A stretch of DNA of 64,000 bases from Suillus spraguei (taxonomy: Eukaryota > Basidiomycota > Agaricomycetes > Boletales > Suillaceae), in NCBI GenBank assembly GCA_016800925.1, contig JABCPU010000152.1, forward strand, positions 86,913 to 150,912. Direction: 5' to 3'. Shown here piece by piece: positions 1 through 64,000 of the stretch. The notes under the pieces were generated by a model. That model did no database searches, had not been told where the DNA came from, and worked only from the letters and a program-made list of their open reading frames with translations. Both the position numbers and the translations under genes were made by a program. The stretch's first letter is position 1, and each line of letters starts with the position of its first letter.

Positions 1-354
1 TCACGTCACCACTTTCGCAGCACTGGTCCCAAGAACAGCTCATAGGCCACCACGCTTAACAGTTTCCGTTCTTTGTTGCAGTATATAAATATAGAAATTT
101 CTCTCAACCGGACTGCCTTGATGTCTTCTGCTATCCAAACCTTGGCTTCATCACTTAATGCGTTCTGGTTGGGGGACCGTTGAATAATTACAGTGCCTTG
201 GCTGAGGAACTCCTAACAACGTCGTGGTCACACGGTTGGCAGTTTGCGCAGACACGCCAGAGTCTTTGCATCATGATTTACTTCTTATCGTGAGTTCCTT
301 CCAACGGCATGTACTGATACAACTCTATCATATCTAAACTAAGCGTGGAACGGC

Positions 355-1159
355 ATGCTATGCAGTCCAGCGGATCAATGGAACGAGAAGTGTCTTTCAC
401 CATTAGCTTCTTCCTTGGCCTTTTATTTAGATGAGGCAGACGCGCACAACCGTTGGCACCATGTCACCGCTTTTCTCTGGGATACAGATTACTGTCGTCG
501 CAAGTATGCAGCCTACTTTTTCTCGGATAAAGATAATAAGACTTCCATGCCTATAGCTCACATCCCTCATGGAGACCATCATCTGGCTACCACATCGCAT
601 ATGTCAGAACGTTGCTGAGCGCCTGGCACCATAATGATCCAGCATACGTAATTCCTCCCTATCTGTTACTGGTAGTCCCAACTCTCTTGTCTGGCATCAT
701 TTACTGTCCAAGTATATTCTTATGCCTAGTCATGACGACGCGTGATGCAAATCTGGTTCTGGACCGCGTCGTCAACCCCATTATCGTGCGCTATTTGAAC
801 CCTTCACAGCCCTTGGACCTTGTCTGGATCGGTCAGTTGCTCTGTATCTCAACGGCTTTAGTGCACACCCCACAAGGTTTCACATTCAACGTGCTTGCCG
901 AAATCGTCATGCAGCTGATTTGGTGGACTTGGTCGTTACAGGAGGTCGTGCACCTTCCATGGTTGCATGATATATATTACATCGATGGACAGATACGCAT
1001 CAGTAAGATCTAAATGAGAAATTTGAGACTAAACATACTTAACTTCCACCAGACTGGTACTTTCCAAAGCACACGGTGCAGCTGATCAGGACACCGGACA
1101 AAGTCGACGATCAACCAAATCATTCGAGTTCCCCAGGCACCTCTCTCGCATTCAGTTAA
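355..1159 (+). CDS. Unknown small protein, probably spliced
   Basis: I do not recognise the family. Two overlapping open stretches (355-618 and 612-1002) read on this strand. The second is rich in hydrophobic residues (two or three possible membrane segments around 640-760 and 830-960). A convincing intron lies at 1003-1052 (GTAAGA..CACCAG, 50 bp). It joins the second stretch in phase to a last exon ending at TAA 1157-1159, which supports a real gene rather than a chance frame. How the first stretch connects to the second is not resolved, so the start at 355 is tentative. No mobile-element signature is seen. It lies upstream of, and convergent with, the AVL9-like gene. Confidence 0.35.
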
Positions 1160-1669
1160 CCTTCAAGTACATCACTCATGGAAGATTTCATGGTAGAGTC
1201 TATGCGAAATCGTAGACAACAGCGGCATTTTTGATGCTGAATGTCATCAGCCTATGATGCATGGAGAATGGAGAACACACGTGCTCAAGTTGCGACTCTC
1301 GAGAGCCTAAGACAAGCAAGTCCTTAATCATGCACAAAGTGCTACAGCTGGCGCGATCCCTGCCATCATGATCACGTACTAATTGGGACTGGCTGAGTTT
1401 CCATCGCATTCGAGAAGAGATCATGATGGCGGTCGAGAGCAATGAAATGTTGTTTGGAAAGTATTGCTGTGATCAGGTGAAACCACTGTACACCTTTACA
1501 AAATATACTCTACATATTATCGATGCCAGGAAAAGAGCTTAGGAGGTATACTATCCTCAGGCTCGTGATACATGAGTGTTTGTTCATGTCAAATTACAAA
1601 CATTGCGTGAACTGTATCTGCGATGCAATGAAGTACATAGATCTATGTGTGCCGAGGTCCAAAACCAGT
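1160..1669. other. Intergenic region between convergent genes
   Basis: About 510 bp between the unknown gene and the 3' end of the AVL9-like gene. A few short open frames occur on both strands (for example 1200-1442 minus), but none has a recognisable motif or a supporting splice structure. I see no RNA gene or repeat here. Confidence 0.5.
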
Positions 1670-4600
1670 TCAAAGAGCGATCCCACTTGGCTCTTGCGAC
1701 TCATATCCCTTGTAATCTAAATCATGTTCCGATTCCTCCTCCACCGTGCCCACGCTCGGACGGGGCGATTTCGGTGACGATGGAAGTTGTACTGTGCCTG
1801 AATTAGATAACGAATCTGTGGATGCTACACTCGAGCGAGACATGGAAAACCGTGAAGTGCGACCGGACCAGAAAGACTGTATACCTGCACCCCAGTTTCC
1901 CAACACTGCCTTCGCATCTGACGCGGCTTGCGCGACACTTACGGGCCGTGCAGGCGTACCTAATACAGAATCTTTCGATGTTTGTCTGCTTATATTAGAA
2001 GTAGGCTTGCTCCCCTCAGAGGTAGGAGACGAAGACGGTCCTGCTTCCAATTTTGAGACTTCCACTGGGGTCTCATACGCGCTGCTTGCAAGATCGGAGC
2101 TGAACGAAGCAGAGCTGGCGGTGCGCTGCTGCTGCCACCGTTCACGGACGCCTTCAACTGCTTTGAAGAAGTTCGTTGAGCTAGCGGTGATGGTGCGTGA
2201 GATGGCATCTCGGGTCGGAGCTAGTTGTTGCTCAAGTTTCAGTTCTTGAAGTCCTTCGGACAACCGTATTCCAATGTCCCCAACGACAGAGGGTTTCTCA
2301 TTACACGGGTGACTGTTGGGGTAAAAATAAGTGTTTGAGAGAATCGTTGGAACAAGTTGTCCAACCGTGGCTCGACAATGTCGAAGAGCATAGGGTCTGT
2401 AGACCTCTGCCACACATCATATGCATTCGTCTTAGTGAACTCGGTGATCCAAAGTGGATTGAAGTCGTCGATAGAGTTATCATCTCCTCCTGCACGAGTG
2501 TTTTGAGCGTTGATCATTGTTGTACACGTTCGACACTTACCTGTTCCAGTAATGATCACATTATTCACTTTCCCCTTCGCAAGGAACTCTCGATATCGAA
2601 CAGATGCGAGTGCAGCGGAAACGTACTCTTCGAACTGCAAAATATAAGTCAAAGCATCTGACACATAAGCTAATCCAACCTTGGCTCGTAGGTAATCATC
2701 ACTGCCTTTGAAGCTGTTAAACATATTAGAACCGGAACTGGACAATTTCAAAAGGTGACACACTGCATGGTAGGCTTCATTGGATCTGCATCGTCCCAGA
2801 CATCATTGACATCTCGAACGATCTCATCCATCCATTTTCGGTCGGCAGCTGTTAGGCCCATTAGCCGCTCCAACCTAGGGTTTCGAAACTCCAATGTAGC
2901 TGTTTCCGTCTGGAAATCAAAGGTGAGCATGTTGCCTTGATGACATCTGAAAACCAACATTGATAAGTAGTTCAATCTCCTTTTGTTGAGTCACGAGGGT
3001 GTTTGTACTCCCACATAGCCAGCCTTGTGAATCATTTAATAGGTCCAATTGTTGCAAGGGCAAGTACGGTTGGAAAAACGCATCCTAGACCGTATGATTA
3101 GCTTCGTACACTATTGTGCAAAGCAGAGCACACCTTGCCAAAAATATCTAGCGGTAGACCCATGTATGCCATCATACTTTTGCGATCTGAAGTTCGTAAC
3201 GACTGTGGACACGAAAGTGTAGGCGCACGCGTGGCTAGAGGAGGGGACCCAGAATCCTCCAGCGTTTGCAATAAGCCTAAATGAAAATTTGAGGGTCAGG
3301 AAAAGAAAGGACATATGAATCATTACCAGGGATCAGTGATATGAGCGAGTACTGGTAAGTACACAATCGTTCCACTGGATGACCAAAGAACATGATCTAG
3401 GATGTATTCAATACGGACCGCGTTTTCAATGTTTATAACAAACCTTTTTCTGACACATGAGGGCTTTCAACAGAATGAGCGTGCGATGACGGAAGGTGTG
3501 AACAAACTCCCGGCTATCCACGTCAGCTTCTCAGAATGGTCGGTACTGCGCAACTTACATGCTCGTTCCTGCACAAACAATCAGATATGTTGAATCATCT
3601 CGATGAGTTCTCCCGACCCACCAATATATAATCCACTTTCCGTGAGCTGTGTGCGGAGGGAGATTTCTAGCGACGCGCCAAAATCTACCAGAATACTGGT
3701 ATCCGAGAAGTCGCTTATGAAGCAACATTAGATTTGGCTCCCGTCGAGGTGAATTCAAGCTTACCGTTGCTCGAACAACGCGCGAGTAACGACACCCAAG
3801 CGATCCCTAACAAGTTATATAGTCAAAGGATATGCGCGCTGCATTGCAAACCAACCGAATGGGACCAAAGACTGGCTTCGATGCCAGGACCACAACAGCC
3901 TTTTGAACAATTGACCGAGTCACATCTACATCTTTAACAAGTAATACAGAAGCTGGTATTTGGCGATTGCATCTGTAGAGCAAAAGTTAGGGCCTGACAC
4001 GCATACAATGATATAGAATAATCCGCACGAGATGCCAAAAATCGTCGTAGGTATTGGAGCATTTGGAACAAGATGAAAGTAAGAATAATCTTCTAGAGAC
4101 TAACAGGAGGGTGTTCGTGAGAGCAAGTTCTGCACACGCTTCGTTGTGCTTACCAGATGTGCGCCGTCTGGAAGGGCCAGGAAGGGAAGTATCTTGACGA
4201 TATCTTCATCTTCGAAAATGTCACCATGGCAGAACTCGATCTTCGGACCAACCTGAGTTAAATGTGAGCTTCCAAAGTAATACAGGTATGTTCAGTTATC
4301 ATACCAGATGATTGAAGTCTATGAGTGCAATGCCCAAGACTAATGGGCCTTCCGGGGGTTGTAGTAACATAGACTCCGGCCGTGCTTTCTTTGAATACGA
4401 AGACGCTGCAGAAGTGAATGAATCTGTGTCTGTTGCACCTGATGAAAGAGTTGGCGGATAAGTTACAGCATATGGCATGCTGTATTTGGGCTCGTCAAAC
4501 AGAGCTGCAGAAGGAGCCGCAGATGTGATCGAACTAGTATGCCGAGTGTTCCTCTCACTGAAGGTGTCGCTTACATCGTCCGTTTCTGAGTTGAAATCAA

Positions 4601-4835
4601 TCTCTAAAGAGTCACCCTGTGATCCACTGCGTCTAGCCAAAAAATCCTGAGTGCGTGGAGCAGTGTTGGAGACGTGTCCTGGCGAATGTGGAGGAGATGA
4701 AAGAGAAATTGAACGCTGAGAAGCAGTATCGGCATCGGCATCGTCGTTTTCGCCTTCGTCTTCGGATTCACTGTGATCATTTACGACAAAACCGTCAGTA
4801 ACATGTTCGTCGAAAGTCCTTTCAGTGTTGGACAT
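1670..4835 (-). CDS. AVL9: AVL9-family (DENN-related) late exocytosis protein
   Basis: Multi-exon gene of roughly 800 codons. Known AVL9 proteins act in late secretory transport from the Golgi to the plasma membrane and are distant DENN-domain relatives. The N-terminus is acidic and serine-rich, then reads VLGIALIDFNHLV, and across an intron VGPKIEFCHGDIFEDEDIV and ILPFLALPDGAHL, the hallmark start of the AVL9 domain. Further exons give YFHLVPNAPIPTTIFGISC (about 4,080-4,020), RLGVVTRALF (about 3,790) and FFGHPVERLCTYQYSLISLI (about 3,400-3,340). The C-terminal exon (2,413-1,670) is low-complexity and ends DYKGYESQEPSGIAL. I chose the ATG at 4835 because an upstream in-frame Met (4889) adds an unrelated leader. 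Introns are about 50-70 bp. The gene looks intact; exact exon borders are not all resolved. Confidence 0.85.
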
Positions 4836-5039
4836 GTCGAATATTGATGATTGGTGAAGCTGAAGGCTGTGAAAACTGAGAAGCACCAATCACGGCTTTC
4901 TCATGACACGTGGTTATCCGTCGCCCGCATTGGCTTGCATTGATGTGGCAGTCCACGCTGAGAACATTGAAACCGCTGCGCTCACCAGGACCAGTGTGTC
5001 CTCAAACAAGTTGTCCTGAAAACTGAATTTGTTCTCATC

Positions 5040-6060
5040 ATGCTCAAGTCCGGTGTCATTCTTCTAGTTTTGGCTGCCTCTGCGCTGGCATTACCCACCC
5101 GTTTCATGGATACCCTACAATCCATCTTTTGGACTACATTAGATCTGCCTAAAGTTGAAATTGGCTGGACCGACCCGCGTGTCAATGGTGGACGTTTTCT
5201 AGACGTAAGTGTACCGTCAACTTATATGATCCTCGTCACGTTCAAGTTTGCTTTCAGTTCACGACTCCCAGATACGGGGAACCACTAAATGTCATCATAT
5301 CTAACCAGTCAGATCCCTTTATTTTGACGGATGCTGGCTTTCGTCTGTATTACAAGTAAGCCGCCCGAAAATGTATACTGTATACTCGAGCCTCATTGAT
5401 ATGCCCTGCAAGGTCCATCGGGTTTTCCGAGGAGTGTTTGGGGCTTCATTATGGTCATGTCCACAAGGCAGACCTCGGTGACGGCGACGGGAGGAAATCT
5501 GAGCATATTCTGGCAAGGCAACACTACTTCTCTAAATGGGGAACATGCTGGGAAAGTATAGCAGGTTCGTCTTCCTCCACGTTTCGCCAAATCTTTCGTG
5601 ATTCGGTGTTAAGGAGGAAACCACTTTCGCGCTTGGAAGCAGAATGGCTCAGAAATTGACACGGGAGCATGGTTTTTGGCGTAAGCACCAACACCTCACT
5701 TTTAGTCGCGACTACTAACACTTTATTCCCAGCGTTTCCAAGGAAATGGTGAGTGAACAATCAGTAGAACTTAGGAACTATACTTCATCTATGGCAGGAC
5801 TCCACTAAAAATCACATGATAATTCCGGACGGATATAATATCGGTCGCGATTTGCTTGTCGAAGCTGCCGCATCTGTCAGCCATTGGAATGGCAAATGGT
5901 GGCAGGCTGATGTGGAGTGGCGGAGAGGCCTCCTTGAACCAGGATACAAAGGTTAGCAACTTCCTTTCCTGTGTGGTCATTCCTGACTTGCCATTCAGAT
6001 ATCAATCATGCAATTGCACAAGATGGACGCATTGCGATCCTGACTGTCAATCGACTATAA
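5040..6060 (+). CDS. Secreted protein of unknown function
   Basis: The first exon begins with a clear signal peptide (MLKSGVILLVLAASALALP) and continues WTDPRVNGGRFLD. Splicing short introns gives FTTPRYGEPLNVIISNQSDP, ECLGLHYGHVHKADLGDGDG, RKSEHILARQHYFSKWGTCW, NHMIIPDGYNIGRDLLVEAA, WWQADVEWREGLLEPGYKD and the end AQDGRIAILTVNRL with TAA at 6058-6060. This resembles a multicopy family of secreted proteins that I associate with mushroom genomes; no enzymatic role is known to me. Cys and Trp/Gly/Asp-rich blocks suggest a folded extracellular domain. At least four introns of about 50-60 bp. No defect is seen. It is convergent with RNR1. Confidence 0.75.
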
Positions 6061-6384
6061 TTGTAGCCTTATATTCAGTGGGTGTATTGTTGTCAGTTTG
6101 GACAATCAGGTTGGTGTTATGTTATCATATACCATGTGCATAGGACGTTACCCTGTCGTTTACACTGTGCCTATGTCTATAGTTTCTGTATATCATTATT
6201 GTCATGTGCATGCCGATCCTGATGAGTGCTGACAGACCAAAATCTATCTATTTCATTACAAATACAACAGCTGGTATACAATCGTGCCGAGAAATGTAGA
6301 ACAAATGTGGGTAACAAACAAACGAGTTCATGATCGAATAACTTCCAACGGTGTAAATGAGTACTGACCAACATAACACCTCGG

Positions 6385-9300
6385 TTAACCAGAGCACATG
6401 AGGCAGGCCTCCTTATTCTCTAGCGAACACAACAATTTTGCCTCTTCGAGCTCGCGATCCCTTTGACGCTGAAGGGCAGCGGCGTACTCAGGGTCAACGT
6501 CGGTAGCTTCACTGGGGCCCGACGAATTGGGCGCAACACTGTTGTCGTTGGAATTAGATGGTGGAGGGACTCGACGAAGAGGGGATGGAGATGCGGAAGG
6601 GGTAGGAATACTAGTGGCAGCCTTGTTGGATTCGCTCTGTTGCACCTTGGCTGCTTTGAGCACGCTCTGGTCGATAGTGAACTGAACGGCTTGGGACGCC
6701 GGGCGAGTGCGCAAATAGTACATGCCAGTCTTAAGGCCCTTCTTCCAGCCATAGAAGTGCATACTGGTCAGTTGGCCTACGGTAGGCGACTGCAAGTGAA
6801 TGTTCAAACTCTGACTCTGACAAATGAACGCTCCACGGTCGGCAGCGAGGTCGATGACCTTCTTCTGTGAGATCTCCCAGACAGTTTTGTAAATGGCTTT
6901 GATATCATTTGGTATGCTGGGGATGTTGGCGACGGAGCCGTTATGAGCAATGATCATGTTCTTCATGTCGTCATCCCAGAGCCCACGGTCGACAAGGTCC
7001 CTAAGCAGCCAGGGACATACAACCTGGAATTCACCGGCAAGGACACGGCGAGTATAGATATTACTGATCAAACACGTCAGCTTGTACAACGTGATAACGA
7101 AGTCGAACATACCTAGTGTAAGGCTCGAAGCATTCATTGAAACCAAGAATTTGACTAGTTGATGCAGTCGGCATAGGTGCAACCAACAATGAATTTCGTA
7201 ATCCAGTTTGTGCGATCTTTTCCTTGACACTGGTCCAGTCCCAAAGGTCAGTGGGTGTGACGCCCCAAAGATCATACTGTAGTTGTCCGAGATCGGCGGG
7301 ACTACCCCTGAAAGTCTCGTATGGTCCCTCCCTTTCAGCTTCCTCACAGCTCGCCTCTAGTCCAGCATGATAGATGGTCTCAAAGATCTGAAGATTGAGT
7401 TGCCTTGCCTCAGGTGAGTCAAATGGCAGACGGAGAATCATGAAAGCATCTGCGAGACCCTGGACGCCAAGACCAATAGGGCGATGACGCATGTTGGAAG
7501 TGCGAGCCTCCGGAACGGGATAGTAATTTACATCGATGATGCGGTTCAGGTTGCGGGTGACGACCTTTGTAACATCATGAAGTTTCTGGAAATCATACTT
7601 CCCGTTCGAAATGAAGGTAGGGAGGGCGAGAGAGGCAAGGTTGCAGACAGCGGTTTCCTCCGGCGACGAGTACTCTATGATTTCAGTGCACAAGTTAGAG
7701 GACTTGATGGTTCCCAAGTTCTTTTGGTTTGATTTGCCTACAGGTGATTGTGAGCAAAGAAAGGACCACGAATGACTTCGACGTACGGTTAGCAGAATCT
7801 TTGTAGACCATGAAAGGGCCACCAGTCTCAATCTGAGCTTCAAGGATAGCATACCACAGCTTTTGAGCTGGAACGACCTTATATGCTCGCCCCTCTTTCT
7901 CATACTTCTCATAGAGGACTTCAAATTCATCGCCGTGAACTTCATGAAGACCAGGCGCTTCATTTGGGCAGAATAATGACCAATTTTCATTGGATTCGAC
8001 ACGTTTCATGCTGACAAGAGAAAGTTAGGGTGCTGACAATATCACGGTTGAACACATACAACAAGTCACAAATCCACAGTGCGTAGAACAGATCACGGGC
8101 GCGTGACTCCTCTTTACCATGATTCTTCCTCAGGTCGAGGAAATCAAATACGTCAGGGTGCCACGGTTCAAGGTAAATCGCGAAAGCTCCCGGCCGCTTG
8201 TTGCCACCTTGATCAACATAGCGTGCCGTGGCATCATATGCGCGAAGCATAGGAACAATGCCATTCGAGTAGCCGTTTGTTCCAGCAATGTACGAGCTAT
8301 AAGGCGAGGTGTTACTAATTGAGCAATGTCATAGATTAATTTGACGCACCCAGTAGCACGAATACAATGAATACTCAAGCCGATCCCACCTGCAGTCTTG
8401 CTGATCATAGCGCAAGTCTTGAGGGTGTCGTAGATACCCTCTATGGAGTCATCTTTCATGCACACCAAGAAACACGAGCTCAGTTGGGGATGAGGAGTGC
8501 CACCATTAAACAAAGTTGGTGATGCGTGTGTAAAAAAACGTTCAGACATAAGGTTGTATGTCTCGATGACACTCTCAATATCCTTCTTGTGGATGCCGAC
8601 AGCGACACGCATGATCATGTGTTGGGGACGCTCAGCGACACGGCCATTGATCCTGAGAAGGTACGACCGCTCCAGAGTCTTGAAGCCAAAGCTAAAAAAG
8701 AATCAGTACTGTATCATCGTACATCTTGATGGTTGTACTCACTAGTTGTAGCTGAAATCACGGTCATAGATGATTGCAGAATCAAGACGAGCAGCATTCT
8801 TTTGCACGACCTCATATACATCATCCGCAATCAAACTAGCAGACTTTCCGTTCTTAGGATTAACTTGACGAGGAACATTTAAATACAGATCGAACACCAA
8901 AAGATGTGGAAACATACTGTATTCGTGGAGGTCTTTTACGACAGTGGAAAAGTTCTTCTTAGTTTCCTTGTGGAGATTTGATATTGCGATACGCGCGGCA
9001 AGGACAGCGTAGTCAGGGTGCTTCGTAGTAAGATAGGCTGCCGTCTCGGCGGCGAGGTTCTGTCTCAGGTCAATAAGCGAACAAGGTAAAATATCATATG
9101 AATACTTACATCGAGTTCGACGGTTGTGACGCCTTGGTATACACCTGTGATAACTTTTTTGGCAACCCTGTAGGGTAGTTAGATACATATAAGAGTGACG
9201 GAACTGTTAACTAACTCGATCGGCTCAACATAGTTAAGGTCAAGGCCATAACAGAGTTTATTTATCCTTGCTGTAATCTACTAGGCGATGAGCGATGCAC

Positions 9301-9497
9301 TAAACAGCCTAGTGGGCTTATACCTTGTCGAATTTAACTTCCTCCTTGCGGCTACACGTGAATAGCGCGTTAGATGATGTTGAAACAATGTTCTCTCGTG
9401 CGTTTGCTTACCCATCTGTGCAGAAGAGCACACAAATCAGCTACAGTACGGTAACCAGACTTAGGGGCGACTAACCTCTTTTGAACACGAAAGCCAT
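6385..9497 (-). CDS. RNR1: Ribonucleoside-diphosphate reductase large subunit (class Ia)
   Basis: Catalytic subunit that reduces ribonucleoside diphosphates to deoxyribonucleotides in the cytosol. The start is ATG 9497 (MAFVFKR), followed by an ATP-cone region ([17 protein letters not shown]) spread over tiny exons. The body has LSSCFLV (redox Cys), [38 protein letters not shown], the radical site NLCTEI (Asn-x-Cys-x-Glu), [15 protein letters not shown] and [20 protein letters not shown]. The tail ends in KEACLMCSG, giving the CxxC redox pair used for re-reduction, with TAA at 6385-6387. It is split by about nine short introns. Before the tail is a Ser/Pro-rich linker (about 6,480-6,640). All key residues I can locate are present, so it should be functional; length is about 870 residues, usual for fungi. 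Confidence 0.96.
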
Positions 9498-9953
9498 GGT
9501 AAATCACACCTCAAAGATTGAAATCAAGCAGGAGGAGAATGGCCAAAAAGCTGAGTCTAGTGGTGGGCAAGATCAAGGAAAGGAAAGACGCGTCGCGAAG
9601 AATTTAAGTGGCGTGTGCATTACTCAGCCAAACAACCCAGATAGGATATCGCGTCACGCATGGCCAAAAATTGAATTAAATTACATGTAAATGCACGCTC
9701 ATCGATGCGTCTCGTACTGTGCCATTCAGGCTGGTATGTACATGTATGTGTGCATAGATTAAAGCATGAAATAAAACTGAAAATAAGGAGTCTCTAGCAT
9801 GTTTGCTTATGTAAAATGTCACACTAGATTAGGCACGCTGATCAACAAAAATCGCGTACCGCGTTATTTTGGATTGCTTGCAATTGTGTGGGCATCCAGG
9901 TATCCAAGTTCTAACTGGATCTAATTCATAGCCGTCTACGCACCCGCAACCAG
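9498..9953. other. RNR1 upstream region
   Basis: About 455 bp between the RNR1 start and the next gene on the opposite strand, so it probably carries both promoters. No tRNA, repeat or mobile sequence is seen. A short open frame (9481-9690 plus) overlaps the RNR1 start codon and has no features of a gene. Confidence 0.5.
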
Positions 9954-10555
9954 ATGCCACACACTCAGCAGATTCACGCCGGCGACCCTGCATATGCTTC
10001 TCCCGTAATTCGTCCTCCTTCTCCTGCAAGTTCTGTGGGAACTGCATACGGGCCCGATGACACATCTCTATCTGACTCAGGATTGAGTCAGGATGTTTTC
10101 CAGCGAAAGTGGACCACCAACCTTCGACTTGATGAGCCGAAACATGATGAAGTTCATAACTTGAAAGATCCCTTGATCATTTGTCCCAACGATCCGCAAG
10201 AACAGAAGCGTGCGTGTGTTGAACTTCATCCTCGTTTTGCTAGTTTCTTTGCTGATCACTTCAGTTAGTGCTGTTTGAAGAAATATTACATGGTTTTCGA
10301 CAGCGTGTTCAGCAGCTGGAGGAGGATGAAATATTCCAGCAAACAGTCGTAAACGGTTCTCAAATTGGAAAGGAGCAACTTCCTTCAGCTGACAACGTGG
10401 AGAACTTGATACAGAACATGATAGGTACCTCAATAGGAAACGGAGCAAGCGACATACATGATGGTCCTTGGAATAGGCGTAGCACTGCTCATGCGACTTC
10501 CACTTCCAGCAGCATGAGGACCGCCCCCGGAAAAGGGCGACTAGGACAGTACTGA
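9954..10555 (+). CDS. Unknown Ser/Pro-rich and acidic protein
   Basis: Two consecutive open stretches: 9954-10266 (starts MPHTQQIHAGDPAYASPVIR, Ser/Pro-rich, then DVFQRKWTTNLRLDEPKHDE) and 10265-10555 (LFEEILHGFRQRVQQLEEDE, probably helical, then a polar tail ending GKGRLGQY). The join around 10,210-10,264 contains GT donors and a branch-like CTGAT followed by CACTTCAG. An intron is therefore likely; the donor at 10218 is the one that keeps the frame. I do not recognise the family. The polar N-terminus followed by a helical segment would fit a nuclear or cytoplasmic scaffold protein, but that is only an impression. Confidence 0.5.
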
Positions 10556-10660
10556 CTCATGTTGTAGCCATTTCCACTCTATCGACGAACCTGCTCACTC
10601 AACGTACTAAAATTAATATAGTAGTATGTATAAAATGTACTCTATCGAGTCGGGCCGACA

Positions 10661-12070
10661 TTAATATTCACCACCTTCTGTGAAATAATCCGGCAGCGCC
10701 TGCTGAATCTGCTTCACCTTCTCGTGATAGACCGTCTTGCCGCAGACTTGCAATCGTGGTGCATATATGTTGCAGACCCCCACTTGTCAAACTCCTTGAC
10801 AATGATCCCAATCTCCCGAGGACATTTGCAGAGCCGAGGGATAGCACGCTTTCTGACCTCGTCTTTTCCTTCCAAAAATCTGACCAGCTCTGTGTACATC
10901 CATGTTGGTGCCACGTCGCACCGCAGGACGGCGAGTGTTCGAACTGCGGAGGAACAGCACGCAACCTGTCCCATGCCTTAGAAAGGCGGTGATATCCTGA
11001 TAAAAGTCTCAGTTGCTGCATCGGGCTGACCACCAGCCGCTGCGGCCCCTCGCTCGTTTCCTGAATGTCACCCTCCATGTATGTGTGACCATTACCCACG
11101 CTGGGACAGACAAAGACCGACGTTTGCATGACTTCAAGATACGCCGCGCCTCGCAGATCCCTAAGGTTAAACTCATCCGCGATGGTCATGGCCAGATATG
11201 AATAATGCAAAGAACCAGACATTAGCTTTTGAAGAAGTTGAATCATCGTGTCCATCAGACGTGAGTGCGAACACATCTGAGCGAGTCTGATCAGGCGAGC
11301 AATTTGACCTTCACTTTCCAAAAGAGCTGAAGAGCGGGTGCTTAAAGTTGGGAACATGCGTATTAGGGGGTTGTCGTTGAACAAGGGGGACATATTCCGT
11401 TCAAGGTACTCTTGAATTGCGTCCAATGCCCATGTTTCTGTCGACTTGAAAGTGTACTTGCTGGACACCTTCGCGATGTCTATTAGTCGGCTAAGATCGG
11501 CTTTTGGAGACCGAACTATTACTAGTTCCGAAGGCCTGTCGTGCGAGTATGAGAGGGGTACAGGCGCTTAGATAGCACTCACAGAGCATAGAGTGCCCAC
11601 AAGAAATTTCTGAACTCCTCCGCAGTATCTCCCTGCAGAACGATAGGATGGTCATCCGATGTCCCTTCATCTCTGAATTCACCTTGCGGGAGTGTAAACA
11701 TTGGCCCGAAGAATGATTGATCCTTGGACAAGATTGTGCGATGGACCTACACACCACAAATCATTCAGCTCACATGCACTATCATGATGAACCTTGCTTC
11801 AGATCATACTTTGAATAGTGTGTTCTGCACAAGAAGAACGCAGCTCCCGTCAGTCATGTAGTATGCATCGTCCCTAACGGGACCCTTCGATTCCTCCGAA
11901 ACCATGACAGGAGATTCAAGTTGGCCCGACTCGGATGCTGTAATGTTAACGCCGCTAGCAGTATGGCGTGCTCGCTTTCGCAGTGGTGATTGCGATTGGT
12001 CTCCTATCACTATATCTGGCTCTGGAGAGAATTCATGTAGCGGGATGAATGGTGTATTGGGGCTTTCCAT
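10661..12070 (-). CDS. BTB/POZ domain protein
   Basis: Member of the BTB/POZ family greatly expanded in mushrooms, a protein-protein interaction module. The start is MESPNTPFIPLHEF at ATG 12070. A Ser-rich linker follows, then the BTB core across one intron: VHRTILSKDQSFFGPMFTLP and EFRNFLWALYALP. A helical C-terminal region has WDRLRAVPPQFEHSPSC and TQSWSDFWKEKTRSESVL, with the family's Cys/Trp pattern. Near the 3' end the good frame changes. The frame read through 10,790 ends unnaturally at 10668, while a frame one base over gives VKQIQQALPDYFTEGGEY with TAA at 10661-10663, matching the family's usual ending. The shift sits at a run of five G (minus strand, 10777-10781), so it is either a base-call error or a real frameshift. 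The gene shares a 231-bp divergent promoter region with the aldo-keto reductase. Confidence 0.8.
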
Positions 12071-12301
12071 GTGCGTTGCAGTCTGGAAGATAGAGTCTAA
12101 CAAAAGGTCAGCAGCAATAATATTGTCCCGAGTTCAGAGCAGACCAATTGGATGAGTAAAACCACCGAGATTACTATTATAGATTATCGGTTGCAGTAAG
12201 AGTCAGATGGCGCGGCCCGCCCTAGGCTCTAGTATTAGTGGTAGCTAGAATGTTTTTCAATCACACTTCCCTCATACTTCCTTTCGTTCCCACTCCCAAC
12301 T

Positions 12302-13679
12302 ATGCCGTTTGGTACCATCACTCTTAACGATGGAAATGAGGTATCTCACTAATTATGAAAGTTTGTATTACTGAGATATTATCCATACTGTGTCCTAGTT
12401 CCCCATAATAGCCTTTGGGACGGGGTCCACCATGAAATTCAAGGATGTCACAGATTACGTGGGTCAAGCCATCGAGAATGGATTTTCCCATATCGACACC
12501 GCACAGTGTATGTCACTTCTAAGTTCTAATTGCAACGATTATTAGAATCTCATGTCTGTGGTATAAGTTTATCAGACAGAAACTTACGTGGGCCTGGCTA
12601 TCAAGGAGAGCGGTCTTCCTCGCTCCAGTTTGTACATCACTACTAAGTACAGTTATGTTGGGTCACCGCGGCAGGCTATTCAACAAAGTTTGAACAAGGT
12701 CAGGGCTCATATACCATTTGCGAGTTGTTGTACGGACTTGATCATATGCTGGCACAGATTGGCCTTTCTTATGTTGATTTGTATCTTGTACACGAGCCAG
12801 GACTGTTTTCTGACTTTGAATCTGGGTGGCAAAAATTTGAGAAGATGAAGAAAGATGGATTAACAAGGTGTGCGATTTGCGACCCAAACAGGATTCGTTG
12901 ATCTTCACAGTTATCAGGAGTATCGGTGTCAGTAACTTTGTCCTAGAGGACCTTCAGAAACTCCTGAAGACTGCGGTTACAAAACCTGCTGTCAACCAAG
13001 TAAGTTTCTCTAGCCGAAGCTGACATCAAATACAACCAACAGACCTCGTCGTACAGATTCAATTCCACCCATATAATTATGCCTCACACAAAGCTTTACT
13101 TGCATACTGCGCAAAGCAGGGTATCATTGTACAAGCGTATGGAAGTTTGAAGTGAGTCTTTAGACTGCTCCTAATAATTTGTTGCTCCAAGCCATGCTGA
13201 TTTCTGCATGACCAGCTCTATTACACAGAACCCTGGAGGACCTGTCGATGCGGTAGTCAATGCCGCTGCTAGGCGTATAGGAGCAACTCCGAATCAGGTA
13301 ATTTTCTCCTGGGTCAGAAGTAAAGGTGTAGCAATCGTCACGTATGTCCTTCCACTTTCGATGTAATTTTTGTGTCTCATGTCATTTCCATCACTGAAGG
13401 ACGAGTCGGAGCAAGGAGCGCCTTCAAGAGTACCTCGCCGTTGAAGATCTTCGTATGTCTTAAATAGTGAAACATGACGTTAATCTAATTTAAATGATGA
13501 AAGCCCCACTCACCGCTGAAGAAATCGCTGCCATCGATGCAGCCGGTGCTAAAGGCCCTCCCTCCCAGTTGGTTGTTGCGAGGCTTGCAATGCAATGTAA
13601 ATTTGAAAGGTCTTCATCGTTGGTCATATGGCTGGCTATTGCAATTATATTTGGCTTTGCAACATTTTTCATGTTCTGA
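12302..13679 (+). CDS. Aldo-keto reductase with C-terminal membrane tail
   Basis: NAD(P)H-dependent oxidoreductase of the AKR superfamily, reducing aldehydes or ketones. The first exon reads MPFGTITLNDGNE; splicing about seven short introns gives FSHIDTAQ (catalytic Asp), YYQTETYVGLAIKESGLPRS (Tyr), LYITTKYSY (Lys), DLYLVHEPG (His), RSIGVSNFVLEDLQKLLK, NQIQFHPYNYASHK, QAYGSLN, NQVIFSWVRSKGVAIVTTS and LTAEEIAAIDAAG. The tetrad D-Y-K-H is complete. After the barrel comes an unusual hydrophobic tail, LVIWLAIAIIFGFATFFMF, ending at the stop 13677-13679, which should anchor the enzyme in a membrane with the barrel in the cytosol. The physiological substrate cannot be told. It is divergent with the BTB gene. 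Confidence 0.88.
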
Positions 13680-14464
13680 AGTTGTATTGGGAAGTACGAG
13701 CCGGAGTTTGGAGTTATTCACGGACGTAGTGTTGTTTCTCGAGGTCTGTTCCCTATGAAATATATGATACCTGCTGAAAGAACCTGCAAGTTGTAATGTA
13801 TTAAGAAGTTGTTGAGTATGCTTACTCACCCTTCACTAATACTGTGGTGAGCTGTGGAAGATATTTTGAACTAATCAGAGCATAATGGTAGCAGAAATGA
13901 GCAGTTGCCAGTCAGTGAAGTTAAAAGTGGATGGATGGAATCCGATGGATATGCAAGTACTGGTTTGATTCTCAACATTCTGTGCGTAGTGCGCATGCTG
14001 TAAGGGTTAGGGTTTGTTGTTCCTTTGGAACTTCTAACTTGAATCCTGAGCGATGAAAGGAGAGGAGGGGAGGTGAGGGTGAGGGAATAAAAACGAGGAC
14101 GAGAACGTACATCTAAAAGAGTCATTTCGTTCAAAGCGAGTTCAAAAGTAGTGTTGCCGCGAAGTGAACTGAAGCGGAATTGGACACACTTCATTAGACT
14201 TTGATGCGAACGAAGTCAGTCGAAGTGCGCTTCGTTCCACTTTGCGAAGTCGGCAATAGGTGGGAAAACTTGCAGCAGCAATAGACCGATCAAATGTAAC
14301 ACTAGCTACAGTATAATCTAAGACTAAGCTTTCTCATTTTCATTTGCAAGTAGCTGTGCCAGTGCAAGTTCATCAAGCTTGCCTAATGCCACAAGCTCGT
14401 CTATAGCATTCCTAGATGCAGGCCCTGAAACATTGTAATCCATTTCTTCTGCAACCAAAGCATC
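13680..14464. other. Intergenic, probably decayed mobile DNA
   Basis: No gene recognised. Around 14,100-14,260 the sequence has many CGAAGT/ACTTCG words in both orientations, so the strand can fold on itself. This may be a subterminal region of the hAT relic that lies further right, but no terminal repeat or target duplication could be fixed. A short frame ending at 14324 (minus, ...LALAQLLANENEKA) has no recognised homology. Confidence 0.4.
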
Positions 14465-14655
14465 AGTAACATTCGTTTCTGCTCGCCTGCACTCGTTCGG
14501 ACCTGTCTGGACTTGCCTGCATTCGTCTGTGCTTGGCTGCACTCCCTACATTCGTTTCTGCTCGCCTGCCACACTCGTCCGGACCTGCCTGCATTCGTCT
14601 GCACTCCCTACATTCGTTTCTGCTTGCTTGCACTCGTTTGGACCTGCCTGCAGCA
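14465..14655. repeat. Degenerate tandem repeat (CCTGCATTCGTCTG-like)
   Basis: Imperfect repeats built from words such as CATTCGTTTCTGCTCGCCTG, CACTCGT(T/C)CGGACCTG and CCTGCATTCGTCTG, about 190 bp in total. All three minus-strand frames stay open through it and give NECR/ETN-type repeats, which is a by-product of the repeat unit rather than a sign of a gene. Confidence 0.7.
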
Positions 14656-14931
14656 GGCATGAAGGTGGTCAGTACTTTACTGCTCTACTAGGGTGTGTAA
14701 TTGTCGTTCAAGTTTCTTATGTGATACTGATGGTGCCACGGCCTTACAGTTGTTCTCTACCAGATGTGAAGAGTTGAGTATATATAGGTTATTTGGTTTG
14801 ATCTCTTCTTAATTGTGCTTGCGTCGTGCTTTTTGAATATACAATGTCCTTTTTCTGCTTTATTTGTGACGTGAAAAGTAAACTAAGTCAGAAATAAGTA
14901 AGAATTCGGATGACAAGTGGCCTTTTTCCAC

Positions 14932-15250
14932 TTATTTCAGCCTTTGCTTATTTCGCTTTGTTGTGTGTGAAAAGGTGACCATAAGTTGAATTAAGGAACC
15001 GGTTGTTTTCGTGACGTGAAATCCAGTTGGTCTTGCTTGTAAGAGAACTTGAGAATCTGTAATGCTAACTGGTGGTGAGAGATTAGCACGCCGATCTGTG
15101 CATGTCTCTTTGCTGGATGAGAAGACTCGTTCGGAAGGAACAGATGAAGCCTGCGCGGGAAGGACATCCATTGCTACGCGGAAAAGCAGCGGGAATATAA
15201 TAAATGCTGCGGGAAGTCAGCCACTATCCTGTCATCGCTTTCTCAAGGGG
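14932..15250 (-). pseudogene. hAT transposase, C-terminal dimerisation relic
   Basis: The minus strand reads MDVLPAQASSVPSERVFSSS followed by KETCTDRRANL. This is the conserved hAT C-terminal dimerisation motif (a 'SxxSERxFS...K...RR..L' pattern). Downstream the frame drifts into non-homologous sequence and ends at 14932. The upstream RNase-H-like catalytic part is not recognisable, so this is a fragment of an inactive DNA transposon. Its flanks may be the low-complexity sequences to the left. Confidence 0.7.
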
Positions 15251-15343
15251 GACATTTGATACGTGGCTAGTACTAAGGTGCTCAACGTTGCCATCGCACA
15301 TATATAATAGGCCACTGAGTATGATATTACTTTCTAGTCCACC

Positions 15344-16792
15344 ATGTTCCCCGCCGCATTGTTAACACTTCTAGTTTTTTCAATCACTGAATCGCCTGTT
15401 AAAGCTGACAATTCCCCTATCTCCGTCCCCCTTACCAGGCTACACGTCTCCAATGGTACTAGCAACCTCTTGGAGCGCGATAGGGCTCGTGTGAAGGCCC
15501 TTGATTCCAGCATGCGCAGACAAGTTAACGTTCCTTTGATACGCGAATATACGGCCTACTTCCTAGCAGTTGACATTGGCAACCCCCCCACAACTTGTAA
15601 GTTCAATACTGGGAAAACATGCGGTTGCTAATGCATTATTGAAGACAACTTGGTTCTCGACAGCGGTAGCGCGAACACCTGGGTTCGTGCCTCAAAGTAC
15701 GTGAAAACCGACACCAGCATGCCTACTGGCCAACCTGTAGCACTCACTTACGCTACTGGCTCCATCTCTGGTGTGACATACCAATGATATCATGAATTGA
15801 AAACACCTACGATTATCTATAGGAACTGAGTACCTCGACTACGTCACTGTCGGTCCTGGGCTCAGCGTCATCCTGCAGTCGATCGGTGTTGTTGATAAAA
15901 TAGCAGGCTTCCATCATTTTGAAGGTGTCATTGGCATCGGGCCTGTAGCCTTAACAGTTGGCACCCTGCAAAATTCTCGGACAGAGCTGATCCCGACTGT
16001 CACTGACGAACTGGTTAGCCAAGGCGCCATTTCTGAAAACGTTGTTGGTATCTTTTTCCAGCCATATGTCAGTCCGCCGCTAGAACCCACTGGACAAATC
16101 ACCTTTGGTGGAACTGACCCTACCAAGTACAACGGTAACATTGCATACGCGTGAGCTACCTTGGCTCCTAGATTTATCCAAACTGATAGTGATTGTTTTG
16201 TTTCAGTCCTGCCGTCATCGGGCGTTCACGGAACTATTGGGGTGTCGGTTCGGGAATCATATACAACAACAGGGTGATCTTAAAATCCACCACTGGTATC
16301 GTCGATTGTGGCACCGTCCTTATCAAGATTGCCACTGGTGTGTATCTATTGGAGTGCAGCGAGTAATAATTGTCTAATTAGCGTTCGATAGAGGCCTATC
16401 AAAAGTACCTGTCCTTAACCGGCGCTGTATACGATAGTGCGACTCAACTTCTCACTATTTCTCAAGATAAATACGGTGACCTACGTGACTTGAACTTTTA
16501 TATTAACGGCGTACGTCAATTCTGTCAGCCCTCACCCATTGTTCACCATTTTCCACAGAAAACCTACGGTCTTACCCCTAACGCCCAAATGTGGCCTCGT
16601 TCTCTCAACAGCAGGATTGGTGGTCAGGAGCGTTCCATATATCTGGTCATTGGCGACGATGGCCCGTACAATGGCCAAAATGACTTTTGTCTTGGCTACG
16701 CATTCATACAGCGCTTCTACGTTGCGTATGATTACACCAACTTCCGCGTCGGCTTTGCCACAACCCAGTTCACACACGCCACCACCAACTAA
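15344..16792 (+). CDS. Secreted aspartic protease (peptidase family A1)
   Basis: Pepsin-like acid protease. The N-terminus is a signal peptide (MFPAALLTLLVFSITESPVK), then a propeptide with ERDRARVKAL, then YTAYFLAVDIGNPPTTY. An in-phase intron starting GTAAGT (about 15,597) leads to NLVLDSGSANTWVRAS, the first catalytic Asp (DSG). Later exons give GVIGIGPVALTVGTL, QITFGGTDPTKYNGNIAYA, NRVILKSTTGIVDCGTVLIK (second Asp, as DCG instead of DTG or DSG) and FCLGYAFIQRFYVAYDYTNF, with TAA at 16790-16792. About 400 residues, full length for mushroom A1 proteases. Both catalytic Asp are present; Cys after the second Asp is unusual. Probable role: extracellular protein breakdown. Confidence 0.9.
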
Positions 16793-17170
16793 TGTGGAAT
16801 TTCCAAAGTAGACGGAGGACCATTTTGCAGACGCAAAGCAGCATACAGATCTGAAGGTTGTACGTACTCTTCTTAAATAGCAATGGTATCACCGTTGCGG
16901 AGGCACATCCTCGACACAGCGAATGGGTTGGCAACTGCGTGAGCAACACGGTTTCAAGAAACCAGAGAATACCTGCGGAACGGGTTGTGGACGTTTTATC
17001 GAGGATGAAATCTGTAGTCCCAAGCCAACTCGTTTCAACTTGCACCTGTGCCATCATGTGAAGCGGAGCATTTGTCATGGGTACATCAGGAAAAACCTCC
17101 CACGTAAACTTGGGCAAATTAGATCGATTTAGCGCAATTTTGATGATTATGAAAATTAGCTCTAAAAATG
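16793..17170. other. Downstream of protease, no gene seen
   Basis: Short open frames occur on both strands (for example 16858-17132 plus) but overlap one another and carry no motif. AT-rich towards 17,100. The MITE below starts at its right edge. Confidence 0.4.
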
Positions 17171-17443
17171 CATCAGGAAATTCACACATTCCTTGACGTG
17201 CCCTTATGCGGACTTATTTACACTTAACTGCCTTGGTGAAATTGAATCTACTTGTCCAAAATTTCAATGTGAATGAATTCAGAAAAAAAAAGTTGAGATA
17301 TATTAATATACATGTTTTATTGTATTTCGCACTCAAAAAATATAAGATATGCCAGGTGAATGATGTGAGAGAGAGCAAACAAGTTTTGAGATAAGTGAGT
17401 TAAGCTGATTAAGCATGTTAAGGAATGTGTGAATTTCCTGATG
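17171..17443. mobile_element. MITE with 24-bp perfect terminal inverted repeats
   Basis: A 273-bp, AT-rich, non-coding element. Its left end (17171-17194, starting CATCAGGAAATTCACACATT) is the exact reverse complement of its right end (17420-17443). Similarity continues imperfectly inward (…ACATG..TTA.). A convincing target-site duplication could not be fixed, so the superfamily is open. A single related end (CAGTAAATTCACACATTGCT) occurs near 61,992. Confidence 0.75.
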
Positions 17444-17534
17444 TGATAGCATAGTACAAGCGAATGATAATTATTGGCAACTAGTGCAGTGTCACAAAAC
17501 TATATCGATCTAAGTATGTACGAGTCCACAACCC

Positions 17535-17700
17535 ATTGTGCCTTCAGCACAGGAAGCAAAAGGAGTGCTTTGCACTCCTTTTGCTCCCTGGCCAAGGCTT
17601 CATCCCAATAATTCTCTTTTGCCCCAGGCACAGAAAGCCAAAAAGAGTGCTTCACACTCTTTTTGGCTTTCTGGCCTTGGCTTCATCCTAATAATCACTA
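17535..17700. repeat. Two tandem hairpin units of a dispersed repeat
   Basis: Two successive units of about 80 bp. Each has a near-perfect palindrome (GCAAAAGGAGTGC/GCACTCCTTTTGC, then GCCAAAAAGAGTG/CACTCTTTTTGGC) followed by the constant tail CTGGCC(A/T)(A/T)GGCTTCATCC and then (T/C)AATAAT. The same tail recurs inverted at about 60,760-60,800. This looks like the end of a non-autonomous transposon family, duplicated here. Confidence 0.6.
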
Positions 17701-18355
17701 CTTCGTGCACCTTAACTTATTCATGATCATAGTGGATTTTAAAACAGACATGTTGTCACAACCCACAAACGAATTAACGCAAGGGCAGAGACTAGGACTC
17801 AAACTAAGGTTATCACAAGAAGAGAGAGGAGCAAGGACATCTTGGATTGCTACAGTTGTAGATACAAGAGGTTTGAACTAAAGAACTACTACAGCGAAAC
17901 TAGCTAACTATATACACATATTGAAACTGAGATGTAAACTGAGTTTGAAACTACTAGCCAATCATAAAATAGAAACGAGAATCATACGATGTGATAGTTG
18001 TGACATTGTTATGACATCATATTCTAGAAGGTTCTAAGATCACGTGATACTATCTTATCTTATCTTATCCGATAGCATCATAAAAGATCTCTTCATCTTC
18101 ATCAGGAAGTTCGGTTATAGAAGCGGATATGGGGATTTCGATAGGATTTGAGTTTGTCTTAGCGCTGGGTTTAGACGCTTTAGGGAAATCGAGAAAAGAG
18201 TAATGATTTGTATTTGGAATTCGTGACACATGTACATTTTGAGCAGCATTTCAAGAAAACTAAAACTAAAATCTACTGCACCATCTAAAAGTGCACTATA
18301 CATCACATCACTTATGACTCGGTCCTCTATATAAAAGTACATCAATATACATCAA
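17701..18355. other. AT-rich region 3' of the Helitron helicase
   Basis: No gene recognised. It is bounded on the right by the helicase stop (18356-18358, minus), so its right part should contain the 3' end of that Helitron. I could not fix a CTRR terminus with an adjacent hairpin. It contains a short run of TCTTA repeats (about 18,052-18,068). Confidence 0.35.
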
Positions 18356-19338
18356 TCAATCCTCAACCTCCATATCATCTCTATCTCTAAGTCCTCTCAG
18401 CACTTCTGTATACACCACATTGGTCATCTTTGACCCCTCTTCATGCTCCAGAAAGATAGCATGCACTCTCTCTGGGTGAGTGCAGCGAGACAAAGCCACA
18501 TACAGCTGTCCATGACTGAACACAGGAGTCTGCAAATCCAGCCTGACCCACTTCACACTTTGACCTTGAGCCTTGTTGATTGTCATACATCAGCAAAACC
18601 AAAATATGAGGTCCCCCTATCTCCAGTGCTGTGCAGCACTACACAGCACTGCACAGCATTGTACATAGGGGGACTTCCCTGTATAGTACATAAGTGTTTT
18701 GCTGATGTAGTGAACGCAAGATGAACGGGGAATTGGCGATGCTTGGAAGGGATAGGGTTGTCTTCAGACGTGGCATCCAGTGTCATGTGGGGGATTAGGA
18801 CAGTGTTCTGATCATCTTGATGAGCTTCATCAACTCCATCCCTAAGAATATGACACCTGAGGACATGTGTGGTCCAAGACAGGAGGATCATCCTAGTTCC
18901 AATATAGAGGCCATTGGTGGGGTCCAAGTTGCGCAATGACATGAGAGGAACACCCACTTTGAGTTCCAATTTGTGCAAAGGGAACCCTGATGGTGTGAGA
19001 GTATGAAGGTACTCTGGTGGGATGTAGTTGTAGTCCTTCTCAGTGATTGAGTCTGCACTGGTGAAGACTGCTTTATCTCCAGGGACTAATTCAAGAATAT
19101 TGGCATTGATTTTGTCTACATCAGTGTTCTTTGCGGAGAGGACGGTATGTTCCAGGAAGAAGGAATCATTCACAGGAGGATGCCCAGGGAGCAGAATAGG
19201 AGAGTATAGGGCATTGATGAGAGAGCAAATATCATTGTCAGAGCAGCGCATATGAATTGGAAGGGTGACCGTTCCATCTGCATGTGTGCCCTTCCCAGCT
19301 CCAATCTCAAGAAGCTACTTTGCAAATTCATCAGAGGT
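18356..19338 (-). pseudogene. Helitron helicase, 3' half, split by a MITE
   Basis: Minus-strand reading of a Pif1-like Helitron helicase from DEFAK onward: MRCSDNDICSLINALYSPIL, HPPVNDSFFLEHTVLSAKN, GTRMILLSWTTHVLRCHILR, FPVHLAFT, then (after the 120-bp MITE at 18588-18707) [20 protein letters not shown] and [14 protein letters not shown]. The last blocks are helicase motifs V-VI ([15 protein letters not shown]). The gene ends naturally at 18356. On the 5' side it stops exactly at 19338, where an LTR begins. A stop codon replaces the Trp after DEFAK. The matching 5' half is at 47737-48441. Confidence 0.85.
18588..18707. mobile_element. 120-bp palindromic MITE with TA target duplication
   Basis: The ends are CATCAGCAAAAC and GTTTTGCTGATG, flanked on both sides by TA (18586-18587 and 18708-18709). 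A second inverted pair (GTCCCCCTAT / ATAGGGGGAC) and a CAGCACT..AGTGCTG-type centre allow almost the whole element to fold as a hairpin. Removing the element plus one TA restores the helicase reading frame (…AFT-MTINKAQ). This proves an insertion into a once-intact gene and fits a Tc1/mariner-type (TA-target) MITE. Confidence 0.88.
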
Positions 19339-19812
19339 TGTTACAGTTGTACGTGCCCCTATTCATTTTCCCGTTATCTTCTTACTTGTATATCATGTCA
19401 CATGACTCTGACTCATATGCTCAATGCATCTGTACAACACATGCCTTCCTTATTAGGATACGCAGTTATGTTCTCACAGTTACCTGGTCTGTGCGCACAT
19501 ATTTGCCTATATAAGCACAGGGTACTTGTAGTAGATTCTTTACTTTAATCTTACTGGGTTTTACCTGGAATCTCCTTCGCTTAGGTCTCCAACCTAAGTC
19601 GTCTTGAATCGTCTCTAAGTCTAAGCACTCCTTAGCCTTAGTCTCTATTCTCGCAGAACCTCTTAGACTTGTCTTTGAGGCTGAACCCTTGATCGTACTC
19701 GGAACTCATTCCTTGTACTTTCACCTTGTCCTCTTCTGGACATTGTAGAACTTCCCAGCAGATCGGCTGTGTCTTTTCACTATCGCTGGTGACGCCATCC
19801 CAGTTTGTAACA
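19339..19812 (+). repeat. Family A LTR, 5' LTR of element 1
   Basis: 474 bp, TGTTACAGTTG..GTTTGTAACA. It is inserted in the Helitron helicase; the flanking pentamer is GAGGT (19334-19338). TATA-like box TATATAAG at 19508-19515; predicted transcript start near 19,542. Sequence details (TATATAAGCACAGGGTACTT) are shared with the LTR at 48442-48915 and not with the other copies. That LTR also carries the matching flank, so the two appear to be the original LTR pair. Confidence 0.92.
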
Positions 19813-20010
19813 AAAGATTAAAGTCTATCTGATCGTCGACTATCCAGTCTTCGACCCCGAACCCTGATTGCTTAGATAAGCAGATTAGCGTACGCGTACG
19901 CTAAACCGATTGTCAAGAGAAGCCCTCTGACAGAAGACAAGCCCTAACGGACAGCAAGACAGCGCGTGTAGGCACAGAGAAAGTATAACTCACAAGATGA
20001 ATCACCAAAT
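19813..20010 (+). promoter_or_regulatory. Element 1 leader: primer-binding site and palindrome
   Basis: Immediately 3' of the LTR is AAGATTAAAGT (19814-19824), the exact complement of ACTTTAATCTT at 19542-19552 in the LTR, just downstream of its TATA box. This is the layout of a self-priming (Tf1-like) primer-binding site. Further on is the 20-bp perfect palindrome TTAGCGTACGCGTACGCTAA (19885-19904). Its arms are kept in element 5, so it is a candidate RNA dimerisation or packaging signal. Gag starts at 20011. Confidence 0.6.
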
Positions 20011-20850
20011 ATGACGACCAAAGAATTTGAATACAAAATCGGTCAGCCAACCAGTTTTGATGGAGATTGCGACAAATCTCGTGAATTTATCCAGTCATGC
20101 AATCTATGCTTCGACATCAACGAAAAGCTTTACACCACCGACAAGCAGAAGATCATTTTCATAACATCCTTCATGACTGAAAAGAATGCTAGATCTTGGA
20201 AAGAGCAATTCCTTGACCATGCTCAATCAACCAACACCTCTGGACAAAAAGTTGGTTATGGGACAATGATGGATTTTATGAAAAGCTTCAAAGAAGCTTT
20301 CGACCCAGTGGATAGCAAAGGAACCGCACTCACGAAACTCAGGGACCTCAAACAAGGAAGTGGAGATCTTCACACCTACATCGCTGATTTTGAGGCACTT
20401 GCAGCCAAGGCTCATATCACCGATAATGCAATGAAGATCCAATTCTTCCAAGATGGCCTGAATTGGGGCATCCTTACAAAGCTTTTCGCACTAGGAGATG
20501 TCTCAGAAGTATTCCGAGACGTTGTGCTGCAATGCGTTTCCATTGACAACTCCCATCATCGTCTTCAAGCCATGAGGACACGTCACGCTCCACAACAGAA
20601 GAAGAAGAATTATGGAAATGCACAGTACATTCCGAACCGTGATTCCAACGCAATGGTCGTGGATCGAATCTCCGATACGGAGAGATCCGAATGCATGAAG
20701 AAGGGACAATGCTTCAGATGCAAGAAGACAGGACATCGCATTCATAATTGTCCTGATAGAAAGAAGAAAACCCCGCTCCAACAAACCGAAGTCAAAGAAG
20801 AAGAAGAAGAAGACGAAGAAACTGTAAGGCGGATTGTTGAGGATTTTTGA
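20011..20850 (+). CDS. gag: Gag of family A Ty3/gypsy element 1
   Basis: 279-residue structural protein of the retrotransposon particle. The N-terminal two thirds is the capsid-like retrotransposon gag domain (FITSFMTEKNARSWKEQFLD, DLHTYIADFEALAAKA, FFQDGLNWGILTKLF). Near the C-terminus is one zinc knuckle CFRCKKTGHRIHNC (CX2CX4HX4C), then a basic/acidic tail. The frame is open. It ends GAT TTT TGA; pol continues in the -1 frame from the same spot, with codons TTG ACT TGG. Closely related to the gag at 56732-57571. Confidence 0.9.
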   Translation: MTTKEFEYKIGQPTSFDGDCDKSREFIQSCNLCFDINEKLYTTDKQKIIFITSFMTEKNARSWKEQFLDHAQSTNTSGQKVGYGTMMDFMKSFKEAFDPVDSKGTALTKLRDLKQGSGDLHTYIADFEALAAKAHITDNAMKIQFFQDGLNWGILTKLFALGDVSEVFRDVVLQCVSIDNSHHRLQAMRTRHAPQQKKKNYGNAQYIPNRDSNAMVVDRISDTERSECMKKGQCFRCKKTGHRIHNCPDRKKKTPLQQTEVKEEEEEDEETVRRIVEDF

Positions 20851-23496
20851 CTTGGAGAAACAAAGATTCGACGTATGTTTCTCCCAATGTATTACTAAGA
20901 CTTGTACGCGCTGTAGGTGAAAGAAAAGAACTTCGTGTCCCTATCACCCTTCACTCGTGTACTCGCTTAAAATCCGTCGACACCACTGCTGTTATTGATT
21001 CAGGCGCAGCCGGAACGTTTATCTCTGAAGAGTTTGTGAAACTCCATCAAATCACATGACGAAAACTCAAAACACCATTTCGAGTTACTACAGCAGATGG
21101 AACTCTCATCAAAGGGGGGCCAATCACACACTACTGTCTCCTAGTGGTCAAGATTGATGAACGAACCATGTATGGAAAATTCAATATCACCAAACTAGGA
21201 AGGAGAGATCAAATCCTTCTGGGAATTCCATGGTTATGTGCAATGAACCCAAGCATAGATTGGGCTGCTGAAACACTCGTCCTTCCCCAAACAACAAAAT
21301 TAGATGAGATAGAAGTTGATATGGATATGGATCGGAAGAAGAATGGATTGCCTTCAGCCTTCAATTGTTATTCTAAGAAATGGCAACATTCCCGACTTCC
21401 GAGATCCCTCGTAATCCCTTCCATTCCTAATGATCCAGAACCAGAAGTTGTCATCCCTTCTATTCGTAATAAACCCGAAGTACAAACACAGCGCACCACC
21501 GACCCTACCCCCTGTGTACAATTGCCATGACCAGTATCACCGATTCCCCATGCCAAAAAATGCAAGAATGAATCCGAACCCGAGCATCGGGCTGGAAAAG
21601 AACCTATTGAGCAACAGCCAATAGAAGAACAGAAGTATGGAAAAAGAAAGCAGAAGAAGAGATCCCTGGATGAGATACCAACGTACTGAAACTATCTAAG
21701 TTCTACGTCCCTCTGAAAACTCTTCACCATACTCCTTCAACTTCAATTGAAGAAATCCCTGATAAAGATGAACCCATGCCCTCATTGATCCCAACAGAGG
21801 ATGATGACCAATTCAACACAATGCAAGATGTCTGGCATGCGCCAGAAGTATGGGAGATTTCCTCCTATGAACTTGGAGATGGAGAATTTCTTGTGGAATA
21901 TGATACTAATGGAATCAGCATGAGAATCATCGAAGAAGTATCCATGGACACGCCTCTTACACATGATGGAACTTCCCAACTCGAATGACTACCCAACTAT
22001 TCCGCGATCCCCCTTCCTCCTCCAAAGTACAGTAACAAAGCTCAGGAATTTGCCACGGATGAGAAGGAAAAGAAAAAGAAATCCTTCGAAGAATTGGTCC
22101 CGGACTATTTGCACGACTTTGCTGACGACTTTGCTAAAGACAGATTAAACAAACTACCCCCTGAACGCTCTGGCATTGATCATTGGATCGATACTAAACC
22201 CGGTTTTATTCCTTGCACGTCTAAGGTTTACCCGCTATCGGAAAAGGAACGCGCTGCCGTTAAAACATTTATCGATGAAAACATTGCAAAAGGTTTCATT
22301 TCAGAATTGAAGTCACCTCAAGCCAGTGGCTTCTTCTTTGTGGGAAAGAAGAGTGGAGAATTGCATCCCTGTCAAGATTATCGCTACATCAATGATTGGA
22401 CAGTCAAGAATGCCTATCCGCTCCCACTCCCTATCTCCCTTGTCGCACGCCTTCACAAAGCACAGTTCTTTACGAAAATGGATATCCGGTCCGGCTACAA
22501 CAATATTCACATCCATCCCGATGATCGTTGGAAAGCTGCCTTTACTACGAAGTTTGGCCTCTTTGAACCGAATGTCATGTTCTTTGGCCTCTGCAATTCC
22601 CCGGCAACTTTCCAAGCATACATGAATCGCACCTTCCAGCAGGAAATCAATGAAGGATGGATGGTTATCTACATGGACGATATCCTGATTTTCTCTACAA
22701 CTATGGCAGAACATCGCGAACGGACAAGACAGGTTTTGATGAATATACAAAAAGAACATCTGTTCTTGAAACCGGAGAAATGCACCTTCGATGCAGACGA
22801 AGTGGAATACCTCGGAATGATAATTTGCCCTGGACAAATTGCTATGGACACTGCCAAGACCAAGGGAATCTGTAAAAGATGTTCAGTCATTCCTCGGTTT
22901 TTGCAACTTCTACCGAACATTCATTTCCCATTACTCCGATATCGCTCGACCCCTTATCGAATTAACAAAGAAAGATAAGGTCTTTGATTGGACAACCGAA
23001 TGTATGAATACCTTCGAAGAACTGAAAAGGCGTTTTACATCCCAACCGGTACTCCGTAACCCTGATCCTTCCCGACAATTTGCTATTGCTACCGATGCTT
23101 CGCTCGTAGCAACCGGCGGAGTTCTCTTGCAGACTGATGAAAATGGTGTTTATCACCCATGTGCATATCTCTCACAGTCTTTGAACCCCGCAGAATGCAA
23201 TTACCAGATCTTTGACCGGGAACTCCTTGCCATAATCTGGGCATTGACCGAATGGCGCCATTATCTTGAAGGAAACCCACACCCCATCCTGGTATTCACC
23301 AACCACAAGAATCTTCTGTACTTTAGAAGTGCACAGAAGCTTACCCGACGCCAAGCACGTTGGCAATTGATTCTGTCTATTTACGACATTGAACTACATC
23401 ACGTTGCAGGTACTAAATTGGCAGTACCTGATGCACTATCTTGCCAACCCGACTACGACTCTGGCAAAGACGATAACGAGGACCAGACCCTCCTCC
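20847..23496 (+). pseudogene. pol: Pol of element 1 (PR-RT-RNase H), broken and truncated
   Basis: Domains in order: protease with VIDSGAAGTFISEEF (about 20,992); linker; reverse transcriptase (about 22,150-22,830) with QDYRYINDW, FTKMDIRSGYNNI, FGLCNSPATFQAYMN and the active site YMDDILIFS; RNase H with IATDASLVATGG and FTNHKNLLYFRSAQ. Stops interrupt it (for example TGA for Arg at 21057-21059), and a small deletion near 22,867 shifts the frame after DTAKTKGI. Homology ends abruptly near 23,496, right after DNEDQTLL. Integrase, chromodomain, third ORF and 3' LTR are missing here. The missing 3' half appears to be element 4 at 48442-51457. Confidence 0.9.
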
Positions 23497-25475
23497 GAGA
23501 TGTGAAAAACGACTTCTTTGACCTTGGTAGACTTCACCTCCTTGACTTTGGTTTTTCCATTGTTTTCTGTCGAGTTTTTTGTATATATGTCAAGATTTAC
23601 AACAAAGACAGTCTCAAACTGAGGTATTTCTGGCTCAGGGGATGCGGAAGGTGAAGCCATCACTGGAAAGCAAGTCTAGGCAGCGCTGTATCATACTCGC
23701 AGCATACAGTATAGACACGCACTTAGGTTCAGCCCTATTTAGATGTGACCAAATGAGCATTAGGTTCGAAGGTTTGCAGAGGGTGTGTGACATGTGACAT
23801 GCTGTGATTAGGTTCATTTGGTCAGTGACCAACATTAGGCAGACACTATCCTTTGTATACATATGCAGTGCTACATGCTGATCCTCATGCTCAACCTGGA
23901 AGTGCTCACTCTACAAACATCATCTCTAATTTTATTCCTGCCTGTGAATCAGGTAATTTGCTGCTAGACAACAAGTTGGAGAGCTATGAGCAAGTGGTGG
24001 ATGACATGGAGCTTCAATCCATGGTGAATGGGTCTGAGGAAGTTGAGGCTGAGGGCCATGGTAAGCACAGACATGTCGCAAACACTCAGTACAAGGACTT
24101 TTGGCTGCACTAGTTATGTTATTTTTATATGTTTTTACTGCATGTCACAATTTAGGTTCAACAGTCTCAAAATTGGTGTGACTGTCACACAAATCAGGTT
24201 TGATTCACCAGGCATGTGACGGTGTGACAAACCTAAGTGCATATCTATACAGTACTCAGACAGTGGTTACGGGGTCTTACTTCGGGTGTTTCTGAGACGC
24301 AAATTCAACTTTTGCGTTTCTGCATTACCTTGTGTAGCAAGGTCATGTTGCGAGGGTAGATAATCTGTCAGTCACCTGATGTGAACATTATGCTGTGCAT
24401 GAGAAAATTAACACTTATATAATGATACATGATTATGCAGACCGCTTCAATGATACAAATACACAGATACCAATGAAGTCGCAAAACAACACAAATGACT
24501 GCAAACTCACTAATCCTTGGAACTGCTTGCTACTTGGGCAACTTCTTGTTTCTTTTGTGCTGGCTGATCATCTTTGGCCTCATTGAGGTAGTGCTTTGAT
24601 GGAATTTGAAGGCACTATTTCTCAAGATGTCAATTCTTTCCGCTTTCGCTTGAAAGCTGTCATATCCTGAGACATGCCAATGATGAACCTCAAAATGGAC
24701 TTCAACTAAAACTTCGTCCAACATTCAATTGATATTGAGGGGACTGATAGGAATTCCATCTCGAAAAACAGGGAGAGGCAAAGCACAATGAGTTTACTTG
24801 ATACCATCAAAATTGTCTTTGAGTTCTGTTGGAATAGGCCAGTTCTCTGTAATATCAGCAGAGATTGTTATAAGTTTTGCTTTACTTGCCCTTGGTTCAA
24901 AGACGTTAGTCACAACTCGAAGCATTTCTCCAGTTATATCTCGGATGATCATATTTCTGTGATCACCTGATTTGCCAGAACTGAGCGTGCTGCATTAATA
25001 AGATCTAATATTGTACTTAGCATGGGAATTTCGAGCTACTTATTTCTTTATGGAGGATGATGATTTGATAGAGGACATAGTGACTGAAGAAGTGTAAGGA
25101 CGATGGAGTATGAATAAAATTGATAGCATTCATGCAAAATGAATGATCTAAGAAGAAAGGGAGAACGGGTGTGAAAGTTGTTGCTAGCTCGCGTGGCTTT
25201 CGCGTAGGGCCATGTGGTTTTCGCTAAAGGCCACATTTTTTCGGTTAGCTTGCTAGACAATTCCATAGAGAAAGCTTGTGTGATCGCATGAAAAAAACAT
25301 CCGATTTCAGAATTTCGACAGTTAAAATTCTACAGAGTCCAAAAATTTCGAAACACCTGCCAAACGCGATATAGTGGACAGTAATCCGCATGCCTGCTGC
25401 GCTCTGGGCACAATACGGATAAACAATGCAGTTTTCCTACCATAGGGGAGTAGGCATTGAGAATAGCAAAAGCAA
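23497..25475. other. Unassigned, transposon-like sequence
   Basis: About 2 kb with no intact gene. A minus-strand frame ending at 23436 begins MMASPSASPEPEIPQFETVF and continues with a Lys-rich stretch; I recall similar N-termini in multicopy mushroom transposon proteins of unknown function, but cannot name the family. Another minus fragment (24724-24530) reads LDEVLVEVHFEVHHWHVSGY. Near 25,185-25,255 are GTGGCTTTCGC/GGCCACATT words, some in inverted orientation, with GCTAG; a similar GCTAGCTCACGTGGCTTTCG lies at about 60,547, so this is a dispersed repeat end. The left border at 23,496 is a rearrangement junction. Confidence 0.4.
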
Positions 25476-25480
25476 TAACG

Positions 25481-26363
25481 TGTTACAGTTGTACGTGCTC
25501 CTATTCATTTTCTCTTTGTCTCCTTTACTTGTGTATTACATAACGTGACTCTGACTCATATGCTCAATGCATCTGTACTATAGTTGCCTTCCTTCTTTGG
25601 ATACGCACTTACGTTCTCACGTCTCTCTTGGTCCGTGCGCACATATTGACTTATTTAAGCACATTGTATTATGCTTGTATACCTTACTTTAATCTTACTG
25701 GGTTTTACCTGGAATATCCTTCGCTTAGGTCTCCAACCTAAGTCGTCTTGAATCGTCTCTAAGTCTAAGCACTCCTTAGCCTTAGCCTCTATTCTTGTAG
25801 AACCTCTTAGACTTGTCTTTGAGGCCGAACCCTGAAATCAAAGGAATATACAGAAGTAGGAACAATGAATCAGACTAAGGTCTGCAGGAGTTGTACTACA
25901 AGTTTATATACTGTAGGAGCATGCCGGAGGGTAAGTACAAATAGTCCGAGGCTATGTCTGAAGCATACGGAAACACATTAGTAAGTACAGCGGGACATAA
26001 GGCTATGAACTCGGAGATGAAGCTTGTACGAAATACTTATCAAGACGGAGGCAGATATCACCGAGAACCGGAAGCACAGAGATACCCAGAAGCCAGAGAC
26101 ACAGGTATATTCTAAAAGGGGTAATGCGCAGGTGCACGGGAATAGTTCGGATATGAACTCGGATTGGATATGGACATGGATCGGATATGGACACGGATGG
26201 ATATGGATTGGAGTGGATGGGTGGATCGGATATGTGAACTGGATTGGATGGGTGGATCAGATATGTGTAGGTTGGGTGTCTGGATGTCCATGGATTGGAT
26301 TTGATCTAGACCTGAATGTACGGTATATGACAGTCGCTGGAGACGCCACCCCAGTTTGTAACA
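25481..26363 (+). repeat. Solo family A LTR interrupted by a family C LTR fragment
   Basis: It begins TGTTACAGTTGTACGTGC and ends CCAGTTTGTAACA, with a perfect 5-bp duplication TAACG (25476-25480 and 26364-26368), so it is a solo LTR. Between about 25,835 and 26,332 the LTR is replaced by the 3' part of a family C LTR, ending GTATATGACA. That piece includes a region of GGATATGGA/TGGATGG repeats. Part of LTR A was lost at the left edge of this nested piece. Confidence 0.88.
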
Positions 26364-26374
26364 TAACGGAAAGT

Positions 26375-26605
26375 TTGTCACATGTTGGGTTACACAATTT
26401 GCTTGCATTTGGTTACACAAATCATTACACAATTTTGGTTGCATTTGGTGACACACATCATAACACTTTTTGATTACACCATTTGCTTACATTTGGTGAC
26501 ACAAATCACAACACATTTTGATTACACCAATTTGTTTGCATTGAGTGACACAAATCATAACACATTTTTATACACAATTTGGTGACACAAATTTTCACAC
26601 AATTT
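26375..26605. repeat. Minisatellite with TTTGGTGACACAAATCA units
   Basis: About four to five imperfect units of roughly 45-60 bp, built on TTTGGTGACACAAATCA, TAACACATTTT and GATTACACCAATTTG. AT-rich and non-coding. It lies between the solo LTR and the Helitron, possibly within the Helitron's 5' non-coding part. Confidence 0.75.
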
Positions 26606-26935
26606 GGCTGCTGCTTTTGACTAGAATTCTTGAATTACATTGCCTTTCCCTGCAGCCAAGTTGTAACAAAGTGCAATACACTTTTTGTGGGTTTTGTTTG
26701 TTATTGATGATGATAGGAATTGACTGATGGATGAGTTCAGAAAACTCAAATTTTGCTATAAACAACCATTTGAACGATAAAATGGAACAAAATATACCTG
26801 TTCAGTGAGTTGCTGCTGATATGTATTGGTACATGATGCTAATGTTTGCGCATCACCATTTAGAAATATAGAACAGACCACCCCAGAACGTGATCATCGA
26901 TCACAGCACGAACTGGAATGACTTGATGACTTCAG
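26606..26935. other. Upstream of Helitron Rep-Hel gene
   Basis: AT-rich sequence with no gene. If the Helitron is intact on this side, its 5' TC terminus and the Rep-Hel promoter should lie here or within the minisatellite; I cannot fix the end. Confidence 0.35.
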
Positions 26936-29900
26936 ATGACTTCCCCTAGCAGGCACAATCGTTGTCATGCTATCTATACCAATCAGAACAGATCTGCTGC
27001 TCCTGTACAGCCAAATTTCATGCCAGCTGCGCCTGTTATGCAGCCTCCTCCTTACTTTGCACATCAACCGCTGCCAGTTGCGCAATATCCTGGCTTGCCA
27101 CGAAATGCAATCGAACATGTGTTGCATGCTCATCGTCCTCCTGTTGATTATAATGCACATTTGAATGACCAGACAAATGCTGCTCACAACAACAGACATC
27201 GTCAGTGTAATGTTCGTCGACAGCAGGACAGACAGGAGATAAGACAGCAGGCTCAAGCAGAGCTCATGGCAGCACAGATACAGCCTCCGCATATACCTCA
27301 TATTCCTAATGAACCTGTTCAGCCTATTCAACCTGCACCTCCTGTTCAGCCTGTTCAACCCGCACCTCCTGTGCCTCCTGTGTATGGTCCTCATAACTTT
27401 GATAATCCCCTCCAATACTTTGCACATCCTGTACAACCTGTACCTGCACCACCTGAACCTGATAATTATGACCAGTTCAATGTTCAGTTTCGGCAGCAGC
27501 TTGAGGCAGAGCACATTAGAAATGACTTGCTTGAAAGACAAGCACAGAATGAATTTCTTCACCAGCAGCAGCAGATTCAGCATCAGTTGCAGCAGCAAGA
27601 AGCTGAGTGTGTCCGTAGACAGGCCCAGGATGATCTGGCAGCCTTTCACTTGATGCAGTAGCAAGCTGCACAGGGAAACGGAAACCATGCTTTGCACCAG
27701 CAGCAAATAGCTGAGATAATTGCTAGACATGCTGAGAATGCTCGCTGTGAACAGCTGCAAGAAGCTGATTTGATGAATCGACGGCACTGAGGCCCTCAGA
27801 ACTTTGATGATCCTCACATGCTTAATCCTATGCCACCCAGAAATAATGTACCAGCACAGGAGGCATTTCGAAGACAGCAGATCCAATGGCAATTGCGCCA
27901 GCAAGAAGCCAGGAGGATCAATAGAGAGGCTGAGGAGGCTCTTCATCGACAGCAGCAGCAAGTTCAGCAACAGCAGATGCAGCAGCAGATGCAACAGCAG
28001 ATGCAGCAGCAAATGCAGCAGCAAGAAGCTGGGCAGGTCAATATACAGAGTCAGCATGCTCTGGAACAGCAGCAGCAGGAACAGGAGCAGCACGATAGGC
28101 AGGATCGGGATCGTCTACGAGCAAGCCAACAAGAAGAAGCACGTCACAACCATGAGGAGCAGAGAGTTCATGAGTGGCAGGAGCGTCTTGAGGAGGCACT
28201 ACATGAATATAACGATCCATTATCTGAACAGCAACATGCAGAAGATGAGGAGAGAAGAAAAACCCAGCAAGAAGAACAACACCAAGAGCGTGAAGCAGAG
28301 GATGACCAGCGTATCAATCAGGTCATTCCTGTTCCTGATGGAGCCCGAGCATATACGGAACCGATAAACCATCACACTCTTAGTCCTCTTAACATAGAGT
28401 GCCCCAAATGTCATGCACTTCACTTTGCATGCGAAAGACTATCCAACTCCTCTTTATGAAATCCTCGGTTTGGTATGTGCTGCTTGCAGGGCCAAGTCAG
28501 CCTTCCCCCATTTCCAGCATGGCCACCTGAGCTAGAGCGGGCCTATGCAGACAGAACATTTGTGTCCAAAATTCGCCAGTACAACAGTGCTCTTGCATTT
28601 ACCTCTGTTGGTGTCAATATCGAGGATCATGCTCTTCAAGGATCTGGCCCAAATGCTTTTCATATTCATGGTTCTCTTCACCATCTCATGGGCAGTCTTT
28701 TACCTCCAGAAGGTGTCCAGCCTTCATACGCTCAACTTTATATATACGACTCTGAAGAAGCCACCAACATATGCACCACCCGCCCTGGAAATGAAGGCCT
28801 CAATCCTCGGATTCTCAGAGATCTGCATGATATGTTGCATCGCAACCACCCATATGCTGCTGTGTATAAGCAGGCATATCAAGTCATGCGAGAGAAGCCT
28901 CCAGAGGAGCAGACAGACCTTTCTATGCTTATTCATTTCCAGCCAGGCACAGATGGTCAAAGATATAATCTTCCCACTGCCAATGTTATTGCTGGAATTC
29001 TTCCTGGAGACGGATCTGAGGAGGTGCATCATGTACACGACATCATCATATATTATCAAGGCGGTCCGCTTCGGCGCATAAGTCAACTTAGCCATGCATA
29101 TGCCTGTCTTCATTATGTCACTCTCTTTCCTAAGGGAGAGGATGGCTGGGACCTCTACATTGATATGATCATTCCTGTGGGTGGGCGTGCACGTGCAAAA
29201 AAGTGACTCAGCTGCTGTATTACGCCTTTCGACTTCATCCCCGCCCCCCTCGCCTGGATCACAATAACATCTTTCATGGTGAAGGCTGTTCCAGCAGTAT
29301 GTGGTTGATGCTTGGGCATCAATCAAGCAGAGCAGACTCAACTGGATAAGAAACAATCAGAAGAAGCTCAGGGCTGACTGCTACCAAGGGCTGACAGATA
29401 ATGTTTTCAATGATGGAGTGGGCAATTTAGCTGAGACAGGTCGTTCCATAATCCTTCCCCCCTCTCATAATGGAAGCCCTCAGTATATGCAGCAGCTGCT
29501 GCAGGACTCCCTGGCCATCTGCCGTGCCTGCAAGAAGCCTGATCTTTTCCTGATGATGACTGCCAATGGAAGCTGGCCTGAGATTACTGAGAATCTCCTT
29601 CCAGGTAAAGAGACATATTTGATGCATTATTATGACATGATCCTGACAAGTTGTCTTATGTAGGTCAGAGTGCTGTGGACCATCCAGACTTGGTTGCTCG
29701 CGTATTTTACCAGAAGCAGAAGGCTCTCTTGAAGAAGGTTCACAATGGCTACTATGGCAAGGTTGCGGGATTGGTGTACACCATTGAATATCAGAAGTGT
29801 GGCCTGCCTCACATGCACCTTCTCATCTTCCTGGATCCAGATCACAAGATTCGCACTGTGGAACAGATCGACTCCTTCATCTCTGCCCAAATCCCTGACA

Positions 29901-31998
29901 GAAATGTCCATCCACAACTCTATGAGGCCATACAAAAATACATGCTCCATGGCCCCTGCACTATGCAGCGTTGCTTGGAGAATGGAAAGTGCAAGAAGCG
30001 TTATCCAAAGTCTTTCACTCCCCAGACATTGATGAAGGAGGACGGCTATCCAGAGTATGCCAGGCCAGACAATGGTCGCACCATCCAAAAAAATGATGAC
30101 ATCTTCATCAACAAAGATGTCGTTCCCCACCCCCCGCAACTGCTGGTAGAATTCAACTGCCACATCAATCTCAAAGTCTGTGCTTCTATCAAGTCGGTCA
30201 AATACATCCACAAGTACATCTACAAGGGAAATGACCGTGCCACATTGGAGATGACAGGACCAGTGGATGAGGTCAAAACCTATCTTTACTCCAGATACAT
30301 CAGCTCCACTGAGGCCGCATGGCACATCTTTGAGTTTGGAATGCACCTTGAATGGCCCTCTGTCTATCGCTTGCCGGTCCACCTCCAAGATGAACACATG
30401 GTATTTTATGATCCTGAGGATATTGCACAGGATGTTCTTGAGTGCGCAGCAACCAAGGAGACTTGCCTCACTGGATGGTTCAAGGCTAACTCCAATAATG
30501 TCTTGGTGGCTGCTGGAGCCCACGACCACCTCTACCAGGACTTCCCCTCAAGATTTGTATGGAACAAGATGGCGTGGAAGATATGCCAACGCGGAATAGC
30601 GATTGGAAGGATGTACTCTGCTGCACCTGGCTCCAGAGAGCACTTCTACCTGAGATTGCTTTTGACTGTAGTAAAAGGTATGGTCCTGATGTCAATTTTT
30701 ATCAATAAAACTTACCATGTCTTCAAGGGGCCACCTCCTATGAGAACCTTCAGACAGTTGACGGTGTTTTATGCAACACTTTCAAGGAGGCATGTCAGCG
30801 CAGGGGTCTGCTTGAGGATGATAATGAATGGATCCAGTGCTTGCAGGATGCCTCTCATATGCATATGAGCACTGGACATTGCATGCGTAACCTCTTTGCC
30901 ATCATCCTCATACACTGCAACCCTACAGACCCCAGTGATCTTTGGAACCACTTCAAGGAGAATCTCTGCGATGATCTGCGCCACCGCCTATCACACATCC
31001 CATTCAGCATCCCCAACCCTACAGATAAAGAGGTTCATGACTATGGTCTCTATCTCATTGATGGCATGCTCCACAAAAATGGAAAGTCTTTGCAAGCGAT
31101 CCCTCAGATGCCTGTACCTCAAATGGCAGCAAGATGGGGGGCCATGCAGGGAAATCAGCTCATTGCTGAGCAGCTCCAATATAACCAGGAGGAGCTCCAG
31201 CAGATGGTGAACCCAGGAGTGCTTTCTCTGAATCAGGAGCAGAGGACAGTCTTTGATGCAGTGGTCAATGATGCCATGCAACGTAATGAACAAAGACCTG
31301 GACATTCATACTTTGTCCACAGTGCAGGTGGATGTGGAAAGACATATCTCTGCAAGCTCATTGCTTCAAAGCTCCATGCTGAAGGCAAGATTGTCCTATG
31401 CGTGGCTTCCTCTGGAATTGCTTCTCTCCTCCTGCCAGGTGGATGCACGGCTCATTCTCGATTCAAAATTCCAATTCCCATCAATGAGGACAGCTCCTGC
31501 AACATCAAGAAAGGAGATGTCATGCATGAGCTTCTCAAGGCCACCTCCCTCATCATCTGCGATGAAATTCCTATGCTACACCATCACATCCTGGAATGCC
31601 TTGACCGCTCATTGCGTGACCTTCTGAACGTCGATGCTGATTTTGGAGGAATGACAATGCTCTTTGGAGGAGACTTCAGACAGACCCTGCTGGTGGTGCC
31701 TCATGGATCCAGGGAGCAGATAGTGGGCACTACATTTTGCAGATCTCACATCTGGCCAAGGCTTTGCATCTTCCACCTAAAGACAAATATGCGGCTTGGC
31801 CAAGACCCCGCCTCTGATGAATTTGCAAAGTGGCTTCTTGAGATTGGAGCTGGGAAGGGCACACATGCAGATGGAACGGTCGCCCTTCCAATTCATATGC
31901 GCTGCCCTGACAATGATATCCGCTCTCTCATCAATGCCCTATACTCTCCTATTCTGCTCCCTGGGCATCCTCCTGTGAATGATTCCTTCTTCCTGGAA
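26936..31998 (+). pseudogene. Helitron Rep-helicase, nearly complete but broken
   Basis: Rolling-circle transposase. The N-terminal part is Pro/Gln-rich with coiled-coil QQMQQ runs (26,936-28,330) and a zinc-finger-like CPKCHALHFACERL continuing NPRFGMCCLQGQ. Then comes the Helitron N-domain and the HUH nuclease: CGLPHMHLLIFLDP (HUH) at about 29,800 and KYIHKYIYKG (paired Tyr) at about 30,200. The Pif1-type helicase has [11 protein letters not shown] (Walker A), IICDEIPML and FGGDFRQTLLVV. Two introns are visible: 29605-29663 (GTAAAG..TAG) and 30678-30727 (GTATGG..AAG), both restoring frame. Stops at about 27,659, 27,788 and 28,457 and 1-nt indels near 29,200 and 29,295 show decay. It is cut at 31998 by LTR sequence, losing motifs V-VI. 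Confidence 0.88.
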
Positions 31999-31999
31999 T

Positions 32000-32232
32000 A
32001 TTCCAGGTAAAACCCAGTAAGATTAAAGTAAAGTATACAAGCATAATACAATGTGCTTAAATAGGTCAATATGTGCGCATGGATCAAGAGAGTCACGAGA
32101 ATGTAAGTGCGTATCCAAAGATGGAAGGTAACTATAGTACAGATGCATTGAGCATATGAGTCAGGGTCACATTACGTAATATACAAAGTAAAGGAGATAA
32201 GAAAATGAATAGGGGCACATACGACTGTAACA
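32000..32232 (-). repeat. Truncated family A LTR
   Basis: Reverse-oriented 5' half of a family A LTR. From the right it starts TGTTACAGTCGTATGTGCC and runs to ACTTTAATCTTACTGGG and CTGGAATAT, then joins the Helitron helicase. The right side abuts a 5'-truncated gag at 32233. It therefore marks a rearranged junction between two unrelated elements. Confidence 0.85.
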
Positions 32233-32813
32233 CATGGGCTGACTTCCTTAAAGAGTTTGATGAAAACTTCAAAGCCATTGATCCAGAAGGAACCACCATG
32301 CCTAAGCTTAAGCAAAGCGGAGACCTTCAGACATACATTGCAGATTTCCAAGCCCTGTCAAGACAGGCAGATGTCACCGATGATTCCTCTCAGAAACAGT
32401 TCTTCATTGATGGACTGAACCAAGGCCTTCTCACCAGTCTTTTCAAAACCGGCATCACTCTTACATCATTTAACCAAACCATGAAGCTTTGTGTTACACT
32501 CGATAACAACTACACCCAGCTGAAAAGCATTACCTCTAGTCGCCCACAACAAAAGAAGAATAACTTTGGAAGTCATCGATACATAAGTTCCAAAGATAAG
32601 GACACTATAGAGGTAGATCACATCTCAGATATGGAACGATCCGAATGTATGAGAAAAGGGCAATGCTTCAGATGTTGCAAAACTGGACATCATATAGGAA
32701 CCTGCCCTGATAGGAAGAAAAAAACTCCGGTCCGAAAAACCAAAATCAAGGAACTCCCTGATGACGAAGATCATGACAATGAAACAGTGCGCTGCATTAT
32801 AGAGGATTTTTAG
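32233..32813 (+). pseudogene. gag: Gag of element 2, 5'-truncated
   Basis: Starts in mid-gene with TWADFLKEFDENFKAIDPEG and keeps the rest of the capsid-like domain (DLQTYIADFQALSRQADVTD, FFIDGLNQGLLTSLF). The zinc knuckle is CFRCCKTGHHIGTC, and it ends EDF at the conserved GAT TTT stop. The first third is lost at the LTR junction. An apparent start codon inside the LTR fragment is fortuitous. Confidence 0.85.
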
Positions 32814-35530
32814 CATAGGGAAACAAGAAATCAATGTATGTTTCTCCCAATGTATTACTAAGACTTGTACATGCTGTAGGTGAATGAAAAGAACTCAGTG
32901 TTCCCATTTCCCTCATATCTCGTACCCGTCTGAAATCTGTCAACACTACTGCTGTCATTGATTCTGGAGCAGCTGGAACCTTCATCTCCGAAGAGTTTGT
33001 GAAACTCCACAAAATCACACGACAACAATTGAAGAAACCTTTCAAAGTCACAACTGCTGATGGTACTCTCATAAAAGGAGGACCCATAACCCATTATTGC
33101 CTTTTAATCATGAAAATTGATGAATGAACTATGCACAGAAAGTTCAACATCACTGAACTAGGACGAAGAGACCAAATACTTCTTGGGATCCCCTGGTTAC
33201 GTGCTATGAACCCAACAATCGATTGGACAGCTGAAACCCTCACACTCTCTCAGACTTCTGAATCTGAGGAAATTGAAATTGATGTCGATACCGACCGACA
33301 GAAGGCAGGGTTACCACTCGCTTTTCCCCACCATTCATTGAGATGGAAGAACTCTAAACTTCCAAAGAAGAAGGAGACATTCACACCGCTCATTGAAACA
33401 TTCGACACTTCATCTTCTGTACAAGAACCACCTCATATACAGTTACCATGTCCCCTGTCACCAATCCCTCACACAGAAAGCACAAGAATGACTCTGAGCA
33501 CGAGTATCGGGCCGGACCTGAACCTATCGAGCAGAGGCTGATAGAAGAACAGAAATATGGAAAGAGAAAAGCAAATGATGAACTACCTGGACGAGACAAA
33601 AACTTGCCAAAACTATCCAAGTATTATGTACTGCCAAAAACTTTCCAAGCTACTCCCTCAGCTTCGATCAAAGAGATCCCTGATGAAGAGGAACCAATGT
33701 CTGAAGACATCGCCGATGAACCTGTGCCCTCGTTAATCCCAACTGAGGATGATGACCAATTCAACACAATGCAGGATGTCTGGCATGCGCCAGAAGTACG
33801 CGAAATTTCTTCTTATGAATTAGGAGATGGAGAATTCCTTGTGGAATATGACATCAATGGAGTGAGTATGCAGATTGTCGAAGAAGTATCCATGGACACA
33901 CCTCTCACATGTGATGGAACTTCCTGACTTGAGCAACTCCCTAACTACTCCACCATTTCCCTTCCTACTTCGAAATACAGTAATAAGGCTCAGGAATTTG
34001 CCATGGATGAGAAGGAAAAGAAAAAAAAACCCTTTGAAGAACTGGTCCTGGAATACTTGCATGATTTCATAGATGTCTTTGCTAAAGACGGACTAAACAA
34101 ACTACCCCCCAAACGCCCTGAAATTGATCATCGAATCGATACCAAACCCGGTTTTATTCCCCGCATGTCAAAAGTTTACCCATTATCAGAGAAAGAATGT
34201 GCTGCCATCAAAACATTTATTGATGAAAATGTTGCAAAAGGTTTTATATCAGAATCAAAGTCACCCCAAGCCAGTGGCTTCTTCTTCATAGGAAAGAAGA
34301 GTGGAGAATTGCGTCCCTGTCAAGATTATCGCTACATCAATGATTGGACAGTCAAGAACGCTTATCCACTTCCACTTCCTATCTCCCTTGTTGCCCGCCT
34401 TCACAATGCACAGTTCTTCACAAAAATGGATATTTGATCTGGTTACAATAACATTTGCATCCATCCTGACGATCGCTGGAAAGCAGCATTTACACGGAAT
34501 TTGGCCACTTTGAACCAAACATCATGTTCTTTGGCCTTTGTAATTCCCCAGCAACTTTCCAAGCGTATATGAATCACACCTTCCAACAAGAAATCAATGA
34601 AGGATGAATGGTTATCTACATGGACAATATCCTTATTTTCTCTACCACAATGGCAGAACACCGGGAGCGCACCAGATGGGTACTGATGAAGATACGACAG
34701 GAACAGTTGTTCCTGAAACCAGAGAAATGCACTTTTGATGCAGAAGAAGTGGAATACCTTGGAATGATAATTCGCCCTGGACAAGTTGCTATGGACACTG
34801 CCAAGACTAAGGGGATCGCCAAATGGCCAATTCTGAAATCAGTAAAAGATGTTCGGTCATTCCTTGGTTTTTGCAACTTCTACCGCATGTTCATTTCTCA
34901 CTACTCTGATATCGCCCAACCCCTTATTGAATTGACAAAGAAAGATAAGGTCTTTGATTGGTCATCTGAATGTATGGATACCTTCGAAGAATTAAAACGA
35001 CGCTTCACATCCCAACTGGTACTCCGAAACCCTGATCCTTCCCAACAATTCACTATTGCTACTGATGCTTCGCTCATAGCTACTGACAGGGTCCTCCTGC
35101 AGACTGACGAGAATGGTGTTTATCACCCATGGGCCTATCTCTCACAGTCTTTGAACCCTGCAGAGCGCAATTACTAGATCTTTGATCAGGAACTACTTGC
35201 TGTAATCCGGGCCCTGAACAAATGGCGCCATTATCTTGAAGGAAACCCTCACCCCATCCTGGTATTCACTGACCACATGAACCTCATGTACTTTAGAAGT
35301 GCACAGAAGCTTACCTGTCGCCAAGCACGTTGGCAATTGATATTGTCTATATATGACATCGAACTGCATCACATTGCAGGTACCAAACTAGCCGTGCCAG
35401 ATGCACTATCTCGCCAGCCTGATTATGACTCAGGGAAAGACGATAATGAGGACCAGACTCTACTGCCTGATGCTCTATTTGTTTGTCTTATTGACACCGA
35501 TCTGAAGGATGTACTATCATCCTCCAACCC

Positions 35531-36300
35531 TGTCATATACCATACTTCTAATCCCAGATCTGACCATATCCGATCAGATCCGATCAATTCTATTTCCGTC
35601 CAGTCCACAGATCCTGTCCGGATCACCCATCCGAATGTGCCCACTTCTCGCACCTTAACTCCCTTGTGTATATCTGTATCTATCTCCTTTTGTCATTCCT
35701 CCTGTTTCCGGTATTCCGGCTGTGTATACTTCCGTCCTGTGTCACTGATCCATTACCTGTGTTTCATTTCCGATTCATGCTTACTGATCCGCTGCGCATT
35801 AAGTAATAGACTCCCATTATACTTCATACATAGCCCTCAGTCCCGGACTTGTTGATTATCTGTATTAGATACTTACAGTATATAAACCACTTGTAGATCT
35901 CCATAGAACCTTAGTTCGAATATCATCTTAGATTCTACTCATTCTGCTTCCTCCAGACTTAAGTCACTTTCTGCTCTAAGTCATCTTCCAAGACTTGGGA
36001 TTGATTCCTATAGTCTATATCTCCGACTCTATCTTCGGATAGTCTATCTCTGTTAGTTTCTAGTTAGGAACTCATTCCAAAGCTAGTCTTAATCCTCGTT
36101 CTATTCCTACATGCCGGATAACCTTCGGACATATCATATCTGATACCTTTGGACGTCCAGATCTGTCACGCAACTTCTTCCAGATCTTTGGACGTACACC
36201 TTATCCCTGAAATAAGGGGCATTACTCAGGAAAGGGGCACAGTGCACGAACTGAGGCCAAAGCCCTTCAGATCTCTCTCCCTTTGAGTACAGTCTTAACA
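35531..36300 (-). repeat. Solo LTR, family B (copy 1)
   Basis: 770 bp; ends TGTCATATACC..CTTAACA as read on the plus strand. Flanks AACCC / GACCC, a 5-bp duplication with one change; the right copy matches the uninterrupted pol sequence. Strand is assigned by similarity to family C (both contain a GGCTTTGGCCTCAG/GGCTTGGCCTCAG block followed by GTGCCCCTT), so polarity is relative. Confidence 0.87.
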
Positions 36301-37159
36301 GACCCCCTCGACGACCCTGTCTTCAAGACCGCCTCCAACGCCCTCGATGACGTGTGCCTTTTCCCCATAAAGTCGTCACTCTCTGATTGGAAGATCGAGG
36401 AGAACGTCCTCTATCACAAAAATTGTGCCTATATCTCTCCAGCGCATTGTACCGATATCTTGAAAAGGTATCATGATCATTCTACTGCAGGACATCCCAG
36501 TAGATTCAAAACTGAAGAGCTCGTAAAACGTGAAGCCTGGTGGCCTGCTATGGGCTCTTACATCCAGAAATACATGGAGGGTTGCACCCTTTGTCAGCAA
36601 ATGAAAGCGGATACTCACCCTGTCCGACCTCCGCTTACCCCAATTCCCTCATCTGCAACCAGGCCTTTCTTGCAGGTCTCTGTTGATTTAATCACTGACC
36701 TCCCCCTCTCCAGAGCCTTGACAGTATCATGGTCATGGTAGACCATGGCCTTACAAAGGGGGTAATTATTATCCCTTATTTGAAAACCATCACCTCTGAA
36801 GGCATTGCCAAACTATTTCTGAAGCACATCTATTGTGGATTACATGACAAAGTCATCTTGGATTGTGGACTGCAATTCCTGTCTCACTTCTCAAAAGAAC
36901 TTGCTCAACTCCTCAACTATGTCATTGCTCCATCTACTGCATACCACCCACAGACCGATGGTCAAACTGAATGGCTCAACCAGGAGCTAGAAATATACCT
37001 GTGCATCTATTGCCACAATAATCCTGAAAATTGGATAGAGCATCTACCACTTGCTGAATTCATCCACAACCACTGAAAACACGATGCAAGGAACACATCA
37101 CCCTTTTACCTAATGATGGGATATGAGCCACATGCCATCCCTCATCTGATCCCTGACTC

Positions 37160-37928
37160 TGTCATATACCATACTTCTAATCTCAGATCCGACCATATCC
37201 GATCAGATCTGATTGATTCCATATCTGTCCGGTCCACAGATCCTGTCTGGACCACCCATCCGAATGTGCTCACTTCTCGCACCTTAACTCCCTTGTGTAT
37301 ATCCGCGTCTATCTCCTTTCATCATTCCTCCTGTTTCCGGTATTCCGGCTATGTATATTTCCGTCCTACATCACTGATCCATTACCTGTGTTCATTTCTG
37401 ATTCGTGCTTACTGATCCGCTGTGCATTAACTAATAGACTTCCGTTACACTTCATACATAGCCCTCGGTCCCAGACTTGTTGATTATCCGTCTTAGATAC
37501 TTACAGTATATAAACCACTTGTAAATCTCCGTAGAACCTTAGTTCGAATATCATCTTAGATTCTGCTCATTCTGCTTCCTCCAGACTTAAGCCACTTTCT
37601 GCTCCAAGTCATCTTCTGAGAACTGGGATTGATTCCTATAGTCTATATCTCCGACTCTATCTTCGGATAGTCTATCTCTGCTAGTTTTTAGTTAGGAATT
37701 CATTCCAAAGCTAGTCTTAATCTTTGTTCTATCCCTACGTTCCGGATAACCTTCGGACATATCATATCTGATACCTTTGGACGTCCGGACCTGTCACGCA
37801 ACTCCTTCCGGATCTTTGGATGTATAACTTCTCCCTGAAATAAGGGGCATTACTCGGGAAAGGGGCACAGTGCATGAACTGAGGCCAAAGCCCTTCAGGT
37901 CTCTCTACCTTTGAGTACGGTCTTAACA
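37160..37928 (-). repeat. Solo LTR, family B (copy 2)
   Basis: 769 bp, same ends as copy 1, inserted in the integrase C-terminal region of element 2. Perfect 5-bp target duplication GACTC at 37155-37159 and 37929-37933. Removing it rejoins HLIPDS to the downstream pol sequence. Confidence 0.92.
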
Positions 37929-38536
37929 GACTCCACCATCCCTGCCGCAGAAGATTGAGTACAATCTCTGCAAAAGATAAGAGAAGAAGCAATCACCTGT
38001 CACAACATCGCCATGCAGACAATGGCTGAACGATCCCGAGGAGATAAGTACACTCCATGGAAGATAGGAGATAAGGTTTGGCTATCAGCAGCTAATCTTA
38101 GACTAAAACTTCCATCTCGGAAGCTTGCACCAAAACGATATGGACCATTCCCGGTTATCAAAGTCTTATCTCCTATCACGTTCAAACTTCGACTCCCAAC
38201 ACTGTGGAAGATCCACCCCATGTTCCATGCTTCTGTCTTATCATCCTACAGCAAAAATGATGTGCACGGTCCGAACTTCCTAGAACCTCCACCTGACATC
38301 ATTGAAGAAGAAGAAAAATACGAAGTTGAAGCTATTCTCTCCCACAAAGGCACTGGTAGTCGCCGAAAATACCTTGTGACATGGAAGGGATACTCATTTG
38401 GAGATAACAAATGGCTTCCAGAAAAGAACTTGAAGAACTTCGCCCGAATCCTGAATGCTTATAAAAAGCAACATTCTCTTTAATCATTCTTCAGTCAATC
38501 AACTGCACAAGCACCTGATCAACTAAACCATTCAAA

Positions 38537-41390
38537 ATGTCCTTCCCCACTGCCTACATCACACCATCACTGTTGCTTACAATGATTCTGACTCAGATGC
38601 TGAAAACTATGGTACCCTTTCCAGAGAAATCAATAACACCTCCTATGTTGAAGCCGCCCTCTTATGCGAGGGACACACCCTTGAAATTGAAAGAATCCTT
38701 ACTGAAAGAGGCGCCTTCCCTACCTTACTCATTGTCAATGCCATTCGCTCTGCTGCCCTCATCGAAACCATCGCTAAAGAGCTCACTGATATTACACAAT
38801 GTCAACAAATCCTACACTTACAGAAACGCATTCGCGCTTATGGGATGCTTCTGCTTCCCCATTCTTTTACAAATGATGCTGAGGAAGCTATTCACATTGT
38901 GGCCAAACACTGAGCAGGTGTTGCTCAACCTCCCTCTCTGCAAGGAGATACGGCAATACTTCCAGTCCCTCCACCCATTCAATTGTGCACTCATTCTAAT
39001 ACTGCTGCCTTTGCTGGCCTATACACTGCTGTTCAGGAGATTTGACAGATCACCTCCGCCATTGTTGAAACTATACAACAATCAGTCAATGAAACTAGAG
39101 AAGCCCGAGGACTAGTTGAAGAAGTCATTTCAGACATACAAAATACCACAGCCACCTTAGCATCCCCATGTACTCCATCTCCCATTGAATGAACAACTTC
39201 CCCACCCTCAACTATCACTTCCTACGTTCACACTGCTTGGCTTCATGAACCATGCACCAATGAACAATGCAAAGCTGCTAAAGAATTAGGAATCCTGGTC
39301 ACTGAGTTAGTTGTGCTCGGTCCCCATCTCAGAGATCTTAATATTTATCCTCCAATGGCCATCCTGGCATCATTTGGGCCAATGAACCCTGTTTCACCAA
39401 TCCTCATAAAAGACTTCAGTACCACCTCACCCTCTTCCTCTGATGAACTCTTGTCAGCCACTGAACGCGCAATTACACCTGACCTTCCAGTCTCCGCATG
39501 TTCCTTCACACCTGCCCAGCAAGCAAAGCTTAGGCAGGATCATAGTTTTGCTTTAGGATGTATGACACAGAGAAAAAGGAAAGAAGCACACTCATTCTAC
39601 CAGTCCATCCCCCATCGTGTCACCATCGCCACTTCACGCATTGGTTTCTAACCCTGATGTTATGACCATGCAAAACCAGAGATTAGTAAGAAGTCCTGGT
39701 CTTACATGGGGTTGTACCGGAGGGTTGTAAAGTCAAAGGGGCTTGGCCTCAGCTCGTACGCTGTGCCCCTTACCCGAGTATGTGCCCTTAATTTTGGATG
39801 AAGTCCAAGGGAGAGTTCTGGTGAAGTCCGGATGGAGGGTCCGGACGAACTCTAAGGCAGGATAGCTCGACAGAGCTCTGATGGACTTCCGGATGAGTGC
39901 GGGAATGCGCCGGAACAATTTCCGGAAGATAGGGAGTAATGGTAACACTACTGGAACAAGCTCCAAGTAGAACGGATGAAGGATGGACGCTGGACAAAGT
40001 CCAGGGCAGGATAGGAGCAGAGCTCTGGAGGGAAAGATGATCCATAGATGTCAGAGGATAGGATAGGATGGATCTGGAGGACTAGGGGTCCGAAGGTCGG
40101 AGCTCAGAGGAGGAGCAGGAGCAGGAGCAGAGGAGCAGAGGAGCAGAGGAGCAGAGGAGCAGAGGGAGCAGAGGAGCAGATGATCGGATGAGCATAGCTC
40201 TGTGGATCTTAGAGGAAGTGTTGGCTACTAGAGAGGAGTAGGTCCAGATATAGTGTAGAGATAGTATAGACTACTCCGGACAAGGTCCGGAATAGAAACA
40301 GACAGTATAAGACTACCAAAGGTAGAGTCGGAGGTGAAACAGATGATAGACGGAGATGGACGAAGTCCGAAAAGATTATAGGACATAGGATCAAAGCTCC
40401 AGCCTGGGAGTGATCCAATAGGCCTGAGTCGGAAGCTTACAAGGGCTGGAGCCCAAGTGCAAGAACAGAAACAGAGTTATATAGACATGATAACAGGATA
40501 CAGAGTAATCAAAGGAATATACAGAAATAGGAACAATGAATCAGACTGAGGTCTGCAGGAGTTGTACTACAAGTTTATATACTGTAGGTAGCATGCCGGA
40601 AGGCAAGTAAGGATAGTCCGAGGCTATGTTTGAGGCATTGCGGAACACAAGGCTATGAACTCGGGAATAAGACTTGTACGAAATATCTTATCAAGACAGA
40701 AGTCAAGATAACCGAAAGCCAGAGGTGCAGAGATAACCGAAAGCCGGACACAAGTATTAACCTAAAAGGAGTAACACGCAGGTGTGCGGGAATAGTTTCA
40801 GATATGAGCATGGATCGGATATGGACATGGATCAGATATGAACATGGATCAGATGGGTGGATCAGATCGGATGGATGGACTGAGTCGGATATGGATATGG
40901 ATTAGATATGGATGGATATTGATTGGAGTGGATGGGTGGATTGGATATGTGAGCTGGATTGGATGGGTGGACTAGGATGTATGGATTGGGTGTCCAGATG
41001 TCCATGGATCAGACCTGAATGTACGTATATGACACCTGACCAAAACATGAAATGCCGTATTTGTAAAAACTATGGGCATCGGCAGAAGAACTGCCCAGGA
41101 TATCAGTGTCAAGTTTGCAAAACTGGGCCCCCACTCATCTTTCCATCTATTGTCCTCAGCATCTTGGAGACCCACCATTTACACTTACTTGGAAGGATGC
41201 AGGGTTCTATGATGCCCTCCATAGGTGGGAGCAGTATCTCATTAACCGTCAACGAAGGAAAGAAGGTCGTTGAGCCTGAACCATAGCAGCAGAAGAAGCT
41301 GCTTATATGCTTGGAGGGAGTGCTGCTGATGAGGATGTCGCCAACTACGACAACTATGACACCATCTATGATGCCAATCATAGTGAGTAA
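38537..41390 (+). pseudogene. Third ORF of element 2, broken by LTR C
   Basis: Begins MSFPTAYITP 53 bp after the pol stop, as in elements 4 and 5. A small frameshift follows at once; homology continues in the neighbouring frames (LCEGHTLEIERILTERGAFP, LHLQKRIRAYGMLLLP, LGPHLRDLNIYPPMAI, DELLSATERAITPDLPVSA). At 39,657 a 1,377-bp family C LTR is inserted. After it comes the zinc knuckle CRICKNYGHRQKNC and the end TYDNYDTIYDANHSE, with TAA at 41388-41390 inside a hairpin. Several stops are present. See the intact copy at 51963-53432. Confidence 0.85.
39658..41034 (+). repeat. Solo LTR, family C
   Basis: 1,377 bp, TGTTATGACCATGC..GTATATGACA, with a perfect 5-bp duplication CCTGA (39653-39657 and 41035-41039). 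It contains a GAGCAGAG-type simple repeat (about 40,095-40,175) and a GGATATGGA repeat (about 40,805-40,990). It shares a block around GGCTTGGCCTCAGCTCGTAC and the end TATATGACA with family B, so B and C are related. Confidence 0.9.
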
Positions 41391-41422
41391 AGTCAGTGAC
41401 TTTACATATAAAACGGGGGTAA
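41387..41422 (+). promoter_or_regulatory. Hairpin and polypurine tract of element 2
   Basis: GTAAAGTC-AGT-GACTTTAC (41387-41405) forms a perfect 8-bp stem that includes the third ORF's TAA. It is followed by the purine-rich AAAACGGGGGTAA that abuts the 3' LTR and would prime plus-strand DNA synthesis. Confidence 0.7.
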
Positions 41423-41908
41423 TGTTACAATTGTATGTGCCCCTATTCATTTTCTACTTTCACTCATCTACTTGTCTTGTAACTGATCTTACATTCACAT
41501 GTGACTTATGCGTCTCAACACACTTGTACTATACATGCCTTCCTTATTAGGATACACAGTTACTTTTCCATGGTTGCTTGGTCCGTGCATTTATATCTAC
41601 ATATATAAACATGAGGTACTTGTAGTAGATTCCTTACTTCAATCTTACTGGGTTTTACCTGGAATCTCCTTTGCTAAAGACCTCCAATCTTTAGTCATCT
41701 TGAATCATCTCTAAGTCTTAGCACTCCTTAGCCTTAGTCTCTATTCTTGTAGAACCTCTGAGACTTATCTCTGAGGCAGAACCCTTGATCGTACTCGGAA
41801 CATGTTCCTTGTAATTTCACCTTGTCCTCTTCTGGACATTGTAGAACTTCCAAGAAGACCATCTGTGTCTTTTCACTGTCGCTGGTGACACCACCCCAGT
41901 TCATAACA
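41423..41908 (+). repeat. Family A LTR, 3' LTR of element 2
   Basis: 486 bp, TGTTACAATTGTATG..GTTCATAACA, preceded by a polypurine tract. The right flank is TCAGA. No matching 5' LTR exists because the element is truncated. Confidence 0.9.
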
Positions 41909-42468
41909 TCAGACTAAGCTTTACATATACAGATCTAAAGACTCTCTCTTTCAATGGAAGGGGAGACACGCACTCAGAGAACACGACAAAGTTCAAAACA
42001 GACTTTCATAGGTTGAAACATCACCATACCTTACAACACTACTTCAAATCTCAAACTCAACACTTTCAGGCAGATCTTCAAGAGAAAGACCATTGAAAGA
42101 TACCCACCAAGAACTCAGCACATTATCTCCCACGAAGTAGAAAAGTCGGAGACCATGTACTTAAGGACTGGCAAGAAGTCTTATCCCTGTACAGTTGTGT
42201 TGTCACTGTATAGGCATTCTATATAAGACCCTTAAGTAGCAAGACACCGGATGACTTGCTAAACAATGGTGAGCTTCCAGCAGTAGTAAGTTTCCAGCAG
42301 GGTTGTTGCTGGTCTTGCTAGATTTTGCGACGTCTGATGCGAGTGCGTCTCCTTGCTAGCCAACTGCTTCAAAGGGTCCTGCTTATTTGTACTCTGGTAG
42401 AACATTTTCAAGAGCCTGTGTGCAAGCTTGCCCTGAAAATTCAAAGGATCAAAATGTTTACTTGCTGC
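41909..42468. other. No gene seen
   Basis: Sequence between the element 2 LTR and the Plavaka transposase relic. No motif recognised. It contains a short GGTGAGCTTCCAGCAG..AAGTTTCCAGCAG repeat near 42,270-42,300. Confidence 0.4.
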
Positions 42469-44960
42469 TCAATGAGGACACATACATACAATTTGAGTAG
42501 TGTATGAGTCAGTGGTTCCAAACATTTTGATAGAGTTTACATAGTTGCCAAGTGCGTGCAACTTGTAAGTTTGGATATTGAAGGCCTTGGGACGCGCTCC
42601 AGATGGCCCAGTTTCTGCAGATGCTGAGTTGAGATTGACACTTTTCCTCTGACGGGCAGCAATTTCCTCTGGGAGCTCCACAGTCTGAAACACTGAGTAT
42701 GTAGAGTCTCGAAATTTTCGAAGCTGCTGTCCCAGACGTCTAAGAGCTTGACTGAGTAGATCAAGAGAATCATCTGTGTGGATTCGAAGTTTTGTGAAGG
42801 CATGCCATTCAGCCAGACGAAAGAGGAGTATACGGACAACTTCATCATGTGAGTCTTGGAATAGACCCTCAAATGCTGGAATAGCACACTGGACGACAAT
42901 TAGATTATGATAGATACAAGAACAACAGAGATCAAACACACCTGTAAGACATCCTCAAAATTTTGTGCAGCTCTTTGTTTCATATTGGATACATTTGAAG
43001 GGAAACATCGAATGGCACCTTTTCCAAATGACAGAATTAAGCAAAAGCTTGATATCGGGGAATTGTCAATGTCAGGTGAGGCCACTATGTGAACGAATAC
43101 GTACTGATCATTCAGTAAAGTTACTGATTCGTGATTAATGGCATATAGTAGCCTTATAAGGTGTTTGAGGATGGATTTGAACACTCTGAGCTCAAATTCA
43201 TGCAAGAGATTGACCATGAGTATAGGAAAGAAGTCAAGGCCTAGAGGTCTGAGTCACTTGGTGAAGGTATTCTAAGAGTAAAGTATACTCAAATAATTTA
43301 GGAGGTTTATAGATAAACGCACTCACCAATGTTGGCACCAGTGAAAACGGCTTCAGAAGACACTCGGCCACAGCACCTTTGATTGGAGCACCTAGCTTGT
43401 ATATGGCCTCACATGCCACAACAATCTTATCTCGTAGGTATAAGTGCACATTGTTGATGCACCCCGAGTGTTACGAACTGGGGTGGCGTCACCAGCGACA
43501 GTGAGAAGACACAGACGGTCTGCTGGGAGGTTCTTACAATGTCCAAAAGAGGACAAGGTGAAAGTACAAGGAACGCGTTCCGAGTACGATCAAGGTTCTG
43601 ACCTTGAGGATAAGTCCAAGAGGTCTTTACGAGAATAGAGACTAAGGCTAAGGAGTGCTTAGACTTAGAGACGACTTAGGTTGGAGACCTAAGCGAAGGA
43701 GATTCCAGGTAAAACCCAGTAAGATTAAAGTAAAGAACTACTACAAGTACACTGTGCTTATATAGGCCAATATGTGCGCACAGACCAGGTAACCATGAGA
43801 ACATAACTGCGTATCCTAATAAGGAAGGCATGTATTGTACAGATGTGTTGAGCATATGAGTCAAAGTCATGTGACATGATATACAAGTAAGAGAATAAAC
43901 GAAGAATGAATAGGGGCACGTACAACTGTAACACCGAGATATCAGCCTTGAGACTGAGCTGATTGAAGCGTGATTTTGGCAGAAAACATCAAGGACATGG
44001 GCAATCTCCTTTGTCGTGAATAGCAGCAAGAAGTACTCTATTTGAAGGTTGTTAGTTAATGTGTGGAAGTTGAGGCAACAAATGAACTCACTTTTCTGGG
44101 TAATCTGCAGAGTAAGTAAAAATCCTTGGAAAGACTTGTCGAAACATTCCATTGTGACATTTGATCACAATCCCATTCCTATATGCATCTACAAACTCAT
44201 CATCTAATAGGATGTGCCAAAGCGCATGAAACAATTCCCATTTGCAATGGGCGAGGATGTCGCTAATGTTCTTCTTGATAAATTTGTTAATGAAACCCAC
44301 AATAGATTCTGGTAGCTAGAGACAAATTATATTAGAGTACTCACTGATTTTGTGATGGGAAGGATACTTACAGAAGGAATAAATGCAATGGGGTGACAAG
44401 TATTGCTGGTCGGGCAGGCACAAGTGTACTTCAATTGGTTTCCAAAAAAAAGATAGATCGGCCATGCGGAAGCATTCCCAAACTGAGTCAAGTGTGTCAC
44501 TTTGGACCAGAACATAAGTCCAGCAATCACCCACTCGAGTTTACACCCATTGTCCCTCTTTTGTTTCTGCAGCTCATCATGGGCCTTATTCCAGGAATCC
44601 AATGTGTAAAGCTCATTGTATAGACACTGCTCTTGGCCGGTCAATGGTGATCTCCAGAAGCGCTTGAAAGGAGTAAGGTGAAACCAGCATGACAATGCCT
44701 CTGAGAAGGCTGCTCAAATAACAGCCACAAGCGACCAATGATGAAAACCTGGGACGGTAAACAGTTGCCCATTCCCATCCACATTTATCTCCCTGGTTGG
44801 CACTAGTACTTCTACTGCCAATTCCCTCCAGCCATCTCTCTGAAAGATATTGTTGGAGTCGAGTGTTGCTTCAGAGGTATCGAAGCACATCATTTCTGTA
44901 TGAGTATTGAAGTCATCGGGCACATCATCAAGACTGAAATCCTTGGCCTTCTGTTGCAAC
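42469..44960 (-). pseudogene. Plavaka (CACTA-like) transposase relic
   Basis: Minus-strand fragments match the mushroom Plavaka transposase in order: DGWRELAVEVLVPTREINV and FTVPGFHHWSLVAVI (about 44,850-44,715); LTPFKRFWRSPLTGQEQCLY (about 44,675); LEWVIAGLMFWSKVTHLTQF and SAWPIYLFFGNQLKY (about 44,540-44,420); LPESIVGFINKFIKK, LFHALWHILLDDEFVDAYRN and FPRIFTYSADYPEK (44,320-44,090); then the C-terminus FGKGAIRCFPSNVSNMKQRA, RILLFRLAEWHAFTKLRIHT and AFNIQTYKLHALGNYVNSIK. It is broken by a solo LTR (43469-43933), stops and shifts, and its middle is poorly preserved. The N-terminal zinc-finger part is missing at 44,960, where a family C LTR fragment begins. Confidence 0.85.
43469..43933 (-). 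repeat. Solo family A LTR in the Plavaka relic
   Basis: 465 bp, reverse orientation (TGTTACGAACTGGGG..CTGTAACA on the plus strand). Perfect 5-bp target duplication CCGAG at 43464-43468 and 43934-43938. Confidence 0.93.
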
Positions 44961-45125
44961 CATGCAAAACCGGAGGCTACTAAAAAGTCCCAGCTCTACA
45001 TGGGGTTGTACTGGAGGGTTGGAAAGTCAAAGGGGCTTGGCCTCAGCTCGTACACTGTGGCCCTTACCCAAGTATGTGCCCTTAATTTTGGATGAAGTCC
45101 AAGGGGGAGTTATGGTGAAGTCTGG
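44952..45125 (+). repeat. Family C LTR, 5' fragment
   Basis: About 170 bp matching the start of the family C LTR (TGTT.CAACCATGCAAAACC, then CTACATGGGGTTGTACTGGA and GGGCTTGGCCTCAGCTCGTA). It ends abruptly at AGTCTGG. No right end is present, so this is a truncated copy. Confidence 0.8.
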
Positions 45126-45934
45126 TGACATGCATGAAACCTGTTTCATACATGATCATGACTGCATTTTAGTCTACCACATTCCATATGACACCCCATA
45201 ATTTTCCATATAATTTTCTATACCTTTCTGAACCTTACAAGAATTTATTCAAGTATTTTCTGAGCCTACAATCATTTCTATGCACTTATCTGTTGGAAAA
45301 TAATACTTATCCAACATAGCTTTCCCATTATGAACAATATTTCCCATGCCTTATGTTAATCCTATCCCTTCTGTTTCCGTAGCTATTCCTTAGTATAAAA
45401 TTCCTAGGTACCTGTACTCATTCCTTACTTCCCTCCTATAGTACATATGGTACTTAGGAATAGTCACCACTACTGTCTCTACTGAATAAAGTCCTTTACC
45501 GGAGTCATTGTCTCCTAAGAATTGCTTTACTGCTGCATGCACTACGGCTCTTTACCGCTTTCCCGCACTTCACTGCTAGCGCTACCGCTTTCTCACACTT
45601 CACCGCTACACTACTGCTTGTTTTACCACAGAAGTTCCCACACTTACCGCAGTTTTACTGTTCATGCTACCACTTGCCTACCGCATTCCCACGCTTACCG
45701 TTAGTTTTACCACAAGTTTCCCATGGACCAGAGGTCACCGCTAGCATCTCGCTACCTCTGATGGCATTCTCACACCACAGGTTGGGCATTATCAAACTAT
45801 ATTAACTTAGCATTCCCTTTAGGGTCGAACGTTCTTGCCTTCGCAAGTGAAGCAGACTAGGTAGAGCGCAAGACTCGCATACTAGTTTAGGCCATGGTTC
45901 ATCTACAGCCTAGGCTAGATTGTATCTTTACACC
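45126..45934. other. Unassigned, LTR-like low-complexity region
   Basis: About 800 bp without a gene. An AT-rich left part is followed (45,540-45,770) by many CACTT, TACCGC and CCGCTT words in a T/C-rich context. It could be an LTR or promoter of another retroelement beginning TGACATGCATG at 45,127, but no second copy or target duplication is available in the window. Its right edge cuts element 3 gag. Confidence 0.35.
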
Positions 45935-47171
45935 ATCGATGAAAAATTGTTTCATGGAAGAGTCATCGGTGATGTCTGCTTGTTGGCAAAGGCTTTGGAA
46001 GTCAGCAATGTTGTTAAGACCGTACTCAAAGGTAGAGAGACCTGAAGGGCTTTGGCCTCAGTTCGTGCACTGTGCCCCTTTCCCGAGTAATGCCCCTTAT
46101 TTCAGGGAGAAGTTATACGTCCAAAGATCCGGAAGGAGTTGCGTGACAGGTCCGGACGTCCAAAGGTATCAGATATGATATGTCCGAAGGTTATCCGGAA
46201 TGTAGGGATAGAACAAAGATTAAGACTAGCTTTGGAATGAATTCCTAACTAGAAACTAGCAGAGATAGACTATCTGAAGATAGAGTCGGAGATATAGACT
46301 ATAGGAATCAATCCCAGTTCTCGGAAGATGACTTGGAGCGGAAAGTGGCTTAAGTCTGGAAGAAGCAGAATGAGCAGAATCTAAGATGATATTCGAACTA
46401 AGGTTCTACGGAGATTTACAAGTGGTTTATATACTGTAAGTATCTAAGACGGATTAATCAACAAGTCTGGGACTGAGGGCTATGTATGAAGTGTAACGGA
46501 AGTTTATTAGTTAATGCACAGCGGATCAGTAAGCACGAATCGGAAATGAACACAGGTAACGGATCAGTGACGTAGGACAGAAATATACATAGCCGGAATA
46601 CCGGAAACAGGAGGAATGACGAAAGGAGATAGACGTGGATATACACAAGGGAGTTAAGGTGCGAGAAGTGAGCACATTCGGATGGGTGGTCCGGACAGGA
46701 TCTGTGGACCGGACAGATATGGAATCAATCGGATCTGATCGGATATGGTTGGATCTGAGATTAGAAGTATGGTATATGACAGATGTATGTCTGAAGGTCA
46801 CCACCTTGTTTAAGCTTGTGAAGTTTAGCCATGGCAGTTCCTTCTGGGTCGATGGCCACGAAGTTCTCGTTAAACTCTTTAAGAAAATCAGTCCAAGTTC
46901 TGTATCCCATGGCTACACCTAAAGTATTCTTGTTGTTGGGATCTTGGGCACTTTTCATAAACTCCTGTGCCCAGCTTCTGGTGTTTCCTTTGTTCATAAA
47001 TGAGGTGACAAAAATGATCTTTGCCTTGTCAGTCATATAGATCTGATCATTGAGATCAAGGTACACTTTGCACACAATGAGGAAGTGTTCTGCTTTGTCA
47101 CGATTGCCATCGCAGTCAGGGGGATGTGCAATTTTTATCTCAGCAGGTTTCAATGCAGTCATGGACATAAT
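45935..47171 (-). pseudogene. gag: Gag of element 3, interrupted by LTR B and truncated
   Basis: Begins MSMTALKPAEIKIAHPPDCD (47,168) and continues with KIIFVTSFMNKGNTRSWAQE, YRTWTDFLKEFNENFVAIDP and GGDLQTYI. There a family B LTR (46012-46781) interrupts it, after which ADFQSL..QQADITDDSS and QFFIDG resume before homology ends near 45,935. It is more similar to element 2 gag than to the gags of elements 1 and 5, so family A has at least two gag subtypes. No zinc knuckle is left. Confidence 0.85.
46012..46781 (+). repeat. Solo LTR, family B (copy 3)
   Basis: 770 bp, opposite orientation to copies 1 and 2 (TGTTAAGACC..TATATGACA on the plus strand). The flanking pentamers AATGT / GATGT differ by one base. 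It sits inside element 3 gag. Confidence 0.87.
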
Positions 47172-47293
47172 GTCTTCTTCACTGCAGGGATGCCTCTAGT
47201 CCGAGTATGATACTACATGAGGGCTTTCAGGTCAATTTTAGATCTAGGATCTACACTCACGAATGTGCACACTCAGAAAGGACTTTAATCTTT

Positions 47294-47736
47294 TGTTACA
47301 AACTGGGGTGGCATCACCAGCGACAGTGAAAAGACACAGTCAGTCTGCTGGGAAGTTCTACTTCATTCAATAGAGAACGAGGACAATGTTCTGTCTAAGA
47401 GTCGTGACTCAAAGACAATTGAGAATAGAGGCTAAGGCTAAGGAGTGCTTAGACTTAGAAACGATTCAGACAACTTAGGCTGGAGACCTAAGCGAAGGAT
47501 ATTTCCAGGTAAAACCCAGTATGATTAAAGTAGGAATACAAGCATAGTACAATGTGCTTAAATAAGCCAATATGTACACATGGACCAAGAGAGGTGTGAG
47601 AATGTATATGTGTGTATCCTAAGGAGGAAGGCAACTATAGTACAGACACGTTGAGCATATGAGTCAAGAAGTGTATCATGTGATATACAAGGTAAAGACA
47701 GAAGGAAAATGAATAGGGGCACATACAACTGTAACA
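47294..47736 (-). repeat. Family A LTR, 5' LTR of element 3
   Basis: 443 bp in reverse orientation. On its left, inside the element, the leader starts with the same primer-binding sequence (plus strand ACTTTAATCTT at 47283-47293). On its right it is inserted in a Helitron helicase gene at ..TCAGATGCC.., whose other side is not in the window. Confidence 0.9.
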
Positions 47737-48441
47737 TCAGATGCCTGTACCTCAAATGGCAGCAAGATGGGGGGCCATGCAGGGAAACCATCTCATTGCT
47801 GAGCAGCTCCAATATAACCAGGAGGAGCTCCAGCAGATGGTGAACCCAGGAGTTTTTTCTCTTAATCAGGAGCAGAGGACAGTCTTTGATGCAGTGGTCA
47901 ATGATGCCATGCAACATAATGAACAAAGACCTGGACATTCATACTTTGTCCACAGTGCAGGTGGATGTGGAAAGACATATCTCTGCAAGCTCATTGCTTC
48001 AAAGCTCCATGCTGAAGGCAAGATTGTCCTATGTGTGGCTTCCTCTGGAATTGCTTCTCTCCTCCTGCCAGGTGGACGCACAGCTCATTCTTGATTCAAA
48101 TCCCAATTCCCATCAATGAGGACAGCTCCTGCAACATCAAGGAGATGTTGTGCATGAGCTTCTCAAGGCCACCTCCCTCATCATCTGCGATAAAATTCCT
48201 ATGCTACACTGTCACATCCTGGAATGCCTTGACCACTCATTGCACGACCTTCTGAATGCCAATGCTGATTTTGGAGGAATGATGATGCTCTTTGGAGGAG
48301 ACTTCAGACAGACCCTGCTGGTTGTGCCTCATGGATCCAGGGAGCAGATAGTGGGCACTACATTTTGCAGATCTCGCATCTGGCCAAGGCTTCACATTTT
48401 CCACCTGAAGACAGATATGCGGCTTGGCCAAGACCCACCTC
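47737..48441 (+). pseudogene. Helitron helicase, 5' half
   Basis: Reads [55 protein letters not shown] (Walker A), then frameshifts near 48,094-48,150, then LLKATSLIICDKIPML, FGGDFRQTLLVVPHGS and MRLGQDPPL. It is cut on the left by the element 3 LTR and on the right (ACCTC, 48437-48441) by the LTR of element 4. The rest of the gene, beginning ACCTCTGATGAATTTGC, is found inverted at 18356-19338, so these are two halves of one gene copy. The Glu of the DExx-like motif is changed to Lys (CDKIP). Confidence 0.87.
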
Positions 48442-48915
48442 TGTTACGGACTGGGATGGCATCACCAGCGATAGTGAAAAGACACAGCCGATCTGCTGGG
48501 AAGTTCTACAATGTCCAGAAGAGGACAAGGTGAAAGTACAAGGAATGAGTTCCAAGTACGATCAAGGGTTCAGCCTCAAAGACAAGTCTAAGAGGTTCTG
48601 CGAGAATAGAGACTAAGGCTAAGGAGTGCTTAGACTTAGAGATGATTCAAGACGACTTAGGTTGGAGACCTAAGCGAAGGAGATTCCAGGTAAAACCCAG
48701 TAAGATTAAAGTAAAGAATCTACTACAAGTACCCTGTGCTTATATAGGCAAATATGTGCGCACAGACCAGGTAACTGTGAGAACGTAACTGCATATCCTA
48801 ATAAGGAAGGCATGTGTTGTACAGATGCGTTGAGCATATGAGTCAGAGTCATGTGACATGATATACAAGTAAGAAGATAATGGGAAAATGAATAGGGGCA
48901 TGTACAACTGTAACA
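48442..48915 (-). repeat. Family A LTR, 3' LTR of element 4
   Basis: 474 bp in reverse orientation, the same length as the LTR at 19339-19812 and closest to it in sequence (shared TATATAAGCACAGGGTACTT block). Outer flank ACCTC, which read along the element is GAGGT, identical to the outer flank of the 19339 LTR. Inner side: polypurine tract at about 48,916-48,929. Confidence 0.92.
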
Positions 48916-48952
48916 TTACCCCCTTATTACATTGAAAGTCACCGACTTTCAA
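48916..48952 (-). promoter_or_regulatory. Hairpin and polypurine tract of element 4
   Basis: TTGAAAGTC-ACC-GACTTTCAA (48932-48952 on the plus strand) is a perfect 9-bp stem carrying the third ORF's stop. Next to it is the reverse complement of AAGGGGGTAA abutting the LTR. The two outer base pairs differ from elements 2 and 5 but remain paired. Confidence 0.7.
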
Positions 48953-50419
48953 ACATCTCTGTTGTTGTCATAGACGGGATCATAGTCGTCATAGTTAGCG
49001 ACGTCTTCATCAGCGGCACTTCCTCCTAACATATAAGCCGCTTCCTCTTCTGCTACAGTCCTTGCCCGTCGACCTTCTTTTCATCATCGACGGTTAATAA
49101 GATACTGTTCCCACCTACGCAGTGCATCATAAAATCCATCGTCCTTCCAGGTAAGCGTAAATGGAGGTTCCCCACAATGCTGAGGGCAATAAATGGACAG
49201 ATGGGTAGGAGTGTGTCGCAGACAGACTTGGCATTGATAGTCGAGACAATTCTTTTGTCGGTGTCTGACGATGCCACAGAATCGACATTTCATGTTTTCA
49301 TCAGTGTTGGAAGTGGACATGCATAATGGTGATGGTGAGATAACAGGTTTAGGACTGGTGGATCTAGCACGCTTCTTCCCTTTCTGTCGTGTCATGCGTT
49401 TTAAAGCGAAGGCATTGTCACATCGAAGCTGCGCCTGTTTGCTTGCTAGTTAGAGTGTACACGGATATGGGAAGGTCAGGAGTAGTCCCCCTTTCAGCAA
49501 TCGTAAGAAGTTTGTTGGAGGAGGAAGAGGAGGTGATGCCGAGGTCTTTTACTAAGACCGACAAGACAGGATCCATTGGACCAAATGACAACGGGATAGA
49601 CATGGGAGGGTGTATGTGAAGGTCACGAAGTCGAGGACCGAGCACTACCAGATCAGCGACAGGGATTCCTAATAGTTTTGCGGCCTCACACTGTTCTTCT
49701 GTGCAAGGTTCATAGAGCCATGCGGGATGGTCATGGGAGACTGTGACGGGGGGCGGTGAAGTCGGTTGTTCGACAGGAGATGGGGTTCAAGGAGATGCAA
49801 GGTCAGCTTGCGTTTGTTGTAGATCAGTGATAGCTTCTTCGACTAAATTTCTAGCTGCTCTGGTTTCAGTGACTTATTGTTGGATAGTTTCGACGACTGC
49901 GTTAGTGAGCTGCCCGATCTCTTGGACAGCAACGCATAAGCCAGCAAGGGCATCAACACTAGAATACACACGCAAAGAAGAGGGTGCTGGAATAGGAAGT
50001 GGCGTATCTTCCTGCAGAGAGGGAGGTCGAGCAACGCCTTCTCGACGTTCGGCCACGATGTGAATAGCTTCTTCAACATTGCTTTTAAAAGAACCGGGAA
50101 GCAACAACATAGCGTAAGAACGAATGCGTTTTTGAAGATGTAGGAAGCGTTGATGGTATGTGGTGTCGGTGGTTTCGTTGGCTGTGGCTTCAATGAGAGT
50201 GGCAGTACGGATAATGTTGACGAGGAGGAGGGCTGGGAAGGCACCTCTTTCTGTGAGGATTCTTTCAATTTCAAGGGCGTGTCCTTCACATAGAAGGGCG
50301 GCTTCGATGTAGGAAGTATTGTCGATTTTGGTGGCAAGGGTTCTGTAGTTTTCAGCATCAGAGTCGGAGTCATTGTTGGCAACGGTGATGGGGGTGATAT
50401 AGGCAGTGGGGAAAGACAT
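48949..50419 (-). pseudogene. Third ORF of element 4, lightly broken
   Basis: Starts MSFPTAYITPITVANNDSDS, with an open N-terminal 181 codons ending VVETIQQ at a stop (49,872; a Ser codon in element 5). Later blocks are in neighbouring frames: LGPRLRDLHIHPPMSIPLSF, MTRQKGKKRARSTSP, the zinc knuckle CRFCGIVRHRQKNC, CQVCLRHTPTHLSIYC, TLTWKDDGFYDALRRWEQYL, and an acidic end YDDYDPVYDNNRDV with TGA at 48949-48951 inside a hairpin. See the intact copy at 51963-53432 for domain order. Confidence 0.85.
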
Positions 50420-50473
50420 TTCGATGGTGGTAGTTGATCAAGTGCTGGTGCGGTTTGATTGACTGAAGGATAA

Positions 50474-51457
50474 TCAGAGGGCGTGTTGCTTCTTATAAGC
50501 ATTCAAGATTCGAGTGGAGTTCTTCAAGTTCTTTTCTGGGAGCCATTCGTTATCTCCCGATGAATATTCTTTCCAGGAAAATAGATAGTGTCGGCGAGTG
50601 CCGGTTCCTTTGTGAGAAAGAATTGCTTCTATTTCATATTCTTCCTCTTCTTCGATGATGTCAGGTGGTGGTTCGGGGAAGTTCAGCCCGTGTACGTCTG
50701 TTTCGCTATAGGATGATAAAACAGAAGCGTGGAACATAGGATGAATTTTCCACTGCGTAGGGAGTTTGAGTGTGAACGTGATGGGTGATAAGACCTTGAT
50801 GATCGGGAAAGGTCCGTATCACTTTGGCGCAAGTTTCTTTGATGGGAGTTTAAGTCTAAGATTGGCAGCAGATAGCCAAACCTTATCTCCGATCTTCCAT
50901 GGAATGTACTTATCTCCTCGGGATTGTTCGGCCATTGTTATGGCAAGCGATTGCTTCTTCTCTTATCTTCTGCAGGGATCGTACTCGATCTTCTGCTGTG
51001 GGGACAGATGAATCTGGGATAAGGTGGGGGATAGCGCGTGGTTCGTATCCCATCATCAAATAGAAGGGTGATGCATTCCTTGCATCATGTTTTCGGTGGT
51101 TGTGGACAAATTCGGCGATTGGTAGATGTTCTACCCATTCTTCAGGGTTGTTGCGGCAATAGATGCGTAGATATGTTTCAAGTTCCTGATTTAGCCTTTC
51201 GGTTTGTCCATCAGTCTGCGGGTGATAAGCTGTAGATGGAGTGATGACGTAGTTGAGAAGTCGGGCAAGCTCCTTAGAGAAGTGAGATAGGAATTGCGGG
51301 CCTCGATCCGAGATGACTTTGTCATGGAGTCCAAATCGTCAGTAGACGTGTTTCAAAAATAGTTTAGCAACGCCTTCGGAAGTGATGGTTTTCAAACAAG
51401 GGATAATAATTACCCCCTTCATAAGGCCATGGTCTACCATGACCATGATACTGTCAA
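50474..51457 (-). pseudogene. pol: Integrase C-terminal part and chromodomain of element 4
   Basis: From the right: [34 protein letters not shown] (second catalytic Asp), YHPQTDGQTERLNQELETYL (Glu), EHLPIAEFVHNHRKHDARNA and FYLMMGYEPRAIPHLIPD, then frameshifts near 50,935. The end reads MFHASVLSSYSETDVHGLNF, EYEIEAILSHKGTGTRRHYL and FSWKEYSSGDNEWLPEKNLK (chromodomain), with the stop at 50474. The 5' side stops at 51457 against an LTR of element 5. Together with element 1 it appears to make up one former element. Confidence 0.87.
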
Positions 51458-51930
51458 TGTTACGAACTGGGGTGGCATCACCAGCGACAGTGAAAAGACA
51501 CAGACGGTCTGCTGGGAGTTCTTACAATGTCCAAAAGAGGACAAGGTGAAAGTACAAGGAACGCGTTCCGAGTACGATCAAGGGTTAAGCCTCAAAGACA
51601 AGTCTAAGAGGTATCCGCGAGAATAGAGACTAAGGCTAAGGAGTGCTTAGACTTAGAGACGATTCAAGACGACTTAGGTTGGAGACCTAAGCGAAGGAGA
51701 TTCCAGGTAAAACCCAGTAAGATTAAAGTAGGGAAACTACTACAAGTACTCTGTGCTTAAATAGGCCAATATGTGCGCACAGACCAGATAACCGTGAGAA
51801 TGTAAATGCGTATCCTAAATAAGGAAGGCATGTATCGTACAGATGCGTTGAGCATATGAGTCAGAGTCACGTTACATAATATACAAGGTAAAGGAGCAGA
51901 AAATGAATAAGGGGATGTACGATTGTAACA
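51458..51930 (-). repeat. Family A LTR, 3' LTR of element 5
   Basis: 473 bp in reverse orientation, very similar to its partner at 57772-58246 (only scattered changes visible), so element 5 is comparatively young. Outer flank GTCAA; the partner's outer flank is ACGAA, so no target duplication is left. Confidence 0.93.
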
Positions 51931-51966
51931 TTACCCCCTTTTTATACGTAAAGTCACCGACTTTAC
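51931..51966 (-). promoter_or_regulatory. Hairpin and polypurine tract of element 5
   Basis: GTAAAGTC-ACC-GACTTTAC (51948-51966 on the plus strand), a perfect 8-bp stem containing the third ORF's stop, next to the reverse complement of AAAAAGGGGGTAA at the LTR edge. Confidence 0.7.
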
Positions 51967-53432
51967 TCATCTTGGTTCTCATAGTAAACCGGGTCATCAC
52001 TCCATTCGTAGTCTTTGTCAGCAAAGGACCCACTCCTCATATACGCGGCTTCTTCCAAACCAGCGCGTCGTTTAAAGTCCCTTTTCTTTTCTGCTTGAAT
52101 CCGTTCATCGTCAAGCTGCTGCTCCCAAGCGTGGAGTGCGTCATAGAATCCCTCGTCTTTCCAAGTTAACTCGAAGGGAGGGGGCCCAACTCGTTTTGGG
52201 CAATAAAGGGACAGATGAGTCGGTGACCAATATCTGCAAACCTTGCACTGATATTCCACACAATTCTTTTGACGATGTCCTAGCAATCCACAGACGCGGC
52301 ACTTCATATTCTCGTCAGGATTGGAATGGACTTTGCGTAAGGGAGACGGAGAAATGATAGGCGTGGGGCTAGTGGATCTGGCGCGCTTCTTTCCCTTATT
52401 CTTCTTCATACATTTTAAGGCAAGGGTGTTAGCTCGCTTGAGTTGCGCCTGTTGAGCGGGGGATAACGTGTATGCTGACATGGGGAGGTCCGGGGTAACT
52501 GCTCGTTCAGCAGCCGCAAGAAGTTCGTCGGAAGAAGACGAGGAAGTTATGCCAAAATCTTTTACTAAGACCGGCGAGACAGGGTCCATTGGACCGAATG
52601 ATGATGGGATAGACATTGGGGGATGTATATGAAGGTCGCGAAGTCGGGGGCCGAGTGTTATCAACTCAGCGGTAGGGATACCTAGTAGTTTAGCGGCCTC
52701 ACACTGCTCTTTTGTGCAGGGTTCATACAGCCAATCAGGGCAATCAAGAGAGGTCGTGACAGGAGGTAGTGAAGCTGGCTGTTCGATGGGTGATGGGGTT
52801 CGAGGAGATGCAAGGTCTGCTTGCATCTGTTGTAAATCAGTGATAGCTTCTTCCACTAGGTTTCTTGCTGCTCTGGTTTCAGCGACTGACTGCTGGATGG
52901 TATTGACAACTGTATTGGTGAGTTGCCCAATTTCTTGCACAGCAGTGTATAGGCCAGCAAAGGCATCAAGACTAGAGTAGATGTGCGAAGGAGCGGGTGC
53001 TGGAACAGGAAGTGGCGTATCTCTTTGCGGAGAGGGAGGTCGAGCAACGCCTGCTCGACGTTCGGCAATGATGTGAATAGCTTCTTCAACATCATTCTTA
53101 AAAGAATCGGGAAGCAACAGCATAGCGTAAGCACGAATGCGTTTTTGGAGATGAATGAAACGGTGACGGAGTGTGATTTCTGTAGTTTCTTTAGCGGTGG
53201 CTTCGATGAGGGCTGCAGTGCGGATGATGTTAACAATGAGTAGAGCGGGGAAGGCACCTCTTTCGGTGAGAATTCTGTCGATTTCGAGGGCATGTCCCTC
53301 ACAGAGGATGGCGGCTTCGATGTAAGAGGTGTTGTCGATTTCTGCAGTAAGAGTTCCATATTGTTCAGCTTCAGAGTCGGAGTCGTTGGTGGCAGCGACG
53401 ACAGGTGTGATGTAAGCAGTGGGGAAAGACAT
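51963..53432 (-). CDS. Third ORF of family A: zinc-knuckle protein in the env position
   Basis: Intact 489-codon frame starting MSFPTAYITPVVAATNDSDS, 55 bp after the pol stop. Order: an alpha-helical N-terminal region (residues about 25-135: YGTLTAEIDNTSYIEAAILC, LTERGAFPALLIVNIIRTAA, LQKRIRAYAMLLLPDSFKND); a Pro-rich linker; a helical segment about 145-210; ACDxxx-free middle WLYEPCTKEQCEAAKLLGIP and LGPRLRDLHIHPPMSIPSSF; a Ser-rich stretch; a basic patch KNKGKKRARSTSP; a CCHC knuckle CRVCGLLGHRQKNC; a second Cys/His cluster CKVCRYWSPTHLSLYC; WKDEGFYDALHAWEQQL; and an acidic Tyr-rich tail. There is no signal peptide or membrane segment, so it is not an envelope protein. RNA or DNA binding is the plain inference from the knuckle and basic patch. 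No known family comes to mind. Two more copies: 38537-41390 and 48949-50419. Confidence 0.88.
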   Translation of the reverse strand: MSFPTAYITPVVAATNDSDSEAEQYGTLTAEIDNTSYIEAAILCEGHALEIDRILTERGAFPALLIVNIIRTAALIEATAKETTEITLRHRFIHLQKRIRAYAMLLLPDSFKNDVEEAIHIIAERRAGVARPPSPQRDTPLPVPAPAPSHIYSSLDAFAGLYTAVQEIGQLTNTVVNTIQQSVAETRAARNLVEEAITDLQQMQADLASPRTPSPIEQPASLPPVTTSLDCPDWLYEPCTKEQCEAAKLLGIPTAELITLGPRLRDLHIHPPMSIPSSFGPMDPVSPVLVKDFGITSSSSSDELLAAAERAVTPDLPMSAYTLSPAQQAQLKRANTLALKCMKKNKGKKRARSTSPTPIISPSPLRKVHSNPDENMKCRVCGLLGHRQKNCVEYQCKVCRYWSPTHLSLYCPKRVGPPPFELTWKDEGFYDALHAWEQQLDDERIQAEKKRDFKRRAGLEEAAYMRSGSFADKDYEWSDDPVYYENQDE

Positions 53433-53487
53433 TTCAAGATAGTAGTTAATCAGGTGCTTAATGCGAGTTGATTTGACTGAGGAATAA

Positions 53488-56400
53488 TCAGAGGGCGTGT
53501 TGCTTCTTATAAGCCTTCAAGATTCGGGCGGAGTTCTTTAAGTTCTTTTCTGGGAGCCATTCGTTATCTCCCGATGAATATCCTTTCCAGGAGACAAGAT
53601 AACATCGGCGAGTGCCGATTCCTTTGTGGGAGAGGATTGCTTCTATTTCATATTCTTCTTCTTCTTCTTTGATAATGTCAGGTGTGGTTTGGGGAAGTTT
53701 GGGCCGTGTACATCCATTTCGCTATAGGACGATAAGATGGAGGCGTGGAACGTGGGGTGAATTTTCCATTGCGGAGGGAGTTTGAGCGTGAACGTGATAG
53801 GAGATAAGACATCGATGATCGGGAACGTTTCACAAGTTCTTCAGTTTTGAATCTACCGGGGTGACCCGCGGTAGGATGATCATGATACCTTTTCAGGATA
53901 TCAGAGCGATGCGCCGGTGGAATATAGGCACGGTTTTTAAAATAGAGGACATTCTCCTCAATCTTCCAGTCAGAAAGTGCCGATTTCATAGGGGGAAGGC
54001 ACACGCCATCAAGGGCATCAGATGCCGTCTTGAAGACAGGGTCGTCGAGGGGGTCAGAGGATGACAGTACATCCTTCAAGTCGGTGTCAATAAGACGAAC
54101 GAATAGAGCGTCAGGGAGGAGGGTCTGGTCCTCGTTATCGTCTTTGCCAGAGTCATAATCAGGCCGGCGGGATAGTGCATCAGGCACTGCTAATTTAGTA
54201 CCTGCAACGTGATGCAGTTCGATGTTGTAAATAGACAAAATTAATTGCCAACGTGCTTGGCGACGGGTGAGCTTCTGTGCACTTCTAAAGTACAGAAGGT
54301 TCTTATGGTCGGTAAATACCAGGATGGGGTGTGGGTTTCCTTCGAGATAATGACGCCATTCGTTCAATGCCCGGATCACGGCAAGGAGTTCCCGATCAAA
54401 GATCTGGTAATTGCGTTCGGCGGGGTTCAAAGACTGTGAGAGGTATGCACATGGGTGATAAACACCATTCTCATCAGTCTGTAGGAGAACTCCGCCGTTG
54501 CTACAAGCGAAGCGTCGGTAGCAATGGCAAATTGTCGGGAAGGATCAGGGTTACAGAGTACTGGTTGGGAAGTGAAGCGTCGTTTCAATTCTTCGAAAGT
54601 GTCCATACATTCGGTTGACCATTCAAAGGCCTTATCTTTCTTTGTCAAATCGATAAGGGTCTGGCGATATCAGAATAGTGGGAAATGAATGTGTGGTAGA
54701 AGTTGCAAAACCGAGGAATGACCGAACATCTTTTACAGATTTCGGGATTGGCCATTCGGAGATTCCCTTGGTTTTGGCGGTGTCCATAGCAACTTGTCCG
54801 GGGCGAATTATCATTCCGAGGTATTCCACTTCTTCTGCATCGAAGGTGCATTTCTCCGGTTTCAAAACAGGTGTTCTTTTGTATTTTCATCAAAACTCGT
54901 CTAGTCCGTTCCAGTGTTCTGCCATAGTCGTAGAGAAAATCAGGATATCGTCCATATAGATAACCATCCATCCTTCATTGATTTCTTGTGAAAGGTACGA
55001 TTCATGTATGCTTGAAAAGTTGCTGGAGAATTGCAAAGGCCAAAGAACATGACGTTCGGTTCGAAGAGGCCGAATTCCGTGGTAAAAGCAGCTTTCCACC
55101 TATCGTCAGGATGGATGCGAATATTGTTATAGCCGGACCGGATATCCATTTTCGTAAAGAACTGCGCATTGTGAAGACGTGCGACAAGGGAATAGGGAGT
55201 GGGAGCGGGTAGGCGTTCTTTACTGTCCAATCATTGATGTAGCGATAATCTTGACAGGGACGCAATTCTCCACTCTTCTTTCCCACGAAGAAGAAACCAC
55301 TAGCTTGAGGTGATTTCGATTCTGAGATGAAACCTTTCGCAACGTTTTCATCGATAAACGTTTTGACGGCAGCGCGTTCTTTTTCCGATAGCGGGTAGAC
55401 CTTAGACGTGCGAGGAATAAAACCGGGTTTAGTGTCGATCCGATGGTCGATACCAGGGCGTTCGGGGGGTAGTTTGTTTAATCCATCTTTAGCAAAGACG
55501 TCTGCAAAGTCGTGCAAATAATCCGGGACCAATTCTTCGAAGGGCTTCTTTTTCTTTTCCTTCTCATCTGTAGCGAATTCCTGAGCTTTGTTACTATATT
55601 TTGGAGGAGGAAGGGGAATGTGAAGTAGTTGGAGGGTTGCTCGAGTTGAGAAGTTCCATCACGTGTCAGGGGTGTGTCCATGGATACTTCCTCTATGATC
55701 CTCATGCTGACTCCATCGGTATCGTATTCCACAAGAAATTCTCCATCTCCAAGTCGTAAGAGGAAATTTCACGTACTTCTGGCGCATGCCAGACGTCATG
55801 CATAGTGTCGAATTGGTCATCATCCTCTGTTGGGATCAACGAGGGCACGGGTTCTTCTTTATCGGGGATTTCTTCTATGGAAGCGGAAAGGGTTTTCGGG
55901 GGAACAAAGAACTTGGATAGTTTTGGTACGTTGGTGCTTCGCCCTGGGAGTTCCTCTTCCGTTTTCCTCTTTCCCTGTTTCTGTTCTTCTATTGGCCGCT
56001 GCTCAATAGGTTCTTGTCCGACCCGATACTTGGGTTCGGATTCATTCTTGCGTTTCTCTGCGCGAGGAATCGGTGATACCGCTCTTGGCAGCTGGACGCG
56101 TGGGGTGGGGTCTGTAGTACGTGGCAATCGTACTTCTGGTTCTGGGTCTTCAGGAACGTTAATAGGAGAAGCGATGAACGGTTTCGGAAGACAGGAATGT
56201 TGCCATCTGGTATGGTGGTTGAAAAGTCGGGGCAACCCATTCTTCTTTCGTTCTTCATCCAAATCGATTTCGATTTCATCAGATTTCTCTGTCCGTGAAA
56301 GGACAAGTGTTTCAGCAGCCCAATCTATAATTGGGTTCATTGCTCGTAACCATGGAATTCCAAGGAGGATTTGATCTCTTCTTCCTAGTTTAGTGATATT

Positions 56401-56735
56401 GAATTTTCCATACATGGTTCGGTCGTCGATTTTGACCACTAGGAGGCAGTAATGTGTAATTGGTCCTCCTCTTATGAGGGTTCCGTCTGCCATTGTAACT
56501 CGAAATGGTTCTTTGAGTTTTGTCGTGTGATTTGATGGAGTTTCACAAACTCCTCTGAGATGAATGTTCCCGCTGCTCCCGAATCGATAACAGCGGTGGT
56601 GTCGACGGATTTCAAGCGAGTACGCGAGTGGAGGGTGATAGGGACATGAAGTTCTTTTCTTTCACCTACAGCGCGTACAAGTCTTAGTAATACATTGGGA
56701 GAAACATACGTCGAGTCTTTGTTTCTCCAAGTCAA
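53488..56735 (-). pseudogene. pol: Pol of element 5, integrase core deleted
   Basis: Starts in the -1 frame at the gag stop (TWRNKDSTYVSPNVLLRLVR). Protease VIDSGAAGTFISEEF (about 56,590). RT 55,532-54,640 with QDYRYINDWTVKNAYPLPLP, then a frameshift at about 55,205, FTKMDIRSGYNNIRIHPDDR, YMDDILIFSTTMAEH, a second lesion near 54,900, and KSVKDVRSFLGF. RNase H has QFAIATDASLVAT and FTDHKNLLYFRSAQKL. The integrase zinc region HDHPTAGHPGRFKTEELVKR is intact, but at about 53,828 it jumps directly to the C-terminal SPITFKL-type sequence, losing about 1 kb with all three catalytic acids. The chromodomain end (LKAYKKQHAL) closes at 53488-53490. Confidence 0.9.
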
Positions 56736-57571
56736 AAATCCTCAACAATCCGTCTCACAGTTTCTTCATCTTCTTCTTCCCCTTTGACTTCGGTTTGTCG
56801 GAGTGGGGTCTTTTTCTTTCTTTCAGGACAGTTATGGATGCGGTGTCCTGTCTTTCTACATCCGAAGCATTGCCCTTTCTTCATGCATTCGGATCTCTCC
56901 ATGTCGGAGATTCGATCTACGACCATTGCGTTGGAATCACGGTTCGGAATATACCGTGCGTTCCCGTAGTTCTTCTTCTTCTGTTGTGGAGTATGACGTG
57001 TCCTCATGGCATTAAGCCGATGATGGGCGTTGTCAATAGCAACGCATTGCAGCACAACGTCTCGGAATATTTCGGAGACATCTCCTGTATTGAAAAGCTT
57101 TGTAAGGATACCCCAATTAAGACCGTCTTGGAAGAACTGGATCTTCGTTGCGTTGTCGGTGATCTGAGCCTTGGCTGCAAGTGCCTCAAAGTCAGCGACA
57201 TAGGTATGGAGATCTCCAGTTCCTTGTTTGAGATCTCGGAGTCTGGTGAGAGCGGTTCCTTTGGTATCCACTGGTTCAAATGCTTCCTTGAAGCTCTTCA
57301 TAAAATCTGCCATCGTCCCATAACCAACTTTTTGTCCCAAAGTGTCGGTAGATTGGGCGTGTTCAAGAAATTGTTCCTTCCAAGACTTGGCATTCCTTTC
57401 AGTCATAAAGGATGTTATGTAGATGATCTTCTGTTTGTCGGTGGTGTAAAGCTTTTCATTGATGTCAAAGTGCAAATTGCACGACTGGATACACTCGCGA
57501 GAGTTATCACGATCTCCATCAAAACCAATCGGTTGACTGATCTTGTATTCGAATTCTTTGGTCGACGACAT
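56732..57571 (-). CDS. gag: Gag of element 5
   Basis: Open 279-codon frame, MSSTKEFEYKISQPIGFDGD.., the same length as element 1 gag and closely similar. Capsid-like domain with FMTERNAKSWKEQFLEHAQS, DLHTYVADFEALAAKAQITD and FFQDGLNWGILTKLF; zinc knuckle CFGCRKTGHRIHNC; Lys-rich then acidic end EEEDEETVRRIVEDF. It ends GAT TTT TGA, where pol continues at -1. Expected to form the particle and bind element RNA. Confidence 0.92.
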   Translation of the reverse strand: MSSTKEFEYKISQPIGFDGDRDNSRECIQSCNLHFDINEKLYTTDKQKIIYITSFMTERNAKSWKEQFLEHAQSTDTLGQKVGYGTMADFMKSFKEAFEPVDTKGTALTRLRDLKQGTGDLHTYVADFEALAAKAQITDNATKIQFFQDGLNWGILTKLFNTGDVSEIFRDVVLQCVAIDNAHHRLNAMRTRHTPQQKKKNYGNARYIPNRDSNAMVVDRISDMERSECMKKGQCFGCRKTGHRIHNCPERKKKTPLRQTEVKGEEEDEETVRRIVEDF

Positions 57572-57771
57572 GGTTGATGATTCTTCTGATGAGTTATACT
57601 TTCTCGGTGCCTACACGCGCTGTCTTGCTGTCCGTCAGGGCTTTTCTTCTGTCAGGGGGCTTCCTCTTGACAATCTGCTCAGCGTACGTGTACGCTAGTC
57701 TGCTGATCTAGGCGATCAGGGTTCAGGGTCGAAGACTGGATAGTCAACGATCAAAATGGACTTTAATCTTT
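57572..57771 (-). promoter_or_regulatory. Element 5 leader: primer-binding site and palindrome
   Basis: Next to the 5' LTR the plus strand reads ACTTTAATCTTT (57760-57771), that is AAGATTAAAGT on the element strand, complementary to the LTR sequence downstream of its TATA-like TATTTAAG. The palindrome arms AGCGTAC..GTACGCT at 57681-57696 match the 20-bp palindrome in element 1, with a changed but still symmetrical centre. Confidence 0.6.
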
Positions 57772-58246
57772 TGTTACGAACTGGGGTAGCGTCACCAGCG
57801 ACAGTGAAAAGACACAGATGGTCTGCTGGGAGTTCTTACAATGTCTAAAAGAAGACAAGGTGAAAGTACAAGGAACGCGTTCCGAGTACGATCAAGGGTT
57901 CAGCCTCAAAGACTAGTCTAAGAGGTATCCGCGAGAGAATAGAGACTAAGGCTAAGGAGTGCTTAGACTTAGAGACGATTCAAGACGACTTAGGTTGGAG
58001 ACCTAAGCAAAGGAGATTCCAGGTAAAACCCAGTAAGATTAAAGTAAAGAATCTACTACAAGTACACTGTGCTTAAATAGGCCAATATGTGCGCACAGAC
58101 CAGATAACTGTGAGAATATAAATGCGTATCCTAAATGAGGAAGGCATGTATCGTACAAATGCGTTGAGCATATGAGTCAGAGTCGTGTTACGTAATATAC
58201 AAGGTAAAGGAATAGAAAATGAATAGGGGCACGCACGATTGTAACA
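57772..58246 (-). repeat. Family A LTR, 5' LTR of element 5
   Basis: 475 bp; TGTTACGAACTGGGG..GATTGTAACA on the plus strand, almost the same as 51458-51930. Outer flank ACGAA; the adjoining sequence belongs to a different transposon relic. Confidence 0.93.
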
Positions 58247-58375
58247 ACGAACATATGAGATTTCTTGGACATTGAATCCCCCACCGACGAATTCACGCAT
58301 CATATACATGTGTTCATGGGCCTCCTACAGGTTTATTTGGTCCTTGGTGCATACAGCGCCAAGTCTATAAGGTAG

Positions 58376-59335
58376 CAGGGCCTAATTCACTCAGCCATCA
58401 TGATGGTCAGCATGGTCAGTTCTTTTTGTTCTGTCACATGTCCCATTGCTCAGAATGATTTTAAGGGCTGATATGCTACCAAGTTGTTTTTCATGCCTTC
58501 ATAGATGGCTTTTCTCAGTTCATCACAGGCATCAGGGCAAGTAACAACAACCGTGCTCAAACTGTCCTTGACTTGTTCATGGAAATTATTGAGATCCATG
58601 GTTTGCCTAGTCGTGTGCGAGGAGATCATGGCACTGGGAACTTAGGTGTTGCTCATTATATGGAGGAAACACGGGGCTTAGGGCGTGGTTCATATATCTG
58701 GGGCTGGTCAGAACAATCAATACATTATCTTACAGAAGCGCACATAATGTGCGCATCAAATGACTGTGGTGCGACCTCACAAGTGGATTTGGTGCCAAGT
58801 GGAAGGACTTCTTTCAGAGCCTTGAAGCACATGATGGCCTCAATCCTGACCTAGACAGTCACATGTGGCTACTCCACCACCTCTTCCTAGATGCTATCAA
58901 TGAGGATGCCATTGAATGGGCAGAAGCATGGAACAACCATGTTATGTCTATTCGAGGTGACCGGCACAGCAGTCCACATGATATGTTTTTCTTCAGAATG
59001 CTAGAAAATGGTGTGCATGGTTTTGAGGGTCTTGAAGATGATGAAGATCTGGATGATCCATCATAAGGGATTGACTGGGAGTCTATCAATGACTGTCGTT
59101 TAATTGATCACCATCATGCAAACAATGAAGAAGATGAACTTGGCAGGAATCATTTCGTCACTCACCACCCACAGCAGTTCTCGGAGGTCATGGTTCCAGA
59201 GGCAGACAGCCCACTTTCATTCGAGCAAGTGCATTTTCTTGGAATACAGCTTGAGGCTTTGATACCAGTCCACTCTCACAGCATGGAATCCAGACATCTT
59301 ATTTGGTCTACAGCTTTACAGATTTGTAGACATTT
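58376..59335 (+). pseudogene. DDE integrase-core transposon protein relic
   Basis: Plus-strand blocks in shifting frames: GPNSLSHHDGQHG (first Asp region), FHAFIDGFSQFITGIRASNN, NRAQTVLDLFMEIIEIHGLP, SRVRGDHGTGNLGVAHYMEE (second Asp), TRGLGRGSYIWG, then after frameshifts SHMWLLHHLFLDAINEDAIE, WAEAWNNHVMSIRGD, and FFFRMLENGVHGFEGLEDDE, a stop, GIDWESIND. This matches a mushroom multicopy protein with an integrase-like (RNase H fold) core, carried by transposons. It has no chromodomain and is distinct from the Ty3 integrases nearby. Left border is the element 5 LTR. Confidence 0.75.
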
Positions 59336-60744
59336 TTATATACATGAGGATGGTGTACTGTAGCTTACCTCCCTGGATCCCTGCTCATCATCATCTCCCT
59401 CTGCTCCTGTGCTCAAGTTCACGGATGGCAGTGTTATGGTATTCAATAAGCTCAGGTAGCCGTCCAACTTTACAACCAATGTGCACCGAGGTAGTAGGGT
59501 ATGGGACTTGAACACTTGTGAAGATGGCATGGATGCCCTTGTCAGATTGGTATTTCTTGGGTACATGCATGACTGCAAGTGTCCATGCATAAAAGGATCA
59601 CATATATTCGGGAGAGCGAAACCATTGCTGCTGAAGTTGGAGCATCTCTTTCCAGTGACACCATACAAAAACCATGACAAGTGCTGAGATCATGTACAAG
59701 ACCACGGCATGTGCAAAGAGGAAAGAACCTTCACATCCCAGATGGTCAAAATGGAAAGGGCATCCCATTCTGTCGAAGGGACGTTCTTGAGGTTGTAGGA
59801 TACATTGATTGGGATAAGAATGGCACAACATGTAAAAGTGATGGCCAAGTAAAGTGATCAGGTCATGCGAGTGAATCTGAGAAAGGTAATGGCATCCAAT
59901 CCAAGCTTGTCAACAAGCTCGGGCTCCTTCGTGTGTATGAGAGGAGGCAGCCATCCCAAAAGGGAGTCAGATATTCTTGGTGGCTATTTCTTACTGATGT
60001 GATACTTGACTTTGGGTTCATAGATGACCTGTATAGTATGTATGTTTGAGCTGCACGCAGACCAATCTACACGAGTGACCAGGAGTAGGACATCTGATAC
60101 TAACTGAAAGAATGGAAACCAACTGGAGATTGTAATGAGCCTGAGTGAGATAGTTCGAAAATTTTGGCTCACTGATGCCAATGGTTGTTGTCCAGACAGA
60201 TGCTTTCGTCAGGCCAGGGTCAGCCCATTCTACTTGCACCTGAGTAGATGGCACCTGTTGTGCAGGAGTTATGCCCGGAGGGCCATGGGTAGTATCTAGT
60301 ATTGCCCACATGATTTACTACAACTGGTACAGCCAGAACATTCTGAACAGACGGGACAGGTGCAGCTGATTATGAATGCACAAAATTACCTTATCTGATT
60401 TGATGATTGGTTTACAGTCAAAATTTTTGAATTTCACCACACAACTATTTGTTTTATTTTGTCCAGTGGTGCCCCTCATAGAATATAGCCACTGAGTGAT
60501 ATACAGTATCTATAAAGTAAGGGGGGAAAGGTGGGAAGGTGTTCGCTAGCTCACGTGGCTTTCGCTAAGGAGTGCTTGCTACACTTAGCTCGGTTATTTC
60601 ACTTAACACCTTTTTGGAAATTTCTCGCATGGTTTTTTCGAGTGCTGACTCAACACACTGTTGTCCCATTGTGTGATTGCGTGATGCGTGATTTGGTCAT
60701 GTGACTGCGCAGCTGGTGGAATTTGCCATGGGTTGTCTGAAGCT
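59336..60744. other. Unassigned, decayed sequence
   Basis: No gene recognised over about 1.4 kb; short open frames on both strands (for example 60311-60018 minus) have no familiar motif. Near 60,547 is GCTAGCTCACGTGGCTTTCG, which resembles 25,190-25,210, suggesting a shared repeat end. Confidence 0.35.
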
Positions 60745-60870
60745 GGGGTAAAACCAAATTATTAGGATGGAGCCAAGGCCAGGGAGCCAAAGGGAGTGTG
60801 AAGCCAAAAGTGAAGCTAAAAAGGAGTGCAAAGGAGTGCAAAGCAAAAAAGGAGGGCAAGCCAAAAATGA
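60745..60870 (-). repeat. Diverged copy of the 17,535 hairpin repeat
   Basis: On the minus strand it contains CTCCCTGGCCTTGGCTCCAT then CCTAATAAT, matching the constant tail of the repeat at 17,535-17,700. It is preceded by related GCACTCCTTT and GGCTTCACACTCC words. Confidence 0.6.
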
Positions 60871-61235
60871 GTGCAATTGCAGAAGATGGCTGATAGGTAA
60901 AAACAGAAGGAACTCATCAGGGGCTGGAAGGAGTGGTGGCACCATGGTCAAGTTGTCAGGAACAGGTTGATACCTATGACAAGCTACTCCATCAGGCACC
61001 AATACCAGGTTGGAAGTTGCCAGCAGGCTGGAAGTGTCCTGCCCCACCCTCAGGAAACATTTTCTGATAGATTTCTCTTAGATTGATTATAATTTTGGCT
61101 ATCAAAGAATCTGAACTTTGTCATTTGAAAAATCATTTTATTTGTTTCAAAGCTGCTATGATCATTAGGATGCAGAGATGGGGGGACAGAAGAGCATGGG
61201 GAGGAGAGAATGAAGGCATGGGAGATGGGAGATGT

Positions 61236-61342
61236 GGGAGACGCAGGAGATGGGAGATGGGAGATGGGAGACGGGAGACGGGAGACGGGAGATGGGAGAT
61301 GGGAGACGGGAGACGGGAGACGGGAGACGGGAGACGGGAGAC

Positions 61343-61433
<91 letters not shown>

Positions 61434-61496
61434 GGGAGACACAAGACGGGAGATGGGAGACAGGAGACACAAGAGAGATGGGAGACAGGAGACACA

Positions 61497-61556
<60 letters not shown>

Positions 61557-61650
61557 GGGAGACAGGAGACACAAGACGGGAGATGGAAGACAGGAGACAC
61601 AAGAGAGATGGGAGACAGGAGACACAAGATGGGAGATGGGAGATGGGAGT

Positions 61651-61687
<37 letters not shown>

Positions 61688-61735
61688 CAAGATGGGAGAC
61701 AGCAGACTGGTAAGAGGAAATGAGAGACAGGAGAT
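61236..61735 (+). repeat. G-rich minisatellite, GGGAGAC/GGGAGAT/GGAGACA units
   Basis: About 500 bp of 7-bp units, with higher-order blocks: runs of GGGAGAT and GGGAGAC (61,249-61,350), then GGAGACA runs, then a roughly 115-120-bp block containing ACACAAGA interruptions that is repeated at least twice (about 61,435-61,500 and 61,555-61,630). All frames are open on both strands only because the unit lacks stops. The GGG-spaced stretches can form G-quadruplexes. Confidence 0.95.
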
Positions 61736-62280
61736 GGAACACTTGCATGATTTTGTTGTGTGACAACTTAATACTGTTGCCCCCTATCAAAACTTGACAC
61801 AAAAGATTTATTCAAGTTAATAGTTTGCAGTAAATAATTTAAAAAAATCAAAATCAAATGCAATGACATGAGGATGAGATGGGCAATATAAACTCACAAA
61901 GATGGTGATGTGGTACTTTTACTTCTGTCAAAATATTGGTCAAAGTTATAATTTATTTCAAAACCTATTCACCTGTTCATGGCAGGCCATCAGTAAATTC
62001 ACACATTGCTTAGCTTAGCTTTTTTGAGAAATTAAAACTTATTTACAACTTATTTGCGTTTATTTACTTGAGCGCGTTCAACAAAAAGTAGCGCGCGACA
62101 AACAAGTGTGATAATTAGTCGAAATGAAGCGTGCACCAAACAAGCGCAATAAGGCAGAGATAAGCCATCAAAAGGACACCTTCATCAATTCAAGCAACAT
62201 AAGTGAAGTAAGTGCTACATATACTCATTGCGGCTACTGTATTAATGAGACAGCATTAAGTACAGTCCATCATGGCAGCT
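61736..62280. other. AT-rich spacer
   Basis: No gene seen. It contains a lone CAGTAAATTCACACATTGCT (about 61,992), similar to the end of the MITE at 17171, and an AAACTTATTT..CTTATTTGCGTTTATTTACTTG tract. Confidence 0.4.
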
Positions 62281-62883
62281 TCAAACATGTTTGATTGTGG
62301 GAGAGGGAGGAAGCAGCGGCAATGGAGTGATGTCGAGATTAGGGCAGATATGGCGATCCAGGCTGAGGTAGTTGCAGAGGAGGCAGAGGCGATCGCGGAG
62401 GGGCAAGGCGGCTCGTTGAGCCTTTGGAAAAGGGCAAAGGGGTGGTGTGGGGACAGAGAACGAGACGGAAAGTGACCGTTTCGTCGTCAATAGAATCGAG
62501 CCTGTAACGCGACCGTTTCGTCGTCGTCGATAGTATCGAGCTTGTAATGCGAATCCTTCGCATTGTTGCCTGGCGTACATCTTCCATACTTGAGTTGCAA
62601 GAGGGTCTTGTTTCGCAAGTTTTTCTGGGTCGATTTCATCAAAGGGAGATTCTAGGTCAGGGGAACCAGAAAGTCTAGGAGAGGTAAAGGCGCTGGGAGC
62701 ATGATCTTGATGCGGGGAGGGTGAGGAAGGTTTGTTTGAAGAAAGAGGAGAAGGTTCTGGATGGGAAGGTATTGTGAGCACCGAACTTTTTAGCGTAGTG
62801 ACCAACGAACTGGCAGAGGGTGAAAGCCCATCCATGAAGACCTGAGCCGAAAGCAACGGTACCTTGTCTGGGTAGAGCTGGAG
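62281..62883 (-). pseudogene. GATA-factor-like N-terminal fragment fused to flippase
   Basis: Continues in frame from the flippase after NSFWTIAPV. It then reads [20 protein letters not shown], a Ser/Pro-rich stretch, and FDEIDPEKLAKQDPLATQVW then KMYARQ. The DPLATQVWKMY block is what I know from the conserved region upstream of the zinc finger in fungal GATA regulators of nitrogen metabolism (AreA/NrfA type), where RMENLTWRMM normally follows; here it is missing. Beyond it lie two imperfect 40-bp direct repeats (TCGACGACGACGAAACGGTC and TTGACGACGAAACGGTC context), and the frame stops at 62281. Probably a fusion created by rearrangement or gene-fragment capture. Identification rests on one short motif. 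Confidence 0.5.
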
Positions 62884-64000
62884 GACAGGAGCAATCGTCC
62901 AGAACGAGTTCCAGAACAGTAGGTAAGTATACTCAAATACGCTGTTGGGAAAGTCAGCAGCTATGCAGGGTTGAGGCGAGTGCATAGCTCACTAAGCCGA
63001 ACTCCATCCACAATAGATCTGGAACCACCACAAAACGCCGATACACACAATGTTTTTGTAGAAAAAGTTGACAATCCTACAATCGAAAAGTGTCAGCATC
63101 AGCATCAAGCAAAGATATGAAAGAACTAACATAATTCCGTTGCGAGCATAAGACCAGTGACCATGGACAAGAAGCAATTTTTCAGGAACCGGAACTACTC
63201 TATCATAAGTAAAACATCAAAGATGGCGTAAAATCACGCACCTGTGCAATAGCATAGTCCGACGAGTTGACAGCTTGCAGACCCTCCTCACCACTAATGC
63301 TGACACCAACGTCCGCAGCCTGGATCATGCTGACATCGTTCGCGCCATCACCAATAGCGAGGGTCATCACGCCGAGACCATCCTTGACCATCTTCACCAC
63401 AAGCGCTTTCTGTAGCGGAGAAACACGGCAACAGATGACGCCCTCGCATTGGGTAGCAAGACGGAGAAGAAGAGCCTTGTGGTCGTCATCATGAAGGGCG
63501 TGATCCAGCGCAGCACCATCAATGACAAGTACAAATCCCCCAGTACGATCGCCATTGTGTCTCCGACGATATCACGGACCCCTGTGCTTAGCCGCCGCAT
63601 GGGGAAGGCGCTGGCTGATTCTGTGGATGGTGATTTAGGCGCGCAAGTGACGATGCCATGTTCATCGAGTATGCCACTGTCTGGGAAGAATTCCTCTACG
63701 GTCTGAATCATCTGTTGTTGAACCGGGTGGTCGCTACCGTGGATGATGATGATATTGGACTCTTCGGCGATGAGATTCGTACTGCGCCCGATAGCTGCAT
63801 CAAAGGTCTGTGAGACCGACTCCTGAAAAGGGGGATAAATACACACCGATGGCAGTCTCGAGCTTGTCGCCAGTAGCAACCCAAATCTTGATACCCGCGA
63901 CTTTGAGATCAGCAATTGTCTCTGGCACACCATCCTGGAGGCGATCTTCAATGGCAGTGGCACCAAGCAGTCGCAGCTCACGCTCCATCTCATCACAAAC
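62884..64000 (-). CDS. P4-ATPase phospholipid flippase, 3' part (runs off window)
   Basis: Moves phospholipids from the outer to the inner membrane leaflet (Drs2/Dnf type). From the right edge: [48 protein letters not shown] (conserved P4 nucleotide/hinge block), an intron, then [59 protein letters not shown] (GDGxNDV hinge) and [20 protein letters not shown]. After an intron come [20 protein letters not shown] and a membrane segment ending IVNFFYKN, then [17 protein letters not shown]. Family members have further membrane helices and a cytosolic tail after this. Here homology ends near 62,884, so the protein lacks its last segments and is probably defective. The N-terminal half is outside the window. 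Confidence 0.85.

Follow-up and report, generated by a model that had tools for sequence, protein, structure and literature searches.

A candidate dual-coding accessory cassette in the env position of a Ty3/Gypsy chromovirus family of Suillus spraguei

This work describes a family of Ty3/Gypsy chromoviruses from Suillus spraguei in which the env position, downstream of pol, is occupied by a gene of the family's own, ORF3, that is under purifying selection. Codons 1 to 190 of ORF3 behave as if they also encoded a second protein, here termed ORF3x, in the +1 frame, and the constrained part would be the C-terminal half of ORF3x. We consider it probable that the env position harbors an accessory cassette that codes twice, with ORF3 and ORF3x both translated from a spliced subgenomic RNA, the latter by leaky scanning. 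The analysis is centered on a 64,000-nt stretch of contig JABCPU010000152.1 (hereafter, the window), to which all coordinates refer, and was extended to the remainder of the same genome (Table 1).

In minus-strand order, the element carrying the complete ORF3 consists of an LTR, a primer site, gag, pol with a terminal chromodomain, a 55-nt spacer, ORF3, a hairpin, a polypurine tract, and the second LTR. Downstream of the ORF3 stop, the hairpin leads into AAAAAGGGGG and then into an LTR beginning with TGTTAC; the ends of the element are TGTTAC/GTAACA, and no target-site duplication is visible in the 10-base flanks of the window element. The Pfam Chromo model matches the window copy at 38013-38483 (E = 4.5e-11), and an 81% match over 48 residues is present in the ORF3-intact element. 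By its Ty3-type Gag and chromodomain-ended Pol, the element is a Ty3/Gypsy chromovirus. Fungal LTR elements are usually regarded as gag-pol only, and the description of Ty3/Gypsy chromoviruses as encoding Gag and Pol only does not hold for this family, in which a third gene is present in at least 87 copies. The original prediction relied on one element of the window ("element 5") for a complete ORF3; the ORF is complete, but pol is broken in this element, in which the distance between LTR and ORF3 is ~0.86 kb shorter than in copy L010. In L022 and L026, pol is a single open frame (1363 and 1365 codons, respectively) alongside intact gag and ORF3. The 5' LTR is partly present in two copies and shares 99.2% and 98.9% identity with the 3' LTR of the same copy, over 251 and 185 nt; these near-identical pairs suggest fairly recent movement of the family.

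Table 1. Coordinates of the chromovirus features within the 64,000-nt window
Feature	Position	Strand	Remarks
5' LTR	57772..58246	-	
TATA-like box TATTTAAG	58072..58079	-	
Predicted RNA start and self-primer ACTTTAATCTT	58035..58045	-	In 30/31 copies
Donor-like GACATT/GTAAGA in 5' LTR; predicted exon 1 end 57840	57834..57845	-	GT in 36/36
Primer site AAGATTAAAGT, complement of predicted RNA start	57760..57770	-	
gag, 279 aa	56732..57571	-	Retrotrans_gag match, E = 3.8e-10 (Pfam)
pol stop TGA and acceptor-like CTGATTATTCCTCAG/T; predicted exon 2 start 53476	53476..53490	-	Motif in 49/51
ORF3, 489 codons, double-zinc-knuckle protein	51963..53432	-	ATG to TAA; dN/dS 0.107 over 30 copies
Candidate ORF3x, +1 frame, 167 aa from first ATG in window copy	52856..53359	-	Frame open up to and past ORF3 ATG
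Basic patch KKNKGKKRAR, ORF3 residues 343-352	52377..52406	-	From sequence; partly kept in P0002
Zinc knuckle 1, CX2CX4HX4C, ORF3 residues 378-391	52260..52301	-	From sequence; pair kept in 29/30
Zinc cluster 2, CX2CX6HX4C, ORF3 residues 396-411	52200..52247	-	From sequence; also in P0002
Hairpin GTAAAGTC-GGT-GACTTTAC spanning ORF3 stop	51948..51966	-	
Polypurine tract AAAAAGGGGG	51934..51943	-	19 nt 3' of ORF3
3' LTR	51458..51930	-	94.3% identity to 5' LTR
Second ORF3 copy, broken (frameshift and stops)	48949..50419	-	+1 frame open to 49843
Third ORF3 copy, broken, diverged (stops and insertion)	38537..41390	+	Indel links its ATG to +1 frame, 38537-39115

The hairpin was followed through 46 stretches (loci L009-L061), in which it lies over the ORF3 stop and immediately before the polypurine tract, with a loop of GGT or AGT. 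A stem of 6 to 10 pairs is kept in 39 of these stretches, while a mismatch beside the loop-closing pair is found in the other 7; the hairpin alignment covers 43 of the 46. Some stems show exchanged pairs, as in L018 and in the TGAAAGTC...GACTTTCA forms. Elsewhere in the window, a tandem array with a 14-bp unit extends for ~0.6 kb (61181-61765), and the retroelement cluster is adjoined by frames at 29651-32010 that we take to resemble a PIF1/Helitron helicase, parts of which are repeated at 47.7-48.4 kb.

A third ORF between the chromodomain stop and the polypurine tract had been claimed for three copies in the window, one of them a complete frame of 489 codons. Both claims were confirmed: the spacer separating the pol/chromodomain stop from ORF3 measures 55 nt in the copy starting at 53432, 54 nt in that starting at 50419, and 53 nt in that starting at 38537, and the frame at 51963-53432 is complete on the minus strand. 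A six-frame search of the same genome (86.2 Mb) retrieved at least 87 near-full-length ORF3 copies at 85-100% identity, a lower bound, as the scored copies are the best of 2286 first-look candidates; 64 of the 87 are free of in-frame stops. The 30 intact copies analyzed gave a dN of 0.064 and a dS of 0.597, with a dN/dS of 0.107, far from the value near 1 that would speak against a maintained gene. Besides the window copy and 10 later loci, this set contains 19 of the first 20 loci, from which L015 was left out for a frameshift immediately downstream of its start codon; the copies were picked for a stop-free ORF3 and high protein identity, independently of ORF3x. Such a choice somewhat lowers dN and can hardly account for the tenfold gap between dS and dN. 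For the 9 copies with an intact gag, dN/dS is 0.106 in ORF3 and 0.071 in gag.

Among the 87 scored copies, 23 contain in-frame stops, and in 20 of these 23, the stops are TGA alone; C-to-T mutation of CGA codons, through CpG methylation or a RIP-like process, would leave this pattern. In a number of broken copies (38537-39115, L015, L043, L044, and L047-L050), an indel within the first ~45 codons joins the ORF3 ATG to the ORF3x frame, producing frames of 191-192 codons. The joined-start copies are partly an effect of the query, since the query has such a start itself.

For expression of the cassette, we examined the LTR and the region around the pol stop. The predicted RNA start, ACTTTAATCTT, begins 34 nt past the start of the TATA-like TATTTAAG, and its exact 11-nt complement, AAGATTAAAGT, is located one base past the end of the 5' LTR in copies covering that place. 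A self-priming signature of this kind is known for Tf1-type elements. Given this signature, the RNA should start at ACTTTAATCTT; transcription would be driven by the TATA-like box in the LTR, and the RNA would then prime itself; the self-priming mechanism is named in PMC2864245 (partial text). A donor-like site follows 194-206 nt after the predicted start. All 36 alignable LTR stretches have its GT (of 42 stretches, 4 cut short and 2 unalignable were left out), and the site reads GTAAGA in 29, GTAGAA in 4, and GTAGGA in 3 (GTARG in 32/36). The missing G before the GT and the four GTAGAA forms speak against a donor at this site. Just past the pol stop, YAGTCAA is found after a branch-like TYTRAY in 49 of 51 copies, and none of these 49 has an ATG between this motif and ORF3. 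By comparison with the fungal consensus, we take these donor- and acceptor-like motifs to be probable splice sites.

Splicing from GACATT/GTAAGA in the LTR to YAG/TCAA after the pol stop would remove the primer site, gag, and pol. In the resulting short RNA, the AUG of ORF3 would become the first AUG, and the next would be that of ORF3x, reached by leaky scanning. The AUG pattern is consistent with this arrangement: predicted exon 1 is ATG-free in 34 of the 36 alignable LTR stretches, the next AUG past that of ORF3 lies in the ORF3x frame in 30/30 copies, and all 34 AUGs within the first 125 nt of 30 copies are in the ORF3x frame, as leaky scanning requires (L015, W3, L031, L033, L035, and L037, which carry indels, were left out of a separate AUG test). 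The first ORF3x AUG shifts among copies, with an offset of 46, 73, or 100. No spliced copy reinserted in the genome was found with the one junction pattern searched, and a spliced RNA devoid of the primer site would fit this result. Readthrough or frameshifting from pol into ORF3 was ruled out on the grounds that both the length and the frame of the spacer vary among copies.

It is conceivable, though rather unlikely, that both genes are real and are expressed without splicing, either from an internal promoter or by ribosomes that reinitiate after pol or enter internally at the spacer. This account gains from the overlap of the acceptor-like motif with the pol stop codon, as a result of which part of the motif's conservation has another cause. 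However, the noncoding bases after the pol stop are also kept (YAGTCAA in 49/51) while the remaining spacer takes indels, and an exon 1 largely free of ATG is likewise at odds with it.

The case for ORF3x as a second coding frame is built on stops, synonymous change, and codon phase. Stops appear in the +2 frame by codon 13-28 in the first 20 copies, whereas the +1 frame of these copies runs without a stop for 187-200 codons. The +1 frame proved open to codon 187-200 in 30/30 copies, 10 of them added after the frame had been noticed. A +1 stop can arise only from NTN codons. Columns of this type contain a +1 stop in any copy in 0 of 52 cases inside the overlap and in 18 of 58 outside (p = 2.5e-6), and polymorphic +1 stops alone number 0 inside and 13 outside (p = 1e-4), with the kinship of copies ignored in both tests. 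Kinship was handled by tree in simulations permitting only synonymous change along the 30-copy tree, with a ts/tv estimated from sequence beyond the overlap: on average, ~13 of the 30 tips acquired a +1 stop, and 1 of 6000 runs remained without any stop. When the tree had 20 tips and the bias was assumed, 0 of 6000 runs ended without a stop.

Synonymous change is reduced over the same region. In 38-codon windows to codon 190, dS was 0.44, 0.48, 0.37, 0.15, and 0.38, compared to 0.59-1.09 in the eight later windows (20 copies, kinship ignored; the 30-copy windows past codon 190 are saturated and give no mean). In a per-codon comparison of synonymous change (p = 8e-10, kinship ignored), a single break fits best at codon 173. 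Within the core, codons 90-172, the mean pairwise differences at ORF3 positions 1, 2, and 3 are 0.088, 0.023, and 0.140 (kinship ignored), as opposed to 0.089, 0.060, and 0.335 in codons 195-488, outside the overlap. Positions 2 and 3 are thus slowed in the core and position 1 is not. Since ORF3 position 1 is the third position of the +1 codons, the unslowed position is the one that would be mostly silent in the hidden protein. At codons 115-152, where dS is 0.15, the dN/dS of ORF3 reaches 0.44. Codons 10-89 are little slowed (position 3 at 0.283, versus 0.335 outside), and the N-terminal half of ORF3x appears little constrained.

These observations bear on two alternatives to a second gene. 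In the first, which we regard as improbable, ORF3 would be the sole gene. Most of its codons 1-190 would end in a pyrimidine, for example owing to descent from a host gene that was well expressed, and the +1 frame would be open by accident. The fraction of L/V/I codons ending in A or G is indeed 11% inside the overlap versus 37% outside, and openness is not rare when local codon usage is fixed: the +1 frame was open everywhere in 0.19-0.26 of simulations, a null that is not rejected, and in 0.06-0.33 of per-copy shuffles. If an open frame were selected for, the resulting bias would already be contained in nulls of this kind. As they are not rejected, openness alone would be compatible with an origin in codon usage, and it is the phase signal that carries the point. 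Codon usage alone accounts neither for a slowed ORF3 position 2 beside an unslowed position 1, nor for a rise in the dN/dS of ORF3 to 0.44 where dS is 0.15, nor for the placement of all early AUGs in one frame.

The second alternative, for which we see little likelihood, is an RNA element in codons 90-172 (a packaging, export, or splicing signal) that slows synonymous change. The lowest dS, at codons 115-152, falls within this interval. However, the slowing tracks the phase of the +1 codons and spares ORF3 position 1, which is not expected of a constraint at the RNA level, and an RNA element would not hold 186 codons free of +1 stops. An overlapping gene should have a second frame that is open and constrained beyond the demand of the first; the dS, phase, and stop tests are in agreement with a second gene by this standard, with the local-usage null standing as given above.

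Genome searches with ORF3x returned 151 and 150 scored matches, 17 of the 150 in the second list containing a stop. Because these matches were picked by similarity to ORF3x, they are descriptive and constitute no test; L042-L051 were chosen in this manner and lie outside the 30-copy set. A protein search with the ORF3x alignment gave no relatives outside the same genome. Scoring in the protein searches with ORF3 and with ORF3x covered the ~8000 candidates with the most shared words, and relatives may have been missed.

With regard to the ORF3 protein, the two zinc clusters and the basic patch named in the original prediction are present, while its helical N-terminal domain corresponds to a weakly predicted helix bundle. 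The CX2CX4HX4C ligand pattern of CCHC zinc-knuckle proteins is found in ORF3, and both zinc clusters occur together in 29/30 intact genome copies, in support of zinc knuckles of the nucleic-acid-binding type. Pfam knuckle models match ORF3 only under their cut-offs, and a PDB sequence search returned the Lin28 knuckles at E values of 0.29-0.37, which serves as a lead only. The structure model is poor (mean pLDDT of 48). Helices are predicted at residues 21-127, where, starting with residue 41, most ten-residue pLDDT means lie at 63-75, and at 155-208, where one long helix has ten-residue means of up to 73. Foldseek comparison of this weak query model to the PDB and to viral models yielded no fold match with an E value of <0.001, and nothing significant was retrieved from Pfam or NCBIfam. 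As such, the supposition that ORF3 belongs to no known family or fold held for the profile, PDB, and structure libraries searched.

One database relative was found, a 337-aa protein of Suillus variegatus (Boletales), P0002, that aligns to ORF3 residues 32-125 (32%) and 343-489 (36%) and contains both zinc clusters. With residues 368-470 as the query, no homologue was obtained among 31 candidates scored, and even P0002 was not recovered. An origin of ORF3 by duplication of gag was rejected: BLASTP against the element's own gag gave knuckle similarity only (E = 0.08), and the helix bundle has no fold match with an E value of <0.001.

With regard to Env, ORF3 has no Env family match in Pfam and is hydrophilic by eye. 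That it is env-like, or a captured host gene limited to this locus, is scarcely credible despite its env position, given its zinc knuckles, where an envelope architecture would be expected, the ≥87 genome copies, and the relative in another fungus. From the double knuckles, the basic patch, and the helical domain, we infer that ORF3 is probably an RNA- or cDNA-binding accessory protein. It would most likely bind the RNA or cDNA of the element through the knuckles and basic patch, while the N-terminal helices would act in assembly or in contacts with a partner; the basic patch could double as a nuclear signal.

The original prediction also stated that the third ORF has no membrane helix. With regard to the helices of ORF3, this appears to hold, but the +1 frame of that DNA would encode two hydrophobic segments. 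The ORF3x frame is laid out as a Ser/Pro-rich first half, NAFVLTLCCCFPILLRMMLKKLF, an amphipathic-looking stretch, and then LLRTSTLVLMPLLAYTLLCKK. Two hydrophobic peaks, with 19-residue means of 1.5-2.6, are present in 27/27 aligned sequences. In each of the three copies tried, the first peak stands out from synonymous shuffles (P = 0.002-0.028). For the second peak, the values are P = 0.018-0.06 in L022 and L027 and P = 0.13-0.14 in the window copy, where it is not above the shuffles. The ORF3x model covers the 193-residue frame (mean pLDDT of 47) and places low-confidence helices at residues 92-123 and 148-171. Judging from the hydrophobic core, ORF3x is likely a membrane-associated protein, most likely located in or on a membrane, and our guess is that ORF3 and ORF3x work together. 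We put forward as a doubtful extension that ORF3x might be a small, membrane-active stand-in for Env that moves particles or nucleoprotein across a membrane, either the nuclear membrane or that between cells or nuclei sharing a hypha or dikaryon, with ORF3 as a nucleic-acid-binding or RNA-export partner and both made from one spliced dual-coding RNA.

Extra genes beyond gag and pol are found in several other retroelements. Complex retroviruses have overlapping accessory genes (tat/rev and the pX region) expressed from spliced RNA 3' of pol. The two overlapping proteins are alike in this respect, but there is no sequence relation, and ORF3x is hydrophobic, not regulatory. With fungal self-priming chromoviruses of the Tf1/sushi type, the element has in common gag, a chromodomain-ended pol, and the 11-nt complementarity of RNA start and primer site; it differs in adding a third, apparently dual-coding cassette after the chromodomain. 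No domain is known to be shared by ORF3 or ORF3x and the extra ORFs of plant Gypsy elements. The latter (Retand and Grande) likewise lie between pol and the 3' LTR and are kept in many copies, but are often antisense (PMC11963269, partial text).

LTR elements usually encode two ORFs (PMC3248453, partial text). In bdelloid rotifers, LTR retrotransposons carry non-env ORF3s after pol, typically expressed from spliced messages (PMC5408684, partial text), and the present element is similar in having a post-pol third gene that is not a classical env. The rotifer ORF3s are GDSL lipases, DEDDy exonucleases, or coiled-coil or TM proteins, whereas a zinc knuckle or overlapping frame is not mentioned in the partial text of that source (PMC5408684). 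ORF3x is also reminiscent of sORF2 of the Drosophila MDG1 group, a small hydrophobic accessory protein of Env-less Ty3/Gypsy elements, described as a small TM protein replacing Env; sORF2 is 63-107 aa long with a single TM segment, frequently carries an N-myristoylation motif, and is mostly encoded upstream of gag (PMC11952523, partial text). Unlike fusogens of the sORF2/FAST kind, ORF3x has two hydrophobic peaks (27/27) instead of the single N-out/C-in TM segment of those proteins, and its alignment has no MG start (MGxxxS/T being frequent, not universal), the sequences beginning with MTPT, MELS, and similar. With the single TM segment and the MG start both missing, ORF3x may be at most an analogue of the sORF2/FAST proteins.

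A zinc-knuckle ORF3 with an overlapping ORF3x cassette was not found described in the literature searched, in partial texts and with subscription journals mostly outside it, and the partial texts of PMC3248453, PMC2864245, and PMC2774666 contain no mention of such a gene in fungi. Non-env third ORFs are already known; new here is an extra 3' cassette of an LTR retrotransposon that is apparently dual-coding. In this successful family, the DNA of the retained accessory cassette seemingly codes twice, an economy familiar from complex retroviruses. If this is confirmed, fungal retroelement annotation has overlooked a class of proteins, since ordinary gene finders do not see overlapping frames; it would also become possible to test what a retroelement confined to its cell requires in addition to gag and pol.
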